A DNA stretch of 64,000 nt from an uncultured Lachnospiraceae bacterium (GTDB lineage Bacteria; Bacillota; Clostridia; Lachnospirales; Lachnospiraceae), in assembly GCA_902796595.1 (NCBI GenBank), contig CADBPM010000031.1:1-64000 (forward strand), written 5' to 3'. Position 1 is the first letter of the stretch; each line of letters opens with the position of its first letter. The notes under the pieces are model-generated. The model did not search any database, was not told where the DNA came from, and worked only from the letters and a program-made list of their open reading frames with translations. Shown here piece after piece: positions 1 to 64,000 of the stretch. A program made the position numbers and the translations under genes.

Positions 1-247
1 GCTGTGGTAGCCTTGATGGCCCGCAGCCTCCTTCTTTTTTTGTGAAGGCGACAAGTCAGGAAGCGCGGAGTAAGCTTGCTTGCAATCCTGGCTTTCTGAC
101 TCCCGCTCATCATCGAATGTCCGAAGGGCATGAGATGAAGGCGGTGTTGCCATATCGATTTTAAATCGATGGGATTGGTGGCGGCAAGGCTGACGAACCA
201 CAGCGACAGAGGCTCAGTGTCAACCGGTGAAAAATATCATAATTCAC
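1..247. other. Unassigned left-edge segment, possible gene fragment
   Basis: I recognise no gene here. The stretch looks GC-richer than the AT-rich DNA that follows. Two frames stay open to the window edge: a minus-strand frame starting with ATG at 153 (about 51 codons visible, no obvious ribosome site) and a plus-strand frame ending near 168. Neither resembles a family I know. A 17-bp palindrome with ATCGATTT/AAATCGAT arms lies at about 154-170. It may be the end of a mobile or accessory gene bordering the restriction island. Confidence 0.3.
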
Positions 248-277
248 TTGATAATATTCGCTTTAATGAACTATAAT
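248..277 (+). promoter_or_regulatory. Sigma-A-type promoter for the HTH/restriction locus
   Basis: TTGATA at 248-253 and a perfect TATAAT at 272-277 are separated by 18 bases, about 45 bases upstream of the HTH gene. This is the only good promoter-like pair I see before the restriction-modification genes. Confidence 0.55.
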
Positions 278-323
278 ATTCTTGGTGTTTTATATTGTTC
301 AGATGACCAAGAGGGAACAGATT

Positions 324-524
324 ATGGAATTAATGTCAGTAGCACAAGCAGCAGAAAAATGGGGAATTTCAATGAGAAGAGTACAGATACTTCTCTCACA
401 AGGAAGAATTCCTGGAGCAGTGCGTGTTGGAAGTAATTGGGTGCTTCCGGCTGATGCAGAAAAACCCAGTGATGCCAGGATAAAATCTGGGAAATATATA
501 AAAACGAAAGACAAGGAAAAGTAA
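324..524 (+). CDS. Small helix-turn-helix (excisionase/MerR-like) DNA-binding protein
   Basis: A 66-residue protein with the pattern of small excisionase-type winged HTH proteins: MSVAQAAEKWGIS (helix 1 and turn), RRVQILLSQGRIPGAVRVG (recognition helix) and then SNWVLPADAEKP. The start was placed at ATG 324 because GAGGG lies about nine bases upstream; in-frame upstream starts at 282 (TTG) and 303 (ATG) are less well served. It directly precedes hsdM, so it could regulate the restriction-modification genes or be left from a mobile element. Family known; role inferred. Confidence 0.7.
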   Translation: MELMSVAQAAEKWGISMRRVQILLSQGRIPGAVRVGSNWVLPADAEKPSDARIKSGKYIKTKDKEK

Positions 525-540
525 TAGAATTATTGTATTA

Positions 541-586
541 TGTCCCGTATTTGGGACAGTATATGTGCGACAATATATATGTGCGA
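541..586 (+). promoter_or_regulatory. Inverted repeat and tandem repeats between HTH gene and hsdM
   Basis: TGTCCC (541-546) and GGGACA (553-558) form a small inverted repeat. Two copies of ATATGTGCGA follow at 561-570 and 577-586, a 16-base period. Such repeats beside a small HTH gene are candidate operator sites; no binding evidence can be read from sequence. Confidence 0.35.
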
Positions 587-624
587 GTAGATATGTCCAT
601 AATTCAGAAAGTGAGGATATAAGT

Positions 625-2574
625 TTGGCTTCAGGTGTTAATGTAAAAAAACTAGAGAAAGATCTGTGGGAATCAGCAGATTTACTTCGTGCAGATTCTA
701 AACTGACATCAAATGAATATTGCATGCCGGTATTGGGATTGATCTTTCTTAGATATGCATATAGTAGATTCAAAAAGGTTGAGACAGAGATTTTAAAGGA
801 TCGTCCGGTTCGCAATGGTAGGGTTATGCCGGTAGAGGCTTCTGACTTTGCAGAAAAGAGTGCACTGTATCTACCTGAAATGGCTCAGTATGCCTGGCTT
901 GTAAATCTGCCTGGAGATATATCTGCTTTGAAGCTTAAGGATGTGCAGGGAAATGAAATGACATCTTTAGGTAATGTAGTAAATAATGCCATGGAACTGA
1001 TAGAGCAGCAGTCTGAACAATTAGTAGGTATCTTACCAAAGGAGTATACAAATTTTTCTGATGAGCTTTTATCAGAATTACTTCGTATATTCAATAATAA
1101 TGCCCTTGATGATGTGGGTGGAGATGTTATCGGAAGAATTTATGAGTATTTCTTAAGTAAATTTGCGCCGGCCGTTGCATCTGATGATGGAGTATTCTTT
1201 ACACCGAAGTCTCTTGTAAAGATGATTGTAAACATTCTTGAGCCAAAGGCCGGAACTCTTTTGGATCCTGCCTGTGGTAGTGGTGGAATGTTTGTCCAGA
1301 CCGGTGATTTTGTAAATTCAGAAGGTATGGCAGCTAATAAGACTATGACTTTCTTCGGACAGGAGAAGGTTAGTTATAATGCAAAACTTTGTCTTATGAA
1401 TATGGCGGTACACGGATTAACTGGAAAGATTTTATCCGGTGATGCTGCAAACACTTTTTACCATGATGCCCATAACCTTGAAGGTAAATGTAATTATGTC
1501 ATGGCAAATCCGCCTTTTAATGTAGATAAGGTAAAGGCAGAGTCCGCAGAATCTGCAAAAAGATTGCCTTTTGGTATGCCGGGTGTGAATAAGAAAAAGG
1601 AAATTGGTAATGCTAATTATCTCTGGATTTCATATTTTTATTCTTATCTGAAAGAGGCCGGAAGAGCCGGATTTGTTATGGCTTCATCTGCTACTGACAG
1701 TCAGGGCAAGGATAAAGATATTAGAGAGAAGCTTATTAAGACCGGCCATGTTGATGCTATGATCAGCGTTGGCAATAATTTCTTCTACACGAAGAGTTTG
1801 CCATGTACATTATGGTTCTTTGATAGAGGGAAGAAAGCAGAACTTCAGGATAAAATACTGTTTATCGATGCACGTAATTATTTTACGGTTGTGGATCGTA
1901 CACTGAATGAGTGGAGCGAGTGGCAGCTTAAGAATCTAAATGCCATTGTATGGCTTTATCGTGGCGAAATTGATAAGTATAAGAAGCTTCTTAATGATTA
2001 TTACAGTGCTTTTGAAAATTATCAGACCTATGACTGGGATAAAGATTCTGCCGATTCCTATGTCGTTGAAAATGAAGATGAAAAGCTTAGCAGTATTTTA
2101 ACAACGAGAAAGCCGTTTGAGACAATCAGAGAAGAACTTAAGGCATATATCAAGGAACAGCGTGCCAAAGCAAAAGCTGCTGCTAGCTCTGCGGACAAAA
2201 AGAATAAGAAAAAAGTACAAAGTGATTGGGATGAAAGAATTACGTGGCTAACCCATATTGGAACAGCTGTAAAAGAGGCTTGTTGGCTTTATGAAAAATT
2301 TGGAGCAGGTGAATATAAGGATGTTCCCGGTTTGTGCAAAATAGCATTTACAACGGATGATGCAAAAGGTTCCGCTACAGATGCTATCAGTACAGAAGAA
2401 AAGGGCTGGTCTCTGACTCCCGGTGCTTACGTCGGTGTTGCACCTGTAGAGGATGACGGCGTTGATTTCGAAGAGCGAATGACAGAAATACATAAGGAAT
2501 TATTGTCGCTTCAATCGGAATCCAATGATTTGATGGATATTATCTCTGCAAACATGAAGGAGATGGGACTATGA
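625..2574 (+). CDS. hsdM: Type I restriction-modification DNA methyltransferase subunit HsdM
   Basis: N6-adenine methyltransferase subunit of a type I R-M complex (M2S, or R2M2S with HsdR). The helical N-terminal domain (LEKDLWESADLLR) is followed by the SAM-binding motif DPACGSGG at about residue 215 and the catalytic NPPF at about 295, both intact. TTG at 625 is preferred because GTGAGG lies eight bases upstream and family homology begins at that point; an in-frame GTG at 565 would add 20 unrelated residues. Length 649 aa, slightly long for the family. It overlaps the next gene by ATGA, indicating translational coupling. Confidence 0.93.
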   Translation: MASGVNVKKLEKDLWESADLLRADSKLTSNEYCMPVLGLIFLRYAYSRFKKVETEILKDRPVRNGRVMPVEASDFAEKSALYLPEMAQYAWLVNLPGDISALKLKDVQGNEMTSLGNVVNNAMELIEQQSEQLVGILPKEYTNFSDELLSELLRIFNNNALDDVGGDVIGRIYEYFLSKFAPAVASDDGVFFTPKSLVKMIVNILEPKAGTLLDPACGSGGMFVQTGDFVNSEGMAANKTMTFFGQEKVSYNAKLCLMNMAVHGLTGKILSGDAANTFYHDAHNLEGKCNYVMANPPFNVDKVKAESAESAKRLPFGMPGVNKKKEIGNANYLWISYFYSYLKEAGRAGFVMASSATDSQGKDKDIREKLIKTGHVDAMISVGNNFFYTKSLPCTLWFFDRGKKAELQDKILFIDARNYFTVVDRTLNEWSEWQLKNLNAIVWLYRGEIDKYKKLLNDYYSAFENYQTYDWDKDSADSYVVENEDEKLSSILTTRKPFETIREELKAYIKEQRAKAKAAASSADKKNKKKVQSDWDERITWLTHIGTAVKEACWLYEKFGAGEYKDVPGLCKIAFTTDDAKGSATDAISTEEKGWSLTPGAYVGVAPVEDDGVDFEERMTEIHKELLSLQSESNDLMDIISANMKEMGL

Positions 2575-3734
2575 GTAAGAATGAAATTAATGAAAAATAC
2601 GATGTAGCGGTAGAAGAAATAAAGACTGCGATTTTGCAGAGCCAGTATACGGCTTCAAAGGCTGTAAATAGCACTCAGTTGGCTCTGTATTACGGTATAG
2701 GACAGTATATTTCTGTGAATTCAAGGGATGGATTCTGGGGAACTGGTGCGCTTGCGTATATCAGTGAAAAGCTCAAACGACAGTTGCCTGGGCTTAGAGG
2801 TTTTTCAGAAACGTCCATGAAGAAGATGCGTACATTTTATGAGGAATGGGCTGTACTTGATGATTCAGAAAGCAAATCGTCCGTTACAACGGACGATTTG
2901 GGTGAGAAAATGTTGTCGGAAGATAATGGTGAAACGCAATTGCAAATTCGTCCGTTACAACGAACGATTTCCAATAATTTCTCTGTTTAGGAATTTTTGG
3001 CAGTTCCGTTTACGCATCATTACACAATACTTTCACAGGTAAAAGAGCAGGAAGCCAGAGCATATTATATTCGACTGTGCGCAAATGAGCATCTTTCAGT
3101 GGATGCTTTGGAAAAAGCCATCAAAAACGATGAGTATAGTCATAAAGGTGCGCTCCCTAATAATTTTGATGATAGGATTCCATCATCAAAGCTGGCAAGA
3201 AAAGCAGTTATGGCTTTTAAGGATGAGTATTTTCTTGATTTCATCAATACGGAAGAAATCGGGATTCGAGATGAGGAAGATATTGATGAGCGTGTTGTAG
3301 AAAATGCCATTGTTCATAATATTAAAGAGTTTATTATGACCTTTGGCAGGGATTTTACATTCGTAGGAAATCAATACCATTTAGAAGTATTTGGAAAAGA
3401 TCATTATTCTGACTTGCTTTTCTTTAACAGGGAATTAAATTGCCTCGTTGCTGTAGAGCTAAAAACAGGAGCTTTTAAGCCTGCCTATCTTGGTCAGCTT
3501 ACAACCTATCTTCGTATTTTGGATGATCAGGTAAAGAAGGATCACGAGAATCCTTCTATCGGTATTGTTTTATGTAAAAGTGCAGATAAAGAATATGTTG
3601 AATATGTAATTCAGGATTACGAAAAGCCAATGGGTGTTGCTACATATACATTGCCGGAAGAGATGCCAGAGAAATTAAGAAATGCTCTGCCGGATATTGA
3701 GGCGTTAAGAAAAATCCTTACAAAAAGTGAATAG
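2571..3734 (+). pseudogene. DUF1016 (YhcG-like, PD-(D/E)xK) nuclease-family gene split by an in-frame TAG
   Basis: The two halves are in the same frame. The N-terminal part (QSQYTASKAVNSTQLALYYGIGQYIS) is the DUF1016 N-terminal domain. The C-terminal part (FLAVPFTHHYTILSQVKEQE, then DLLFFNRELNCLVAVELKTG) is the nuclease-like domain with a D...ExK-type core. They are separated only by TAG at 2988-2990, which sits inside the normally continuous linker just before FTHH. CAG (Gln) to TAG is the simplest explanation. DUF1016 genes often sit between hsdM and hsdS; their role is not well established. No good start and ribosome site follow the stop, so the second half is probably not made well. Confidence 0.8.
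2873..2900 (+). repeat. Perfect coding palindrome, 13-bp arms
   Basis: Arms 2873-2885 and 2888-2900 are exact reverse complements separated by AC. A degenerate second copy lies at about 2943-2970 and shares CCGTTACAACG. Both fall inside the variable linker of the DUF1016 gene. Confidence 0.8.
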
Positions 3735-3853
3735 GATAACGTGCATCGATATGAGAAAGAATTTTGACCATGCTGTGGTCAAAATTTGTGGGGACGAAGA
3801 ATATTGACAACAGCGTTGTCAAAATCTGAATTGATAAAGGACGTAATATTAGA
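3735..3853 (+). other. Intergenic segment with two inverted repeats before hsdS
   Basis: Contains AATTTTGACCA...TGGTCAAAATT (11-bp arms, 5-base spacer) and a related TTGACAAC...GTTGTCAA (8-bp arms, 3-base spacer). The start region can be read as MRKNFDHAVVKIC before a stop, suggesting either a dead small ORF or operator-like sites. No T-tract follows, so these are not simple terminators. The hsdS ribosome site AAGGACG is at the right end. Confidence 0.5.
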
Positions 3854-5041
3854 ATGGTTTTAAATAAGTATAAATTACAAGATTGCTGTTTAAGCATTTC
3901 TGATGGAGACCATCAACCACCTCCAAAAGCGGAAAGAGGGATACCCTTTGTAACAATTTCAAATATTGATAGCTCAAATCAATTTGATTTTAATGGAGCT
4001 ATGCATGTGCCACAAGATTATTATGACGGTCTTGATGATAAAAGAAAGCCAAGAGAAAAGGATATTTTGTACTCAGTTGTTGGCTCATTTGGTATACCCG
4101 TTTATATGAAAGAAGAAAAAGAATTTGTTTTTCAAAGGCATATTGCGATTCTAAGACCCGATGAGGAAAAGATTGTTCCCAAATATTTGTATTACACGAT
4201 GCTGAGCAAGGATTTTTATGCTAAAGCAGATGCTGCGGCAGTTGGTGCAGCGCAGAGAACGGTAAGCCTTACTGCGTTAAGGAATATGGAAATTTCAATT
4301 CCTGATTACGACGTTCAAGTTAAGATTGCAAATGTGCTTTCTGCATATGATGACCTGATTGAAAACAATCAGAAGCAGATAAAACTTCTTGAAGAGGCGG
4401 CACAGCGCCTTTATAAGGAGTGGTTTGTTGATTTACATTTTCCTGGTTATGAGAATACCAAGATTGTTGACGGCATACCTGAAGGATGGAAAAAATGTGC
4501 AATATCTACTTTAGGTGAATTTATTAATGGTTTTGCATTTAAACCATCAGATTGGAGTACTAACGGAAAACCAATCATAAAAATTAAAGAAATGGGAAAC
4601 GGAATAACTAGCGATACACCGAGAAACGATGGAAGTAGAGTCCCGGATAAGTATTTGGTAAAGACAGGAGATGTTCTTTTTTCTTGGTCTGCTACATTAA
4701 TGGTTATGATTTGGAATCAAGAAGAAGCTTGGCTTAATCAACATATATTTAAGGTTATACCAGCGGAGGGGATAGCGAGAGAGTTTGTCTTGCAATCAAT
4801 CCGTTCTACTATTGAATTGTTTAGGAATTTAACTACAGGTTCGACAATGAAGCATATTCAGAGAGGAAAGTTGGATCAAGTTTACATAGGAGTTCCTGAT
4901 TGTATACTGATGGGAAAATATCAGAGCGTTTCCGAGCCGATAAGAGAACAAATATTGAGGCTTTCATCAATGAATACAGGATTGATAGAGGCGCGTGATC
5001 GACTTCTTCCAAAACTTATGTCAGGAGAAATCGAAGTATAG
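3854..5041 (+). CDS. hsdS: Type I restriction-modification specificity subunit HsdS
   Basis: Determines the DNA sequence recognised by the HsdM/HsdR complex. Architecture: target-recognition domain 1 (about 1-165), a conserved helical spacer (VLSAYDDLIENNQKQIKLLE), target-recognition domain 2 (about 205-365) and a C-terminal helix ending DRLLPKLMSGEIEV. Length (395 aa) is normal and the frame is intact. The two recognition halves differ, so the target should be a bipartite asymmetric site. Good ribosome site about ten bases before ATG. Together with HsdM this should suffice for modification. Confidence 0.92.
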   Translation: MVLNKYKLQDCCLSISDGDHQPPPKAERGIPFVTISNIDSSNQFDFNGAMHVPQDYYDGLDDKRKPREKDILYSVVGSFGIPVYMKEEKEFVFQRHIAILRPDEEKIVPKYLYYTMLSKDFYAKADAAAVGAAQRTVSLTALRNMEISIPDYDVQVKIANVLSAYDDLIENNQKQIKLLEEAAQRLYKEWFVDLHFPGYENTKIVDGIPEGWKKCAISTLGEFINGFAFKPSDWSTNGKPIIKIKEMGNGITSDTPRNDGSRVPDKYLVKTGDVLFSWSATLMVMIWNQEEAWLNQHIFKVIPAEGIAREFVLQSIRSTIELFRNLTTGSTMKHIQRGKLDQVYIGVPDCILMGKYQSVSEPIREQILRLSSMNTGLIEARDRLLPKLMSGEIEV

Positions 5042-5063
5042 TAATTATAAAGGGGGACTATTT

Positions 5064-8000
5064 ATGAGCTACGATTACTCAGAAAATATACTTGTCCAGG
5101 AAGCATCCGGCACGTTACTCCATGATGAGTTGGACTGAGATGTTCAGTTAGCATACGACAAAGAAGTGCTTGGAGAAGATGGCACATTTGGCCGTATGTC
5201 TTATAAGGAAATCTTACTGGAAAGATACGTCCGTAAGGCTTTAAAGACATTAAATGACTGGATTACAGATTTACAGATCGATGAGGCAGTAAAGGTATTG
5301 GAAGAGAGATTGTCCACTGCTTCGTTGCTACAGATAAATGAAGAAAAGTATGATTTAATCCGTAATGGCATTCCGGTGACAGTGAAAAAACCAGATGGCA
5401 CTACAGAAGAAAAACGTGCGTCCGTGATTGATTTTAAACATCCGCTTAATCAGGAATGGAATTATTTTCTTGCGCTTAAGGAACTTAAAATTGATGGTAA
5501 TTATCATCATCGTAGAACAGATATTGTAGGCTTTGTAAACGGAATCCCCCTTCTGTTTGTTGAACTTAAGAAGAATACAGTAGATGTTGAGAATGCATAT
5601 ACGGATAATTACACAGATTATTTGGATACCATCCCGCAGCTTTTTTATTACAATGCTTTTTTGATGCTATCCAATGGTGTTGAGGCAAAGGTTGGAACAC
5701 TGGGAAGTAAATTTGAATTCTTCCATGAATGGAAACGATTGAAGGAATCTGATGAGGGAAATGTTGCTCTTGAGACAATGCTTCGAGGAATCTGTAATAA
5801 AGAAAATTTCTTGGATTTGCTGGAGAACTTTATCCTGTTTGATCATTCAGATGGAAAGAGTGTAAAAATATTAGCCAGAAACCACCAGTATCTCGGGGTA
5901 AATGAGGCTATAAAAGCTTATAAGGATAGAGAACTAAGAAACGGAAAGCTTGGCGTATTCTGGCATACACAAGGCTCTGGAAAGAGTTATTCCATGGTTT
6001 TCCTGGCTCAAAAAATCAGAAGAAAATTTGCCGGTTCTCCTACATTTCTTGTGCTTACAGACAGAGAAGAATTGAATCGGCAGATTAGTGATACCTTTGA
6101 AAACTGCGGACTATTAGGCGGAGTAAAGGCATCAAAATTCATAGCTTCCAGTGGCGAAGATTTGATAAACAAGTTAAAAGGGAATCCGAGCTTTATTTTC
6201 TCATTGATACATAAGTTTAATCAGCCAGGAGTTGAGCCGATTTATCCGGATCATGACATTATCATTATGTCGGATGAAGCGCATAGAACGCAAAATGGAA
6301 TCTATGCAGAAAATATGGATCGTTTGCTTCCAACGGCTTCCAAGATTGGATTTACAGGAACGCCCCTTTTGACAAACGATAATATTACAGAGCGTACATT
6401 TGGTGGATACATTTCTATCTACGATTTCAAGAGAGCCGTAGATGACGGTGCTACTGTGCCTCTTTATTATGAAAACCGTGGAGAAAAGCTGGGAGATTTA
6501 AATAATCCGGAAATTAATGACAAGATTTTGGATGCTATCGAAGCGGCGGATCTTGACCCAGAGCAGCAGGATAAATTAGAAAATGAATTTAAGAAAGAAA
6601 TACATCTGCTTACCGCAGAACCACGATTAGATGAAATCGCCAGAGATTTTGTGAAGCATTATTCTGATTTGTGGACAAGTGGCAAGGCTATGTTTGTGTG
6701 TCTTAATAAAGTGACCTGTGTTCGTATGTATGATCTCGTTCAGGATTATTGGAAAAAAGAAATAGCCGAGGTTGAAAAAGAACTTAAAAATGCATCCCAA
6801 CAGGAGGCATTGGAACTTCAGAAAAAACTTAAATGGATGAAGGAAACGGAAATGGCTGTGGTGATCAGTCAGGAACAAAACGAGATTCAGACATTTAAGA
6901 AGTGGAAATTGGATATCATGCCTCATCGTAAAAAGATGATGGACAGGGAGCTTGATAAAGAATTTAAGGATGCTAAGAATCCTCTTAGAGTTGTATTTGT
7001 CTGTGCAATGTGGCTCACCGGATTCGACGTAAAATGTCTGTCATGCTTATATCTTGATAAGCCGTTGAAGGCTCATACTTTGATGCAGACCATTGCCAGA
7101 GCGAATCGCGTGGCTGAGGGTAAGAGTAATGGTCTGATCGTTGATTATATTGGTATTGTGAAAGCATTACGTAAAGCACTTGCGGATTACACTGCCAATA
7201 AGGGTGGAGGAAGTATAGAGCCTACAGTAGACAAGGATGAATTAATCGCTCGTGTGCATGAGATTATTACAGAATCTGAGAATTTCCTTGATGAGCATGG
7301 ATTCTCGTTGGAGTCATTGATTAATGCTCCGCAAGGAACCTTTGAACAGTTATCTTTGATTCAGGATGCGGAAAATGCTTTATATGAATCCATTGAAACA
7401 AAGAAGACATTTGAAGCCTATGCATCTGAATTGGATAGGCTTTCAAAATATCTTAACCGTGAAGATATTGATAAGGGGACAAGGGAACATAAGGATGCCA
7501 TAATTGCTATTTATATGGCATTGCAGAGAAAGCGTAAACACACGGATAATACGGACTTGATGGTTCAGATTAATGGAATCATTAATGATTATGTTACCGT
7601 TGAAAAATCATCTGCGGCAGATGAACCGGCAAAGAAATTTGATATCAGCGGCATAGATTTTGACATTCTTGTAAGGGAATTTTCAAATAAGCGTAAGAAT
7701 TTGGTTATGCACGATTTGACAGACCTTATAGAGATTCGCCTGGAAAACATGGTGCGTAGCAATCCGCAAAGGGCTGATTATCTTTTGAAATATAATGAGC
7801 TGATTGCTGCATACAACAGTGAGCAGGATAGAGCAACTATAGAAAAGACGTTCCAGGACTTGATGGATTTGGCAAAATCCATGGATGAAGAACAACAGCG
7901 TTATGTGCGTGAAGGCTTTACCAGTGATGAAGAGCTTTCAATATATGATTTGCTTTTTTCAGAGAATCTGTCGAAACAGGATATCAAGGCAATAAAGAAG

Positions 8001-8210
8001 GTTTCGGTAGACCTTTTGTCAAAGATTAAAGATAAGATTGCAGAACTTGATCACTGGACAGATAAGCAGGAAACCAAGGCTGTTGTTGATAATCTTATCA
8101 GAGATACTTTGTGGGCAGAGCTGCCGGAATCATATTCTGAAGTGGCAATTTCAACATACAGGCAGAAGATATATGAGTATGTTTATTTAAGATATGGTGG
8201 AGCGGCATAA
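5064..8210 (+). pseudogene. hsdR: Type I restriction endonuclease subunit HsdR with in-frame TGA at codon 25
   Basis: The reading frame from ATG 5064 (AAGGGGG just upstream) gives MSYDYSENILVQEASGTLLHDELD, a TGA at 5136-5138, then DVQLAYDKEVLGEDGTFGR. This matches the usual HsdR N-terminus, where a Trp sits at the stop (TGG to TGA). All catalytic parts follow: DIVGF...LLFVELKK nuclease core, Walker A QGSGKS, DEAHRTQ, FTGTP and the helicase motif QTIARANR. Reinitiation at GTG 5166 or ATG 5196 would give a protein of about 1,005-1,015 aa lacking only the extreme N-terminus, so activity is uncertain rather than excluded. TGA is an ordinary stop elsewhere in the window. Confidence 0.85.
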
Positions 8211-8240
8211 CGGTAGTAAAAGCATAAAAGGGAGGGTAAA

Positions 8241-9023
8241 ATGAATGCGCAAATATTAACGGGAACACTGATTCCTTTCATTGGGACAGCAGGGGGCGCG
8301 GCGATGGTGTACCTTATGCGGGGGCAGCTAAAGGAAAATACAACAAAGGCATTGCAGGGCTTTGCTGCAGGAGTCATGGTTTCTGCGTCATTTTTTTCAT
8401 TGCTTATCCCTTCAATAGAACAGTCGGAATCAATGGGAAAGCTGTCATTTATTCCTGCGGTGGTTGGTTTTCTTCTTGGTGTTGCCTTTTTGCTTATACT
8501 AGATGAAATAATACCTCATCTGCACATGAATTCTGATGTCCCTGAAGGACGTAAAACTAATCTGAAAAAGACAACAATGATGGTTCTGGCGGTCACACTT
8601 CATAACATACCGGAAGGCATGTCGGTTGGAGCAGTCTATGCAGGCTGGCTTTACGGAGGTGGGAGTATAACTGCATCAGCCGCCCTTGTTATGGCAATAG
8701 GTATTGCTATACAGAATTTTCCTGAAGGAGCAATTATATCAATGCCTCTTTATGCACAGGGTGAAAGCAAAACGAGGGCTTTTGCTTCTGGAGCATTATC
8801 AGGCGCAGTTGAGCCGATAGGGACTATTGTCACGATTATGCTTGCAGGACTAATTGTTCCATTTCTGCCGTATCTCTTAAGCTTTGCTGCCGGAGCCATG
8901 ATGTACGTGGTGGTTGAAGAACTGGTTCCTGAGATGTCGGCAGGTGAGCATAGTAATGTATCAACAGTAATGTTTGCAATAGGTATGGCAGTTATGCTAG
9001 CGCTCGACGTCGGGCTTGGGTAA
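8241..9023 (+). CDS. ZIP-family divalent metal transporter
   Basis: A 260-residue integral membrane protein of the ZIP/ZupT family, importing zinc or related divalent cations. The two signature metal-binding segments are HNIPEG (residues 121-126) and QNFPEG (158-163) in transmembrane helices 4 and 5; seven to eight hydrophobic segments are visible. GGGAGGG precedes ATG with good spacing. It begins 30 bases after hsdR, at the point where accessory DNA seems to end. Metal specificity cannot be read from sequence. Confidence 0.9.
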   Translation: MNAQILTGTLIPFIGTAGGAAMVYLMRGQLKENTTKALQGFAAGVMVSASFFSLLIPSIEQSESMGKLSFIPAVVGFLLGVAFLLILDEIIPHLHMNSDVPEGRKTNLKKTTMMVLAVTLHNIPEGMSVGAVYAGWLYGGGSITASAALVMAIGIAIQNFPEGAIISMPLYAQGESKTRAFASGALSGAVEPIGTIVTIMLAGLIVPFLPYLLSFAAGAMMYVVVEELVPEMSAGEHSNVSTVMFAIGMAVMLALDVGLG

Positions 9024-9029
9024 ATAAAT

Positions 9030-9180
9030 GTAGGTTGATAAGAGCATTCAGTAGGTTCTGTAAGTGACGGGAGTAAATTCCTTTACTAAATGCGAAAGTT
9101 CTTCTGATGACAGATCAGTTGTTTTAATCGTGGTCTAGGAAGCAAGAAGCTCCGAGGCTTTAGCCTCATTGGTAGTTCAC
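9030..9180 (+). ncRNA. Orphan TnpB-type omega-RNA / IS605-family right-end remnant
   Basis: The stretch GTCTAGGAAGCAAGAAGCTC, followed by a GAGGC-TTTA-GCCTC hairpin and then TTGGTAGTTCAC, matches the 3' end of omega-RNAs found at the right end of IS200/IS605-family tnpB elements in Clostridia. No tnpA or tnpB frame exists nearby, so this is a decayed or solo end. If still transcribed, the bases after TTCAC (the first codons of the next gene's longer frame) would lie in the guide position. Recognition is by remembered sequence pattern; the left boundary is approximate. Confidence 0.68.
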
Positions 9181-9224
9181 AGATGAAAGAATTGAGATTC
9201 TTGATACAAAATATGGGGGCGCAA

Positions 9225-10277
9225 ATGAAATTCAGCATTGTAGTTCCGATTTATAATGTAGAAAAATATTTAAAGCAGTGTATAGAAAGTATAGTAAACC
9301 AGTCCTATAAGGACATAGAGATAATATTGGTTGATGATGGTTCTACTGACTCTTCATCAGCTATTTGCGATGAATATGCGGAGAAAGACGGGCGTATAAC
9401 TGTCATTCATAAAGCAAACGGCGGTCTTGTCAGTGCAAGAAAAGCCGGAAATGAACTTGTTACAGGTGATTATGTCTGCTGTGTTGATGGTGATGATTAC
9501 ATAGCTTCTGATTATATAGAAGAATTTGCAAAGTATGCAGAAAAATATTCGCCGGATATTATTTATTGTGGGCATTATCAGGTGAAAAATGACAATGCGA
9601 TACCAATCCTTATCAAGTACAGAGAGGGCTATTATTCAAAGGATGATCTGAAAGAGGAGATATATCCGAGTCTTATAGAAAGTAAGAGTGGCAAGCGCCT
9701 CTTTCCGACAGTATGGGGGAAAGCTATTAAAAGAGACCTGTATTCACATAATCAGATGAATGTGTCCGATGAAATTACTTTTGGCGAGGACATTGCATGT
9801 ATAGTTCCATCTGTTTATAAATGCTCATCAATGTATATTAATAATAAACACTTGTATTATTACAGGTTTAATCCGGATGCCATGACTAAGAAAAAAGTAA
9901 GGCGAGGCTGGAAGGGGCTCTTGCTGATCTCAGAATTGCTAATGAGAGAGATCGGAGAGAAGGATCAAAACTTTATCCCTCAGATATACAGGTTTACAGC
10001 AAGCGAATTTTTTACGGTCGCAGCATCACAGTTTAATGGAAATGATCCTTATAAAGAGGTAAAGAAGGATATCATAGAGCATTTCAATATAGATTTATTT
10101 GATAAAGCGATAAGAGAGGCTTCTTATGAGGGAAAACGAGCGATCATAGTAAAGGATAGTCTGTATCACAGGAGGGTCTTTGTTCTTTATTTGTTCAATA
10201 AGATAGGAGTACATTTGCTGAAAACAATGAAAGAAATACGAATTAACAGAGAATGTCGAAAAATTAAAGATGATTAA
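9225..10277 (+). CDS. Family 2 glycosyltransferase
   Basis: Transfers a sugar from a nucleotide-sugar donor, probably to a surface polysaccharide or glycolipid. It has the GT-A fold start FSIVVPIYNVEKYL, the donor-binding DDGSTD at residues 37-42 and the metal-binding CVDGDDY at about 88. ATG 9225 is chosen because GGGGG lies just upstream and GT2 homology begins there; ATG 9183 would add 14 residues and abut the omega-RNA scar. About 350 aa, with a basic C-terminus and no clear membrane helix. Acceptor and sugar unknown; no other polysaccharide genes are adjacent. Confidence 0.88.
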   Translation: MKFSIVVPIYNVEKYLKQCIESIVNQSYKDIEIILVDDGSTDSSSAICDEYAEKDGRITVIHKANGGLVSARKAGNELVTGDYVCCVDGDDYIASDYIEEFAKYAEKYSPDIIYCGHYQVKNDNAIPILIKYREGYYSKDDLKEEIYPSLIESKSGKRLFPTVWGKAIKRDLYSHNQMNVSDEITFGEDIACIVPSVYKCSSMYINNKHLYYYRFNPDAMTKKKVRRGWKGLLLISELLMREIGEKDQNFIPQIYRFTASEFFTVAASQFNGNDPYKEVKKDIIEHFNIDLFDKAIREASYEGKRAIIVKDSLYHRRVFVLYLFNKIGVHLLKTMKEIRINRECRKIKDD

Positions 10278-10303
10278 GGGTTTTCATTGAAAACTCATTA
10301 GTG

Positions 10304-10309
10304 TATAAT
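10304..10309 (+). promoter_or_regulatory. Putative -10 box upstream of the phosphohexomutase gene
   Basis: A perfect TATAAT lies about 115 bases before the start codon. The -35 position (TTTTCA) is weak. The leader that follows contains a GCCC/GGGC hairpin but no riboswitch I recognise. Confidence 0.35.
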
Positions 10310-10424
10310 AGGTGTATATTCGCCCTTTTGTGGGCTGCAAGGTATTATTTTGTGAAATTTAAGAAATGCCTGTTTTGCAGTGCGCGTTAAAAAGGGTAAA
10401 GTTTAGAATGTGGGGGAAGTTAAA

Positions 10425-11945
10425 ATGCTTATCGAACTGCTCAATGGTACTGATGTGCGTGGTGTTGCAGCCACCGGAATTGCTGGCGAGGATGTGAATT
10501 TCAAATCGGATGATGCCAATAGAATTGCTAAAGGTTTTGTTTCATGGCTTTCAAAAAGAACCGGTAAGAATCCGAAAGACCTTACCATAGGAGTAGGACA
10601 TGATTCAAGAATTACAGCAGACCTGCTTAAAAATGCTATTTTAACGGGTCTTGACAAGAGCGGGGCAAAGGCTGTTGACTGCCACATGGCAAGCACACCA
10701 TCCATGTTTATGTCAACTGTATATGATGAACTGAAATTTGATGGTTCTGTTATGATCACAGCAAGCCATCTGCCTTTTAATAGAAACGGTATGAAGTTTT
10801 TTGTGCCTGAAGGCGGTCTTGAGCACGTTGAAATGGAAGAGATATTAAAGATTGCTGAAACATTTCAACCTGATGGTACTCCTTATGATAAATATGTATC
10901 AGAAAAGAACTTTGAAAGCAGTGATCTTATAAGCTTATACAGCGAACATCTTTGTGAAAAAATAAGAGAGGCACTTAAGGGAGTTGCTGCAGATAATGAA
11001 AAGCCGCTTGCAGGACTTCATATCGTTGTTGATGCGGGAAATGGTGCCGGCGGTTTTTATGTAAAGAAGGTGCTCGACCCTCTTGGCGCCAATACAGAGG
11101 GAAGTCAGTTCCTTGAACCGGATGGAATGTTCCCTAATCATATACCTAATCCTGAGAACAAGGCTGCAATGGAGAGCATAAGAAGTGCGGTTGTTAAAAA
11201 TGGTGCAGACCTTGGCATTATTTTTGATACGGATGTGGATCGTATGTCTGCTGTACTTCCGGACGGAACAGAAGTAAACAGGGATGCCATTATTGCACTT
11301 ATCGCAGCAATTCTCGCTCCAGACTATCCGGGAAGCACTATCGTAACTGATTCTGTTACAAGTGACAGGTTAAGAGATTTCCTTGAGGGAAAACTTGGAC
11401 TTCACCAGCACAGATTCAAGAGAGGATACAAGAACGTTATCGATGAGTGCAAGAGATTAAATGAAGATGGAAGCGTTTCTCCGCTTGCAATGGAGACTTC
11501 CGGTCATGGTGCGCTCAAAGAAAACTATTATCTTGATGATGGAGCTTTCCTTGCAGTAAAGCTTATCATTGCCCTTGCACGCATGAAGAGAGAAGGAAAG
11601 GCTTTAGGTGAGCTTATAGCTGATCTTGCTCCAGCTGTAGAAGAAAAGGAAGTAAGGCTTAAGATCACAAAGAAGGATTTTAGGGCGGTAGGACCCGCAG
11701 TTCTTGAAGCATTTAAAAAGAAGGCAATGGAAAGAAATTTTGACCTTCCTGTTTCTTATGAGGGTGTAAGAGTTTCGTTCCATGAGGAGGAAATGAGCGG
11801 ATGGCTTCTTATAAGGGCATCACTTCACGATCCTCAGATAGTTATAAATTTTGAAGGTGGTCATAAGGGCGACATCGACAAGATGACAAAACTTATGAGA
11901 GAAATGCTTGAAGGAACTCCTGACGTAGATTTATCTACACTTTAA
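10425..11945 (+). CDS. Phosphoglucomutase/phosphomannomutase family protein
   Basis: Alpha-D-phosphohexomutase interconverting hexose-1- and hexose-6-phosphates for sugar-nucleotide synthesis. The active-site loop TASHLPFN (Ser at about 114) carries the phosphoserine, DTDVDR (about 268-273) binds magnesium, and ETSGH is the sugar-binding loop. ATG 10425 follows GGGGGAAG; the longer GTG frame at 10410 would place the ribosome site inside the gene. About 506 aa, normal. Glucose versus mannose preference cannot be fixed from sequence. Confidence 0.9.
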   Translation: MLIELLNGTDVRGVAATGIAGEDVNFKSDDANRIAKGFVSWLSKRTGKNPKDLTIGVGHDSRITADLLKNAILTGLDKSGAKAVDCHMASTPSMFMSTVYDELKFDGSVMITASHLPFNRNGMKFFVPEGGLEHVEMEEILKIAETFQPDGTPYDKYVSEKNFESSDLISLYSEHLCEKIREALKGVAADNEKPLAGLHIVVDAGNGAGGFYVKKVLDPLGANTEGSQFLEPDGMFPNHIPNPENKAAMESIRSAVVKNGADLGIIFDTDVDRMSAVLPDGTEVNRDAIIALIAAILAPDYPGSTIVTDSVTSDRLRDFLEGKLGLHQHRFKRGYKNVIDECKRLNEDGSVSPLAMETSGHGALKENYYLDDGAFLAVKLIIALARMKREGKALGELIADLAPAVEEKEVRLKITKKDFRAVGPAVLEAFKKKAMERNFDLPVSYEGVRVSFHEEEMSGWLLIRASLHDPQIVINFEGGHKGDIDKMTKLMREMLEGTPDVDLSTL

Positions 11946-11960
11946 CAGAAAGGACTAAGT

Positions 11961-13004
11961 ATGGATGATGAAAGATGCTTCAGGAAAGAAAGAGAAAAAC
12001 TTGAACACATTATGTTTCGTTCCTGTGCTGTCTTTTCGGATGAAAGTAGGGGCAGGGATTATGAGGAAAAAGAGGATCCGGTAAGACCTTGTTTTCAGAG
12101 AGATAGAGACAGAATCATCCATTCCAAGCCTTTTAGAAGGTTAAAGCATAAAACACAGGTCTTTATAGATCCGGAAGGCGATCATTATCGTACAAGGCTT
12201 ACACATACTCTTGAAGTGGCTCAGATTGCAAGGACAATAGCAAGAGCCTTAAGGCTTAATGAAGATTTGAGCGAGGCGATAGCTATAGGGCATGATCTTG
12301 GACATACACCCTTTGGACATGCCGGAGAGCGTGCCTTGAACGAGATATGCCCTTATGGTTTTCATCACAATGAGCAGAGTGTCAGAGTGGTTGAAATACT
12401 TGCAAAGAACGGACGTGGACTTAATCTCACAAAAGAAGTGAGAGACGGGATGAAAAACCACAGAAGCAGCTGCATGCCATATACACTTGAAGGAAAGATA
12501 GTAAGATACGCAGATAAGATAGCCTATGTAAACCATGATATTGATGATGCCCTGAGGGGCAATATCATACGGGAAGAGGATATTCCGGCGGAGTATATAG
12601 ATATTCTGGGGGAAACTGTTTCCAACAGGATAGATACCATGGTTTCGGATGTTGTAAGAACATCCGAGAAAACGGCAAGAACGGAGACCGGTGATAAGAT
12701 AGACATTGTCATGTCGGAGAGGATACATGAGGCAATGCTTGGACTGAGACGTTTTCTTTATGAAAATGTTTACTGCAACCCGAAGGCAAAAGGACAGGAA
12801 AAGCAGGCAGAGCATCTTGTTCAGTATCTTTATGAATATTATATGGAAAATTTTGATATTCTTCAGGATGAATATAAGGACCTTGCAAACAGGGGAGAAG
12901 CAAAGGAAAGAATTGTCTGTGATTATATTGCCGGCATGAGTGATGACTATGCTATCAAGAAGATAAAAGAGATATTTATCCCTGCGAGGTGGGATGTTTA
13001 TTAA
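11961..13004 (+). CDS. dgt: Deoxyguanosinetriphosphate triphosphohydrolase-like HD protein
   Basis: Hydrolyses dNTPs to deoxynucleoside plus triphosphate. The HD-superfamily residues are visible: RLTHTLEVAQ (metal His), IGHDLGHTPFGHAGE (HD pair plus later histidines) and a downstream D in KIAYVNHDIDDA. Length 347 aa fits the shorter Gram-positive type. Its TAA shares one base with the dnaG start, and together with rpoD and trmK it forms the macromolecular-synthesis cluster common in Clostridia. Confidence 0.92.
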   Translation: MDDERCFRKEREKLEHIMFRSCAVFSDESRGRDYEEKEDPVRPCFQRDRDRIIHSKPFRRLKHKTQVFIDPEGDHYRTRLTHTLEVAQIARTIARALRLNEDLSEAIAIGHDLGHTPFGHAGERALNEICPYGFHHNEQSVRVVEILAKNGRGLNLTKEVRDGMKNHRSSCMPYTLEGKIVRYADKIAYVNHDIDDALRGNIIREEDIPAEYIDILGETVSNRIDTMVSDVVRTSEKTARTETGDKIDIVMSERIHEAMLGLRRFLYENVYCNPKAKGQEKQAEHLVQYLYEYYMENFDILQDEYKDLANRGEAKERIVCDYIAGMSDDYAIKKIKEIFIPARWDVY

Positions 13005-14773
13005 TGTTCTATTCAGATGAAATAATAGAGGAAGTCAGAGAAAGAAATGACATTGTTGATGTCATTGGACAGTTTGTAAAATTAAAACGGACAGGGAATA
13101 ATTATATGGGGTTATGCCCTTTTCATGGTGAAAAGACACCTTCATTTTCTGTCAGCAAGAATAAGCAGATGTATCACTGCTTTGGATGCGGTGCAAGCGG
13201 AAATGTATTTACATTTCTTATGAATTATGAAAATATGACATTTCCGGAGGCGGTTAAAAATCTTGCTGATAAGGCAGGAATGGAACTGCCGGAGCAGGGT
13301 AATGACCCTGAGGCAAGAGAAAGAGCGGACAGGAAGACAAAGCTCCTTGCAGTGAACAAGGATGCCGCAACTTTTTACTATTATAATCTTCGCACGCCCG
13401 AAGGCAGCGATGCCATGAATTACCTTAAAAAAAGAGAACTGAGCGACGAGACCATCAATTCTTTTGGACTGGGGTTCTCGCCTAAGGCATCAGGCGCTCT
13501 TTATGCATATCTAAAGAAAAAGGGGTATCCTGACGATATTCTTCGTGAGTCTGGTCTGTTTAATTTTGACAAGGGCAGGGATGTACTTGATAAATTCTGG
13601 AACCGAGTTATGTATCCTATAATGGATATGAACAATAAGGTGATAGGATTTGGCGGAAGAGTAATGGGTGATGCCAAGCCAAAGTATCTGAACAGTCCTG
13701 AGACTTTTATTTTTAATAAGAGAAGAAATCTTTATGGATTAAATATCGCAAGGAGGACAAGACTTCCATATTTTATAATCTGTGAGGGATACATGGATGT
13801 CATATCCATGCATCAGGCAGGATTTAACAATGCGGTTGCAAGCCTTGGTACTGCGCTTACAGAAGAACAGTGCAATCTTATAGCAAGATATGTAAAAGAA
13901 GTGTATCTTACTTATGATTCAGATGAAGCAGGTGTAAAGGCTACCCTTCGTGCCATACCTATGATGAAGGAGGCAGGAGTCGGCACAAGGATAATCAGGA
14001 TGGAGCCTTACAAGGACCCTGACGAGTTTATAAAAGGTCTTGGAAAAGAAGAATTTCAGAAAAGGATAGATGAAGCAGAGAATGCATTTTATTTCGAAGT
14101 GGATATCCTTGAAAGAAATTTCAACCTCAGTGATCCGGAAGGAAAGACTTCTTTTTTTAATGCACTTGCAAGAAAACTGGTTGAAATACCGGATGAACTT
14201 GAAAGAGACACATATCTTCAGGCGATTGCCGCAAGATATATGGTGGCGGCTGATATGCTCCGCAGACTTGTAAACAGGATCGGAGCAGGGGCTGCAATAA
14301 GAAAGGAAAGTGAGGAAGCCTACAGAAAAGCTGTAAAGAGTGACCGGAAGAAAACCGGCGATGAGGGCTTGAAACAATCAGAAAGGCTTTTACTTACGTG
14401 GATTTGCGAAAAACCGGAACTTTATGAAAAAATCAGGGATGATATCCAGACAGAGGACTTTACCGATCCTTTTTACAAAGAAGTAGCGGGACTCTTATTT
14501 ACAGAGATAGAAAATGAAGGAAAGGGAAATCCGGCAAAGATATTAAATCATTTTGACACCGGTGAGGATCAGGAAAAGGCGGCAAAGCTTTTTAACGAAA
14601 ACCTGATAGCAGAGGTTGATGAACAGGGTTTTCTAAGGGCTTTCAACGAAACATTTTTAAAAATAAGGACAGCGGGGCTTGCAAGAGCCCTTAAGGATGC
14701 CTCGGAAAGAGGCGACGTTGCGGCAATGAACGAGATCATAAAAAAACAGAGCGAACTTAAGAACAGGAGATAA
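13004..14773 (+). CDS. dnaG: DNA primase DnaG
   Basis: Synthesises RNA primers at the replication fork with DnaB. The CHC2 zinc finger is complete (Cys38, His41, Cys59, Cys62), followed by the catalytic TOPRIM domain with ICEGYMDV and the acidic YDSDEAG. The C-terminal part after about residue 440 would be the helicase-interacting domain. ATG 13004 is chosen, overlapping the dgt stop by one base; the 12989 frame adds five residues without a better ribosome site. 589 aa, normal. Confidence 0.96.
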   Translation: MFYSDEIIEEVRERNDIVDVIGQFVKLKRTGNNYMGLCPFHGEKTPSFSVSKNKQMYHCFGCGASGNVFTFLMNYENMTFPEAVKNLADKAGMELPEQGNDPEARERADRKTKLLAVNKDAATFYYYNLRTPEGSDAMNYLKKRELSDETINSFGLGFSPKASGALYAYLKKKGYPDDILRESGLFNFDKGRDVLDKFWNRVMYPIMDMNNKVIGFGGRVMGDAKPKYLNSPETFIFNKRRNLYGLNIARRTRLPYFIICEGYMDVISMHQAGFNNAVASLGTALTEEQCNLIARYVKEVYLTYDSDEAGVKATLRAIPMMKEAGVGTRIIRMEPYKDPDEFIKGLGKEEFQKRIDEAENAFYFEVDILERNFNLSDPEGKTSFFNALARKLVEIPDELERDTYLQAIAARYMVAADMLRRLVNRIGAGAAIRKESEEAYRKAVKSDRKKTGDEGLKQSERLLLTWICEKPELYEKIRDDIQTEDFTDPFYKEVAGLLFTEIENEGKGNPAKILNHFDTGEDQEKAAKLFNENLIAEVDEQGFLRAFNETFLKIRTAGLARALKDASERGDVAAMNEIIKKQSELKNRR

Positions 14774-14791
14774 CTTCGGGGGAAGGTTCAA

Positions 14792-15925
14792 ATGGAAAAA
14801 GAAGAACTTAAGAAAAGGCTTCCAGGTCTCATAAAGTTAGCAAACAGTAAAAAGAATGCGTTAGAGATCACAGAGATATTTGATTATTTTGGTGAAGATG
14901 GTCTTAGTGATAGTGATATACAGAAGGTATCGGCGTATTTGGATAAAAATGGAATAGATATACTTTATATTCCTGATAATAACATGGATATTGGTTCGGA
15001 AGATGATCTGGACATGCCGCCGGTGCTTGATGAGGACGACGAAGGAATTGAAGATGAGGATTATGATAAGATAGACCTTTCAGTTCCGGATGGTGTCGGC
15101 ATAGATGATCCTGTCAGGATGTACCTTAAGGAAATAGGTACAGTGCCGCTCTTAACAGGAGAAGAGGAGATAGAATTAGCAAAGAAGATAGAAGCCGGTG
15201 ATGAGGCGGCAAAGAAGAAACTTGCGGAAAGCAATCTGAGGCTTGTGGTAAGCATAGCTAAAAGATATGTGGGAAGAGGGATGCAGTTCCTTGATCTTAT
15301 TCAGGAAGGAAATCTTGGACTTATCAAGGCAGCTGAGAAATTTGATTACCGCAAGGGCTATAAATTTTCAACCTATGCGACATGGTGGATACGTCAGGCA
15401 ATAACAAGGGCTATAGCAGATCAGGCGAGAACAATAAGAATACCTGTTCATATGGTTGAAACGATAAATAAGCTGATACGTGCTCAAAGGGCTCTTACAC
15501 AGAAGCTTGGCAGAGAACCGAAACCTGAGGAGATAGCAGAGGAGGTTGATATGCCAATCGACAAGGTAAGGGATATACTTAAGATCTCACAGGAACCTGT
15601 GTCTCTTGAAACACCTATAGGAGAAGAAGAGGACAGTCATCTTGGGGACTTTATCCAGGATGAAAATGAACCTGTGCCTTCTGAGGCAGCAGAATTTTCA
15701 GTGCTGCGCGAACAGTTGAATGAAGTTTTATCTACTCTGACTGAACGTGAACAGAAGGTATTAAGGCTCAGATTTGGTCTTGACGACGGGAGGGCGAGGA
15801 CTCTTGAAGAGGTTGGCAAGGAGTTTCAGGTTACCAGAGAGCGTATCAGACAGATTGAAGCAAAGGCACTTAGGAAGCTCCGCCATCCAAGCAGGAGCAG
15901 AAAACTGAGAGATTATCTGGATTAA
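14792..15925 (+). CDS. rpoD: Primary RNA polymerase sigma factor RpoD (SigA)
   Basis: Housekeeping sigma factor of the sigma-70 family. A region 1.1-like acidic N-terminus (about 1-95) precedes [16 protein letters not shown] (1.2), the region 2 core [19 protein letters not shown] (-10 recognition), region 3 and region 4.2 [18 protein letters not shown] (-35 recognition). 377 aa, typical for Gram-positives. GGGGAAGG precedes ATG. Its expected promoters (TTGACA/TATAAT) are abundant in this window. Confidence 0.97.
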
Positions 15926-16725
15926 TGAGAAAAAAGAAAATGTCAGAAAGACTTTCCGCGGTCATGGCGATGGTGCCTGAATGCAGAAAGCTTGCAGATA
16001 TAGGCTGCGATCATGCTTATGTATCTATAAGGCTTGTGGAAGACGGAGTGGCAGAGTCAAGTCTTGCAAGTGATGTAAGAGAAGGACCTTTAGTGCATGC
16101 CAGAAAAAATGTGGCTGATGCAGGTCTTGCAGATAAGATAGAAATAAGAAAATTTCCGGGAGCGGAAGGAATTAAGCCTGGCGAGGTGGACTGTATTCTT
16201 ATTTCCGGAATGGGCGGCAGGCTTACAGAGGAAATACTTAAGACTTCAGCAGAGGTTATAAAAGCCAGCGATACTCTTGTACTTGAACCACAGTCTGATA
16301 TGTTTCTTGTAAGACAGTGTATAAGAGATCTGGGGTTTTGTATAACGGACGAGGATTTTGTTATTGACAGTGGAAAATATTATCAGGTCATCTGCGCGAT
16401 AAAAAGGGACAAGGTAGAAAACAGGGAGAAAATAGAGAGATTATCAGCAAGGTTTGCAAAAGCACTAGAAGCTGTACGAGGGCTTGGATTTGCAGACAGT
16501 GAGATAATCAGAGCCTGCGATAAATACGGACCTGTTCTTTTATCAGAAGAGAATGAACTTATGCGGGAGTTTTTGCTCGAAAGAAAGGAACATTTCAAAG
16601 GTATACTTTCTGATGAAGCATTTGTAAATTCCCCACTTCCACAATCAAAGCAAAGATTATCATTTGTAAAAAAAGAGGCGGCGGATGTAAATGCAGCTCT
16701 AGGTTTTTACAGACAGGAGGTGTGA
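15925..16725 (+). CDS. trmK: tRNA (adenine(22)-N1)-methyltransferase TrmK
   Basis: SAM-dependent methylation of A22 in tRNA. The Rossmann start KLADIGCDHAYVSI is the SAM-binding motif, and SGMGG at about residue 93 is the TrmK/COG2384 signature. A coiled C-terminal region follows. The start ATG overlaps the rpoD stop, as in many Firmicutes where trmK follows rpoD. 266 aa, slightly long but within range. Confidence 0.92.
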   Translation: MRKKKMSERLSAVMAMVPECRKLADIGCDHAYVSIRLVEDGVAESSLASDVREGPLVHARKNVADAGLADKIEIRKFPGAEGIKPGEVDCILISGMGGRLTEEILKTSAEVIKASDTLVLEPQSDMFLVRQCIRDLGFCITDEDFVIDSGKYYQVICAIKRDKVENREKIERLSARFAKALEAVRGLGFADSEIIRACDKYGPVLLSEENELMREFLLERKEHFKGILSDEAFVNSPLPQSKQRLSFVKKEAADVNAALGFYRQEV

Positions 16726-16726
16726 T

Positions 16727-18379
16727 ATGGCTGAATATAGTGTAAATGGTAAAACATATACCTTTGATCAACCTGTCAAATTTTCGGAAATTGCAGAAAC
16801 TGTATATGGCAAAGACAACGAGTTTATGCTTGCGAGCTGCAACGGAAGGCTCAGCGAGCTTTGGAAGACGGCACCGGAGGGCGAGATAAAGTTCTACGAC
16901 ATAAGCAATAAAGATGGGCGCATGACTTATGAAAGAGGACTTATATTTCTGTTTATAAAGGCTGTGAATGATGTCTGCCCGAATGAGGGCGTCAAGGTTT
17001 CATGCGAATATTCGGTCATGAATGGTCTTTATTTCGATATTTCAGGTGATGTTTGTCTGGACGATGCCTTTGTAAAAAAGGTCAGAGACAGAATGGATGC
17101 TATCGTAAAAGATAATATAATGTATGAAAAGAAGAGTCTTTCGACCAATGCGGCAGTTGACAGTTTCCTTGAAAATGATCTGACAGATAAGGAACAGCTT
17201 TTCAGATACAGAAGGTCATCAAAGACAAATATCTATGATCTCGGTGGTTACAAGGACTATTTTTATGGCTATATGCCGCCAAGAACAGGACTTATAAAGT
17301 CTTATGACCTTATTCTCTATAAAGAAGGAGTAGTCCTTGCAATGCCTGAGAAGGCACATGGTCTTACAGTTGAAAGACCTGTATGGAAACCTTCTGAAAA
17401 GCTCTTTAATACCATGGCTGTCTCAAATAACTGGGGCAGAATGATGGGAATAAATAATGTCGGCGACCTTAACGAGAAGATAGCGGAAGGCAAGAGCAGT
17501 GATCTTATCCTTGTTGCGGAAGCACTTCAGGAAAGAAGGATAGGTGCTATTGCCGAGGAAATAGCAAAAAGACAGACTGTAAAGTTTGTAATGATAGCAG
17601 GACCAAGTTCTTCGGGAAAGACCACATTTTCACACAGACTTTCTGTAGAACTTATGGTAAACGGACTCAAGCCTCATCCTATTGCCTGCGATGATTACTT
17701 TAAAAATCGTGAGGACACCCCGAGGGATGAGAACGGCGAGTATGATTTTGAATGTCTTGAGGCTTTGGACATAGAGAAATTTAATGAGGATATGGGGGAT
17801 CTTCTTGAAGGAAAAGAAGTTAAAATGCCTACCTATAACTTCAAAACAGGCAAGAGAGAGTACAGAGGCAATACCTTAAAGCTTGGTGAAAATGATATCC
17901 TTGTTCTCGAAGGTATTCATGGTCTGAATAATAAGTTTACTTATTCACTTGACGATGAATACAAATTCAAGATTTATATAAGCGCACTTACTCAGCTTAA
18001 CGTAGACGATCACAACAGGATACATACTACAGACGGAAGACTTTTGCGCCGCATGGTACGCGATGCAAGAACAAGAGGAAATTCGGCGGAGGACACCCTT
18101 TCAAGATGGCCGTCAGTAAGAAGGGGCGAGGAAAAGTATATATTCCCGTTCCAAGAATCCGCAGATGTAATGTTTAATTCAGCGCTTATATATGAACTTT
18201 CGATACTTAAGCCTTATGCAGAGCCCTTGCTTTTTGGCATAAGCAAGGATTCGCCTAATTATGCGGAAGCCAACAGACTTCTTAAGTTCTTGGGCTATTT
18301 TCTTACAATCCCGGCTGAGGATGTTTCCAAAAATTCGCTTGTAAGAGAATTTATCGGCGGCGGCTGCTTTGGTCTTTGA
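16727..18379 (+). CDS. Uridine kinase-like nucleoside kinase with N-terminal TGS/ThrRS-like domains
   Basis: A fused protein: residues 1-60 resemble a TGS domain (MAEYSVNGKTYTFDQPVKFS), about 60-200 resemble the threonyl-tRNA-synthetase second additional domain, and from about 285 there is a phosphoribulokinase/uridine kinase domain with Walker A GPSSSGKTTF. This architecture is common in Clostridia and Thermotoga. It phosphorylates a nucleoside, probably uridine or another pyrimidine, but the substrate is not certain. AGGAGGTG precedes ATG; it follows trmK by one base. Confidence 0.85.
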   Translation: MAEYSVNGKTYTFDQPVKFSEIAETVYGKDNEFMLASCNGRLSELWKTAPEGEIKFYDISNKDGRMTYERGLIFLFIKAVNDVCPNEGVKVSCEYSVMNGLYFDISGDVCLDDAFVKKVRDRMDAIVKDNIMYEKKSLSTNAAVDSFLENDLTDKEQLFRYRRSSKTNIYDLGGYKDYFYGYMPPRTGLIKSYDLILYKEGVVLAMPEKAHGLTVERPVWKPSEKLFNTMAVSNNWGRMMGINNVGDLNEKIAEGKSSDLILVAEALQERRIGAIAEEIAKRQTVKFVMIAGPSSSGKTTFSHRLSVELMVNGLKPHPIACDDYFKNREDTPRDENGEYDFECLEALDIEKFNEDMGDLLEGKEVKMPTYNFKTGKREYRGNTLKLGENDILVLEGIHGLNNKFTYSLDDEYKFKIYISALTQLNVDDHNRIHTTDGRLLRRMVRDARTRGNSAEDTLSRWPSVRRGEEKYIFPFQESADVMFNSALIYELSILKPYAEPLLFGISKDSPNYAEANRLLKFLGYFLTIPAEDVSKNSLVREFIGGGCFGL

Positions 18380-18403
18380 TAACAGAGTTTAGAAAAACTT
18401 AGG

Positions 18404-18432
18404 TTGAAATGATGGGCGTGAGGGGATATAAT
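18404..18432 (+). promoter_or_regulatory. Sigma-A promoter for tgt-yajC
   Basis: TTGAAA at 18404-18409 and TATAAT at 18427-18432 with a 17-base spacer, about 40 bases before the tgt start. Confidence 0.7.
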
Positions 18433-18463
18433 AGTGTAGTTTAGTGTATATAAGCTATTATAA

Positions 18464-19603
<1,140 letters not shown>

Positions 19604-19627
19604 ATAAAAACAGGGGAGAAAAGAAAA

Positions 19628-20020
19628 ATGAACACAATTTTATTAACAGCGGGCGCAGCGCAGACAGGAAGCACAGCCGGATTTCTTACAATGATCATTG
19701 TATGGGTAGTTGTACTTGGACTTATGATGTATTTTATGACTTACCGTCCACAGAAAAAAGAGCAGGCAAGAATGAAAGAACTTTTTGATAATCTTGCTGT
19801 CGGTGATTCAGTTCTTACAACAAGCGGCATGTATGGTGTTGTTATCGATATCATGCCTGAAATCGTTGTTATCGAGTTCGGAAGCAACAAGAACTGCCGT
19901 ATCCCTATGAAGAAGACTGCGATAGTTAATGTCGAGAAGTCTGAAAAGCCGGGCACAATAGAATCTGCAAATAATCAGGCAGTAAAGACCGCAGACGACA
20001 GTGATAAGAAGAATAAATAA
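19628..20020 (+). CDS. yajC: Preprotein translocase accessory subunit YajC
   Basis: A small single-pass membrane protein associated with SecDF and SecYEG. One helix (about 19-38, TMIIVWVVVLGLMMYFMTYR) is followed by RPQKKEQARMKELFDNLAVGD, the family signature, and a cytoplasmic beta domain. The extra acidic/lysine tail (to residue 130) is longer than usual. The partner secDF is in the same window but about 29 kb downstream, after the SCIFF genes. Confidence 0.93.
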   Translation: MNTILLTAGAAQTGSTAGFLTMIIVWVVVLGLMMYFMTYRPQKKEQARMKELFDNLAVGDSVLTTSGMYGVVIDIMPEIVVIEFGSNKNCRIPMKKTAIVNVEKSEKPGTIESANNQAVKTADDSDKKNK

Positions 20021-20050
20021 GATGTCTGCCTTGTACTTTTGGTAAAGTAA

Positions 20051-20083
20051 AAAAGCGTATAGAGAAATCTATACGCTTTTTTT
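20051..20083 (+). terminator. Rho-independent terminator after yajC
   Basis: Nine-bp stem GCGTATAGA/TCTATACGC, GAAA loop, then seven T. An upstream A-run makes it potentially bidirectional, so it could also stop reverse transcription running past rnpB. Confidence 0.9.
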
Positions 20084-20090
20084 ATAAGAA

Positions 20091-20164
20091 CTAGTCAGCC
20101 ATGTGTAAAAGCTTTTGCGTTGACTGGCAGAGTGCAACATCGGCTAAACGCTGATGTTACAATA
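20091..20164 (+). repeat. Two-hairpin dispersed repeat, family H copy 1
   Basis: Shares the order hairpin 1, (G)GCAGAGTGCA, hairpin 2, ACAATAA with the copies at 20642 and 23281. Hairpin 2 here is AACATC...GATGTT. It abuts the 3' end of rnpB. Confidence 0.6.
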
Positions 20165-20512
20165 ATCGAGAGCCACTGTAAGCCGGGTTCTGTATCAGAT
20201 GATCATCTATCTAGTACCGATGTTGCCACCGGTCTCAATCGACCTACCTGAAAGCACAAGCGACGGGCCGCCGACGGGCTTTCTGTTTGGTCTTTCTTCG
20301 GATGGAGTTTACATAAGCCATGACTGTTACCAGCCATGCGGTAGTCTCTTAAGCTGCCTTTTCACCCTTACCAGATTATGCATCTGGCGGTAATTTTCTG
20401 CTGCACTTGTCCTGGGGTCACCCCCGCCGGACGTTATCCGGCATCCTGCCCTGTGAAGCCCGGACTTTCCTCTTCCTTAGGGAAGCGATCATCTGTGACT
20501 CTCGACAATCCC
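20163..20512 (-). ncRNA. rnpB: RNase P RNA
   Basis: The catalytic RNA of RNase P, on the minus strand. Conserved pieces read in order: GAGGAAAGTCCGGGCT (P3/CR-I side), ACAGGGCAGGATGCC, GGGTGAAAAGG with TGGTAAGGG, and GGTAGGTCGATTGAG near the 3' end. The terminal helix is formed by GTCGAGAGTCAC and GTGGCTCTCGA, giving the boundaries to within a few bases. The type is probably A-like because there is no obvious B-type signature, but this was not folded. Confidence 0.93.
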
Positions 20513-20641
20513 TAATTATATCATTAAAAACGGTATATGTAAAGGCTCGTTTCTGGGAATTTTATACCCCTATTCAATAAGAAAAGAGATTGAAAAAGTT
20601 TTAACTACTGTGTATACTAATAAGAGTTGAATGTATTAAGG

Positions 20642-20717
20642 AATAGCCGACCAAGAATAAACGCTTTCAAGTTGGCCGGCAGAGTGCAGCGTCAGGCAGA
20701 GCCAGATGTTGCAATAA
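20642..20717 (+). repeat. Two-hairpin dispersed repeat, family H copy 2
   Basis: Hairpin 1 AGCCGACCA.../...TTGGCCGGC, conserved CAGAGTGCA, hairpin 2 GCAGCGTC-GGC-AGA-GCC-GATGTTGC, then AATAA. It lies directly upstream of the XpaC gene's ribosome site. Confidence 0.6.
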
Positions 20718-20731
20718 GCAGGGAGAAAATT

Positions 20732-22003
20732 GTGAACAGTAACAATTGGGATAATTCAGGGGATGATCTCCAAAGGATAATTGATGATGCCATTCGTTCA
20801 GGCAATTACAGCAATCTTGGAAATGATGTTGATGATATCATAGAGAGAGTAAAAAGAGAAGCAAGAGAATTTACATCTGCAGCAGCAGGTACGGCAGCAG
20901 ATGTTCTTAACGGTAGCCGCACTACTTTTAAAAAGCAGGGTTTAGGCGGAAATAAGTCATTTGGCAGTAATTTCTTTACATCAGACGGGGGGAGGTATTT
21001 TACCAGAGTAAATTCAAAAGACCTGCCTGTCATATACAAGTCAGATTCGTCAATTCTTGCTGGTGGTGTGGTGAGGCTTGCGCTCGGCATACCTAACATG
21101 TTTGTTTCGGGGATCTCTTTGCTGGGCGGACTTCTTGCAAGCGGTCTGAATATAGGAATGTTGCTTATTGTGATCGCTATTCTTGGAACATGGTTTGGCT
21201 TTTCGACATTTGAAGTATTTAAAGGCAGAAAATTCCTTAAGCTCCGTAAGCTTATGAAGGTGATAAGGTCAATGGGAATCGCCTCAGGAGAAAAGGCTTC
21301 TGTCGATTTAAGGCTTCTTACAGGCGGCTCTAATGACAGTGCGGAGAAGGTAAGAGAAGGTGTAAATTATATGCTTTCAAACGACTGGCTTCCGCAGGGA
21401 CATCTTTCAAATGATGGCAATACACTTATACTTACCAATGATGCCTATGCCATGTACCAGCTTGCCATGAAGAACTATGAGCAGCGCAGTAATGACACAA
21501 AGAGAGAAGCTTTTAAAAAGGAAGAGAGAGAAGCTTCAGATAATAAGGGGACTCTTTCACCTGAAGTGCGTGCAGTAGTAGATAGCGGACGTGATTACAT
21601 CAGACAGATGCAGGAGCTTAACGACAGGATACCCGGAGTTGAAATTTCTGAAAAGATAGATAAAATAAAGATGCTTACAGAAAGGATCATCAGCAGGGTT
21701 GAGGAGCATCCTGAACAGGTGGCTCAGACAAAGAAACTTATGAAATATTATCTTCCTATGATGATAAAACTTCTTACAGCTTATGCTGAAATGGACAGTC
21801 AGGTACACACAGGAGATAATATACAGAATTCAAAGAAGCAGATTGAGGGAGTGCTCAATAGTCTTAATGATGCCTTTGAAAAGCTGCTTGATAATCTTTA
21901 TGAAGATACTGCTTTTGATGTTGCAAGTGATGTTACCGTTCTTGAAAACATGCTGAAGCAGGAAGGGTTAAAAGAGCAGGAACTTAAGTCTGATGTAAAA
22001 TGA
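20732..22003 (+). CDS. XpaC-like (5-bromo-4-chloroindolyl phosphate hydrolysis) family membrane protein
   Basis: Paired with TelA-type proteins in many Firmicutes; molecular function is not established. The N-terminal 110 residues are polar. Two adjacent hydrophobic segments follow (about 115-160, GISLLGGLLASGLNIGMLLI), then a cytoplasmic C-terminal region with the XpaC pattern (LRKLMKVIRSMG, YMLSNDWLPQGHL). The GTG at 20732 is preferred because AGGGAGAAA precedes it; the longer TTG frame from 20627 would read through repeat H. 423 aa. Confidence 0.8.
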   Translation: MNSNNWDNSGDDLQRIIDDAIRSGNYSNLGNDVDDIIERVKREAREFTSAAAGTAADVLNGSRTTFKKQGLGGNKSFGSNFFTSDGGRYFTRVNSKDLPVIYKSDSSILAGGVVRLALGIPNMFVSGISLLGGLLASGLNIGMLLIVIAILGTWFGFSTFEVFKGRKFLKLRKLMKVIRSMGIASGEKASVDLRLLTGGSNDSAEKVREGVNYMLSNDWLPQGHLSNDGNTLILTNDAYAMYQLAMKNYEQRSNDTKREAFKKEEREASDNKGTLSPEVRAVVDSGRDYIRQMQELNDRIPGVEISEKIDKIKMLTERIISRVEEHPEQVAQTKKLMKYYLPMMIKLLTAYAEMDSQVHTGDNIQNSKKQIEGVLNSLNDAFEKLLDNLYEDTAFDVASDVTVLENMLKQEGLKEQELKSDVK

Positions 22004-22052
22004 TTTTTAAGAATGTTCTGCATAACACTACATTCTGGATAAGGGGAGAAAA

Positions 22053-23276
22053 ATGAGCGATAATCTTGACGAATTTACAAAGGAAGCACCAGTTTTAACA
22101 TTGGATCCGTTCGAAGGAAAGAAAGCAGAGGAAGCACCGGTTTTGACAGCCGAGGCAGATAAGAGCGCGAATCTTGAAATCACACCTGCTGTGAATACAC
22201 CTTCGGTTAAGGAAGGGGCTGCAGAGGAGGCACCGAAGAGCGAAATAGATGAGTCCATGCTTTCGGATACTGAAAAGCAGCAGATTGATAAATTTGTTGA
22301 CCAGATCGATATAAGTGATTCGAACGTTGTGCTTCAGTACGGTGCAGGAGCACAGAAGAAGATGGCTGATTTTTCCGATAAGGCTCTTGAATGTGTAAGA
22401 ACCAAGGATCTTGGAGATACAGGCGATCTTCTTGCAAATGTTGTTACAGAGTTAAAGAATTTTGATGCTGATGAAGAGGGCGGCGGAATCTTCGGATTCT
22501 TTAAAAAGCAGAAAAACAAGCTTGAACTTATGAAGACCCGCTATGACAAGGCTGAGACAAATGTAAACAAGATCTGCGATACCCTTGAAGAGCATCAGGT
22601 TACTCTTATGAAGGATTCAGCAATGCTTGATAATATGTATGAGCTGAACCTCACATATTTTAAAGAGCTTACTATGTATATCATAGCCGGTAAGAAGAAG
22701 CTTGAACAGGTAAGAACCGTAACACTTAAGGAACTTAGCGAGAAAGCATCCAAAACAGGAGCACCTGAAGATGTTCAGGCTGCAAAGGACTGCAAGGATA
22801 TGTGTGAGCGCTTCGAAAAGAAGCTTTATGATCTTGAACTTACAAGAACTGTTGCCATGCAGACAGCTCCTCAGATCAGACTTATTCAGCAGAATGATGT
22901 GCTTATGAGTGAAAAGATCCAGTCTACACTTGTAAATACTATTCCTCTCTGGAAGAGTCAGATGACGCTTGCTCTTGGAATCGAGCATGCAAGTCAGGCT
23001 GCAAAGGCTGAAAGAGCTGTAAATGATATGACTAATGAACTTCTTAAGAAGAACGCAGAGAAGCTCAAGATAGCAAGCGTTGAAGCTGCAAAGGAAAGTG
23101 AACGCGGTATCGTTGACATAGAGACTCTTACAAAGACCAATGAAACTCTTATTTCAACCTTCGATGAAGTTATGCAGATCCAGAAAGATGGACATGAGAA
23201 GAGAGTTGCTGCAGAACAGGAAATGACAAGACTTGAGAGTGAGCTGAAGAACAAACTCCTTCAGATGGCAAAGTAA
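22053..23276 (+). CDS. TelA-family toxic anion resistance protein
   Basis: A 407-residue, mostly helical cytoplasmic protein of the TelA/KlaA family, linked historically to tellurite resistance and often to cell-envelope stress. An acidic, low-complexity N-terminus (1-75, with a repeated EEAPVLT motif) precedes the core VVLQYGAGAQKKMADFSDKA and long coiled-coil segments. It lies 49 bases after the XpaC-like gene, the usual pairing. The physiological substrate is unknown, so 'tellurite resistance' should not be assumed. Confidence 0.85.
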   Translation: MSDNLDEFTKEAPVLTLDPFEGKKAEEAPVLTAEADKSANLEITPAVNTPSVKEGAAEEAPKSEIDESMLSDTEKQQIDKFVDQIDISDSNVVLQYGAGAQKKMADFSDKALECVRTKDLGDTGDLLANVVTELKNFDADEEGGGIFGFFKKQKNKLELMKTRYDKAETNVNKICDTLEEHQVTLMKDSAMLDNMYELNLTYFKELTMYIIAGKKKLEQVRTVTLKELSEKASKTGAPEDVQAAKDCKDMCERFEKKLYDLELTRTVAMQTAPQIRLIQQNDVLMSEKIQSTLVNTIPLWKSQMTLALGIEHASQAAKAERAVNDMTNELLKKNAEKLKIASVEAAKESERGIVDIETLTKTNETLISTFDEVMQIQKDGHEKRVAAEQEMTRLESELKNKLLQMAK

Positions 23277-23280
23277 AGGA

Positions 23281-23362
23281 CTAGCCGGTCATGTTACATC
23301 GCTCTCGCGATGTAACATGACCGGCAGATTATCATATCGAACAGAGTTCGATACGACAATAA
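23281..23362 (+). repeat. Two-hairpin dispersed repeat, family H copy 3
   Basis: Hairpin 1 has perfect 18-bp arms (23284-23301 and 23308-23325) with a six-base loop; hairpin 2 is TATCGAAC-AGA-GTTCGATA; it ends ACAATAA. Starts five bases after the TelA stop. Confidence 0.75.
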
Positions 23363-23397
23363 ACGATCTGGCTTATGTCAGGTCGTTTTTCTTTTAT
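23362..23397 (+). terminator. Rho-independent terminator after the XpaC/TelA pair
   Basis: AACGATCTG/CAGGTCGTT stem (one G-T pair) followed by TTTTTCTTTT. Confidence 0.8.
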
Positions 23398-23475
23398 GAA
23401 GAAGTTCCTTCATCCTTATGCAAGGCAAATCTGCCTCTTAATCATTGACATAAGTAAATACAATAAATATGTTTA

Positions 23476-23504
23476 TTGACAGTGGCTATTTTTGCGACTA
23501 TACT
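23476..23504 (+). promoter_or_regulatory. Strong sigma-A promoter for the purine cluster
   Basis: TTGACA at 23476-23481, 17-base spacer, TATACT at 23499-23504. It leaves a leader of about 150 bases before guaB containing a GAGTATG-GCA-CATACTC-type hairpin. I do not recognise a purine or other riboswitch in that leader. Confidence 0.8.
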
Positions 23505-23601
23505 TTCTAATAAGTTTGCTGAGTTCCGACACTTTATTAAAAAATATAAAGTTTTCAGACAGCAATTAAATCGAGTATGGCAGCATACTCCAGCAATCTG
23601 A

Positions 23602-25112
<1,511 letters not shown>

Positions 25113-25113
<1 letters not shown>

Positions 25114-25826
25114 TGAAAATAAGAGAGATTGGCAGGGAACTGTCATCTACCACTTATCCTGGAAGAGGAATAGTGATAGGTAAGAGCGAAGATGGAAAAA
25201 GCGCGGTGACTGCTTATTTTATAATGGGCAGAAGTAGTAACAGCCGTAACAGAGTATTTAAAGAGGAAGGATTGGGGCTTCGTACAGAAGCCTTTGATCC
25301 TGCCCTGCTTGAAGATCCGAGTCTTATAATCTACTGGCCTGTAAGAGTATATGGCAATTCTACTATTGTTACAAATGGCGACCAGACAGATACTATATAT
25401 AAACTTATGAAGGAAGGCGGTTCTTTTGAACAGGCACTTTCTACCAGAGAATTTGAACCGGATGCGCCGAATTATACCCCGCGTATCTCTGGAATCATGA
25501 ATGTAAGAAATGGAGAGTATGATTATAAGCTTTCAATTCTTAAGAGTGATGATGGAGATCCGGCTCAGTGCAGAAGAAACTTTTTTACATACGATGCACC
25601 AAAGAGCGGTGAGGGTCATTTCATACATACATATATGCAGGATGGTTCACCACTTCCAAGCTTTGAGGGGGAACCTGTAAAGGTTACAGTTAAAGGCGAT
25701 ATAGATGAGTTTACAAAGACAGTCTGGGACAATCTTAATGAGGATAACAGAGTATCTCTTTTTGTAAGATATATCGATATAGTTTCAGGAAAGATGGAGA
25801 CAAGAATTGTAAATCGCAACGTTTAA
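25113..25826 (+). CDS. IMP cyclohydrolase, PurO-like
   Basis: Closes the inosine ring: FAICAR to IMP, the last step of IMP synthesis. Sequence follows the stand-alone IMP cyclohydrolase family (related to archaeal PurO): [34 protein letters not shown] and [10 protein letters not shown]. 237 aa. It overlaps the guaB stop by one base and is followed after 13 bases by a stand-alone AICAR formyltransferase, so the two genes together replace the usual bifunctional PurH. Confidence 0.88.
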
Positions 25827-25839
25827 AAAGGGAAGAGAC

Positions 25840-27018
25840 ATGAGTGAGATTCAGTTAAAATACGGATGCAATCCAAATCAGAAGCCTGCAAGGATCTTTA
25901 TGGAGGATGGAAGCAATCTTCCTGTAGAGGTACTTAACGGACATCCGGGATATATAAATTTTCTTGATGCACTTAACGCAATACAGCTTGTTACTGAACT
26001 TAAAAATGCAACAGGACTTCCTGCTGCTGCATCATTTAAACATGTATCACCTGCGGGAGCTGCAGTAGGAAAGACTTTAAGCGAAGTTGAAAGAAAGATT
26101 TACTGGGTTGAAGATATGGGAGAACTTACTCCGCTTGCAAGCGCCTATGCAAGAGCAAGAGGAGCAGACAGAATGTCTTCATTCGGCGATTTTATAGCTC
26201 TTTCAGATAAATGTGATGTAGCAACTGCAAAGCTTATAAAACGTGAGGTTTCAGATGGAGTGATCGCACCTGACTATGAGGCGGAGGCACTTGAGATCCT
26301 TAAGCAGAAAAAGAAGGGAAATTACAATGTAATAAAGATCGATCCTTCTTATAAGCCGGATAGTGTAGAGCATAAGCAGGTTTTCGGAATCACATTTGAA
26401 CAGGGTAGAAATGACAGCGTATTTACACCTGAGTCATTTAACAATATAGTGACAAAGAAAAAGACTCTTCCTGAGGGTGCTGTGAGAGACCTTATCATTT
26501 CAATGATAACGCTTAAGTATACTCAGTCAAATTCTGTATGTTATGTAAAGGATGGACAGGCTATCGGCATAGGAGCCGGTCAGCAGAGCCGTATCCACTG
26601 TACAAGACTTGCCGGAGACAAGGCTGATAAGTGGTGGCTTCGCCAGAACCCTAAGGTGCTTAACCTTCCTTTTAAGGAAAATATAGGAAGAGCCGACAGG
26701 GACAATGCTATCGACCTTTATACAGGTGAAGATTGCATGGATGTTCTTGCAGACGGTCGTTGGGAAAATATCTTTACAGAAAAGCCTGCTGAATTTGCAA
26801 GAGAAGAAAGAAGAGAATGGATCTCAAAGAATACAGGAGTCAGTCTTGGTTCGGATGCATTCTTCCCGTTTGGCGATAATATCGAAAGAGCTGCAAGAAG
26901 CGGTGTTAAGTATATTGCTGAACCGGGCGGTTCTATAAGAGATGACAACGTTATCGATACCTGTGATGCAAACGGAATCGTAATGGCATTCACCGGAGTC
27001 AGATTGTTTCATCATTAA
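25840..27018 (+). CDS. Stand-alone AICAR formyltransferase (PurH C-terminal domain type)
   Basis: Transfers a formyl group from 10-formyl-THF to AICAR, giving FAICAR. The protein begins [15 protein letters not shown], which in bifunctional PurH is the start of the transformylase half; the catalytic Lys-His pair is in [14 protein letters not shown]. The N-terminal MGS/IMP cyclohydrolase domain is absent, consistent with the PurO-like gene just upstream. 392 aa, the usual size of this lineage-specific form. AGGGAAGAG precedes ATG. Confidence 0.9.
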
Positions 27019-27020
27019 CT

Positions 27021-27075
27021 GTGATTGCCTTATGGGCAATCACCTTGACACCCAGTCGAGCCCTAAGGGCTTTTT
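27021..27075 (+). terminator. Hairpin plus short terminator after the AICAR formyltransferase gene
   Basis: A nine-bp GTGATTGCC/GGCAATCAC hairpin starts three bases after the stop, followed by a short terminator AGCCC-TAA-GGGCTTTTT at 27059-27075. The second element could attenuate transcription into purE. Confidence 0.65.
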
Positions 27076-27100
27076 GAATGACCGGGGTCTCCTATTAACT

Positions 27101-27246
27101 ATTGTGCACTTGCGCAGCAAGTGTGCCAGGTATCAGCATTTATGCTGATGCAGAATTTGTTTACTCGCGTAGCGAGTGAATCTAGTATCTGCGTAAGCTG
27201 ATACAGAACATAATATCAATTGTGCACTTGCTTTGCGAGTGCACAG
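27101..27246 (+). repeat. Five-hairpin array before purE, family G copy 1
   Basis: Five consecutive hairpins with alternating sequence types: GTGCACTTGC/GCAAGTGTGC (27104), TATCAGC/GCTGATG (about 27131), TTTACTCGC/GCGAGTGAA (about 27160), GTATC.GC/GC.GATAC (27185) and GTGCACTTGC/GCGAGTGCAC (27222). Stems are joined by short AT-rich linkers. A diverged inverted copy precedes pyk. Confidence 0.8.
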
Positions 27247-27263
27247 TAATAGAGGAAAAAATA

Positions 27264-27773
27264 ATGGTAGGAATAGTAATGGGCAGTGATTCTGATCTTG
27301 GAATAATGAAAGCTGCCATGGAAACACTTGATAAATTTGGAATTGAGTATGATGTTACTATTATATCTGCTCATCGCATGCCTGATGTTTTTTATGATTG
27401 GGCAAGTCACGCTGAAGAAAAATATGATGTTATCATAGCAGGAGCGGGCGGAGCAGCTCATCTTCCTGGAATGGCAGCAGCAATAACACCGGTTCCTGTT
27501 ATAGGTGTACCAATCTATACTAAATCACTCGGCGGAGTGGATTCTCTTTATTCTATCGTTCAGATGCCATCAGGCATACCGGTAGCCACAGTGGCTATTA
27601 ACGGAGCTAAAAATGCAGCAGTTCTTGCAGCAAAGATCATATCAGTTAAAGACCCATCAATGAGACAGAAGGTAAAGGACTTCGCAAAAGGATTAAAAGA
27701 CGGAGTTATGGAAAAGAAGTCTAAGATTGAAAATATTGGATGGAAAGCTTATTTAGACGACATGAATAAATAA
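27264..27773 (+). CDS. purE: N5-carboxyaminoimidazole ribonucleotide mutase PurE
   Basis: Converts N5-CAIR to CAIR (class I PurE). Signature MGSDSDLGIMK and SAHRMPD (catalytic His) are present, as is AGGAAHLPGM. ATG 27264 follows AGAGGAAA and gives the standard 169-residue protein; an upstream frame from 27222 would translate part of the hairpin array. First gene after the array in a purE-purM-purN-purD block. purK, expected with class I PurE, is not in the window. Confidence 0.95.
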   Translation: MVGIVMGSDSDLGIMKAAMETLDKFGIEYDVTIISAHRMPDVFYDWASHAEEKYDVIIAGAGGAAHLPGMAAAITPVPVIGVPIYTKSLGGVDSLYSIVQMPSGIPVATVAINGAKNAAVLAAKIISVKDPSMRQKVKDFAKGLKDGVMEKKSKIENIGWKAYLDDMNK

Positions 27774-27830
27774 TGCCGTATTGTGAGGTTTGTAAGCGAC
27801 ATTTATAAGAAAAGTGAGGATAATTCTATT

Positions 27831-28856
27831 ATGGATTACAAAAAGGCAGGAGTTGATATCGAAGCAGGCTACAAGTCAGTAGAACTTATAAAGCAATTTG
27901 TTAAAGCAACAGATCGTCCGGAAGTTTTAGGTGGTATCGGAGGCTTTTCGGGAGCTTTTTCACTTTCAAAGATTAAAGAGATGGATGACCCTGTGCTTCT
28001 TTCAGGAACTGACGGAGTAGGTACAAAGATCAAACTTGCCTTTGTTCTTGATAAGCATGATACTGTTGGTATCGACTGCGTTGCAATGTGTGTAAATGAT
28101 GTGGCATGTGCCGGCGGTGAGCCGCTCTTTTTCCTTGACTATATAGCATGTGGGAAAAATGAACCTGAAAAGATCGCAGATATCGTAAAGGGAGTGGCAG
28201 AAGGCTGTAAAATGTCCGGCTGTGCGCTTATAGGTGGTGAGACAGCAGAGCATCCGGGACTTATGCCGGAGGATGAATATGACCTTGCAGGTTTTTCTGT
28301 AGGACTTGCAGAGAGAAGCGAGCTTATAGATGGACATGACCTTAAAGCGGGCGATGTTATTATAGGTATTGCTTCATCAGGTATCCACAGCAATGGATTT
28401 TCACTTGTAAGACAGGTCTTTGATATAAGTAGAAAAGGACTTGATACCTATTATGAGTCACTTGGTTCTACTCTCGGTGAAGCCCTTCTTAAGCCTACGA
28501 TCATCTATGTAAAGGCACTTAAGGCTATCAAGGATGCAGGCGTAAGAGTAAAGGCATGCAGTCATATCACAGGCGGCGGTTTTTATGAAAATATCCCTCG
28601 TATGCTTAAAGATGGTACAAGAGCTGTGATTGAGAAGTCCTCTTATGAAGTACCAGAACTTTTCAAAATGCTTGCACATGATGGCAAGATTGATGAGCAT
28701 ATCATGTACAATACCTACAACATGGGTGTCGGCATGATGGCGGCTGTTGACAGCGCAGATGTTGATAAGACGATAAACGCTATTAAGGGGACAGGTGAAA
28801 ATGCCTTTGTTGTCGGAAGAATAACAGCTGGCGAGAAGGGTGTTGATCTGGTATGA
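27831..28856 (+). CDS. purM: Phosphoribosylformylglycinamidine cyclo-ligase (AIR synthetase)
   Basis: ATP-dependent closure of FGAM to AIR. Signature GTDGVGTKIKLAF, GIDCVAMCVNDV and GGETAEHPG are intact. ATG 27831 is preceded by GTGAGGA; the in-frame GTG at 27783 lacks a ribosome site and would add 16 residues. 341 aa, normal. ATGA overlap with purN. Confidence 0.95.
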   Translation: MDYKKAGVDIEAGYKSVELIKQFVKATDRPEVLGGIGGFSGAFSLSKIKEMDDPVLLSGTDGVGTKIKLAFVLDKHDTVGIDCVAMCVNDVACAGGEPLFFLDYIACGKNEPEKIADIVKGVAEGCKMSGCALIGGETAEHPGLMPEDEYDLAGFSVGLAERSELIDGHDLKAGDVIIGIASSGIHSNGFSLVRQVFDISRKGLDTYYESLGSTLGEALLKPTIIYVKALKAIKDAGVRVKACSHITGGGFYENIPRMLKDGTRAVIEKSSYEVPELFKMLAHDGKIDEHIMYNTYNMGVGMMAAVDSADVDKTINAIKGTGENAFVVGRITAGEKGVDLV

Positions 28857-29491
28857 CAAGGGTAGCAGTTCTTGTAAGCGGCGGCGGGACCAATCTGCAG
28901 GCTATCATAGACAGCGTGGCAGATGGCAGGATAACAAATGCCAGTATCTCGCTTGTTATAAGCAATAATAAAAATGCCTTTGCCCTTGAAAGAGCAAGGA
29001 AAGCTGGCATAAAGTCTATGCTTATTTCTCCAAAGGACTATACTGACCGCAAACATTTCAACCAGGCTCTCATTGCCGCACTTGATGAATCAAAGATAGA
29101 CCTTGTGGTACTTGCGGGGTATCTTGTTATAATTCCGCCTGAAATGGTAGAAAAGTATCCGAACAGGATAATAAATATTCATCCGTCCCTTATACCTTCT
29201 TTTTGCGGAACAGGCTTTTATGGGCTTAAAGTACATGAGGGGGTGCTTGAAAGGGGAGTGAAGGTAACAGGAGCTACTGTTCACTTTGTTGATGTTGGAA
29301 CTGATTCGGGGCCGATAATCCTTCAGAAGGCTGTATATGTAAAAGAAGGAGATACTCCGGAAATTCTTCAGAGAAGAGTCATGGAGGAGGCTGAATGGAA
29401 GATACTTCCAAAGGCAATAGACCTTTTTGCAAACGGCAGACTTTCGGTAACAGGACACAAGGTTCATATAGAGGGGGAAGTTGAGTTATGA
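28853..29491 (+). CDS. purN: Phosphoribosylglycinamide formyltransferase (GART, PurN)
   Basis: Formyl transfer from 10-formyl-THF to GAR. The N-terminal VLVSGGGTNLQAI binds the phosphate, and the catalytic Asn, His and Asp are visible in NIHPSLIPSF and HFVDVGTDSGPI. 212 aa. Overlaps both purM and purD by four bases, indicating translational coupling. Confidence 0.95.
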   Translation: MTRVAVLVSGGGTNLQAIIDSVADGRITNASISLVISNNKNAFALERARKAGIKSMLISPKDYTDRKHFNQALIAALDESKIDLVVLAGYLVIIPPEMVEKYPNRIINIHPSLIPSFCGTGFYGLKVHEGVLERGVKVTGATVHFVDVGTDSGPIILQKAVYVKEGDTPEILQRRVMEEAEWKILPKAIDLFANGRLSVTGHKVHIEGEVEL

Positions 29492-30786
29492 ATATAATGA
29501 TCATCGGCGGAGGCGGCAGAGAACATGCTGTTGCGTGGAAAGTGGCACAGAGCCCTTTATGCACAAAGCTTTACTGCGCACCGGGCAATGCAGGAATAGC
29601 AGAGGTGGCGGAGTGCGTGGATATCCAGGTCATGGATTTTGACAGCCAGGTGAAATTTGCAAAGGAACATGATGTTGACCTTGTGATCGTAGGACCGGAT
29701 GATCCTCTTGCAAAGGGTGCAGTAGATGCTTTTGAAGATGCAGGTATCAAGGCTTTCGGTCCTCACGCCAATGCTGCAGTGATCGAAGCAAGCAAGGTAT
29801 TTTCAAAAGACCTTATGAAAAAATACAAAATACCGACTGCTGCCTATGAGACCTTTGACAAAGATACGGATGCCATAGAATACCTTAAGAACAAAGCCTC
29901 CTTTCCTGTAGTCCTTAAGGCAGACGGACTTGCACTCGGTAAGGGTGTACTTATCTGCAACAACCTTTCAGAGGCTCTTGATGGCGTAAAAGAGCTTATG
30001 GAGGATAAGAAGTTCGGCAGTGCCGGAAACAGGATAGTTGTAGAAGAATTTATGACAGGTCCGGAGGTTTCTGTACTTTGTTTCTGCGACGGCAAGACGA
30101 TTAAGCCTATGACCTCTGCAATGGATCATAAGAGAGCAAAGGACAACGATGAGGGGCTAAACACAGGCGGAATGGGTAATATTTCACCAAGTCCTTTCTA
30201 TACAGATGATATCGCAGATTTTTGTATGGAAAAGATCTACAAACCTACAATGGCAGCCATGCAGGCAGAAGGAAGACCTTTTAAGGGAGTTCTTTTTGTA
30301 GGACTTATGCTTACAGAAAAGGGACCTAAGGTTCTTGAATACAATGCAAGATTCGGCGATCCTGAAGCCGAGGTCGTGCTTCCAAGGATGAAGAGCGATA
30401 TTGTTGAAATATTTGAGCACTGCGTTGACGGAACCCTTAATGAAGTCAATCTTCAGTTTGAAGATAATGCGGCTGTATGTGTTGTTCTTGCGTCAGACGG
30501 CTACCCTCTTTCATACGAAAAGGAAAAGCCTGTCACAGTTTCCGATGGATTTAAAAAAGAGGGATATGAGCTTTTCCATGCCGGAAGCAAGATGAAGGAT
30601 GGAGTTCTTGTTACAAATGGCGGAAGAGTATTCGACGTTGTTGCTACAGGAAAAGACATCATCGAGGCAAGAAAAAAGGCTTATGAAGCCACTGAGTGGG
30701 TGAATTTTTCAAATAAGTACATGAGACATGATATAGGAAACAAGGCTATAGAGGGCTTAAATAAGTATCGTAAACGAAATAAATAA
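29488..30786 (+). CDS. purD: Phosphoribosylamine-glycine ligase
   Basis: ATP-dependent ligation of glycine to phosphoribosylamine. The N-terminal domain begins MIIGGGGREHAVAWK; an ATP-grasp domain follows with LKADGLALGKGV and EYNARFGDPE (metal ligands). 432 aa. Odd feature: the last six codons and stop (YRKRNK*) lie inside one arm of a dispersed hairpin repeat (family D) that continues downstream, so the native C-terminus was probably altered by the repeat's insertion. Confidence 0.95.
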   Translation: MNIMIIGGGGREHAVAWKVAQSPLCTKLYCAPGNAGIAEVAECVDIQVMDFDSQVKFAKEHDVDLVIVGPDDPLAKGAVDAFEDAGIKAFGPHANAAVIEASKVFSKDLMKKYKIPTAAYETFDKDTDAIEYLKNKASFPVVLKADGLALGKGVLICNNLSEALDGVKELMEDKKFGSAGNRIVVEEFMTGPEVSVLCFCDGKTIKPMTSAMDHKRAKDNDEGLNTGGMGNISPSPFYTDDIADFCMEKIYKPTMAAMQAEGRPFKGVLFVGLMLTEKGPKVLEYNARFGDPEAEVVLPRMKSDIVEIFEHCVDGTLNEVNLQFEDNAAVCVVLASDGYPLSYEKEKPVTVSDGFKKEGYELFHAGSKMKDGVLVTNGGRVFDVVATGKDIIEARKKAYEATEWVNFSNKYMRHDIGNKAIEGLNKYRKRNK

Positions 30787-30862
30787 TTTCGTTTACGATA
30801 AACGTCGCCGAGAATTATTGCGGGATAGAGCAAGCTCTATCCGCAATTATTTTCTTCGCTTA
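30765..30862 (-). repeat. Two-hairpin dispersed repeat, family D copy 1 (reverse orientation)
   Basis: Reverse complement reads TAAGCGAAGAAAATAATTGC..., then GATAGAG-CTTG-CTCTATC, GGCGACG, and a long ATCGTAAA...TTTACGAT hairpin. About 90% identical by eye to the copy at 57686. It overlaps the end of purD. Confidence 0.85.
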
Positions 30863-30884
30863 CTATAAATAAAAGATAGGAAAG

Positions 30885-30913
30885 ATCCGGCAGAAAACTG
30901 CCGGATTTTCTTT
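30885..30913 (+). terminator. Rho-independent terminator for the pur cluster
   Basis: ATCCGGCAG-AAAA-CTGCCGGAT followed by TTTTCTTT. Confidence 0.9.
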
Positions 30914-30917
30914 ACTT

Positions 30918-31053
30918 GCGCGTTTCTGTGAGCCGAGAGAGCTTGCTTTCTCATTTGGTGAGAAGCGCGTCATCATGTAGGATTTGTCCTACTTGATTAA
31001 GTCTAATTCTTTGATTTGCCGGATTAGACACCCTTAATTCCTCTAAATAGAGG
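30918..31053. other. Cluster of hairpins with no recognised gene
   Basis: In the gene-poor stretch 30787-31132, after the repeat and the terminator, four further stems occur: CGCGTTTCT/AGAAGCGCG enclosing GAGAGAGC-rich sequence, GTAGGA-TTTG-TCCTAC, GTCTAAT/ATTAGAC and CCTCT-AAAT-AGAGG. They could be a further repeat or a structured leader of the small membrane protein gene. I do not recognise the family. Confidence 0.45.
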
Positions 31054-31132
31054 TTTAAATATCTGGAGAGATAGTGTATCATTGTAGCTATAAGAAAGAA
31101 AAGAGTTTATCACCCCAACAGAGGAGGGAAAT

Positions 31133-31372
31133 ATGATCACATTAAGCGTAATGTTTATTTTGGCTATGGTTTGTGGACTTGCAGGAGCACTCTTCAAAGT
31201 GATCTGTTGGACATTCAGGGCAGCATTTAATATTGCAGGTTTTGTACTTGCAATAGCGATCGCATTTGCGATAATAGGATTTCTTCTTAAGCTACTTGGA
31301 TTCCTTGGTATAGTAGGAGCTATAATCCTTATCGTCATGGTTTGTGCAAGGGCAGCCAGAAGATATATATAA
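31133..31372 (+). CDS. Small hydrophobic membrane protein, function unknown
   Basis: 79 residues with two to three hydrophobic segments (MFILAMVCGLAGALFKVI, AGFVLAIAIAFAIIGFLL, IVGAIILIVMVC) and a basic end ARAARRYI, suggesting a cytoplasmic C-terminus. GAGGAGGG sits six bases before ATG, a very strong ribosome site, and a terminator follows at once, so it is a monocistronic, well-translated gene. Small proteins of this type are common in Lachnospiraceae; I know of no function. Confidence 0.75.
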   Translation: MITLSVMFILAMVCGLAGALFKVICWTFRAAFNIAGFVLAIAIAFAIIGFLLKLLGFLGIVGAIILIVMVCARAARRYI

Positions 31373-31380
31373 GCATAAAA

Positions 31381-31407
31381 AACACATCCGAGGATGTGTT
31401 TTTTTTT
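31381..31407 (+). terminator. Rho-independent terminator after the small membrane protein
   Basis: AACACATCC/GGATGTGTT stem with a two-base loop and nine or more T. Confidence 0.9.
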
Positions 31408-31477
31408 ATGCTTATAAAGGTAAAGTGTGGTAAAATAAGCTTAGAATACTTTAATATTGCTTGCCGGAGGTGTGGAT

Positions 31478-32534
31478 GTGAAAAAAGAATTCAGACTTAT
31501 TGCTGGGGGTTTTTTATTTATTGTTATACTGGCTGTTATCACTTTTGCGTCTATGAATGCCTTTATGAACGTGCAGACCGAAAAAGATGTGCGTACCATT
31601 GCACAGGTGCACCTTCAAGGTATTGCAGAGCAGGAGATGAACCGTTATGAGGCGATAAAGACGCTTCGCTTTGGACAGATTGCATCACTTAAAAAAGAAA
31701 TCTTGGATAACAACACTCAAAATGTAGAAGAAACCTATAGTGATATAAAGCTTTTTGCATCTTTTCAGGATCTTACAAATTGTACATTGATCACTGAGAA
31801 TGGAGAAATGGATACTATTTATGGAACTCCTATAGAAAGACTTGGAGATGAGGAATTTCTCTTGGAAAATCTAAAAAAGGGTGAGCAGGTAGTTACCGGT
31901 GGATGGAATTGATGGCATTGAAACGGCGAAGGAAATCCGAAAAATCTTAGGAAAGGATACGCCTATAAGCCTTATTTCAGCCTATGACTGGTCGGAGATA
32001 GAAACAAAGGCAAGGGAGGCAGGAATAGATGGCTTTATCTCTAAGCCTTTGTTTAAGAGCACTTTGTACCGCGAACTGAGAAAATATGCTGATGAAAACC
32101 TTGAAAAAGGTGCGGAGGAAAAAGAAAATAAGTCTGGTGAAAGCTTTGACTATAACGGTAGGAGATTTTTGATCGTTGAGGATATCGAGATAAATGCCGA
32201 AATCTTAAAAACAGTTATTACTGAGCAGGGAGGTCTGGTAGAATGGGCTGAAGATGGCGAAGTGGCAGTAGATATGTTTGAAAAGTCAAAAGACGGTTAC
32301 TATGATTTCATACTTATGGATCTGCGAATGCCTCACATGGACGGTATCACAGCGACAGGACTTATAAGAAAGATGGACAGGGAAGATGCGAAGAAAGTGC
32401 CTATAATAGCAATGACAGCAGATGCATTTGCAGAAGATGTGAAAAAGTGCCTTGACGCAGGAATGACTGCCCATCTTGCAAAGCCTATAGACTTTGATAC
32501 ACTTAATAAAGTACTTATGGAACTTGCCGGATGA
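31478..32534 (+). pseudogene. Hybrid sensor histidine kinase gutted by internal deletion
   Basis: GTG 31478 (GGAGGTG upstream) begins a kinase N-terminus: one transmembrane helix (residues about 7-28) and the start of an extracytoplasmic sensor, ending at a stop at 31910-31912. A second frame then supplies the C-terminal half of a receiver domain (ISLISAYDW...ISKPLF, lacking its phospho-acceptor) and a complete second receiver (FLIVEDIEINAEIL, LMDLRMPHMDG, MTADAF, AKPID). The HisKA/HATPase core and half of the first receiver are missing. The frame changes at GGATGGAATT (31901-31910), which looks like the deletion junction. The second receiver could still be made from GTG 31899. Confidence 0.85.
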
Positions 32535-32555
32535 ATGTACAGGATGGAGTAGATT

Positions 32556-33869
32556 ATGAAGAAGATCATGATCGTGGACGATGAAAAGATTTCTTTAATG
32601 ATGGCAGAGCATATCCTGTCAACGGAATATCAGACGGTGTGTGTCTCTTCCGGGGATGAGGCCATTTCAACCTATATGAAAGAGCATCCGGATATGGTCT
32701 TATCCGACCTTCACATGCCTGGAATTTCCGGATATGAACTCCAGATGGTCTTGCAGGAGAAAACGCATGACAAGATTCCTTTTATGTTCATGACAGCTGA
32801 TAAGGATGAGGAAACCGAGCAGAAAGGTCTTGCAAATGGAGCTATGGATTTTATCAGAAAACCCTTCCGCGCGGATGTACTGATCCATAGGGTTGAAAAT
32901 ATCCTTAGAACCATCGAGCAGATACAGGGATTAAAGAAGGCAGCTTCCACAGACCCTATGACGGGACTTTTAAATAAGGCATCTTCGGAAAAGGAAATAG
33001 ATAAGGAATGTAAAAGCTCCGCAGGTGCGATGATGATGATAGACCTTGATAATTTTAAACTGGTAAATGATATTTATGGGCATGATATGGGCGACAAGGT
33101 CCTGATACGTTTTGCAGAGATCATCCAGTCTGCCATCCGTTCAACTGATATTGCCGGTCGTCTTGGCGGAGACGAATTTATTGCTTTTTGTAAAAATATA
33201 AGTGATGAATCGGTTATTGCTGACAAGGCTGCCTATATCAACGAGCAGGTGCTCTTATCGGCGAAAGAATATATGGGAAAGGACATGACCATCCCGCTCG
33301 GAGCTTCAATAGGATGTGTTTTTGTTCCGGATGAGGGGAAAACATATAAGGAACTGTACAAAAAGGCGGATCTTGCCTTATATGATGTAAAGCAGCATGG
33401 CAAGCATGGCTACCGCATTTACAGGAAAAATTCCGAGGATGGGACCGATGGAGGAAAGGAACGGTCTGACCTTGCAGAAATCGTAAAAATATACAGCGAA
33501 AGGAATGTGAAGCCGGGGGCATATCTTCTTCCTTCGGAGCAGTTCAGGACTGTTTTTCGTTTTCTAAGAAGATTTATAGGAAATTATAAAAAAGAAGTGT
33601 GGATGTTAGAGTTCAGTGCTCATTCTGATAAGCTTTCAGGAGAAGAATTTGACAGGCGTTTTGAAAAGTTTATATCTGTTTCGCAGAATTCTCTCCGTCA
33701 GAGCGATATCATCACCCAGAATGGGGAGAATAAGATCATCATACTTCTTCTTGAAACTACAAGTAAAAATATTGATACAGTAATTTCCCGAATCATAAAA
33801 AACTGGGAAGAATCAGAATTTACTGATAATGAGCTTACATTGTCGTATGAAAAGGAAATTTTGCAGTAA
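32556..33869 (+). CDS. Response regulator with REC and GGDEF (diguanylate cyclase) domains
   Basis: Receiver at 1-120 (IVDDEKISL, phospho-acceptor Asp in VLSDLHMP, FIRKPF), then a GGDEF domain with an intact LGGDEF active site at about 205 and an RxxD inhibitory site (RSTD) five residues before it. It should make cyclic di-GMP under phosphorylation control. The C-terminal 140 residues (YLLPSEQFRTVFRFL... to KEILQ) look like a degenerate second cyclase-like domain. No EAL or HD-GYP partner is nearby. Its stop codon is the first three bases of repeat family D copy 2. Confidence 0.88.
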   Translation: MKKIMIVDDEKISLMMAEHILSTEYQTVCVSSGDEAISTYMKEHPDMVLSDLHMPGISGYELQMVLQEKTHDKIPFMFMTADKDEETEQKGLANGAMDFIRKPFRADVLIHRVENILRTIEQIQGLKKAASTDPMTGLLNKASSEKEIDKECKSSAGAMMMIDLDNFKLVNDIYGHDMGDKVLIRFAEIIQSAIRSTDIAGRLGGDEFIAFCKNISDESVIADKAAYINEQVLLSAKEYMGKDMTIPLGASIGCVFVPDEGKTYKELYKKADLALYDVKQHGKHGYRIYRKNSEDGTDGGKERSDLAEIVKIYSERNVKPGAYLLPSEQFRTVFRFLRRFIGNYKKEVWMLEFSAHSDKLSGEEFDRRFEKFISVSQNSLRQSDIITQNGENKIIILLLETTSKNIDTVISRIIKNWEESEFTDNELTLSYEKEILQ

Positions 33870-33965
33870 GCGAAGAAAATAATTGCGGGTAGAGATTGCT
33901 CTATCCAGCAATATTTCCGGGTGGCGTTTATCGTAAATGAAATTATTTGTTTTGTTTACGATAAC
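33867..33965 (+). repeat. Two-hairpin dispersed repeat, family D copy 2
   Basis: Begins TAAGCGAAGAAAATAATTGC, where TAA is the stop of the GGDEF gene, and ends GTTTACGATAAC. More diverged than the other two copies but with both hairpins retained. Confidence 0.85.
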
Positions 33966-34020
33966 ATGAATTTAAAGAGTGCATTACCGCGCTTTGTACG
34001 ATATACAAAAGGAGGCTGCT

Positions 34021-34362
34021 ATGACTATAGAAAATCTGAGAACATTTGGCGCAGATGTTGAAGATGGTCTTGCAAGATGCATAAATAAAGAAGATTTCTA
34101 CCTTAAAATGGTAAATATGGGACTTGGGGATGAACGCTTTACTGAACTTCCAAAAGCTATAGAGGCGGGAGATACTGACAGGGCTTTTGAACTTGCCCAT
34201 GCCTTAAAGGGAGTTATCGGAAACCTTGCACTGACACCTATGTATGAGCCTGTCTGCAAGCTGACAGAGCTCCTTCGCCACAAGGAGCCGGGCGACTATA
34301 TGGCTTTGTGCAAGGAAATATGCAAATTAAGAGAAAGACTGCTTTCAATGGATGATGATTGA
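34021..34362 (+). CDS. Histidine phosphotransfer (Hpt) domain protein
   Basis: A stand-alone 113-residue four-helix phosphotransfer protein. The phospho-accepting His is at about residue 60 in ELAHALKGVIGNLAL, matching the HxLKG pattern. ATG 34021 follows AAAAGGAGG; the upstream frame from 33979 is not needed. It would relay phosphate between the receiver of the (broken) hybrid kinase and the REC-GGDEF regulator just upstream, so with the kinase core deleted its phosphodonor must come from elsewhere. Confidence 0.88.
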   Translation: MTIENLRTFGADVEDGLARCINKEDFYLKMVNMGLGDERFTELPKAIEAGDTDRAFELAHALKGVIGNLALTPMYEPVCKLTELLRHKEPGDYMALCKEICKLRERLLSMDDD

Positions 34363-34469
34363 ATCTTTTCTGTCTTCGCCTGTTTTTTGACATAATATCG
34401 TGATATACTGAGTACATACGTAACCTGAGACACTTAAAAGGTCATGTTTTGCAGAGTGAGAGGGATATC

Positions 34470-36644
34470 ATGAGTTATTCAAAATATAAAAAATATGCAG
34501 CAATGTTTTTTCTGTCTGCATCACTTGCGATATCGGCAGTTCCTGTTGCTGATATTGCAGGTACAAGAATATATGCAGCCGAAGCAGAAGAGGAGATGGG
34601 AAAAATATATAAACCTTTAAGAGTATTGGCACAGGTGACTGCCGGTACTCTTATTGTGCGTGTAGGGGCAGGAACTGCCTATAAGCAGTTAGTTGAAAAG
34701 GAAACCCCATATTCTTTAAAAAACGGGAAAAAGGTATACATTGATGCTACAAAAAATGATAAGGACGGCAAAAGGTGGTACCATGTCCTGTTTAAGACCG
34801 GTGGAAAATGGCATAAGGGCTATGTTTCTTCTGAATATATTACAGTTCTTGCAAGTACAAGTGATAAAGTAAAGGGCTCTTTATCAAGAAAAGCGGGAGT
34901 CTATGCAAGAACAAAGCCTGTGGTAAGCGGAAGCATACTGAAATATAACAAGAAGAATGTATCGGTAAAATATAAGCAGAATGTACATATTCTTGGAGAA
35001 AAAACAATCAACGGTGAAAAGTTCTTCTATATCGGCTTTTATTTTAACAAAAAATACTTAAAAGGTTATGTGAAGGCTGAATATGTTACTTTTCGGCTTA
35101 CAGAGGACTATGCGGCAGAGCGGGCAGCTGCTGAGCAAAAAAAGAAAGAAGAGGAAGAAAAAAAGAACGAGGAAGAGCAGAAGGAAACTACTGAAGAAAA
35201 AAATGATTCCGAAAACGAAACTAAAAATAACGAAGGCAATAAGGAGACCCAGCCTGCAACAGAGCAGGCTTTAGTCATACCGACAGATCCGGTGCCTGTT
35301 CTTGTTCCTGAAACTCCTGCCATAGTGACTCCTATGACAGATGAACAGTTTGAGGCATCACTTACGACAGAAGGTTTCCCTGAGGATTATAAACCATATC
35401 TTAGGACTCTTCATGCAAGCCATCCTATGTGGATATTCAAGGCAGACAGAAAGGGAGTTGACTGGGAGACGGCGGTTGCGGCAGAAAGCAAGGTCGGAGT
35501 TAATCTTATTTCCAATGTTAAAAATGCGGCATGGAAGTCTACGGAATCAGGCGCATACAACTGGGATACCGATAAATATGTTGTATATGATGCCGGCGGC
35601 TGGGTCACTGCTTCAAATGAAGCGGTAAGGTATTATATGGATCCTCGAAACTGGCTTAATGAAGACGGCATCTATCAGTTTGAACTACTTTCTTACCAGT
35701 CCGGATATCAGACACTTAACGGGGTCAACAGCATTCTTTTGGGAAGTGTGATGGGTTCAGGTGCATCCTTTACATATACTGATTTAGCAGGAAGTCCTGT
35801 TTCAAGGACGTACGCTGATACTTTTATAGAAGCAGCAGCTTATTCCGGAGTCAGTCCTTATCATCTTGCATCACGTTCCAAGCAGGAAGTGGTCGGGGGA
35901 TATGGGTTTTCTTCAAGTGTTTCGGGTTCCGTCAAAGGTTATGAAGGACTGTATAATTTTTACAATATAGGGGCATATAATTCGGCAGAGTCAGGCGGAG
36001 CTATAGCTCATGGGCTTACGTTTGCAAGAAACGGGGAGCCGGGCAAGCTTTATTCCGATGGAACCGACCTTAATACAAAAATGATGATCCCGTGGGACAA
36101 TCAGTACAAGGCAATAGTCGGAGGAGCAGTTTACATAGGACATAATTACATAGACAGGGGACAGAATACTGTATATCTGCAGAAATTCAATCTCACATCC
36201 AAGTCTCAGTTTGCACATCAGTATATGTCAAATATCGAGGTTGGAAAGAGTGAATCTGCAAAGACAAGATCTGCATACAGCATGCTTGGTGAAGCACCTA
36301 TAGTATTTTCCATACCGGTTTATGAAAATATGCAGAAGGAAGTGGCAGCACAGCCTGGAAGCAGTGATCCGCTTAAAAAGCTAAGTCCAAACAATTACTT
36401 AGCTGATCTTAGTGTGGAGGGGTACATGCTGACTCCTACATTTCAACCTGAGGTCACAGACTACACAGTTGTTGCGGACCCTGCAGATGTCTCTGTGACT
36501 ATAAGGGCTTCGGCTGTAAACAGTGAGGCGACGATAACGGGAGCGGGAGAAGTGATCCTTGAAAAGGGAACCACATTGATACCGGTAGTGGTCACTGCCG
36601 CCAATGGAACCACAAGAGTTTATAATATTACATTTGCGAAATGA
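34470..36644 (+). CDS. Secreted N-acetylglucosaminidase with SH3-like repeats and cadherin-like C-terminal domain
   Basis: Cell-wall hydrolase. A signal peptide (about 1-40, AAMFFLSASLAISAVPV) is followed by two SH3-like modules (to about 215), a low-complexity Glu/Lys/Asn stretch (about 225-275), a glucosaminidase domain (FIEAAAYSGVSPYHLASR, with KQE as the likely catalytic Glu; YNFYNIGAYNS) and a C-terminal cadherin-like beta-sandwich (about 650-724). ATG 34470 follows GAGAGGGA. 724 aa. It overlaps the next gene by ATGA, so the two are probably co-translated. Confidence 0.85.
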   Translation: MSYSKYKKYAAMFFLSASLAISAVPVADIAGTRIYAAEAEEEMGKIYKPLRVLAQVTAGTLIVRVGAGTAYKQLVEKETPYSLKNGKKVYIDATKNDKDGKRWYHVLFKTGGKWHKGYVSSEYITVLASTSDKVKGSLSRKAGVYARTKPVVSGSILKYNKKNVSVKYKQNVHILGEKTINGEKFFYIGFYFNKKYLKGYVKAEYVTFRLTEDYAAERAAAEQKKKEEEEKKNEEEQKETTEEKNDSENETKNNEGNKETQPATEQALVIPTDPVPVLVPETPAIVTPMTDEQFEASLTTEGFPEDYKPYLRTLHASHPMWIFKADRKGVDWETAVAAESKVGVNLISNVKNAAWKSTESGAYNWDTDKYVVYDAGGWVTASNEAVRYYMDPRNWLNEDGIYQFELLSYQSGYQTLNGVNSILLGSVMGSGASFTYTDLAGSPVSRTYADTFIEAAAYSGVSPYHLASRSKQEVVGGYGFSSSVSGSVKGYEGLYNFYNIGAYNSAESGGAIAHGLTFARNGEPGKLYSDGTDLNTKMMIPWDNQYKAIVGGAVYIGHNYIDRGQNTVYLQKFNLTSKSQFAHQYMSNIEVGKSESAKTRSAYSMLGEAPIVFSIPVYENMQKEVAAQPGSSDPLKKLSPNNYLADLSVEGYMLTPTFQPEVTDYTVVADPADVSVTIRASAVNSEATITGAGEVILEKGTTLIPVVVTAANGTTRVYNITFAK

Positions 36645-37690
36645 TACGATCTATGAAAAGAATAATATGTTTTTTATGTCTCGGCTTTTTAATCCTTTTT
36701 TTAAGCTTTACAGGGACAAAGGCTTTTGCAGTGGAGTCGGGTGCGACAGTGTCACTTTCTGGCGACAGTGCGGCTACAGTAGGTGATGAATTTGTTATTA
36801 CGCTTAGGGTGAGTAGCGAGGAGGCAGTAAACGGACTTGAAACGTATCTGCGTTATCCGGCTGATCTTGCAAAATTTGTGGATGCAGATACGGGAATAGC
36901 CGGAGGAGACGGCATTTTAAAGGTTTCTCTCCTTGACTCTGATGAAGGCGAAACATCCAATTCGTACAGCATAAGGTTCAAGGCAAGAAACCCCGGAAAA
37001 TTTACCATAAAATTTTCGGATGAAGTCCATATATATTCCTATGCTACCGGAGATGAACTTTCAGTGGCAACAAGTGTGGCTACTGTACAGATAAAAAATG
37101 CAAGGCTTGCAGGGGATGATACCTCTCTTGCCCGTATCCGCGTTGCCGGAAAGACTTTGAATCCTTCTTTTTCAAAGGATATATTTGATTATTCACTGAC
37201 AGTTGAAAATGATGTGACAAGTCTTGTGATAACGGCAGAACCTTCAGATGACAGTGCCAATGTTTCTGTTTCAGGAAATAAAAACTTTGAAGAAGGAATA
37301 AATGATGTTACCATTACTGTTACCGCTGAAAATGGTGGAGAGGCAAAGTACGTTATACATGTAGTGCGAATGCCTAAGGATAGCACGAAGACAGACAGTG
37401 AGATTGAGAAAAAGGAAGAAGATATTAAGATTTTTTCGGAGGCAGCATCAAAAGAGGCAATTAAAGGAGATGGCGCTTCGGAATCAGAAACAACATATCA
37501 AAGTGTCCTCGAAAGAAAGGAACCGACCACAGAATCGGGGATATCTTCGGATATAGATAATGATAACGGTTTATTAATAAATCAGAATAGTCAAAAGCTT
37601 GTTCAACGTGTTATAATGGTATTAACGATCATAATAGTCGGTCTGCTGATCGTATCTATGATCTATTTTTCTAAAAGCAGAAAGGAATAA
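36641..37690 (+). CDS. Membrane-anchored protein with cohesin-like and cadherin-like beta-sandwich domains
   Basis: Signal peptide (IICFLCLGFLILFLSF), then a cohesin-like fold (about 35-150: VGDEFVITLRVSSEEAVNG, YPADLAKFVDAD), a cadherin-like beta-sandwich (about 155-245: LNPSFSKDIFDYSLTVEND, similar to the end of the preceding protein), a Ser/Glu-rich linker and a C-terminal transmembrane helix with a short basic tail (ISKSRKE-like). A surface protein displayed from the membrane. Sharing the sandwich domain with its coupled neighbour suggests joint function at the wall. No dockerin is seen, so cellulosome-type binding is not implied. Confidence 0.78.
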   Translation: MIRSMKRIICFLCLGFLILFLSFTGTKAFAVESGATVSLSGDSAATVGDEFVITLRVSSEEAVNGLETYLRYPADLAKFVDADTGIAGGDGILKVSLLDSDEGETSNSYSIRFKARNPGKFTIKFSDEVHIYSYATGDELSVATSVATVQIKNARLAGDDTSLARIRVAGKTLNPSFSKDIFDYSLTVENDVTSLVITAEPSDDSANVSVSGNKNFEEGINDVTITVTAENGGEAKYVIHVVRMPKDSTKTDSEIEKKEEDIKIFSEAASKEAIKGDGASESETTYQSVLERKEPTTESGISSDIDNDNGLLINQNSQKLVQRVIMVLTIIIVGLLIVSMIYFSKSRKE

Positions 37691-37696
37691 GGACTG

Positions 37697-40132
37697 ATGC
37701 AGAATAGATTAACTGAAAGTGCCAGGTCTGCAATGAATGCGGCTTTTGAGGCTTCAAAGACACTTTCACATGGATATACGGGTACTGCCCATGTCCTGAT
37801 TGGTCTTCTGTCTGTCGAGGGGGTCGCCAGACAGGTACTTGAGGAAAACGGTATCTCGGCTGAAAGGATGATAAATATAACCAGACAGCTTGTGGATCCG
37901 GGCGTCCTTATGATAAAAAGCCCTTTAACTCTTACACCTCGTGTGAAAACAGCTCTTCAGAATGCAGATATGATCGCAGCGAGAATGGGTTGTGAGCAGA
38001 CAGGTACAGAGCAGATACTTCTTGCCCTTATAGAGGATAAGGAAGCAGTAGGAGTCAAGTTATTGGTCACTCTTGGAGCAAATCTCCAGAAGGTATATGA
38101 TGATGTTTATGCGGCTCTTGGGCTTTCTGAAAGAAAGGCAAAGGCAGATTATCAGGAAAGACACGCAAAGAATACAGGAAAAAAAGGAACTCCTAATCTT
38201 GAAAAGTATGCAAGAGACCTTACAGCGGCTGCTGGTGAAGGAAAACTTGACCCTGTTATCGGAAGAGATGATGAAATAAAGAGAGTTATCCAGATACTTT
38301 CAAGAAGAACAAAAAATAATCCTTGCCTGTTAGGTGAGCCTGGTGTTGGTAAAACAGCAGTGGCAGAAGGACTTGCGCAGCTCATTCAGAACGGCAGCGT
38401 GCCTCCTTTGATGCAGGGCAAAAGGGTCATGGCACTTGATATGTCAGGGCTGGTTGCAGGAACCAAGTTCAGAGGGGAATTTGAAGAACGTATTAAAAAT
38501 GTTATAAATGAGGCATCGGCAGACAGCAGTGTGCTTCTTTTTATAGATGAACTTCATACCATAATCGGTGCAGGTGGCGCAGAAGGGTCTCTTGATGCTT
38601 CGAATATCCTTAAGCCTGTTCTTGCAAGAGGCGAGATTCAGATAATCGGTGCTACAACGAGCGAGGAATACAGAAAGCATATTGAAAAGGATGCCGCACT
38701 CGAAAGAAGATTTCAGTCTGTTATAATAGAAGAGCCTTCAGAGGAAGATTCTGTTGTGATATTAAAAGGTCTTCGTGACAGATATGAGGAACATCATAGA
38801 GTCACAATAACAGATGAGGCTGTAGATGCAGCTGTAAAGCTGTCTGCAAGATATATTTCAGACAGATTCCTTCCTGACAAGGCGATAGATGTGATGGATG
38901 AGGCATGCTCACATGTGAGACTTGCTTCATATATTTCAACGCCGGAGGTTGGCAAGCTTGAAGAGGAAATAACTGCTCTCGAGGTAAAGAAGGTCAATTA
39001 TATCAAGGATGAAGAATATGATAAGGCTTCAAAGACCAAAAAAGAGCAGGAAAAATGCAGAAAGCAGCTTGAAAAGATAAAAGAAAAAGAATCTAAGAAA
39101 GAATCGGATAAGGGGCTTGTCGTAGGCGCTGATGATATTGCAGAGGTTGTATCCGGTTGGACCAAGATTCCTGTGACAAAGATCGTTCAGACGGAGAATG
39201 AAAAGCTCCGCAACCTTGAAAAGATCCTTCATAAGAGAGTGATCGGACAGGATGAAGCTGTCAATGCTGTTGCAAGAGCGATCAGAAGAGGCAGAGTTGG
39301 TTTAAATGATCCGAACAAGCCTGTAGGCTCCTTCCTTTTCCTTGGTCCTACAGGAGTAGGTAAGACAGAGCTTTCAAAGGCACTTGCCGATGCAATGTTT
39401 GGAAGTGAAGATGCGATGATCCGCGTAGACATGTCTGAATACATGGAAAAAGAGAGTGTGAGCAAGATGATAGGTTCACCTCCTGGCTATGTAGGATATG
39501 ACGAGGGCGGACAGCTTTCTGAAAAGGTAAGGAAAAATCCTTATTCAGTTATCCTTTTTGATGAGATTGAAAAAGCACATCCGGATGTGTTCAATGTACT
39601 TTTACAGGTTCTTGATGACGGAAGGATAACAGACTCACAGGGACGCACAGTTAATTTCAAAAATACTATTATAATAATGACAAGCAATGCCGGTGCAAAG
39701 CAGATCGTAAAGCCGAAGAAGCTTGGCTTCATGACTGTAGAGGACAATGAAAATGACTATAACAGAATGAAGGAATCTGTTATGGAAGAGGTTAAGAGAA
39801 TGATGAAACCTGAATTTTTAAATAGAATTGATGAGGTTATAGTATTCCATCCTCTTCTTGAAGCAGATCTTCGCGATATAGTGAAGATAATGACCGGAAA
39901 GCTTGCAAAGAGAGCAGCCGATGAGGTAAATCTTAAGCTTAAGTTCTCGGCAGCGGCAATAAGTCATCTGGCAAAAACCGGCACAGACAGCAATTATGGC
40001 GCAAGACCTTTAAGAAGGAACATACAGCAGGAGGTCGAGGATGCACTGGCTGATGCACTCTTATCGGGTGCTGTAAAGAGTGGCGATACAGTTAATGTAG
40101 GTCTTAAGAACGATAAGATTGAGATCCATTGA
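37697..40132 (+). CDS. clpC: ATP-dependent Clp protease ATP-binding subunit ClpC
   Basis: AAA+ unfoldase that feeds ClpP. Clp N-domain repeats (1-145), first ATPase with [13 protein letters not shown] and LLFIDELHT, a middle region with a UVR-like coiled coil ([20 protein letters not shown]), second ATPase with [13 protein letters not shown] and FDEIEKAHP, then the ClpB-D2 C-terminal domain. 811 aa, normal. It is not preceded by ctsR-mcsAB as in many Firmicutes, but follows the two surface-protein genes. Confidence 0.95.
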
Positions 40133-40179
40133 TCATCCTTCCCCTAAAGGGAAGAAGCAACTATAGTAAAATGAGATAA

Positions 40180-40265
40180 AAGTTTGAAATAGGCTTTCAA
40201 ACTTTCATCGGTGCCGCGGCAGGCACGACACTGATGGACACCATGCCTGCGACAAGGTACAGGAA
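40180..40265 (+). repeat. Pseudoknot-containing repeat ending at a start codon, family J copy 1
   Basis: Hairpin AAGTTTGAAA-TAGGC-TTTCAAACTT (40180-40204), then CATCGGTG (40206-40213) pairing with CACTGATG (40229-40236). The enclosed GCAGGCA (40219-40225) pairs with TGCCTGC (40244-40250), an H-type pseudoknot. The end, AAGGTACAGGA, supplies the ribosome site of the next gene. Confidence 0.75.
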
Positions 40266-40679
40266 ATGGCAGTAGTAAGTGGACTGATCCGTGAAGAAGC
40301 AAATGGCACTTTAAGCTTTGGAAATTATGAGTTTGATGACAAGCAGAAACTCAATGATTTCAAATTTGACGGAGATCTTTACAAAGTAAAGACTTTTAAA
40401 GAAATTACAAAGCTTGAAAAGAATGGAATGTTTGCATATGAATCTGTCCCTGGAACAGCTGTTCATGATTACAAGGCAGATGGAAAGAATGTTTCATTTG
40501 CAGTTGAGGGAATTGAAGATGCCGAGATCACTCTCCAAGTAGAGGCTGAAAAGGACTATAAGGTATTTATCAACGGCAATGAGGCAGGTTCTCAGAAAAG
40601 CAACCTTGGCGGAAAGATAACACTTTCAGTTGAGCTTGGAAGCGGTAAGAGTGTTAATGTTGAGGTGAAGGAAGCCTGA
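40266..40679 (+). CDS. Small conserved protein of unknown function ('endosialidase' in automatic annotation)
   Basis: 137 residues. The start SGLIREEANGTLSFGNYEFDDK and FKEITKLEKNGMFAYESVPGT match a small family found widely in Lachnospiraceae, often named endosialidase without catalytic evidence; no sialidase motif is visible. The C-terminal half (ITLQVEAEKDYKVFINGNEAG) looks like an all-beta module. It is coupled to radA (TGATG overlap) and its translation start lies at the end of a structured repeat shared with purL. Confidence 0.75.
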   Translation: MAVVSGLIREEANGTLSFGNYEFDDKQKLNDFKFDGDLYKVKTFKEITKLEKNGMFAYESVPGTAVHDYKADGKNVSFAVEGIEDAEITLQVEAEKDYKVFINGNEAGSQKSNLGGKITLSVELGSGKSVNVEVKEA

Positions 40680-42043
40680 TGGCAAATTCTAAGACTAAAA
40701 CAGTTTTCTTCTGTAAGGAATGTGGATATGAATCGGGCAAGTGGCTGGGACAGTGTCCTGGCTGCAAGGCCTGGAATTCTTTCGTAGAGGCGCCGAAGCA
40801 ATCAAAAAGCTTGGGCACCTCTTCTTTAGGTAAAGCGGGTTCAGTAAGGAATGAGGCTATAAAGATGTCGGCGGTATCTCTTATAGCTGATGAAAGGATA
40901 GAAACGAGGATCGGTGAGCTTGACAGGGTCCTTGGCGGAGGCATTGTCCGCGGTTCTCTGGTGCTTGTAGGTGGAGACCCCGGCATAGGAAAGTCTACCT
41001 TGCTTTTACAGATGTGCGGTAAGCTTTGTGAGGCGGGAACCAAGGTCTTATATGTTTCGGGCGAAGAAAGCTCTCGTCAGATAAAGATAAGAGCGGAACG
41101 TCTTGGAAGCACTATGGATGATATCTTACTTCTTTGCGAAACCGATATAGATAAGATTGAAGATGTGATAAATGACATAAAGCCGGATGTTGCAGTAATA
41201 GACTCTATTCAGACTATGTTCAAGGAAAGTCAGGATGCCGCACCGGGAAGCGTATCGCAGGTAAGAGAAGTTACCGCATCACTGCTGAAACTTTCCAAGG
41301 TAGCCGGAGTATCGATATTTATAGTAGGGCACGTTACAAAAGAGGGAACTATGGCGGGACCTCGTACGCTTGAGCACATGGTTGATACAGTGCTGTATTT
41401 TGAGGGCGAGAGTGTGGCTTCCTACAGGATACTTAGAGCAGCCAAAAACAGATTCGGTTCTACCAATGAGATAGGCGTCTTTGACATGAATGAAAATGGG
41501 CTTTCGGAGGTTGCCAATCCTTCTGAATATATGCTTGAAGGAATGCCTGTGGATGCACCGGGGTCTGTCATTGCGTGTACGATGGAAGGCAGCAGACCTA
41601 TTCTTGTTGAAGTTCAGGCTCTTGTCTGTCAGACAAATTTCAACCTGCCAAGAAGAACGACCAACGGGGCAGACTACAACAGGGTAAATATGCTTATGGC
41701 TGTCCTTGAAAAAAGGCTAGGGCTTGACCTTGGTTCCTGCGATGCCTATGTAAATGTTGCGGGAGGTTTAAGAGTCAATGAACCGGCTCTTGATCTTGCT
41801 ATATGTGCAGCTCTTATTTCAAGTTATAAAAACCGTGAAAGTTCGGGCAAGATAGCGGCATTTGGAGAGGTTGGACTTACCGGAGAGGTAAGAGGCGTTC
41901 AGAATGCAAGGATGCGTTTTGAGGAAATCGGAAAACTGTCAGGTCCTCTTGCGATAATACCGGCAGTCAATCTGAAGGGGCTTGACGCAAAAGGAAAGGT
42001 GTCCGGTATAAGAAATATCAGGGAGTTAATGGATCTTATTTAA
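40679..42043 (+). CDS. radA: DNA repair protein RadA (Sms)
   Basis: Branch-migration helicase-like protein in recombinational repair. N-terminal zinc finger CKECGYESGKWLGQCPGC, Walker A GGDPGIGKSTLL, the RadA-specific AAKNRFGSTNEIG, and a C-terminal Lon-protease-like domain (lacking protease function in this family). 454 aa, normal. The start overlaps the preceding stop and the stop overlaps topB. Confidence 0.96.
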   Translation: MANSKTKTVFFCKECGYESGKWLGQCPGCKAWNSFVEAPKQSKSLGTSSLGKAGSVRNEAIKMSAVSLIADERIETRIGELDRVLGGGIVRGSLVLVGGDPGIGKSTLLLQMCGKLCEAGTKVLYVSGEESSRQIKIRAERLGSTMDDILLLCETDIDKIEDVINDIKPDVAVIDSIQTMFKESQDAAPGSVSQVREVTASLLKLSKVAGVSIFIVGHVTKEGTMAGPRTLEHMVDTVLYFEGESVASYRILRAAKNRFGSTNEIGVFDMNENGLSEVANPSEYMLEGMPVDAPGSVIACTMEGSRPILVEVQALVCQTNFNLPRRTTNGADYNRVNMLMAVLEKRLGLDLGSCDAYVNVAGGLRVNEPALDLAICAALISSYKNRESSGKIAAFGEVGLTGEVRGVQNARMRFEEIGKLSGPLAIIPAVNLKGLDAKGKVSGIRNIRELMDLI

Positions 42044-44076
42044 TGGGAAAAACACTTATAATCACCGAGAAGCCGTCTGTTGCAAGAGAATATGCGGATA
42101 TTCTTGAAGTGAAAAATAAAAATAAGGGATATTATGAAAATGACAGCTATGTGATAACGTGGTGTGTCGGACATCTTATTGAGATGTGTTATCCTGAAAA
42201 ATATGATGAAAAATACAAAAAGTGGAGGATGGAAGATCTTCCTTTTTTGCCTGAGACATACAAATATGAAGTGATAAAAAATGTAAAAGATCAATACAAG
42301 ATCGTTCATGACATGATGAACAGCAAGGACATTTCAACCATACTTTATGCTGGGGACTCCGGGCGTGAAGGTGAAGTCATCATAGAGCTTATAAGAAGGT
42401 ACGGCGGTGTAAGAAGCGGCATGGAGGAAAAACGTGTCTGGATAGACTCCTGCACCGAAGACGAGATAAGGCGAGGAATAAGGGAAGCAAAGCCGATAGA
42501 GGCTTACGATAATCTTGCTAATGCCGGAATCATGCGTGGTATCGAAGACTATGCAATGGGAATCAACTTTTCAAGGGCTCTTTCTATAAAGTATGGCGGG
42601 ATGCTTAACAGACAGGCAGGCACAAAAAAATATTCAGCGATAGCGATAGGCAGAGTAATGACATGTGTGCTTGGCATGGTTGTTGAAAGAGAAAGAGAAA
42701 TAAGAGATTTTACTGTCACTCCATTTTACAGGATCATTGGAAGTTTTGGAAAAACAGACGGCAGTAAACCTTACTATGAGGGCGAATGGAGACTTACCAA
42801 AACTTCTCCGATGGCTGCGGGGACTGATGAAAAACTTAGTGTTTCAGAAATAGCAGAGGGAAACCCTGCTCTTTACAGTGAGAAGGGCTTTAAAAAAGAA
42901 GAGGATGCAAGAAGACTTATCGAGTCACTGGATTTTGGCTCGGCTAAGGTCTTAAGCCGCAAACATTCCTTAGAAAAAAAGAATCCGCCTCTTTTATTTA
43001 ATCTAGCAGAGCTTCAGGCTGAATGTACCAAAAAATTTCACATAAGCCCCGACCAGACACTTAGCGTTGCACAGGCTTTATATGAGAGCAAGCTTACCAC
43101 TTACCCAAGAACGGATGCAAGAGTGCTTACCATAGCAATCGCAGCCGAGATAACCAAAAACCTTGGTGGCCTTTACAGGTATGAACCGGTAAAGGAGTAT
43201 ATCCTTAAGATACGTGAAGAGGGAAGATATAAAGATCTTTCTAAAACTCAGTATGTGGATGACAGCAAGGTTACGGATCATTATGCTATAATTCCTACAG
43301 GCAATGTAAGTGAGCTGGCAAGGCAGAGTGAATTAAACAAAAAGGTCTATGATCTTATAGTAAGAAGATTTCTTTCTGTTTTTTATCCTCCGGCAGTCTA
43401 TGAAAAGGAAAACGTGACAACGGGAGTGGAAAGGAAAGATGGAAGCGGACACGAAGAATTTTTTACTCAGATAAAGGTCTTGAAGGAGCCCGGCTTTTTT
43501 GAAATAAGCGGTATGCCTGAAAAAGGCGGGGATGATCTGGCGCTTGCTTCATTTTTAACTACGCTTTCAAAGGGAATGAACGTAAGCGTTAAAGAAATGA
43601 ATGTGAAAGAAGGCAAGACCACGCCTCCAAAGCGCTACACCTCCGGTTCTATGATACTTGCGATGGAAAATGCCGGTCAGCTCATTGAGGACGAGGAATT
43701 AAGAGCCCAGATAAAGGGCGCCGGTATCGGAACAAGCGCAACAAGAGCAGGCATTATTGAAAAACTTGTTAAAATAGGTTATCTTGGACTTAATAAAAAA
43801 ACTCAGGTACTTACGCCAAAGCTTTTTGGTGAGATGGTATATGAGGTGGTAAGACTGACGATCCCGTCTATGCTGAAACCTGTTATGACAGCAAGCTGGG
43901 AAAAGGGACTTGCAAGTGTGGAAAGAGGTGAGATAACAGACAGAGATTACAGAAATAAGCTTTATGATTATGTGAAGAAATATACAGGTATGGTCGAGCA
44001 GCGTGACATTTCAACCAGCCTGATGCATAATCTTGAAATAGTGAAAAAAATAAATGAAAGGGAGAAGAAGAGTTGA
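42043..44076 (+). CDS. topB: DNA topoisomerase III (type IA)
   Basis: Single-strand passage and decatenation. TOPRIM start ITEKPSVAREYADIL with acidic YAGDSGREGE, the active-site Tyr in TTYPRTDARV, and GIGTSATRAGIIEKL in the gate domain. No C-terminal zinc-finger tail; 677 aa. The accessory-element type TopB is similar, but the radA-topB context here is chromosomal. Stop overlaps the next TTG start. Confidence 0.93.
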   Translation: MGKTLIITEKPSVAREYADILEVKNKNKGYYENDSYVITWCVGHLIEMCYPEKYDEKYKKWRMEDLPFLPETYKYEVIKNVKDQYKIVHDMMNSKDISTILYAGDSGREGEVIIELIRRYGGVRSGMEEKRVWIDSCTEDEIRRGIREAKPIEAYDNLANAGIMRGIEDYAMGINFSRALSIKYGGMLNRQAGTKKYSAIAIGRVMTCVLGMVVEREREIRDFTVTPFYRIIGSFGKTDGSKPYYEGEWRLTKTSPMAAGTDEKLSVSEIAEGNPALYSEKGFKKEEDARRLIESLDFGSAKVLSRKHSLEKKNPPLLFNLAELQAECTKKFHISPDQTLSVAQALYESKLTTYPRTDARVLTIAIAAEITKNLGGLYRYEPVKEYILKIREEGRYKDLSKTQYVDDSKVTDHYAIIPTGNVSELARQSELNKKVYDLIVRRFLSVFYPPAVYEKENVTTGVERKDGSGHEEFFTQIKVLKEPGFFEISGMPEKGGDDLALASFLTTLSKGMNVSVKEMNVKEGKTTPPKRYTSGSMILAMENAGQLIEDEELRAQIKGAGIGTSATRAGIIEKLVKIGYLGLNKKTQVLTPKLFGEMVYEVVRLTIPSMLKPVMTASWEKGLASVERGEITDRDYRNKLYDYVKKYTGMVEQRDISTSLMHNLEIVKKINEREKKS

Positions 44077-44741
44077 AAGAATTAGAAATAACAGAGCTGT
44101 ATGACCTAAGTCACAGTATGGCAGGAGAGTATCTTAAAGGGTTCAAGTTCCCGTGGGAGGCGTTGTCAGGAATAGGAGACCTTATTGTAAAGATCGGAAA
44201 TACTCTTTCACCGGATGAATATGAAAAAAGAGGTGACAATGTCTGGATCGCAAAGAGTGCAAAGGTGGCTCCGACAGCCTTTATCGGAGGTCCTTGTATA
44301 ATCGGTCCCGATACAGAAGTAAGACATTGTGCTTTTATAAGAGGAAAAGCACTTGTAGGAGCAGAGTGCGTTATAGGAAATTCTGTAGAGCTTAAGAACG
44401 TGATCATATTTGACCATTGTGAAGTTCCTCATTTTAATTATGTAGGTGATTCTATTCTTGGATACAGGGCGCACATGGGCGCAGGCTCTATTACAAGCAA
44501 CATCAAGTCGGACAGGTCCCCTGTCACTATAGCTTTTAAGGGCGACAAGGTTGAAACAGGACTTATAAAAACAGGGTCTTTTTTGGGAGACCATGTTGAA
44601 ATAGGCTGCAACTCTGTTCTCAATCCGGGAACTGTCATAGGAAGAAATACAAATGTTTATCCGCTGTCAATGGTAAGAGGTTTTGTACCTGCTGACCATA
44701 TTTACAAAAAGGCTGGGGAAGTTACAGAAAAGAAAAGGTGA
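44073..44741 (+). CDS. Left-handed beta-helix nucleotidyltransferase/acyltransferase-like protein
   Basis: 222 residues dominated by hexapeptide repeats (IGGPCIIGPDTEVRHCAFIR, LVGAECVIGNSVELKNVIIF, GCNSVLNPGTVIGRNT), resembling the C-terminal half of GlmU-type proteins. The pyrophosphorylase domain is absent, so it may act as an acyltransferase or have a regulatory role; the automatic name 'UDP-GlcNAc pyrophosphorylase' is not supported by catalytic motifs. TTG start with GGGAGAAG six bases upstream, overlapping the topB stop (TTGA). Confidence 0.75.
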   Translation: MKELEITELYDLSHSMAGEYLKGFKFPWEALSGIGDLIVKIGNTLSPDEYEKRGDNVWIAKSAKVAPTAFIGGPCIIGPDTEVRHCAFIRGKALVGAECVIGNSVELKNVIIFDHCEVPHFNYVGDSILGYRAHMGAGSITSNIKSDRSPVTIAFKGDKVETGLIKTGSFLGDHVEIGCNSVLNPGTVIGRNTNVYPLSMVRGFVPADHIYKKAGEVTEKKR

Positions 44742-44745
44742 GGTT

Positions 44746-45384
44746 TTGAAAGAGAAGAAGATCGCTGAGTTTACAGAGAAACTTGCGGGAAGGAACAGCG
44801 TTCCGGGGGGAGGCGCTGCAAGCGCGGTAACGGGCGCATTTGGCAGCGCTTTGGCATCTATGGTATCAGAACTTACCATAGGCAAGAAGAAATACGCCGA
44901 ATATGAGGAAGATGTAACTAAGATCGCTAAAAGAGCAAAGGAGCTTTCGGAAAGATTTCTCTTCCTTGCAAATGAGGATGCAGAAAAATACAGGGTAGTT
45001 TCCGAGGTATATGCGATCAGGGCTGTCAGTGAAGAAGAAAAGAAAGAAAAAAGCGACAAGCTTGAAGAGGCACTTAAAGGAGCTATAATGCCGCCAATGG
45101 AAATGCTTGAAAGCCTTTATGAAGCAGCAGGGCTTTTTAGGGAGCTTTCACAAAAGGGATCAAAGCTTTTAGTGAGTGATACTGGTGGCGGTGCTGCCCT
45201 TTGTGAGGGGGCGGCAAGAGTCTCTCTTTTAGCTGTCTATGCCAATACCAAGCTTATGAAAGAAAGAGACGCGGCTGCTAAGATTGATGAAAAAGCGGAG
45301 AAACTGCTCTCTGCGATTTCAGAAAGTGTTGAAAAAACCTATAGTGAAGCTGTGAATTTCTTGAAAACTGAGGGAGCCGGATAA
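44746..45384 (+). CDS. Cyclodeaminase/cyclohydrolase family protein (FchA-like)
   Basis: Similar to formimino-THF cyclodeaminase and methenyl-THF cyclohydrolase (FchA). Helical protein with the folate-binding signature RNSVPGGGAASAVTGAFGSA. TTG 44746 is chosen because AGGTGAGG precedes it; the longer frame from 44683 overlaps the upstream gene without benefit. 212 aa. The folD gene follows with a one-base overlap, supporting a one-carbon folate role that also feeds the purN and AICAR formyltransferase steps. Confidence 0.85.
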   Translation: MKEKKIAEFTEKLAGRNSVPGGGAASAVTGAFGSALASMVSELTIGKKKYAEYEEDVTKIAKRAKELSERFLFLANEDAEKYRVVSEVYAIRAVSEEEKKEKSDKLEEALKGAIMPPMEMLESLYEAAGLFRELSQKGSKLLVSDTGGGAALCEGAARVSLLAVYANTKLMKERDAAAKIDEKAEKLLSAISESVEKTYSEAVNFLKTEGAG

Positions 45385-46241
45385 TGGAACTTATTTATGG
45401 AAAAGATGTAGCGGATATTTTAACAAAAGAGATTGTTTATAAGGTATCCGCGCTTGCAAGGGAAAATAAGAGATTGCCTAAACTTGCCATAGTCCGCGTT
45501 GGAGAAAAGCCAGGGGATATTTCCTACGAAAAGAGCGCCATAAAATGTATGGAAAAATGCGGGATAGAGCATGTGGAGTGCACTTTTAGCGAAGATGTGG
45601 ATAAAGGTGTATTTTTATCAGGTTTCAAGAAGATAAATGTGGATAAAAATATAGACGGTATCCTTGTTTTAAGGCCGCTTCCGAAAGATATGGACGAGGC
45701 AGTTGCAGGAAAGATAGCACCGGATAAGGATGTTGACTGCATAAGCCATTACAACATGGGGAAACTTCTTGCTGGAGAAAAGGATTGTTTTGCCCCTTGC
45801 ACTGCATTGGCTGTTGAGAAGACTTTGAAATATATCCTTGATAAGAAGGGTGAAAGCCTCAGAGGAAAAAAAGTTACTATAGTCGGAAGAAGTACGGTCG
45901 TAGGAAAACCACTGTCTCTTCTTTTGACTGGAGACGATGCAACGGTGACGTTGTGCCACACGAAAACGGTAAATCTTGCAAGGGAATGTGCGGCAGCGGA
46001 TATTCTTGTCGCGGCAGCAGGAAGTGCAAAGCTTATAAAGGAAGAACATGTAAAAGAAGGCGCGATTCTTACAGATGTCGGCGTGAATATGGATGAAAAT
46101 GGAAAGCTTGTAGGCGATATAGACCTTTTTGATGTAGGTGATAAAGCTCTTTTTGCGACACCGGTGCCAAAGGGAATAGGAGCGGTCACTACTACGATCC
46201 TTGCAATGCAGGTCTTAAAGGCAAGGATGATGCACGAATGA
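45384..46241 (+). CDS. folD: Bifunctional methylene-THF dehydrogenase / methenyl-THF cyclohydrolase
   Basis: Makes 10-formyl-THF from 5,10-methylene-THF. Catalytic YEKSAIKCMEKCGI (Tyr and Lys), GILVLRPLP, and the NADP-binding VGRSTVVGKPLSLLL are present. 285 aa, normal. Adjacent to the FchA-like gene, so cyclohydrolase activity may be duplicated. Confidence 0.95.
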   Translation: MELIYGKDVADILTKEIVYKVSALARENKRLPKLAIVRVGEKPGDISYEKSAIKCMEKCGIEHVECTFSEDVDKGVFLSGFKKINVDKNIDGILVLRPLPKDMDEAVAGKIAPDKDVDCISHYNMGKLLAGEKDCFAPCTALAVEKTLKYILDKKGESLRGKKVTIVGRSTVVGKPLSLLLTGDDATVTLCHTKTVNLARECAAADILVAAAGSAKLIKEEHVKEGAILTDVGVNMDENGKLVGDIDLFDVGDKALFATPVPKGIGAVTTTILAMQVLKARMMHE

Positions 46242-46262
46242 TTTTTAGTGAGGAGGCAGAGG

Positions 46263-47144
46263 TTGAAGTTTATTGATCTTCATGTACACTCGACTTTTTC
46301 GGACGGGTCTTTTAGTCCGGCGGGGTTAGTTGAAATGGCAGGAGAGGCAAAGTTATCCGCGTTTGCCTTGACAGACCACGATACTACGGAGGGCTTTGAG
46401 GAGCTTCTTGCCGTGGCAGATAAGTATAACGACAATAAGAGTGAGGAAGAAAAGATAGAGGTGCTTCCCGGAGTGGAGATTTCGGCTGCCTATAAGGAGT
46501 GCGATATACACATTTTAGGCTTGCTTATAGACCATAAAAACAGGGTACTTACAGATATGTTAGCCGCCTCAAAAAAGGAAAGGGAAGACCGCAATAAGAA
46601 GATGGTAAAAAATCTTCAGGATGCCGGACTTGATATAACTCTCAAAGGGGTGATGGCAGGGAATGGTGACGCTGTTATAACCAGAGCGCACTTTGCAAAG
46701 TACCTTGTAGAGCATCACCTTGTAAGAACTTATCAGGACGCTTTTGAGTTTTATCTGGGTGACAAGACACCCTACTATGTGCCGAGAAAGTTTACAAGTC
46801 CTCGCGATGCGATAGAAAGCATCCTTGCAGCAGGCGGTGTTCCGGTGCTTGCGCATCCTTGTATATACCATCTGGCTGAAGAGGAATTACTTAGCCTTAT
46901 CGACAGGCTTATAGGCTATGGTCTTCGTGGAATAGAAACTTTGTACTCTACGAATACCCCTAAAGAAGAGAAGTTTACTCGCGAAATAGCAGAAAAAAAG
47001 GGACTTCTAATAACGGGCGGTTCGGATTTTCATGGAGCTCCAAAGCCTTCGATAAGGCTTGGCAAGGGAAAAGGCAACCTTGCGATTCCATATGAAATCC
47101 TTGACAGGCTAAGGGAAGAGCAGGTTAAAATAAAAGGCGCCTGA
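46263..47144 (+). CDS. PHP-domain phosphoesterase (RNase AM / nucleotide phosphatase-like)
   Basis: Metal-dependent PHP protein. LHVHSTFSDGSFSP gives the first histidines and Asp; LTDHDTTEGF, LPGVEIS, VLAHP and GSDFHG supply the rest of the trinuclear metal site. Similar proteins hydrolyse 3',5'-nucleotide bisphosphates or trim 5' RNA ends. TTG 46263 is chosen because AGGAGG lies six bases upstream; the GTG at 46248 would start before it. 293 aa. Confidence 0.85.
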   Translation: MKFIDLHVHSTFSDGSFSPAGLVEMAGEAKLSAFALTDHDTTEGFEELLAVADKYNDNKSEEEKIEVLPGVEISAAYKECDIHILGLLIDHKNRVLTDMLAASKKEREDRNKKMVKNLQDAGLDITLKGVMAGNGDAVITRAHFAKYLVEHHLVRTYQDAFEFYLGDKTPYYVPRKFTSPRDAIESILAAGGVPVLAHPCIYHLAEEELLSLIDRLIGYGLRGIETLYSTNTPKEEKFTREIAEKKGLLITGGSDFHGAPKPSIRLGKGKGNLAIPYEILDRLREEQVKIKGA

Positions 47145-47153
47145 AAGCTTTTT

Positions 47154-47182
47154 TTGACACTAAACATAAGATATGGTATAAT
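47154..47182 (+). promoter_or_regulatory. Consensus sigma-A promoter for the SCIFF operon
   Basis: TTGACA at 47154-47159, 17-base spacer, TATAAT at 47177-47182: a full consensus match, the strongest promoter in the window. Confidence 0.88.
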
Positions 47183-47223
47183 GGCATGTATCTTAAATGA
47201 CAATTTAATACGGAGGTGTTACC

Positions 47224-47364
47224 ATGAAGCATATTAAGAGCTTAAAGACAAGAGACCTTAAGGAATCAATGAAGAAGGGCGGCTGCGGCGAGTGCAAGAC
47301 ATCATGTCAGTCAGCATGCAAGACTTCATGTACAGTTGGCAACCAGAGCTGTGAGAACGCATAA
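47224..47364 (+). CDS. SCIFF (six-cysteine-in-forty-five) ranthipeptide precursor
   Basis: 46 residues: a basic leader (KHIKSLKTRDLKESMKKGG) and a core with six cysteines (residues 21, 24, 28, 32, 36, 43) including CKTSCQSACKTSC. SCIFF peptides are near-universal in Clostridia and are modified by a radical-SAM maturase that makes thioether crosslinks. Their role is unknown; quorum-type signalling has been proposed. GGAGGTG precedes ATG and the promoter is full consensus, so it should be strongly expressed. The maturase gene follows after a hairpin. Confidence 0.95.
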   Translation: MKHIKSLKTRDLKESMKKGGCGECKTSCQSACKTSCTVGNQSCENA

Positions 47365-47405
47365 ATTTCCGGTATCTGGCATTTTAACAATATGGACTAA
47401 TATGA

Positions 47406-47450
47406 TTTCCGAAAGCAGCGGCTTCTGTCGCTGCTCTTTCTTTGGGAAAA
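47406..47450 (+). terminator. Attenuator-like hairpin between SCIFF and its maturase
   Basis: AGCAGCG/CGCTGCT stem (47414-47420, 47429-47435) followed by CTTTCTTT, with flanking AAAG/CTTT and TTTCC/GGGAAA able to extend it. It probably terminates most transcripts after the abundant peptide message and lets some continue into the maturase. Confidence 0.7.
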
Positions 47451-47475
47451 AATCCAGTTTTAATGAGGTATTGAT

Positions 47476-48894
47476 TTGATTCATCAGTATAAAATGAACG
47501 GATACGATATAGTTCTTGACGTAAACAGCGGAAGCGTTCACGTTGTAGATGATATCGCATACGATACAATAGCTTTATATAACAGCAATATAATAGAAGG
47601 TAAGAAGTCCGAAGAGGAAGCTTTGCCGGGTATCAAAAAAGAGATAAGAGCAAAGTATCCTGAGGTTACAGAAGAGGACTTTGGCGAACTAATAAGTGAT
47701 ATCAATGAGCTTAAAAATGAAGGCAAGCTCTTTACAGAAGATATATATGAGAAATTTGTAAAGGATTTTAAGAACAGGATCACAGTAACAAAGGCATTGT
47801 GTCTTAATGTTGCCCATGACTGTAATCTTGCCTGTCGTTATTGCTTTGCCGGTCAGGGTGAATACCAGGGTGACAGGGCTATAATGAGCTATGAAGTAGG
47901 TAAACAGGCATTGGATTTCCTTATTGAACACTCAGGAAGCAGACGTAATCTTGAGGTGGATTTCTTTGGAGGAGAGCCGCTCATGAACTGGGACGTTGTA
48001 AAGCGTCTTGTTGAATACGGCCGTTCCCAGGAAAAAGAGCATGACAAGAATTTCAGGTTTACAATAACAACCAATGGAATCCTGCTCAATGACGAGATCG
48101 TTGAGTTTATGAACAAGGAAATGTCCAATGTCGTTCTTTCGATAGATGGCCGCAGGGAAGTAAATGACCACATGCGTCCTACCCGCAACGGCAATGGAAG
48201 CAGCTACGACATTATCCTTCCTAAATATAAGAAATTCGCAAAACTGCGCGGAAATAAAGAATATTATGTAAGAGGAACATTTACACATAATAATCTTGAT
48301 TTTGCAAAAGATGTACTCCATTTGGCGGATGAAGGCTTTAAGGAGATTTCTATTGAGCCTGTTGTTTCACTTCTGAATGAACCATACGCAATAAGAGAAG
48401 AGGATGTTCCATATCTTCTTGAGCAGTATGACGAGCTTGCCAAAGAATACGTTAAGCGCAGAAGAGAAGGAAGAGGCTTCACTTTCTTCCATTTCATGAT
48501 AGATCTTTCCGGTGGTCCTTGTGTTGCAAAAAGGCTTGCCGGCTGTGGATCAGGTACAGAATATCTTGCTGTTACGCCATGGGGCGATCTTTACCCATGC
48601 CATCAGTTTGTCGGAGAAGATGGTTTTGTACTTGGCAATGTCTGGGATGGAATTACAAATACATCATTGCAGGAAGGTTTCAAACATCAGAATGTTTATG
48701 AGAAGCCAAAGTGCAGAGACTGCTTTGCAAGATATTACTGCAGCGGCGGATGTGCAGCAAACTCATATAAATTCCATGGAACTATCGATGATGCATATGA
48801 CATCGGCTGTGACCTTCAGAGAAAGCGCATTGAATGTGCTATCATGATCAAGGCTGCAGAAGATGAGGATGCTGAAAGGGAAGAAATGAACTAA
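47476..48894 (+). CDS. Radical SAM SCIFF maturase
   Basis: Installs thioether bonds in the SCIFF peptide. The N-terminal 95 residues form the peptide-recognition region (MNGYDIVLDVNSGSVHVVDD). The SAM [4Fe-4S] cluster motif is CNLACRYCFA, then FFGGEPLMNWD. A C-terminal SPASM domain has CxxCFARYYCSGGCAANSY and further cysteines for auxiliary clusters. TTG start with TGAGGT upstream; the N-terminus matches the family at this point. 472 aa. Followed by secDF, the usual Clostridia order. Confidence 0.95.
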   Translation: MIHQYKMNGYDIVLDVNSGSVHVVDDIAYDTIALYNSNIIEGKKSEEEALPGIKKEIRAKYPEVTEEDFGELISDINELKNEGKLFTEDIYEKFVKDFKNRITVTKALCLNVAHDCNLACRYCFAGQGEYQGDRAIMSYEVGKQALDFLIEHSGSRRNLEVDFFGGEPLMNWDVVKRLVEYGRSQEKEHDKNFRFTITTNGILLNDEIVEFMNKEMSNVVLSIDGRREVNDHMRPTRNGNGSSYDIILPKYKKFAKLRGNKEYYVRGTFTHNNLDFAKDVLHLADEGFKEISIEPVVSLLNEPYAIREEDVPYLLEQYDELAKEYVKRRREGRGFTFFHFMIDLSGGPCVAKRLAGCGSGTEYLAVTPWGDLYPCHQFVGEDGFVLGNVWDGITNTSLQEGFKHQNVYEKPKCRDCFARYYCSGGCAANSYKFHGTIDDAYDIGCDLQRKRIECAIMIKAAEDEDAEREEMN

Positions 48895-48919
48895 GAAAAA
48901 GTTTTGGAGGTTCAGTAAA

Positions 48920-51127
48920 ATGAAGAACAGGAGTCGCGGTATAGCGAAGATTCTTGGCTACATTATCGTAGCAGGACTTCTTGTATGTATCGCATCAGGT
49001 ATCTTTGGCAACACTTTTGGCAGCGTTGGTGCGATCAAGAGGGGACTTGACCTTGCAGGCGGTGTAAGTATCGCATACGAAGCAAAGGGCAAAGTTACAG
49101 ATCAGGAAATGAAAGATACTGTTGAAAAGATGCGCCTTCGTGCAGAGTCATATTCAACAGAAGCACAGGCATACAGGGAAGGCGACAAGAGAGTTGTTGT
49201 TGATATCCCTGATGTAAAGGATGCCGATGCTGTGCTTAAGCAGTTAGGTGAGGCTGGAGCTATTCAGTTCATACCTGTCACTACAGAAACAATGACAAGT
49301 TCTGGCGGTGCACTAGTACTTAAGGATACCGTTGAAAATCTTGCTAAAAAGGGTCTTGTAGCTGTTGATGGTTCAGATATAGCAACAGCAGCAGCTGAGG
49401 CTTATAATTCTCAGGACAAGCTTGGTACCCAGTATATTGTAAACCTTACACTTAATACTTCAGGTACAAAGAAATTTGCCGATGCTACAGAAAAATATCT
49501 CAACCAGCAGATTGCCATTGTCTACGACAATGAGATAATTTCAGCACCTACAGTTCAGGCCCACATTACAGATGGTAAGGCACAGATTTCAGGTCAGGAG
49601 ACTATGGAGTCAGCAGAGCGCCTTGCTTCCATAATCCGTATCGGTGCACTTCCTGTAGAGCTTGAGGAAGTCCGTTCCAATACAGTGGGTGCAAAATTAG
49701 GCGATAATGCCCTTAATACAAGTTTGCTTGCGGGTGCTATCGGTTTTGCCATAGTATTCATATTTATGATCGCCGTATACAAGATTCCGGGACTTGCAGC
49801 GAGCCTTGCTCTTGTAGCATATATTGCAATAGAGCTTGCACTCCTTTCAATGCTTGAGATCACACTTACACTTCCTGGTATTGCCGGTATTATTCTTTCA
49901 ATCGGTATGGCGGTTGATGCGAATGTCATCATCTTCACCCGTATCAGAGAAGAGATAGGTCTTGGACATTCAGTAAGAAGTGCTATAAATCTTGGATTCC
50001 AGAAGGCATTCTCAGCAATTCTTGATGGTAATGTGACTACGATAATTGCCGGCGCAGTGCTTGCTATATTTGGTACAGGTACTATCAAGGGCTTTGCTTA
50101 TACACTTGTACTGGGTATACTTATCTCCATGTTTTCTGCAATCGTTATCACAAGATTCCTTCTTAAGGCTTTCTATGATTGCGGCTTTGATGAAGAGAAG
50201 TTCTACGGTATTAAAATGGAAAGAACACCAATACCATTTGTCAAGTGGGCTCCGAAGTTCCTTATTGCTTCATGTATCGTAATTGCTATAGGTGTTATCA
50301 CAATGGGTGTCAATGCCGGAAGCGGAAAGGGAGCGTTCAGTTATGCTCTTGAATTCCAGGGCGGTACATCTACGCAGGTGCATTTTAACGGAAAACTTCC
50401 TTCAAATGATGAAGTAAGAGAAGTTGTAAGCACAACCATAAAGGATAACAACGTTGATATATCACCTATCATCAGTGATAATTCAGTGCTTATCAGAACT
50501 AAGTCACTTAACCTTGAAGAACGTACTTCTCTTCATGATGCTCTTGAGGAAAAGTATTCTATAACAGATGATGATATTACAAATGAGAATATATCCGCTG
50601 CAGTTTCGGGTGAAATGAAGAGAGCAGCTCTTTTATCCGTAATAGCAGCTACAATATGTATGCTTATTTACATCGTTATCCGTTTCAGAAATATCGCTTT
50701 TGGTACTGCTGCAGTTACAGCACTTATTCATGATGTTATGGTTGTGGTTACATTCTATGCACTTGCAAGAATGACAGTAGGTAATACATTTATTGCATGT
50801 ATCCTTACTATTGTAGGTTATTCTATAAATGCCACTATCATTATCTTCGACCGTATCCGTGAGAACAGAGAGGGCATGAAGAAGAAAGACAGTCTTGAAG
50901 AAGTTGTGAACAAGTCTATCACACAGACCTTCTCTAGATCTATCAATACAACAATTACAACCTTCATAATGGTTCTTGTACTTTTTATTATGGGTGTTGC
51001 AAGTGTTCGTGAATTTGCACTTCCTATAATGATAGGTCTTATCTGCGGTTGCTATTCTTCAGTGTGCCTTACAGGTCCGCTTTGGTTCTATATGCACAGT
51101 ATTGGTGCCAAGTCAAAGAAAAATTGA
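48920..51127 (+). CDS. secDF: Fused protein translocase subunit SecDF
   Basis: Proton-driven component pulling secreted proteins across the membrane. SecD half: first transmembrane segment, RGLDLAGGVSIAYEA, large periplasmic-type domain, then helices around GIAGIILSIGMAVDANVIIF. SecF half from about residue 445: EFQGGTSTQVHF, then RFRNIAFGTAAVTALIHD. Twelve transmembrane segments expected. 735 aa, normal for the fused form. Adjacent to the SCIFF genes, a conserved neighbourhood whose reason is unknown. Confidence 0.95.
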   Translation: MKNRSRGIAKILGYIIVAGLLVCIASGIFGNTFGSVGAIKRGLDLAGGVSIAYEAKGKVTDQEMKDTVEKMRLRAESYSTEAQAYREGDKRVVVDIPDVKDADAVLKQLGEAGAIQFIPVTTETMTSSGGALVLKDTVENLAKKGLVAVDGSDIATAAAEAYNSQDKLGTQYIVNLTLNTSGTKKFADATEKYLNQQIAIVYDNEIISAPTVQAHITDGKAQISGQETMESAERLASIIRIGALPVELEEVRSNTVGAKLGDNALNTSLLAGAIGFAIVFIFMIAVYKIPGLAASLALVAYIAIELALLSMLEITLTLPGIAGIILSIGMAVDANVIIFTRIREEIGLGHSVRSAINLGFQKAFSAILDGNVTTIIAGAVLAIFGTGTIKGFAYTLVLGILISMFSAIVITRFLLKAFYDCGFDEEKFYGIKMERTPIPFVKWAPKFLIASCIVIAIGVITMGVNAGSGKGAFSYALEFQGGTSTQVHFNGKLPSNDEVREVVSTTIKDNNVDISPIISDNSVLIRTKSLNLEERTSLHDALEEKYSITDDDITNENISAAVSGEMKRAALLSVIAATICMLIYIVIRFRNIAFGTAAVTALIHDVMVVVTFYALARMTVGNTFIACILTIVGYSINATIIIFDRIRENREGMKKKDSLEEVVNKSITQTFSRSINTTITTFIMVLVLFIMGVASVREFALPIMIGLICGCYSSVCLTGPLWFYMHSIGAKSKKN

Positions 51128-51134
51128 ATTTTCA

Positions 51135-51192
51135 GTGTCCTGCTTAGCAGGGCACTTTTTTAAAAAAGTCTGAGTGTATCAGGCTTTTTTTC
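51135..51192 (+). terminator. Tandem terminators after secDF
   Basis: GTGTCCTGC-TTA-GCAGGGCAC plus six T (51135-51161), then GTCTGA-GTGTA-TCAGGC plus seven T (51168-51192). Confidence 0.88.
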
Positions 51193-51216
51193 TTTTCTTA
51201 AAAGAAAATATCCTTA

Positions 51217-51246
51217 TTGACATATCAGGGGACAATGTGCTTAAAT
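51217..51246 (+). promoter_or_regulatory. Probable promoter for the MATE gene
   Basis: TTGACA at 51217-51222 and TTAAAT at 51241-51246 with an 18-base spacer and an upstream TG. Confidence 0.45.
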
Positions 51247-51319
51247 AAGACATTGTGTCACTTGATGTAGTTCTTTCTAATGCTGGGACGATAACCTGTC
51301 TTTTTTATGAGGATTGAAT

Positions 51320-52672
51320 ATGGAAACAGATATGACTAAAGGAAGACCTCTTCCTATAATATTGAAATTTGTCCTGCCGCTTTTTCTTGGAAATGTTTTT
51401 CAGCAATTATATAACATGGCAGATACCTTTATCGTGGGGCATTTTGTAGGTCAGAATGCCCTCGCGGCAGTAGGCGCTACAGGAACGATCATGTTTTTAG
51501 TTCTTGGTTTTTCTCAGGGACTTACTACCGGATTTACGGTGCTTACAAGTCAGTGTTTTGGCGCCGGAGATATGAAAAGACTAAGGCACAGTTTTTCGAA
51601 CGGAATAATGCTTGCATGGATCGTGGTAGTTGTTATGACGATACTGTCAGTAATGTTGATGCATCCGCTCCTTAAACTTATGAATACACCGGCAGAGATT
51701 TATGCAGATTCATATACATACATTGTGATAATCTGCTACGGTACAGTGTGCAGTGTGTTTTACAATCTCTTCTCAGCCTATATGAGGGCAGTTGGCAATA
51801 GTAAGATGCCTCTTTATTTTCTGATCTTTTCAGCAGCATTAAATGTAGTCTTAGATATCGTATTTATTGTTGTATTTAAGATCGGAGTTGCAGGAGCTGC
51901 CATTGCAACGGTTATCTCTCAGGGCGTTTCCGCTATACTCTGCCTTTTGTATATTGTAAAACATATAAAGGTTTTAGTGCCTGAAAGAAGTGACTGGAGA
52001 CTGACAAGGGCAGATTCCATGCACCAGCTTCGCATAGGTATTCCTATGGCGTTGCAGTTTGGAATAACGGCATCAGGAACAATGATAATGCAGGCAGCTA
52101 TCAATCTGTTCGGATCCACGGCTGTTGCAGCATTCACAGCAGCAAATAAGGTGAATAATCTTGTGACCCAGGGCTTCCCTTCAATGGGACAGGCAATGGC
52201 TTCGTACTGCGGACAGAATTACGGCGGAGGTGGCTACAAGAGAGTAAGAGCCGGCGTGAGAGCTGCAGTTTTATCCTGTATCATCTATGCGATAATAGCA
52301 GGAATTCTTGCAATAACATTTATGAAGCCGTTTGTAGGGATGTTCTTTACAGCGGGTACAGATATAGAAGGAATGATGCCGTGGACAAGACCTTATGTTG
52401 TAATGTGCGCCCTTTGTTACATTCCGTTAAGTATGATCTTTATATTCAGAAATGCCATGCAGGGCTGCGGCTATGGTCTTTTGCCGATGCTTGGAGGTGT
52501 AGTTGAACTTTTTGCAAGACTTATAATGGCTGCTTTATCAATGCACTTAAACAATTACGTTCTTGCAGCAGCCTGCGATCCGGCAGCATGGGTTGCAGCG
52601 GGGATATTCACAGCAGTAGCTTATATTTTTGTTATTAAGGATGTAAAAAAGAAGATAAAAATGGATTCTTAA
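51320..52672 (+). CDS. MATE-family multidrug/sodium antiporter
   Basis: Twelve-helix MATE transporter. The N-terminal half starts GRPLPIILKFVLPLFLGNVF with QQLYNMADTFIVG, the family's first-helix signature, repeated in the second half (GIPMALQFGITASGTM). ATG 51320 is chosen for its spacing from GAGGA. 450 aa. Exports cationic drugs or metabolites; substrate unknown. Monocistronic between terminators. Confidence 0.9.
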   Translation: METDMTKGRPLPIILKFVLPLFLGNVFQQLYNMADTFIVGHFVGQNALAAVGATGTIMFLVLGFSQGLTTGFTVLTSQCFGAGDMKRLRHSFSNGIMLAWIVVVVMTILSVMLMHPLLKLMNTPAEIYADSYTYIVIICYGTVCSVFYNLFSAYMRAVGNSKMPLYFLIFSAALNVVLDIVFIVVFKIGVAGAAIATVISQGVSAILCLLYIVKHIKVLVPERSDWRLTRADSMHQLRIGIPMALQFGITASGTMIMQAAINLFGSTAVAAFTAANKVNNLVTQGFPSMGQAMASYCGQNYGGGGYKRVRAGVRAAVLSCIIYAIIAGILAITFMKPFVGMFFTAGTDIEGMMPWTRPYVVMCALCYIPLSMIFIFRNAMQGCGYGLLPMLGGVVELFARLIMAALSMHLNNYVLAAACDPAAWVAAGIFTAVAYIFVIKDVKKKIKMDS

Positions 52673-52716
52673 AGGATTCTGCTTATTTTGCAGATTTTTG
52701 GCGACGGTTATTTGGA

Positions 52717-52750
52717 TGAAGTACTCTGTAAAAAGGTACTTCATTTTTTT
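52717..52750 (+). terminator. Rho-independent terminator after the MATE gene
   Basis: TGAAGTAC/GTACTTCA stem, 11-base loop, then seven T. Confidence 0.85.
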
Positions 52751-52753
52751 ATA

Positions 52754-52782
52754 CAAAAAAAGAAGCGGAAATGCCGCTTCTT
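52754..52782 (-). terminator. Terminator for tRNA-Trp (minus strand)
   Basis: AAGAAGCGG/CCGCTTCTT hairpin; on the minus strand it is followed by a T-run. Confidence 0.85.
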
Positions 52783-52788
52783 AATAAG

Positions 52789-52859
52789 CAGGGGATGAGA
52801 GAATCGAACTCCCGCCAAAGGTTTTGGAGACCCCTATCATACCATTTGACCAATCCCCT
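52789..52859 (-). tRNA. tRNA-Trp (CCA)
   Basis: The minus strand folds as a cloverleaf: acceptor AGGGGAT/ATCCCCT, D-arm GTCA-AATGGTA-TGAT, anticodon stem GGGGT/ACCTT with loop CTCCAAA (anticodon CCA), T-arm GGGAG-TTCGATT-CTCTC. The CCA tail is not encoded. Two G-T pairs lie in the anticodon stem. Confidence 0.92.
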
Positions 52860-52925
52860 ATGTTGTTTAGTCACAACAAAAAATATTATACACGGATTGA
52901 TCAATTTTGTCAAGAGAAATTTTGC

Positions 52926-53462
52926 TTATTGTTTTGGAAGATAAATATTTGGTATTGCAATATTAGGATCACCGTACATTTTTTCAGCAAAAAGTTTCTT
53001 TACGGAATCCATGGTGGCATCAGAATAATTCATTCCCAATTCCTTCGCGATTCGATCAAAAGCAACAGGTATTATGCAGACACCCCATGTTGAAGGCGCA
53101 GTGAGATTAGGGTTATCAACAACGAACTGCGGTGAAATGGAGATTGTTGAATTGGTGTCAACATTGCAGGCATAAAGCATGACCTGACCCTTTGTGTCGC
53201 ATTTGTAGGTTAATTCATATTTGTCTGCATCAATATCCTGTTTTGCAGCTATAAATGATGATGCACCTGTCGAAACTGCAGATTTATTGAATTTCGGCGT
53301 ATCTGAACTTACTTTTTTGGCATTCTCAAGGAGGGTAATAAGCTTATCAACTGAATCCTGTGTAAGAGTAGTGCCGTTAATTTCCGCTCCCTGATTTTCC
53401 TTGACAAAATTAATGAGAGTGTCGACTTCGTTTTGAGAGAGCAGTGACATATTTTCGCTCAT
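52926..53462 (-). CDS. Uncharacterised 178-residue protein
   Basis: I do not recognise this protein. It has a soluble N-terminal helical part (SLLSQNEVDTLINFVKENQG, DSVDKLITLLENAKK) followed by a probable alpha/beta part (YKCDTKGQVMLYACNVDT). No signal peptide or membrane segment. ATG 53462 is chosen because AGGAGG lies six to eight bases upstream on the minus strand. It is the only protein gene on this strand in the window, expressed from its own promoter and next to the tRNA-Trp gene. Confidence 0.7.
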   Translation of the reverse strand: MSENMSLLSQNEVDTLINFVKENQGAEINGTTLTQDSVDKLITLLENAKKVSSDTPKFNKSAVSTGASSFIAAKQDIDADKYELTYKCDTKGQVMLYACNVDTNSTISISPQFVVDNPNLTAPSTWGVCIIPVAFDRIAKELGMNYSDATMDSVKKLFAEKMYGDPNIAIPNIYLPKQ

Positions 53463-53530
53463 AAAAAGTACCTCCTGATATGACATGCGGGTTGAAATAT
53501 TTTGCCCGTGATATTATTTCTTTATACCTT

Positions 53531-53559
53531 ATTATAAAGTTTATTTAAGATAAAAACAA
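53531..53559 (-). promoter_or_regulatory. Promoter for the reverse-strand unknown gene
   Basis: On the minus strand: TTGTTT (53559-53554), 17 bases, TATAAT (53536-53531), about 70 bases before the start codon. Confidence 0.5.
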
Positions 53560-53643
53560 GTTAGAAATGATGAAAAAAGTATTATAGGGAATCTTGCTTG
53601 CCATATCGCACAAAGTTAGATAAGACAATAGAGCACGAATAAC

Positions 53644-53672
53644 TTGAAATATCGTTTATATTTTTATATAAT
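53644..53672 (+). promoter_or_regulatory. Sigma-A promoter for the ABC-F gene
   Basis: TTGAAA at 53644-53649, 17-base spacer, TATAAT at 53667-53672, 37 bases before the start codon. Confidence 0.7.
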
Positions 53673-53709
53673 GACGGGAGCATTGCAATAGAAGAAATGG
53701 GAAGTAATT

Positions 53710-55542
53710 ATGAATCTTATAACAGCAGACCACATCAGTAAAGCATTTACCGACAAGGTGCTTTTTGAAGATGTTTCTTTAGGCTTAAATGAAGGCGATA
53801 AGTTAGGTATCATAGGTATAAATGGAACAGGTAAATCCACACTTTTAAAAGTAGTTGCAGGTCTTGAGGAGCCGGATGCAGGTACAGTCACCAGAGGAAA
53901 TTCGGTAAGGATTGCGTACTTGCCGCAGAATCCTGTATTTGACCCTGCTCGTCCTATAATAGAAGAAGTCATAAAAGACAGGGCTGCTATGTCGGAAGGG
54001 TGGAACCTTGAAGGAGAAGCAAGAGCCATGCTTGGAAGATTCGGAATCGATGACCCGACTGAGCTTGCCGGAAACCTTTCAGGGGGAGTGAGAAAGCGTG
54101 CTGCGCTCGTTCAGACCTTGCTTTTGCCTGCAGATGTTTATATACTTGATGAGCCGACCAATCATCTTGATACGGATATGAGCGATTGGCTTGAGAACTA
54201 TCTTAAAAATATGAATCAGGCAATGATTCTTATTACACATGACAGGTATTTCCTTGATTCTGTTACCAACAGGATAGGCGAGCTTACGCATGGAAATGTG
54301 TATTACTATACCGGAGGCTATAGAAATTTCCTTGAACTTAAGGCAGAGCGCGAGGAAATGGAGCAGGCAACGGAGAGAAAGAAGGCGGCACTTTACAGAA
54401 AAGATTTGGCATGGATGCAGCGCGGGGCAAGAGCGCGTTCGACAAAACAGAAAGCTCATATAGAAAGATTTAATGAGCTGGCAAATAGGGAAAAGATAGT
54501 AACAGATGATACAGTTCAGGTAGATTCCGTTTCAAGCCGTCTTGGCAAACAGACAATAGAGCTTTCGTCAGTAAGCAAGGCTTATGGTGACAAGCGTCTG
54601 TTTGATGATTTTTCGTATATTTTTCTTAAAAATGACAGAGTCGGGATAATAGGAAAAAACGGCTGCGGTAAATCAACTTTGCTTAAGCTTATAAATGGGA
54701 TGATAGAGCCTGATTCGGGAAAAGTTACTGTAGGTCAGACAGTGAAGATAGGGTATTTCTCACAGGAATCTGAGGAACTGGACTCTACGCAGACTGTTAT
54801 AGATTCTGCAAAGGAAATAGCAGAGTATGTGAAAACAAATGACGGACTTATTTCTGTAAGCAGGATGTTAGAAAGATTCCTCTTTGCCGGAAGTATGCAG
54901 TACACAAAGATAGGCAAGCTTTCCGGAGGAGAAAGAAGAAGGCTTTCTTTGCTGCATGTACTTGTTTCTGCACCGAATGTACTGATTCTTGATGAGCCTA
55001 CCAATGACCTTGATATAACTACATTATCGATTCTTGAAGATTATCTTGATTTTTTTGAAGGAATAGTGATAACGGTAAGTCACGACAGGTATTTTCTTGA
55101 CAGAGTGGTAAGAAGGATATTTGCTTTTGAAGGGAATGGCAAGGTGACCCAGTATGAGGGCGGATACAGTGATTATCTTCTGAAATCAGGCGGACAGACC
55201 AGTAATGATACTGCTTACAGCATTTCAAAGCCTATGGATGAAGAGAGTGTGAATGCAGCGGCAAAAAAGACAGCAGAAAATATTGCCGCGTGGAAAACTC
55301 ATGAAAAGAAGTTAAAAATGACCTATAAGGAGCAGCGTGAGTTTGAAACGATTGATTCCGACATTGAAAAGCTCAATAAAAAACTGGAAGACCTTGAAGA
55401 GGACATGGATAAGTATGCAACAGATGCCAGTAAACTTGCAGAAATTTCAAAAGAAATGGAAAATACAAGACAGGCTTTGGAAGAAAAGGAAGAGAGGTGG
55501 CTTTATCTGACTGAACTTGCAGAAAAGATTGAGTCACAGTAA
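53710..55542 (+). CDS. ABC-F family ATPase (Uup/EttA-type translation or repair factor)
   Basis: Two ABC cassettes in one soluble protein: GINGTGKSTLLK with LSGGVRKRAALVQ and DEPTNHLD, then GKNGCGKSTLLK with LSGGERRRLSLLH and DEPTNDLD. The linker between them is charged and helical (QRGARARSTKQKAHIERF), and a C-terminal coiled coil (about 515-610) follows, both as in Uup. No membrane domain, so not a transporter. It probably acts on ribosomes. 610 aa. Confidence 0.9.
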   Translation: MNLITADHISKAFTDKVLFEDVSLGLNEGDKLGIIGINGTGKSTLLKVVAGLEEPDAGTVTRGNSVRIAYLPQNPVFDPARPIIEEVIKDRAAMSEGWNLEGEARAMLGRFGIDDPTELAGNLSGGVRKRAALVQTLLLPADVYILDEPTNHLDTDMSDWLENYLKNMNQAMILITHDRYFLDSVTNRIGELTHGNVYYYTGGYRNFLELKAEREEMEQATERKKAALYRKDLAWMQRGARARSTKQKAHIERFNELANREKIVTDDTVQVDSVSSRLGKQTIELSSVSKAYGDKRLFDDFSYIFLKNDRVGIIGKNGCGKSTLLKLINGMIEPDSGKVTVGQTVKIGYFSQESEELDSTQTVIDSAKEIAEYVKTNDGLISVSRMLERFLFAGSMQYTKIGKLSGGERRRLSLLHVLVSAPNVLILDEPTNDLDITTLSILEDYLDFFEGIVITVSHDRYFLDRVVRRIFAFEGNGKVTQYEGGYSDYLLKSGGQTSNDTAYSISKPMDEESVNAAAKKTAENIAAWKTHEKKLKMTYKEQREFETIDSDIEKLNKKLEDLEEDMDKYATDASKLAEISKEMENTRQALEEKEERWLYLTELAEKIESQ

Positions 55543-55551
55543 GGGGGAAAT

Positions 55552-56367
55552 ATGACTTCGGTTGCTATTAAGATAGTTGCTATTGTGATAATGCTTATCG
55601 ATCATATAGCGGCGGGATTGGGAGATAATCCTTCACCACTTATATATGGAAATACTTACAGCATTATGAGAGAGATAGGGCGTACGGCCTTTCCATTGTT
55701 TGCTTTTTTGATAACAGAGGGGTTTGTACATACTAGAAACAAAAAAAATTATTTTTTAAGACTGCTTGCATTTGCAGCTATATCAGAATTTCCGTATGAT
55801 TATATTTTTAACTGGTATAGCGATTACAGTCCAAATTCCGGACCTGCGTTTGATGCAGGACAGAATGTATTCTTTACATTAGCGATAGGTCTTTTAACTC
55901 TTATCATAAATGACAGGATAATGAACATGTCGCTTGAAAAGGAGAAAGCCGCAAGAGTAGCTACTGCTCTTTTACAGCTTGGCGTGATCCTTGCTATGTG
56001 CACTCTTGCAGACCTTCTTGCTACTGATTATGGCAGCGATGGAATCCTTCTCATTGTAATGATCTGGTATATCGGTATGTTTGGCAAGCTTTCGGCTTCC
56101 GACAAGACAGATTCATTTATGACTGAAAAGATCCGCTTTGCGTATAGTGCGGCGGCAATAGCAATGTGGCTTGTTTTTTATGATATAAAGAATGGCGGTT
56201 ATATGAATGAAAGTTATGGCATTGCCGCGTCTTTATTGATCTTGTGCTATAATGGAAAAAAAGGAACAGCAGTTTTACCAAAATGGTTTTTCTATGTTTT
56301 TTATCCGGTTCATCTGCTGATGATCGGAGCCATTGAGCATTATTGCATAAGTGGAAGTCTATTGTAG
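55552..56367 (+). CDS. TraX-family membrane protein
   Basis: A 271-residue protein with about eight hydrophobic segments, carrying the family start IVIMLIDHIAAGLG and EIGRTAFPLFAFLITEGF. TraX in F-type plasmids acetylates pilin; chromosomal Firmicute homologues resemble membrane acyltransferases of unknown substrate. No conjugation genes are nearby. It follows the ABC-F gene by nine bases and is probably co-transcribed. Confidence 0.85.
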   Translation: MTSVAIKIVAIVIMLIDHIAAGLGDNPSPLIYGNTYSIMREIGRTAFPLFAFLITEGFVHTRNKKNYFLRLLAFAAISEFPYDYIFNWYSDYSPNSGPAFDAGQNVFFTLAIGLLTLIINDRIMNMSLEKEKAARVATALLQLGVILAMCTLADLLATDYGSDGILLIVMIWYIGMFGKLSASDKTDSFMTEKIRFAYSAAAIAMWLVFYDIKNGGYMNESYGIAASLLILCYNGKKGTAVLPKWFFYVFYPVHLLMIGAIEHYCISGSLL

Positions 56368-56444
56368 GCAATATGGAACTTTTCGTTCATCGTATTGCTT
56401 TACAATGCGTCAATTATGGTTGAAATGGCAGAGGAGACAAACGG

Positions 56445-56858
56445 ATGAACGATGCATACAAAAGTTATTCGGCGCAGGGAATAAGACCTCAGGCTGTGAT
56501 ATTTGACCTTACAAAGGAGAGCGAAGCCATGCCTTTTGCCGAGGATTTCGCAGAAGGTTTGAAAAAGTCGGAACTTAAAGTGGTGGATGCTGCTGCAAGA
56601 GAGAGAGATACCATTACTGAAAGGTTTAAGGTTCTTGCAGGCAAAATGCTTGCTCCGGCATTTAATTGTGTTGTTATTACGGACAGGGATGACGGGGTGA
56701 ATGGAGCACTTACTGCCGGCATGGTTGTCATTGGCTTCAAGAACAGGACAATGAGAGAGAAGCTTGGCAAGGCAGATATGGTCCTTACATCCTTTGAAGG
56801 ATTGGACGAACATGTAGTATATCAAGTATTTGCCCATGCAAGGAAGATACCCTTGTGA
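56445..56858 (+). CDS. Degenerate HAD-like protein
   Basis: 137 residues. AVIFDLTKES resembles the first HAD motif, but the second Asp and the GT of FDxDGT are lost; DRDDGVNGALTAGMVVIGF resembles the last HAD motif, followed by ADMVLTSFEGLDEH. The cap domain is absent. It looks like a shortened, probably non-catalytic HAD relative rather than a recent truncation, because the frame is clean and GAGGAG precedes ATG. Its 3' end overlaps the GNAT gene by 23 bases. Confidence 0.65.
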   Translation: MNDAYKSYSAQGIRPQAVIFDLTKESEAMPFAEDFAEGLKKSELKVVDAAARERDTITERFKVLAGKMLAPAFNCVVITDRDDGVNGALTAGMVVIGFKNRTMREKLGKADMVLTSFEGLDEHVVYQVFAHARKIPL

Positions 56859-57375
56859 AATAACTGAGACTGATAGATTTCTTATAAGAGAATTGGGCGT
56901 AGGTGATGTGGATGCCTATATAAATCTTACGGAAGAAGAGCACGCAAAAGTATTTATACCTGAATTTAGATCTCCTATTGAGGAGAAAAGAGAAAGGATA
57001 CTTGATCACATAAGATATTCCTACTCCTTTTATGAATGCGGAATATGGGGAATATTTTCAAAAAAACAAAAAAATTTACTGGTTGGAATCGTTGAAATAA
57101 CTATACCGTCGGATGAGATAACTGCAAAGATTTCAGAAGATCGGAAATTACTTATGTATGAACTTGGTTTTGTCACAGAAAAAGATTATCTTGGAAAAGG
57201 TATTGCAAGAGAGGCAGGAAAGGCTGCTATAGAGTATGCTTTTGATTATCTTGGAGCTGACGGCATGATCATAAGTCTTTTAAATGAAAATAAATGGGCG
57301 GTCAATACAGCAAGGGCTCTTCATTTTAACCGCCTTGCAGATGATTTGTATGTGTTAGTCAAGGATAAGCACTGA
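56836..57375 (+). CDS. GNAT-family N-acetyltransferase
   Basis: 179 residues of the RimJ/RimL-like GNAT fold: EITETDRFLIRELGVGD at the start, GIVEITIP and the acetyl-CoA loop LGKGIAREAGKAAIEYAF, then LLNENKWAVNTARALHF. ATG 56836 is chosen; it lies within the last codons of the HAD-like gene, so translation is coupled. Substrate unknown (protein N-terminus, small amine or antibiotic). Confidence 0.85.
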   Translation: MQGRYPCEITETDRFLIRELGVGDVDAYINLTEEEHAKVFIPEFRSPIEEKRERILDHIRYSYSFYECGIWGIFSKKQKNLLVGIVEITIPSDEITAKISEDRKLLMYELGFVTEKDYLGKGIAREAGKAAIEYAFDYLGADGMIISLLNENKWAVNTARALHFNRLADDLYVLVKDKH

Positions 57376-57399
57376 ATGTAAAGAAAGGGAGCACAAAAA

Positions 57400-57579
57400 A
57401 TGAGTAATATACCAAAAGATCCGGTTATGTTTGTAAGTTTCGTAAATACACAGTTAAGGGATTTTTATCCAAATCTTGAGGATTTTTGCAAATCAAGCGG
57501 AATGGATGAATCATCAGCCATAAAAAAAGCCGGTGAAGCGGGCTATGAGTATGATGCCAAGCTTAACAGATTTGTCTGA
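57400..57579 (+). CDS. DUF4250 small protein
   Basis: 59 residues, too short for many gene finders: IPKDPVMFVSFVNTQLRDFY, then NLEDFCKSSGMDES and the ending YEYDAKLNRFV, which is the DUF4250 pattern. AAAGGGAG lies eight bases before ATG. Function unknown; soluble, probably helical. It follows the GNAT gene closely. Confidence 0.88.
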   Translation: MSNIPKDPVMFVSFVNTQLRDFYPNLEDFCKSSGMDESSAIKKAGEAGYEYDAKLNRFV

Positions 57580-57594
57580 TATCTGTTAAATTTT

Positions 57595-57623
57595 TTGACC
57601 CTGACATCATATTATGATACACT
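57595..57623 (+). promoter_or_regulatory. Promoter upstream of repeat and degV
   Basis: TTGACC at 57595-57600, 17-base spacer, TACACT at 57618-57623. Transcripts would carry family D repeat copy 3 in the degV leader. Confidence 0.55.
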
Positions 57624-57685
57624 GAATATGTGTATAGAAAAAACAGATGATATGCGACTGTTCAGTAAAATTAACAATTTTATAC

Positions 57686-57784
57686 TAAGCGAAGAAAATA
57701 ATTGCGGATAGAGCTTGCTCTACCCAGCAATATTTCTCGGCGACGTTTATCGTAAATGAAATTATTTATTTCGTTTACGATAAC
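57686..57784 (+). repeat. Two-hairpin dispersed repeat, family D copy 3
   Basis: TAAGCGAAGAAAATAATTGC..., GATAGAG-CTTG-CTC hairpin, CTCGGCGACG, then GTTTATCGTAAA.../...TTTACGATAAC. Lies in the 5' leader of degV. Confidence 0.88.
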
Positions 57785-57830
57785 TATATCAGTTGTGATC
57801 ATAACATATCAAAGATAAAGAGGAAGATAA

Positions 57831-58667
57831 ATGTCATACATTATTCTATGCGATAGCTGCGCAGACCTTACACCGGAACTTAAGGCAAATAAAAATGTCG
57901 TTTCGATACCGCTCACGATCACTGTAGATGACAAGGAAATTATTGATGATGCAACTTTTGATCAGGCGGACTTTCTGGCAAGAATGAAGGCAAGCAAGGA
58001 AGTACCTAAATCTTCATGTCCTGCACCTGATGAATACCTTAAGCATTTCGACGAGGCTGATGAGGTATATGCTGTAACTTTGTCGGGAAATCTTTCGGGT
58101 TCCTACGGTTCTGCAAAAGTTGCAGCTGATATGTATGAAGAGGAGAATCCTTCAAAGAAAGTACATATATTTGATTCATGTTCAGCGTGTGCAGGCGAAA
58201 CTCTTCTTGTACTCAAGATCATCGAACTTAAGGAAGCAGGTGCCTCATTTGAGGAAGTCGTAGAAAAGGTAACAGAATACAGAGATATAAAGAAGACAAA
58301 GTTTGTTCTGGAATCGCTTGAATCACTCAGAAAAAACGGAAGGCTTACGGGTATAAAGGCTGTTATTGCCGAAGCTTTAAATATAAAGCCTGTTATGGCA
58401 GGCACAGTGGAGGGCAATATTGAAAAGCTTGGCCAGGCAAGAGGCATAGATAAGGCAGTGGCTTTAATGATCTCTTATGTTGAAAAGGATGTTACTGATC
58501 CAGAGAATAGAATCCTTGGCATTTCTCACTGTAACTGTTATGAAAGAGCAGTTGCAACTCGTGATGAGCTTATGAAGAGGATTCCTTTCAAGGACAGCTT
58601 TATAGTCGATACCGCCGGCATCAGTTCGCTCTATGCCAATGATGGTGGATTAGTAGTGGTATATTAA
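57831..58667 (+). CDS. DegV-family fatty-acid-binding protein
   Basis: A 278-residue DegV (FakB-type) protein that binds fatty acids for phosphorylation by FakA. N-terminal IILCDSCADLTPEL, then AVTLSGNLSGSYGSA (carboxylate-binding Thr/Ser) and LESLESLRKNGRLTG. No fakA nearby. GAGGAAG precedes ATG. Confidence 0.9.
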   Translation: MSYIILCDSCADLTPELKANKNVVSIPLTITVDDKEIIDDATFDQADFLARMKASKEVPKSSCPAPDEYLKHFDEADEVYAVTLSGNLSGSYGSAKVAADMYEEENPSKKVHIFDSCSACAGETLLVLKIIELKEAGASFEEVVEKVTEYRDIKKTKFVLESLESLRKNGRLTGIKAVIAEALNIKPVMAGTVEGNIEKLGQARGIDKAVALMISYVEKDVTDPENRILGISHCNCYERAVATRDELMKRIPFKDSFIVDTAGISSLYANDGGLVVVY

Positions 58668-58669
58668 CT

Positions 58670-58755
58670 GTCTGTTTGCAGCGAGTAGACAATTATTTCT
58701 GTATTGCAGCATAGCTGTAATACTTGGCACACTCGTTGCAAAGCAGCAAGTGCAC
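58670..58755 (-). repeat. Hairpin array, family G copy 2 (inverted relative to copy 1)
   Basis: On the minus strand it reads GTGCACTTGC...GAGTGTGCC, then GTATTACAGC/GCTGCAATAC, then GTCTACTCGC..., in the same order as the first three hairpins before purE. The ten-bp stem at 58701-58723 has one G-T pair. It fills the gap between degV and pyk. Confidence 0.7.
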
Positions 58756-58768
58756 ATTGGAGAAACAA

Positions 58769-60184
58769 ATGAGAAAAACAAAAATAATAGCAACAATAGG
58801 TCCTGCAAGTGAAAATCCGGAAATATTAAAGGAACTTTTTCTTGCCGGAGTAAATGTAGCACGTCTTAATTTTTCACATGGTTCTTACGAAGAACATGGC
58901 GCGCGAGTTAAGAATATCAAAAAGCTCAGAAATGAACTTAAGATGCCAATAGCTATCATGCTTGATACCAAGGGTCCTGAGTACAGAATAGGTACTTTTA
59001 AGGAAGGCAGTTATGAGCTTAAGGACGGTGACAGTTTTACCTTTACGACAAAGGATGTAGAAGGCGATAATACAAAGGTTTCGGTCAGCTATAAGGGACT
59101 TTCAAAGGAACTTGAGGTAGGAGATACTATACTTGTAAATAACGGACTTGTTATTTTTAAGGTTGATGATATCAAAGGCGACGAAATTCATACCACAGTT
59201 CAGGCAGGAGGTGTCATTTCCGACAAGAAGAGTATGGCTTTTCCTGGAAAGCACATAAAGCAGACCTATCTTTCGGAAAGGGACAAGAACGATCTTCTTT
59301 TTGGAATTGAAAATGATATTGATTTTGTTGCCTGCTCCTTTGTATCAGTCAAGCAGGATCTTATTGATGTGCGTGAGTTCCTCGATGCACATGGCGGTCA
59401 GAGGATAGAACTCATAGCGAAGATAGAGAATCAGTCAGGTGTTGATAATATAGATGATATCTGTACAGCCTGCGATGGCATCATGGTAGCACGAGGTGAT
59501 ATGGGTGTTGAAATACCTTTTGAAAAACTTCCGGCTATACAGAAACATCTTATTACAAAGTGTAGACTTTTGGGAAAGCGTGTTATTACTGCTACCGAAA
59601 TGCTTGAATCAATGATCCATAACCCTCGTCCTACAAGGGCAGAAGCAAGTGACGTTGCCAATGCAGTATATGATGGCTCAAGTGCGGTAATGCTTTCTGG
59701 CGAAACGGCAGCAGGAAAGTATCCTGTTGAAGCTGTAAAGGCTATGGCAAGCATTGCCGAAGCAACAGAAAGTAATATAAATTATAAGAAGCGTTTCCAT
59801 AACACAGACTTTATCATAAAGAATACAGTTGATGCTATTTCTCATGCTACATGTCAGATGGCTATTGATATCCATGCCAAGGTAATAGTTGCATGTACTT
59901 TATCAGGAAGAACTGCGAGAATGGTTTCAAGATTCAGAGGTCCGGTTGATATAATAGGCATGACATCAGATGAGGTTACATGGAGAAGACTTTCACTTTC
60001 ATGGGGCGTTACTCCTTGCATGTGCGAGCAGTATCCATCAAGTGATGTTCTCTTTTATCAGGCAAAGAAGACAGCAGAAGAAGTTATGAAACTTACATCA
60101 GGTGATAAGCTTGTTATTACAGGAGGCATCCCGAACGGAGAATCAGGCAATACAAACCTTATCAAAGTCGAAGAAGAAAAATAA
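58769..60184 (+). CDS. pyk: Pyruvate kinase
   Basis: Last step of glycolysis: PEP plus ADP to pyruvate plus ATP. KTKIIATIGPAS, RLNFSHGSYEEH, MLDTKGPEYR, the catalytic Lys in ELIAKIENQSG, and MVARGDMGVEIP are intact. The extra C-terminal PEP-utiliser domain of some Firmicutes is absent; 471 aa. ATG 58769 follows GGAGAAAC; the longer frame from 58724 would read repeat G. Confidence 0.96.
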   Translation: MRKTKIIATIGPASENPEILKELFLAGVNVARLNFSHGSYEEHGARVKNIKKLRNELKMPIAIMLDTKGPEYRIGTFKEGSYELKDGDSFTFTTKDVEGDNTKVSVSYKGLSKELEVGDTILVNNGLVIFKVDDIKGDEIHTTVQAGGVISDKKSMAFPGKHIKQTYLSERDKNDLLFGIENDIDFVACSFVSVKQDLIDVREFLDAHGGQRIELIAKIENQSGVDNIDDICTACDGIMVARGDMGVEIPFEKLPAIQKHLITKCRLLGKRVITATEMLESMIHNPRPTRAEASDVANAVYDGSSAVMLSGETAAGKYPVEAVKAMASIAEATESNINYKKRFHNTDFIIKNTVDAISHATCQMAIDIHAKVIVACTLSGRTARMVSRFRGPVDIIGMTSDEVTWRRLSLSWGVTPCMCEQYPSSDVLFYQAKKTAEEVMKLTSGDKLVITGGIPNGESGNTNLIKVEEEK

Positions 60185-60196
60185 GGGTAACTGATT

Positions 60197-60229
60197 AAAA
60201 GGGATAGTGGTATTCACTATCCCTTTTTA
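60197..60229 (+). terminator. Rho-independent terminator after pyk
   Basis: GGGATAGTG/CACTATCCC stem with T-run; the flanking A-run makes it bidirectional. Confidence 0.9.
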
Positions 60230-60238
60230 ATCGCCACA

Positions 60239-60270
60239 AAAAAAAGAAGCATGCAATCATGCTTCTTTTT
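60239..60270 (-). terminator. Terminator for tRNA-Thr (minus strand)
   Basis: GAAGCATG-CAAT-CATGCTTC with flanking A and T runs, immediately beyond the 3' end of the tRNA. Confidence 0.85.
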
Positions 60271-60271
60271 A

Positions 60272-60344
60272 AGCTACTGACCGGACTTGAACCGGTGACC
60301 TGCTGATTACGAATCAGCTGCTCTACCAACTGAGCCACAGTAGC
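60272..60344 (-). tRNA. tRNA-Thr (CGT)
   Basis: Minus strand: acceptor GCTACTG/CAGTAGC, D-arm GCTC-AGTTGGTAGA-GAGC-type, anticodon stem GCTGA/TCAGC with loop TTCGTAA (anticodon CGT), T-arm CCGG-TTCAAGT-CCGG. The CCA tail is not encoded. Confidence 0.92.
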
Positions 60345-60440
60345 ACTTGTTCACAACTCACACATTATACACCTTTTTAAATAAAATGTAAATACCTTTT
60401 TACATTAACACAACTTATATGTTCCTAAACTTATATTTAT

Positions 60441-60469
60441 TTTTCTAATATATTTTAGCGTGGTATACT
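60441..60469 (+). promoter_or_regulatory. Extended -10 promoter for purL
   Basis: TATACT at 60464-60469 with TG one base upstream (TGGTATACT); the -35 (TTTTCT, 17-base spacer) is weak. The stretch 60345-60497 otherwise holds only AT-rich sequence. Confidence 0.55.
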
Positions 60470-60497
60470 TAGAGCATGGAAATCAGTAATGGAGACA

Positions 60498-60583
60498 AGG
60501 TTTGAAACAGAATTTCAAACTTGCATTGGTGCCGCGGCAGGCACGACACCGATGTGTTTCATGCCTGCGGTAAGGTATAAGCA
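60498..60583 (+). repeat. Pseudoknot-containing repeat ending at the purL start, family J copy 2
   Basis: Same plan as the copy at 40180: hairpin AGGTTTGAAA-CAGAA-TTTCAAACTT, CATTGGTG (60524-60531) with CACCGATG (60547-60554), and GCAGGCA (60537-60543) with TGCCTGC (60562-60568). Changes relative to copy 1 keep pairing. AAGGTATAAGC at its end is the purL ribosome site. Confidence 0.75.
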
Positions 60584-63500
60584 ATGAATAAAGTCAGAAG
60601 AATATATTCCGAGAAAAAGGAAGCTTATGCAGTTAAAGCAAAGGAACTTGTTGCAGAGCTTTCGTCATATCTTGGACTTGAAAATATAAAAAGTATACGT
60701 CTGCTTGTAAGATATGATGTTGAAAATGTATCAGATGCCACATTTGAGAAGGCTAAGAGGGTTGTTTTTTCTGAACCTCCTGTTGATGATATTTACGAAG
60801 AAACTTTTCCTGTGGATGAGGGAGATAAGGTTTTTTCTGTAGAATACCTTCCGGGGCAGTTTGATCAGAGGGCAGACAGCGCGGCTCAGTGCGTCAAGCT
60901 TTTGAACGAGACAGAGGAACCAGTAATAAAGAGTGCTACAACTTACGTTATAAAAGGGAATCTTTGTGAAGAAGATCTTGAAAAGATAAAGGAATATGTC
61001 ATTAATCCTGTTGACTCAAGAATCGCAGCAGAGAAAAAGCCTGAAACACTCGAGACATTTTTTGCAAAACCGGAAAAGGTTTCTTACTTTGATGGTTTCA
61101 GAGCTATGGATGAGAGCGAGTTAAAGAAGCTTTATTTTTCACTCAATCTTGCCATGAGCTTTGAGGATTTTAAATTTATACAGGCATATTTCAACAAAGA
61201 TGAAGATCGTGATCCAAGCATGACAGAGATAAGGATGCTTGACACATACTGGTCAGATCACTGCCGTCATACTACATTTCTTACAGAATTGAAAAATGTT
61301 TCCTTTGAGGAGAGTTCTTATGCAGAACCGATAAAGAAAAGCTGGGAGAAGTATTGCGAGGTTCACAAGGAACTTTCAAAGGGACGCCCTGATAAATATA
61401 TTTCTCTTATGGACATTGCTCTTGCAGGTATGAAGAAGCTTTCAAAGGACGGCAAGCTCCTTGACATGGAGAAGTCTGATGAAATAAATGCCTGCTCTAT
61501 AGTTGTACCGGTTACAGAAACCCTTCCTGACGGAAGTCAATATACTGAGGAATGGCTTGTTTTCTTTAAAAATGAGACACACAACCATCCGACAGAGATA
61601 GAGCCTTTTGGTGGTGCTGCAACCTGTCTTGGCGGCGCGATAAGAGATCCTCTTTCAGGTCGTGGCTATGTATATCAGGCAATGAGGGTTACAGGAGCAG
61701 CCGATCCAACAACTCCTATGGCAGAGACTCTTAAGGGAAAGCTTCCACAGCGTAAGATAGTTACCGGTGCGGCAAGAGGCTACAGCTCTTACGGAAACCA
61801 GATAGGTCTTGCTACAGGTCTTGTAGATGAGATATATCATCCGGATTATGTTGCCAAGCGTCTTGAGATAGGTGCTGTTATGGGAGCAGCAAGAAGAAAG
61901 AATGTTATCCGTATGGATTCTGATCCGGGCGACCAGATAATCCTTCTTGGCGGAAGAACAGGAAGAGACGGTATCGGCGGAGCAACCGGTTCTTCAAAGA
62001 GCCATACTACAAAGTCGATCGATACCTGCGGTGCAGAGGTTCAGAAAGGTAACGCTCCTACAGAACGCAAGATTCAGCGTCTGTTTAAAAGACCTGAGGT
62101 TACAAAACTTATAAAGAAGTGCAATGACTTTGGTGCAGGTGGTGTAAGTGTTGCTATAGGTGAGCTTGCAGACGGACTTCATATTTATCTTGACAGAGTA
62201 CCGAAGAAGTATGCCGGTCTTGATGGAACAGAGATTGCTATATCTGAGTCTCAGGAACGTATGGCAATAGTGGTTTCTCCTGAAAATGTTGACAAAATGC
62301 TTGAATATGCAGCTGAGGAAAACCTCGAGGCTGTTGTCGCAGCAGAAGTGACAGAAGAACCACGCCTTGTTATGGAATGGAACGGTGATGAAATAGTAAA
62401 TATTTCGAGAGACTTCCTCAACACAAACGGAGCACATCAGGAGACAGATGCTTTTGTTGAAACACCGGAGTCGGATTATTTCAACAAAGGTTACAGAAAA
62501 GAAAGAAAGTCTTATGGCAGCACAAAGGAAGAATGGCTTGATATGCTTTCAGATCTGAATGTCTGCGGTAAGAGGGGACTTTCTGAAATGTTCGATTCTT
62601 CTATCGGCGCAGCGACAGTTACAATGCCTTTCGGCGGAAAGTACGAGGAGACTCCAAACCAGACAATGATCGCAAAGCTTCCGATGGACAATGGGGACAG
62701 TGATACAGTAACTATGATGAGCTACGGCTTTGATCCATATATTTCAAAGTGGAGTCCTTATCATGGAGCTGTTTATTCGGTTCTTAATTCCGCAGCAAAG
62801 ATCGTGGCAGCTGGCGGAAGTCTCGATAACATACATTTCACCTTCCAGGAATATTTTGGACATCCTGGAAATGAGGCATCAAGATGGGGCAAGCCCCTTG
62901 CAGCGCTTCTTGGAGCATTTGAAGCTCAGATGCAGCTTGGTCTTGCTTCTATCGGCGGCAAGGACAGCATGTCCGGAACATTCAATGACATAGATGTTCC
63001 TCCTACACTTGTTTCTTTTGCAGTTGATGTTGCAACACTTGACAATGTTATAAGTGATGAATTCAAAAAAGCCGGAAATAAGATCGTTCTTATAGAAAAT
63101 AAGCTTGATGACAAGAATCTCCCTGATTATGACGCTTTCAAAGAGACAATGCACAAGGTATCAGAACTTATTGAAAATAAGGCAATCGTTTCTGCTTTTG
63201 TGCCGGGACGTTTCGGTGTGGCTGAAGCAGTGAGCAAGATGGCATTCGGAAATCATTTTGGTGTAAGAATGGATCCTTCACTTTCGGAAGAAAAATATTT
63301 TGCACCATGCTTTGCAGGAATTGTCTGTGAAGTTCCGGTTGAAATGCTTCGCGAGGTGCTTTCTTCAGAAGTTCAGGCAACCTTTATTGGTGAGGTTACA
63401 GATGACGGTGTATTTACACTTGCAAATGATACCTTTACCACAAAGGAGGCTATGAAGGTATGGAGAGACAGGCTTGAAAGTGTATATCCTACAAGAAGCG

Positions 63501-64000
63501 AAATTTCTAAAAAGGATATAACATCGGCTGTTTTTGATGCAGATACAAAATATTCGTCAAAGATAAAAGTCGCAAAGCCAAGAGTATTTATACCTGTATT
63601 TCCGGGTACAAACTGCGAGTATGATGCGGCAAAAGCATTTGAGAGAGCAGGAGCTAGGGCAGAGACAATTGTATTTAAAAACAGAAACGAGGCTGATATA
63701 AAAGATTCAGCAGATGCTTTTGTAAAGGCTATTGAGAATGCACAGATGCTTATGTTCCCGGGTGGCTTTTCAGCCGGAGATGAGCCGGATGGTTCTGCAA
63801 AATTTATTGCGTCTGTAATGAGAAACCCAAAGATTGCGGATGCGGTTCAGGGACTCCTTGACAGAGATGGTCTTATTCTTGGTATATGCAACGGTTTTCA
63901 GGCACTTATAAAGCTTGGACTTGTACCGTTCGGAAAGATAACGGATATAACCGAGGATGTGCCGACACTTACCACGAATTCGATCGGCCGTCATATTTCA
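60584..64000 (+). CDS. purL: Phosphoribosylformylglycinamidine synthase, single-chain PurL (3' truncated by window)
   Basis: Converts FGAR to FGAM with glutamine. 1,139 residues are visible without a stop; about 100 more should lie beyond the edge. N-terminal PurS-like domain, then DTYWSDHCRHTTF, KNETHNHPTEIEPFGGAATC (FGAM synthase core), a second ATP-binding repeat, and a C-terminal class I glutaminase starting VFIPVFPGTNCEYD with the nucleophile Cys in LGICNGFQ near residue 1,100. The large single-chain form is usual in Proteobacteria and many Clostridia. It is about 30 kb from the other pur genes and starts at the end of a pseudoknot repeat. Confidence 0.95.
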   Translation, partial: MNKVRRIYSEKKEAYAVKAKELVAELSSYLGLENIKSIRLLVRYDVENVSDATFEKAKRVVFSEPPVDDIYEETFPVDEGDKVFSVEYLPGQFDQRADSAAQCVKLLNETEEPVIKSATTYVIKGNLCEEDLEKIKEYVINPVDSRIAAEKKPETLETFFAKPEKVSYFDGFRAMDESELKKLYFSLNLAMSFEDFKFIQAYFNKDEDRDPSMTEIRMLDTYWSDHCRHTTFLTELKNVSFEESSYAEPIKKSWEKYCEVHKELSKGRPDKYISLMDIALAGMKKLSKDGKLLDMEKSDEINACSIVVPVTETLPDGSQYTEEWLVFFKNETHNHPTEIEPFGGAATCLGGAIRDPLSGRGYVYQAMRVTGAADPTTPMAETLKGKLPQRKIVTGAARGYSSYGNQIGLATGLVDEIYHPDYVAKRLEIGAVMGAARRKNVIRMDSDPGDQIILLGGRTGRDGIGGATGSSKSHTTKSIDTCGAEVQKGNAPTERKIQRLFKRPEVTKLIKKCNDFGAGGVSVAIGELADGLHIYLDRVPKKYAGLDGTEIAISESQERMAIVVSPENVDKMLEYAAEENLEAVVAAEVTEEPRLVMEWNGDEIVNISRDFLNTNGAHQETDAFVETPESDYFNKGYRKERKSYGSTKEEWLDMLSDLNVCGKRGLSEMFDSSIGAATVTMPFGGKYEETPNQTMIAKLPMDNGDSDTVTMMSYGFDPYISKWSPYHGAVYSVLNSAAKIVAAGGSLDNIHFTFQEYFGHPGNEASRWGKPLAALLGAFEAQMQLGLASIGGKDSMSGTFNDIDVPPTLVSFAVDVATLDNVISDEFKKAGNKIVLIENKLDDKNLPDYDAFKETMHKVSELIENKAIVSAFVPGRFGVAEAVSKMAFGNHFGVRMDPSLSEEKYFAPCFAGIVCEVPVEMLREVLSSEVQATFIGEVTDDGVFTLANDTFTTKEAMKVWRDRLESVYPTRSEISKKDITSAVFDADTKYSSKIKVAKPRVFIPVFPGTNCEYDAAKAFERAGARAETIVFKNRNEADIKDSADAFVKAIENAQMLMFPGGFSAGDEPDGSAKFIASVMRNPKIADAVQGLLDRDGLILGICNGFQALIKLGLVPFGKITDITEDVPTLTTNSIGRHIS

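What the first reader, a model, noticed from the sequence alone, without database searches (positions are those of the whole stretch)
9030..9224. Orphan omega-RNA end of a TnpB element abutting a glycosyltransferase gene
The conserved omega-RNA 3' end is present with no tnpA/tnpB. The position where a guide would begin coincides with the first codons of the glycosyltransferase's longer frame (ATG 9183). Either the element was excised imperfectly, leaving a scar, or a solo guide RNA remains that could be used by a TnpB encoded elsewhere. The guide-like bases would target the native locus.
Basis: partly seen in the sequence, partly recalled or inferred. Interest (0 to 1): 0.6.

Follow-up and report, generated by a model that had tools for sequence, protein, structure and literature searches.

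The report
Leftover end of a TnpB transposon
A 42-base scrap of a known kind of jumping gene, the end that normally carries its guide RNA, sits in front of a sugar-transfer gene; the rest of the guide-RNA scaffold is gone and no matching partner enzyme was found in the genome, so it is almost certainly an ordinary genomic scar.

Summary
Window 9139-9180 is a genuine IS200/IS605-type right end (omegaRNA 3' end). A covariance model built from right ends found by TnpB protein search hits it at 38.7 bits (E 2.5e-9), and it is the only hit in the host genome. The same exact end lies about 110 nt behind intact tnpB genes in other Lachnospiraceae. The remaining ~100 nt of omegaRNA scaffold is not recognisable: a full-length model (23 pairs, 12 covarying) scores 6.5 bits, background, against 34-104 bits for intact relatives. 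The two upstream signatures needed for folding, the GGAA loop that pairs with the terminal UUC and the CUUG strand that pairs with CAAG, are absent. Four tnpB-like genes and two tnpA genes exist in the genome, but none carries this right end. The guide-like bases have no other exact genomic match, and would not direct cutting of their own locus, because TTCAC is not a TAM. Best explanation: an inert right-end remnant upstream of a GT2 gene whose start is more likely ATG 9225 than 9183. A functional solo guide is unlikely here. In passing, another genome (G512) does carry about 15 solo-omegaRNA mini-elements plus tnpB fragments.

The parts
9139..9180 (+). Right-end remnant (omegaRNA 3' end) of an IS200/IS605-type tnpB element
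   Evidence: R2 covariance hit 38.7 bits, E 2.5e-9, unique in genome; 42 nt align without gaps to the right ends of L067 and L117 (about 86% identical)
9143..9146 (+). CAAG, 3' strand of stem 2; its CUUG partner is absent upstream
   Evidence: stem 2 pairs covary in A2; no CTTG in 9024-9138
9154..9167 (+). Terminal hairpin core GAGGC-TTTA-GCCTC
   Evidence: sequence; fold -10.7 kcal/mol for 9139-9180
9176..9180 (+). TTCAC, element terminus; the guide would begin right after it
   Evidence: invariant in A3; guide start after UUCAC shown in PMC11043419
9181..9196 (+). Guide-position bases AGATGAAAGAATTGAG (flanking host DNA)
   Evidence: only exact match in the genome is this locus
9123..9138 (+). 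TTTAA then TCGTGGTCTAG: possible TAM and left-end tip, or weak continuation of the omegaRNA (GTGG); undecided
   Evidence: TTTAA precedes the left ends of L141, L144, L146, L067; chance of TTTAA N0-12 CGTG in 115 nt about 0.006, motif chosen after the fact; GTGG...GGAAGC resembles L149
9024..9122 (.). Intergenic DNA with no recognisable omegaRNA scaffold
   Evidence: R1 at background
8241..9023 (+). ZIP zinc transporter gene, intact
   Evidence: Pfam PF02535, 2.4e-22
9225..10277 (+). GT2 family glycosyltransferase gene; likely start ATG 9225 (longer frame from ATG 9183)
   Evidence: GGGGGC upstream of ATG 9225; Pfam PF00535, 1.1e-39

Best explanation
An inert remnant. A tnpB-bearing IS200/IS605-type element (or a tnpB-less derivative of one) once sat between the ZIP gene and the glycosyltransferase gene. 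Deletion and decay removed everything except its last ~42-53 nt, the right-end hairpin and TTCAC terminus. Shown: right-end identity, single copy, absence of scaffold signatures, absence of a TnpB with this right end in the assembled genome. Inferred: that it once was a full element at this site, that it is not expressed as a working guide, and that it has no present function.
For: Right-end model R2 unique genome hit. Full model R1 at 6.5 bits, E 6.2, versus 35-104 bits for most tnpB-linked or mini-element relatives, 20.8 for the degenerate solo element L067, and 21-23 bits for deletion derivatives L229 and L231. No CUUG and no GGAA or GAAC in 9024-9138, although ISDra2 uses the pseudoknot between the UUC of UUCAC and a GAA in the stem 1 loop, plus stem 2 (PMC10097598). 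Shortening the reRNA from its 5' side sharply reduces editing by SisTnpB (PMC11043419). Right-end-only and internally deleted copies are seen elsewhere, e.g. L231 and L229 in G512, and about 15 tnpB-less ends occur among roughly 50 pattern loci with enough upstream sequence.
Against: The 42-nt end is well preserved (all end signatures intact), which is slightly better than expected for an old scar. The genome is a fragmented assembly (112 contigs, 97% complete), so a cognate element could be in a gap. No allele of the empty site was available for comparison.
Confidence: 0.85

Rival explanations
1. Functional solo omegaRNA: 9030-9200 is transcribed and loaded in trans by a TnpB encoded elsewhere, protecting or marking the locus.
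For: Right end intact; other TnpB genes are in the genome; trans-type solo omegaRNA elements do exist in G512.
Against: Scaffold not recognisable; no promoter-like site in 8950-9300; own TnpBs of the L016/L017 type have a different end, GTTGAC with loop GTCAAC, R2 25 bits; no other exact target of the guide.
Confidence: 0.05
2. Minimal non-autonomous element: TAM TTTAA (9123-9127) followed by a 53-bp single-hairpin element 9128-9180 made by fusion of the left-end tip to the right end, mobilisable by a TnpA in trans.
For: TTTAA plus CGTG matches left-end tips of L067, L141, L144, L146; chance about 0.006. Short PATE-like elements are known (PMC7290912).
Against: Motif chosen after seeing the window; CGTGG may equally be omegaRNA sequence as in L149; no left-end hairpin (ATGAATTG); single copy; the two TnpA genes seen belong to other elements.
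Confidence: 0.07
3. Unrelated hairpin that resembles a right end by chance.
For: Only 42 nt match.
Against: E 2.5e-9 with a model built independently of this sequence; zero in controls.
Confidence: 0.01

Closest known systems
IS200/IS605 elements with tnpB and omegaRNA (ISDra2 type; SisTnpB right ends ending in TTCAC, TAM TTTAA)
   Same: Terminal hairpin, GAAGCAAGAAGC and TTCAC terminus
   Different: No tnpA, tnpB, left end, stem 1/pseudoknot loop or stem 2 partner
PATE (palindrome-associated transposable element), e.g. the ends-only IS605 copy in Halanaerobium (PMC7290912)
   Same: No genes, ends-derived, short
   Different: A PATE keeps the left-end hairpin; none is found here and there is one copy only
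Degenerate solo right ends L231 (G512) and L114 (GTDB contig), mini-element L067 (Lachnospiraceae)
   Same: Right end without tnpB; L231 is also right-end-only
   Different: They keep more of the scaffold (R1 20.8-41.6 bits) than the window (6.5 bits)
TldR (nuclease-dead TnpB) with guide RNA
   Same: Only the idea of a guide-like RNA near a host gene
   Different: No TldR gene beside it; scaffold missing

Membership tests
IS200/IS605 right end (omegaRNA 3' end) | Terminal hairpin with GAAGC...TTCAC terminus | tested here: met
   R2 38.7 bits, E 2.5e-9
Functional omegaRNA | Complete ~100-nt scaffold scoring with the covariance model | tested here: not met
   R1 6.5 bits, E 6.2 versus 34-104 for intact ones
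Functional omegaRNA | Pseudoknot partner GGAA in the stem 1 loop and CUUG of stem 2 | tested here: not met
   Motifs absent in 9024-9138
Functional omegaRNA | Cognate TnpB in the genome | tested here: not met
   4 TnpB-like genes, none with this right end; caveat: 97% complete, fragmented assembly
Functional omegaRNA | Expression and loading | not testable with these tools
   needs RNA data
PATE / mini-element | Left-end hairpin plus TAM | tested here: inconclusive
   TTTAA present at 9123-9127, no left-end hairpin found
PATE / mini-element | Multiple copies | tested here: not met
   single copy

The most novel reading that the evidence does not exclude
9128-9180 is an intact minimal single-hairpin element (TAM TTTAA, TTCAC terminus), or the 3' part of an omegaRNA with an unknown 5' scaffold, still usable in trans by a TnpA or TnpB carried by other strains.
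Probability: 0.05. Interest if true: 0.5.

Novelty: new member of a known kind. Interest (0 to 1): 0.13.

Why it matters
By itself little: one more decayed right end. It shows that a perfect-looking omegaRNA terminus does not imply a working guide, and that the stem 1/pseudoknot and stem 2 test separates guides from scars. The by-product, a genome with about 15 solo-omegaRNA mini-elements, most with a promoter-like stretch, is the better place to test whether TnpB uses guides in trans.

Tried and rejected
Rfam search of the window and locus: no omegaRNA family match. Single-sequence folding of 9024-9200: z -0.48, uninformative. Reading 9024-9138 as a degraded omegaRNA: rejected. CTTG at about 9014 as the stem 2 strand: rejected, it is in the ZIP coding end, and the congener ZIP protein has a similar SLG ending. 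25-bp match 9190-9214 to C95 and 28-bp match to G039: inside or beside coding genes, no right end there. TTGAT at about 9036 as TAM: no support, relatives use TTTAA. Empty site in congeners: none, since the ZIP homologue in G002 has a different neighbour. Phage and plasmid collections: no match.

Full report
OBSERVATION. The locus lies between a ZIP transporter gene (8241-9023) and a GT2 glycosyltransferase gene. The 42 bases 9139-9180 match an IS200/IS605 right end. The exact pattern GAAGCAAGAAGCN(10-32)GGTAGTTCAC was found in 4 of 200 family genomes with no hit for the reversed control, and GAAGCAAGAAGCN(12-24)GGTAGTTCAC in 90 stretches of GTDB genomes. In L022/L034 (deposited as Lactobacillus rogosae) and L024/L077 (Falcatimonas) an intact tnpB ends about 110 nt before the same end. 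To avoid circularity I collected right ends through a TnpB protein search in the family, aligned 16 of them and built model R2. R2 hits 9139-9180 at 38.7 bits, E 2.5e-9, and nothing else in the genome at E up to 5 in the filtered genome search; a direct search of the own-genome tnpB loci gives a weaker 25.2-bit hit at the L017 right end.

HOW MUCH OF THE OMEGARNA IS THERE. Fourteen omegaRNAs from family elements and two further contigs give a consensus with 23 pairs, 12 of them with changes on both sides. The layout agrees with the ISDra2 cryo-EM structure: stem 1 with a GGAA loop that pairs with the terminal UUC, stem 2 CUUG/CAAG, stem 3, terminal hairpin (PMC10097598). Model R1 finds other omegaRNAs at 35-104 bits, the degenerate solo L067 at 20.8 bits, solo mini-elements at 34.7-49 bits and deletion derivatives at 21-23 bits. 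The window scores 6.5 bits, ninth in a list of noise. Neither CTTG nor GGAA nor GAAC occurs in 9024-9138. Alignment of 9024-9138 to the omegaRNA regions of the pattern loci is no better than shuffles, and in 397 family genomes only the right end recurs beyond chance. So only the right-end tip is left.

PARTNER PROTEINS. The genome has four TnpB-like matches and two Y1 transposases (one is in the L016 element). The L017 copy shows a right end ending in GTTGAC, with a GTCAAC loop upstream (by inspection), a compensated version of the pseudoknot. Its TnpB would therefore expect a different terminus. A TnpB of the L117 type is absent from the genome at E 1e-60. The assembly is 97% complete, so absence is strong but not absolute.

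TARGETING. In SisTnpB, whose elements end in TTCAC with TAM TTTAA, the guide starts right after UUCAC, and a target preceded by TTCAC is not cut (PMC11043419). Hence the window's guide-like bases would not make the locus its own target; only an empty site behind a TAM would be one. The first 16 bases have no other exact match in the genome, and near matches are only moderately above a reversed-pattern control.

LEFT BOUNDARY. Left ends of related elements begin after TTTAA with a tip such as ATAATCGTGCC-AAGAA or CACGCCGTGAGC-AAGAA and a hairpin ending ATGAATTG (L067, L141, L144, L146). The window has TTTTAATCGTGG at 9122-9133 but no such hairpin. A 53-bp element 9128-9180 is therefore possible, but the motif was chosen after the fact (chance about 0.006), and GTGG...GGAAGC also resembles the omegaRNA of L149.

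GENE START. ATG 9183 overlaps the guide position but lacks a ribosome-binding site; ATG 9225 follows GGGGGC, and the GT2 domain begins three residues after it. The remnant lies in the leader, not in the protein.

VERDICT. A real, small, almost certainly inert right-end remnant of a known element type (confidence 0.85). A functional solo guide is about 5% likely.

BY-PRODUCT. G512 (same order, another family) carries 19 right ends with distinct guides in the 2.1 Mb fetched. At least 11 of them are ~190-216-bp elements with TTTAA and a left-end hairpin, most with a TTGACT-TATAAT promoter-like stretch, and most with a complete omegaRNA. One tnpB 3' half at a contig edge (C36) carries the same omegaRNA, and a second tnpB 3' fragment lies in C59. 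I recall, from memory only, a report of omegaRNA-bearing PATEs in Geobacillus; that paper was not held.

Noticed in passing
G512 (L219-L230, L269): About 15 tnpB-less mini-elements (~200 bp: TAM TTTAA, left-end hairpin, promoter-like TTGACT-TATAAT in most, complete omegaRNA in most, unique guide each) share one omegaRNA scaffold with a tnpB whose 3' half lies at a contig edge (C36). Looks like a guide-RNA-only transposon family served in trans.
   Followed up: partly
L016 and L017 (own genome contigs C66 and C39): TnpB element whose right end is GTTGAC instead of GTTCAC, with a matching GTCAAC loop upstream: a compensated pseudoknot.
   Followed up: partly
L042 and L110: Two tnpB-less copies sharing a left-end stretch; L110 keeps a full omegaRNA (R1 71.6 bits), L042 a partial one (33 bits).
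   Followed up: partly
window 20163-20504, strand -: RNase P class A RNA gene (Rfam RF00010, 287.7 bits).
   Followed up: no
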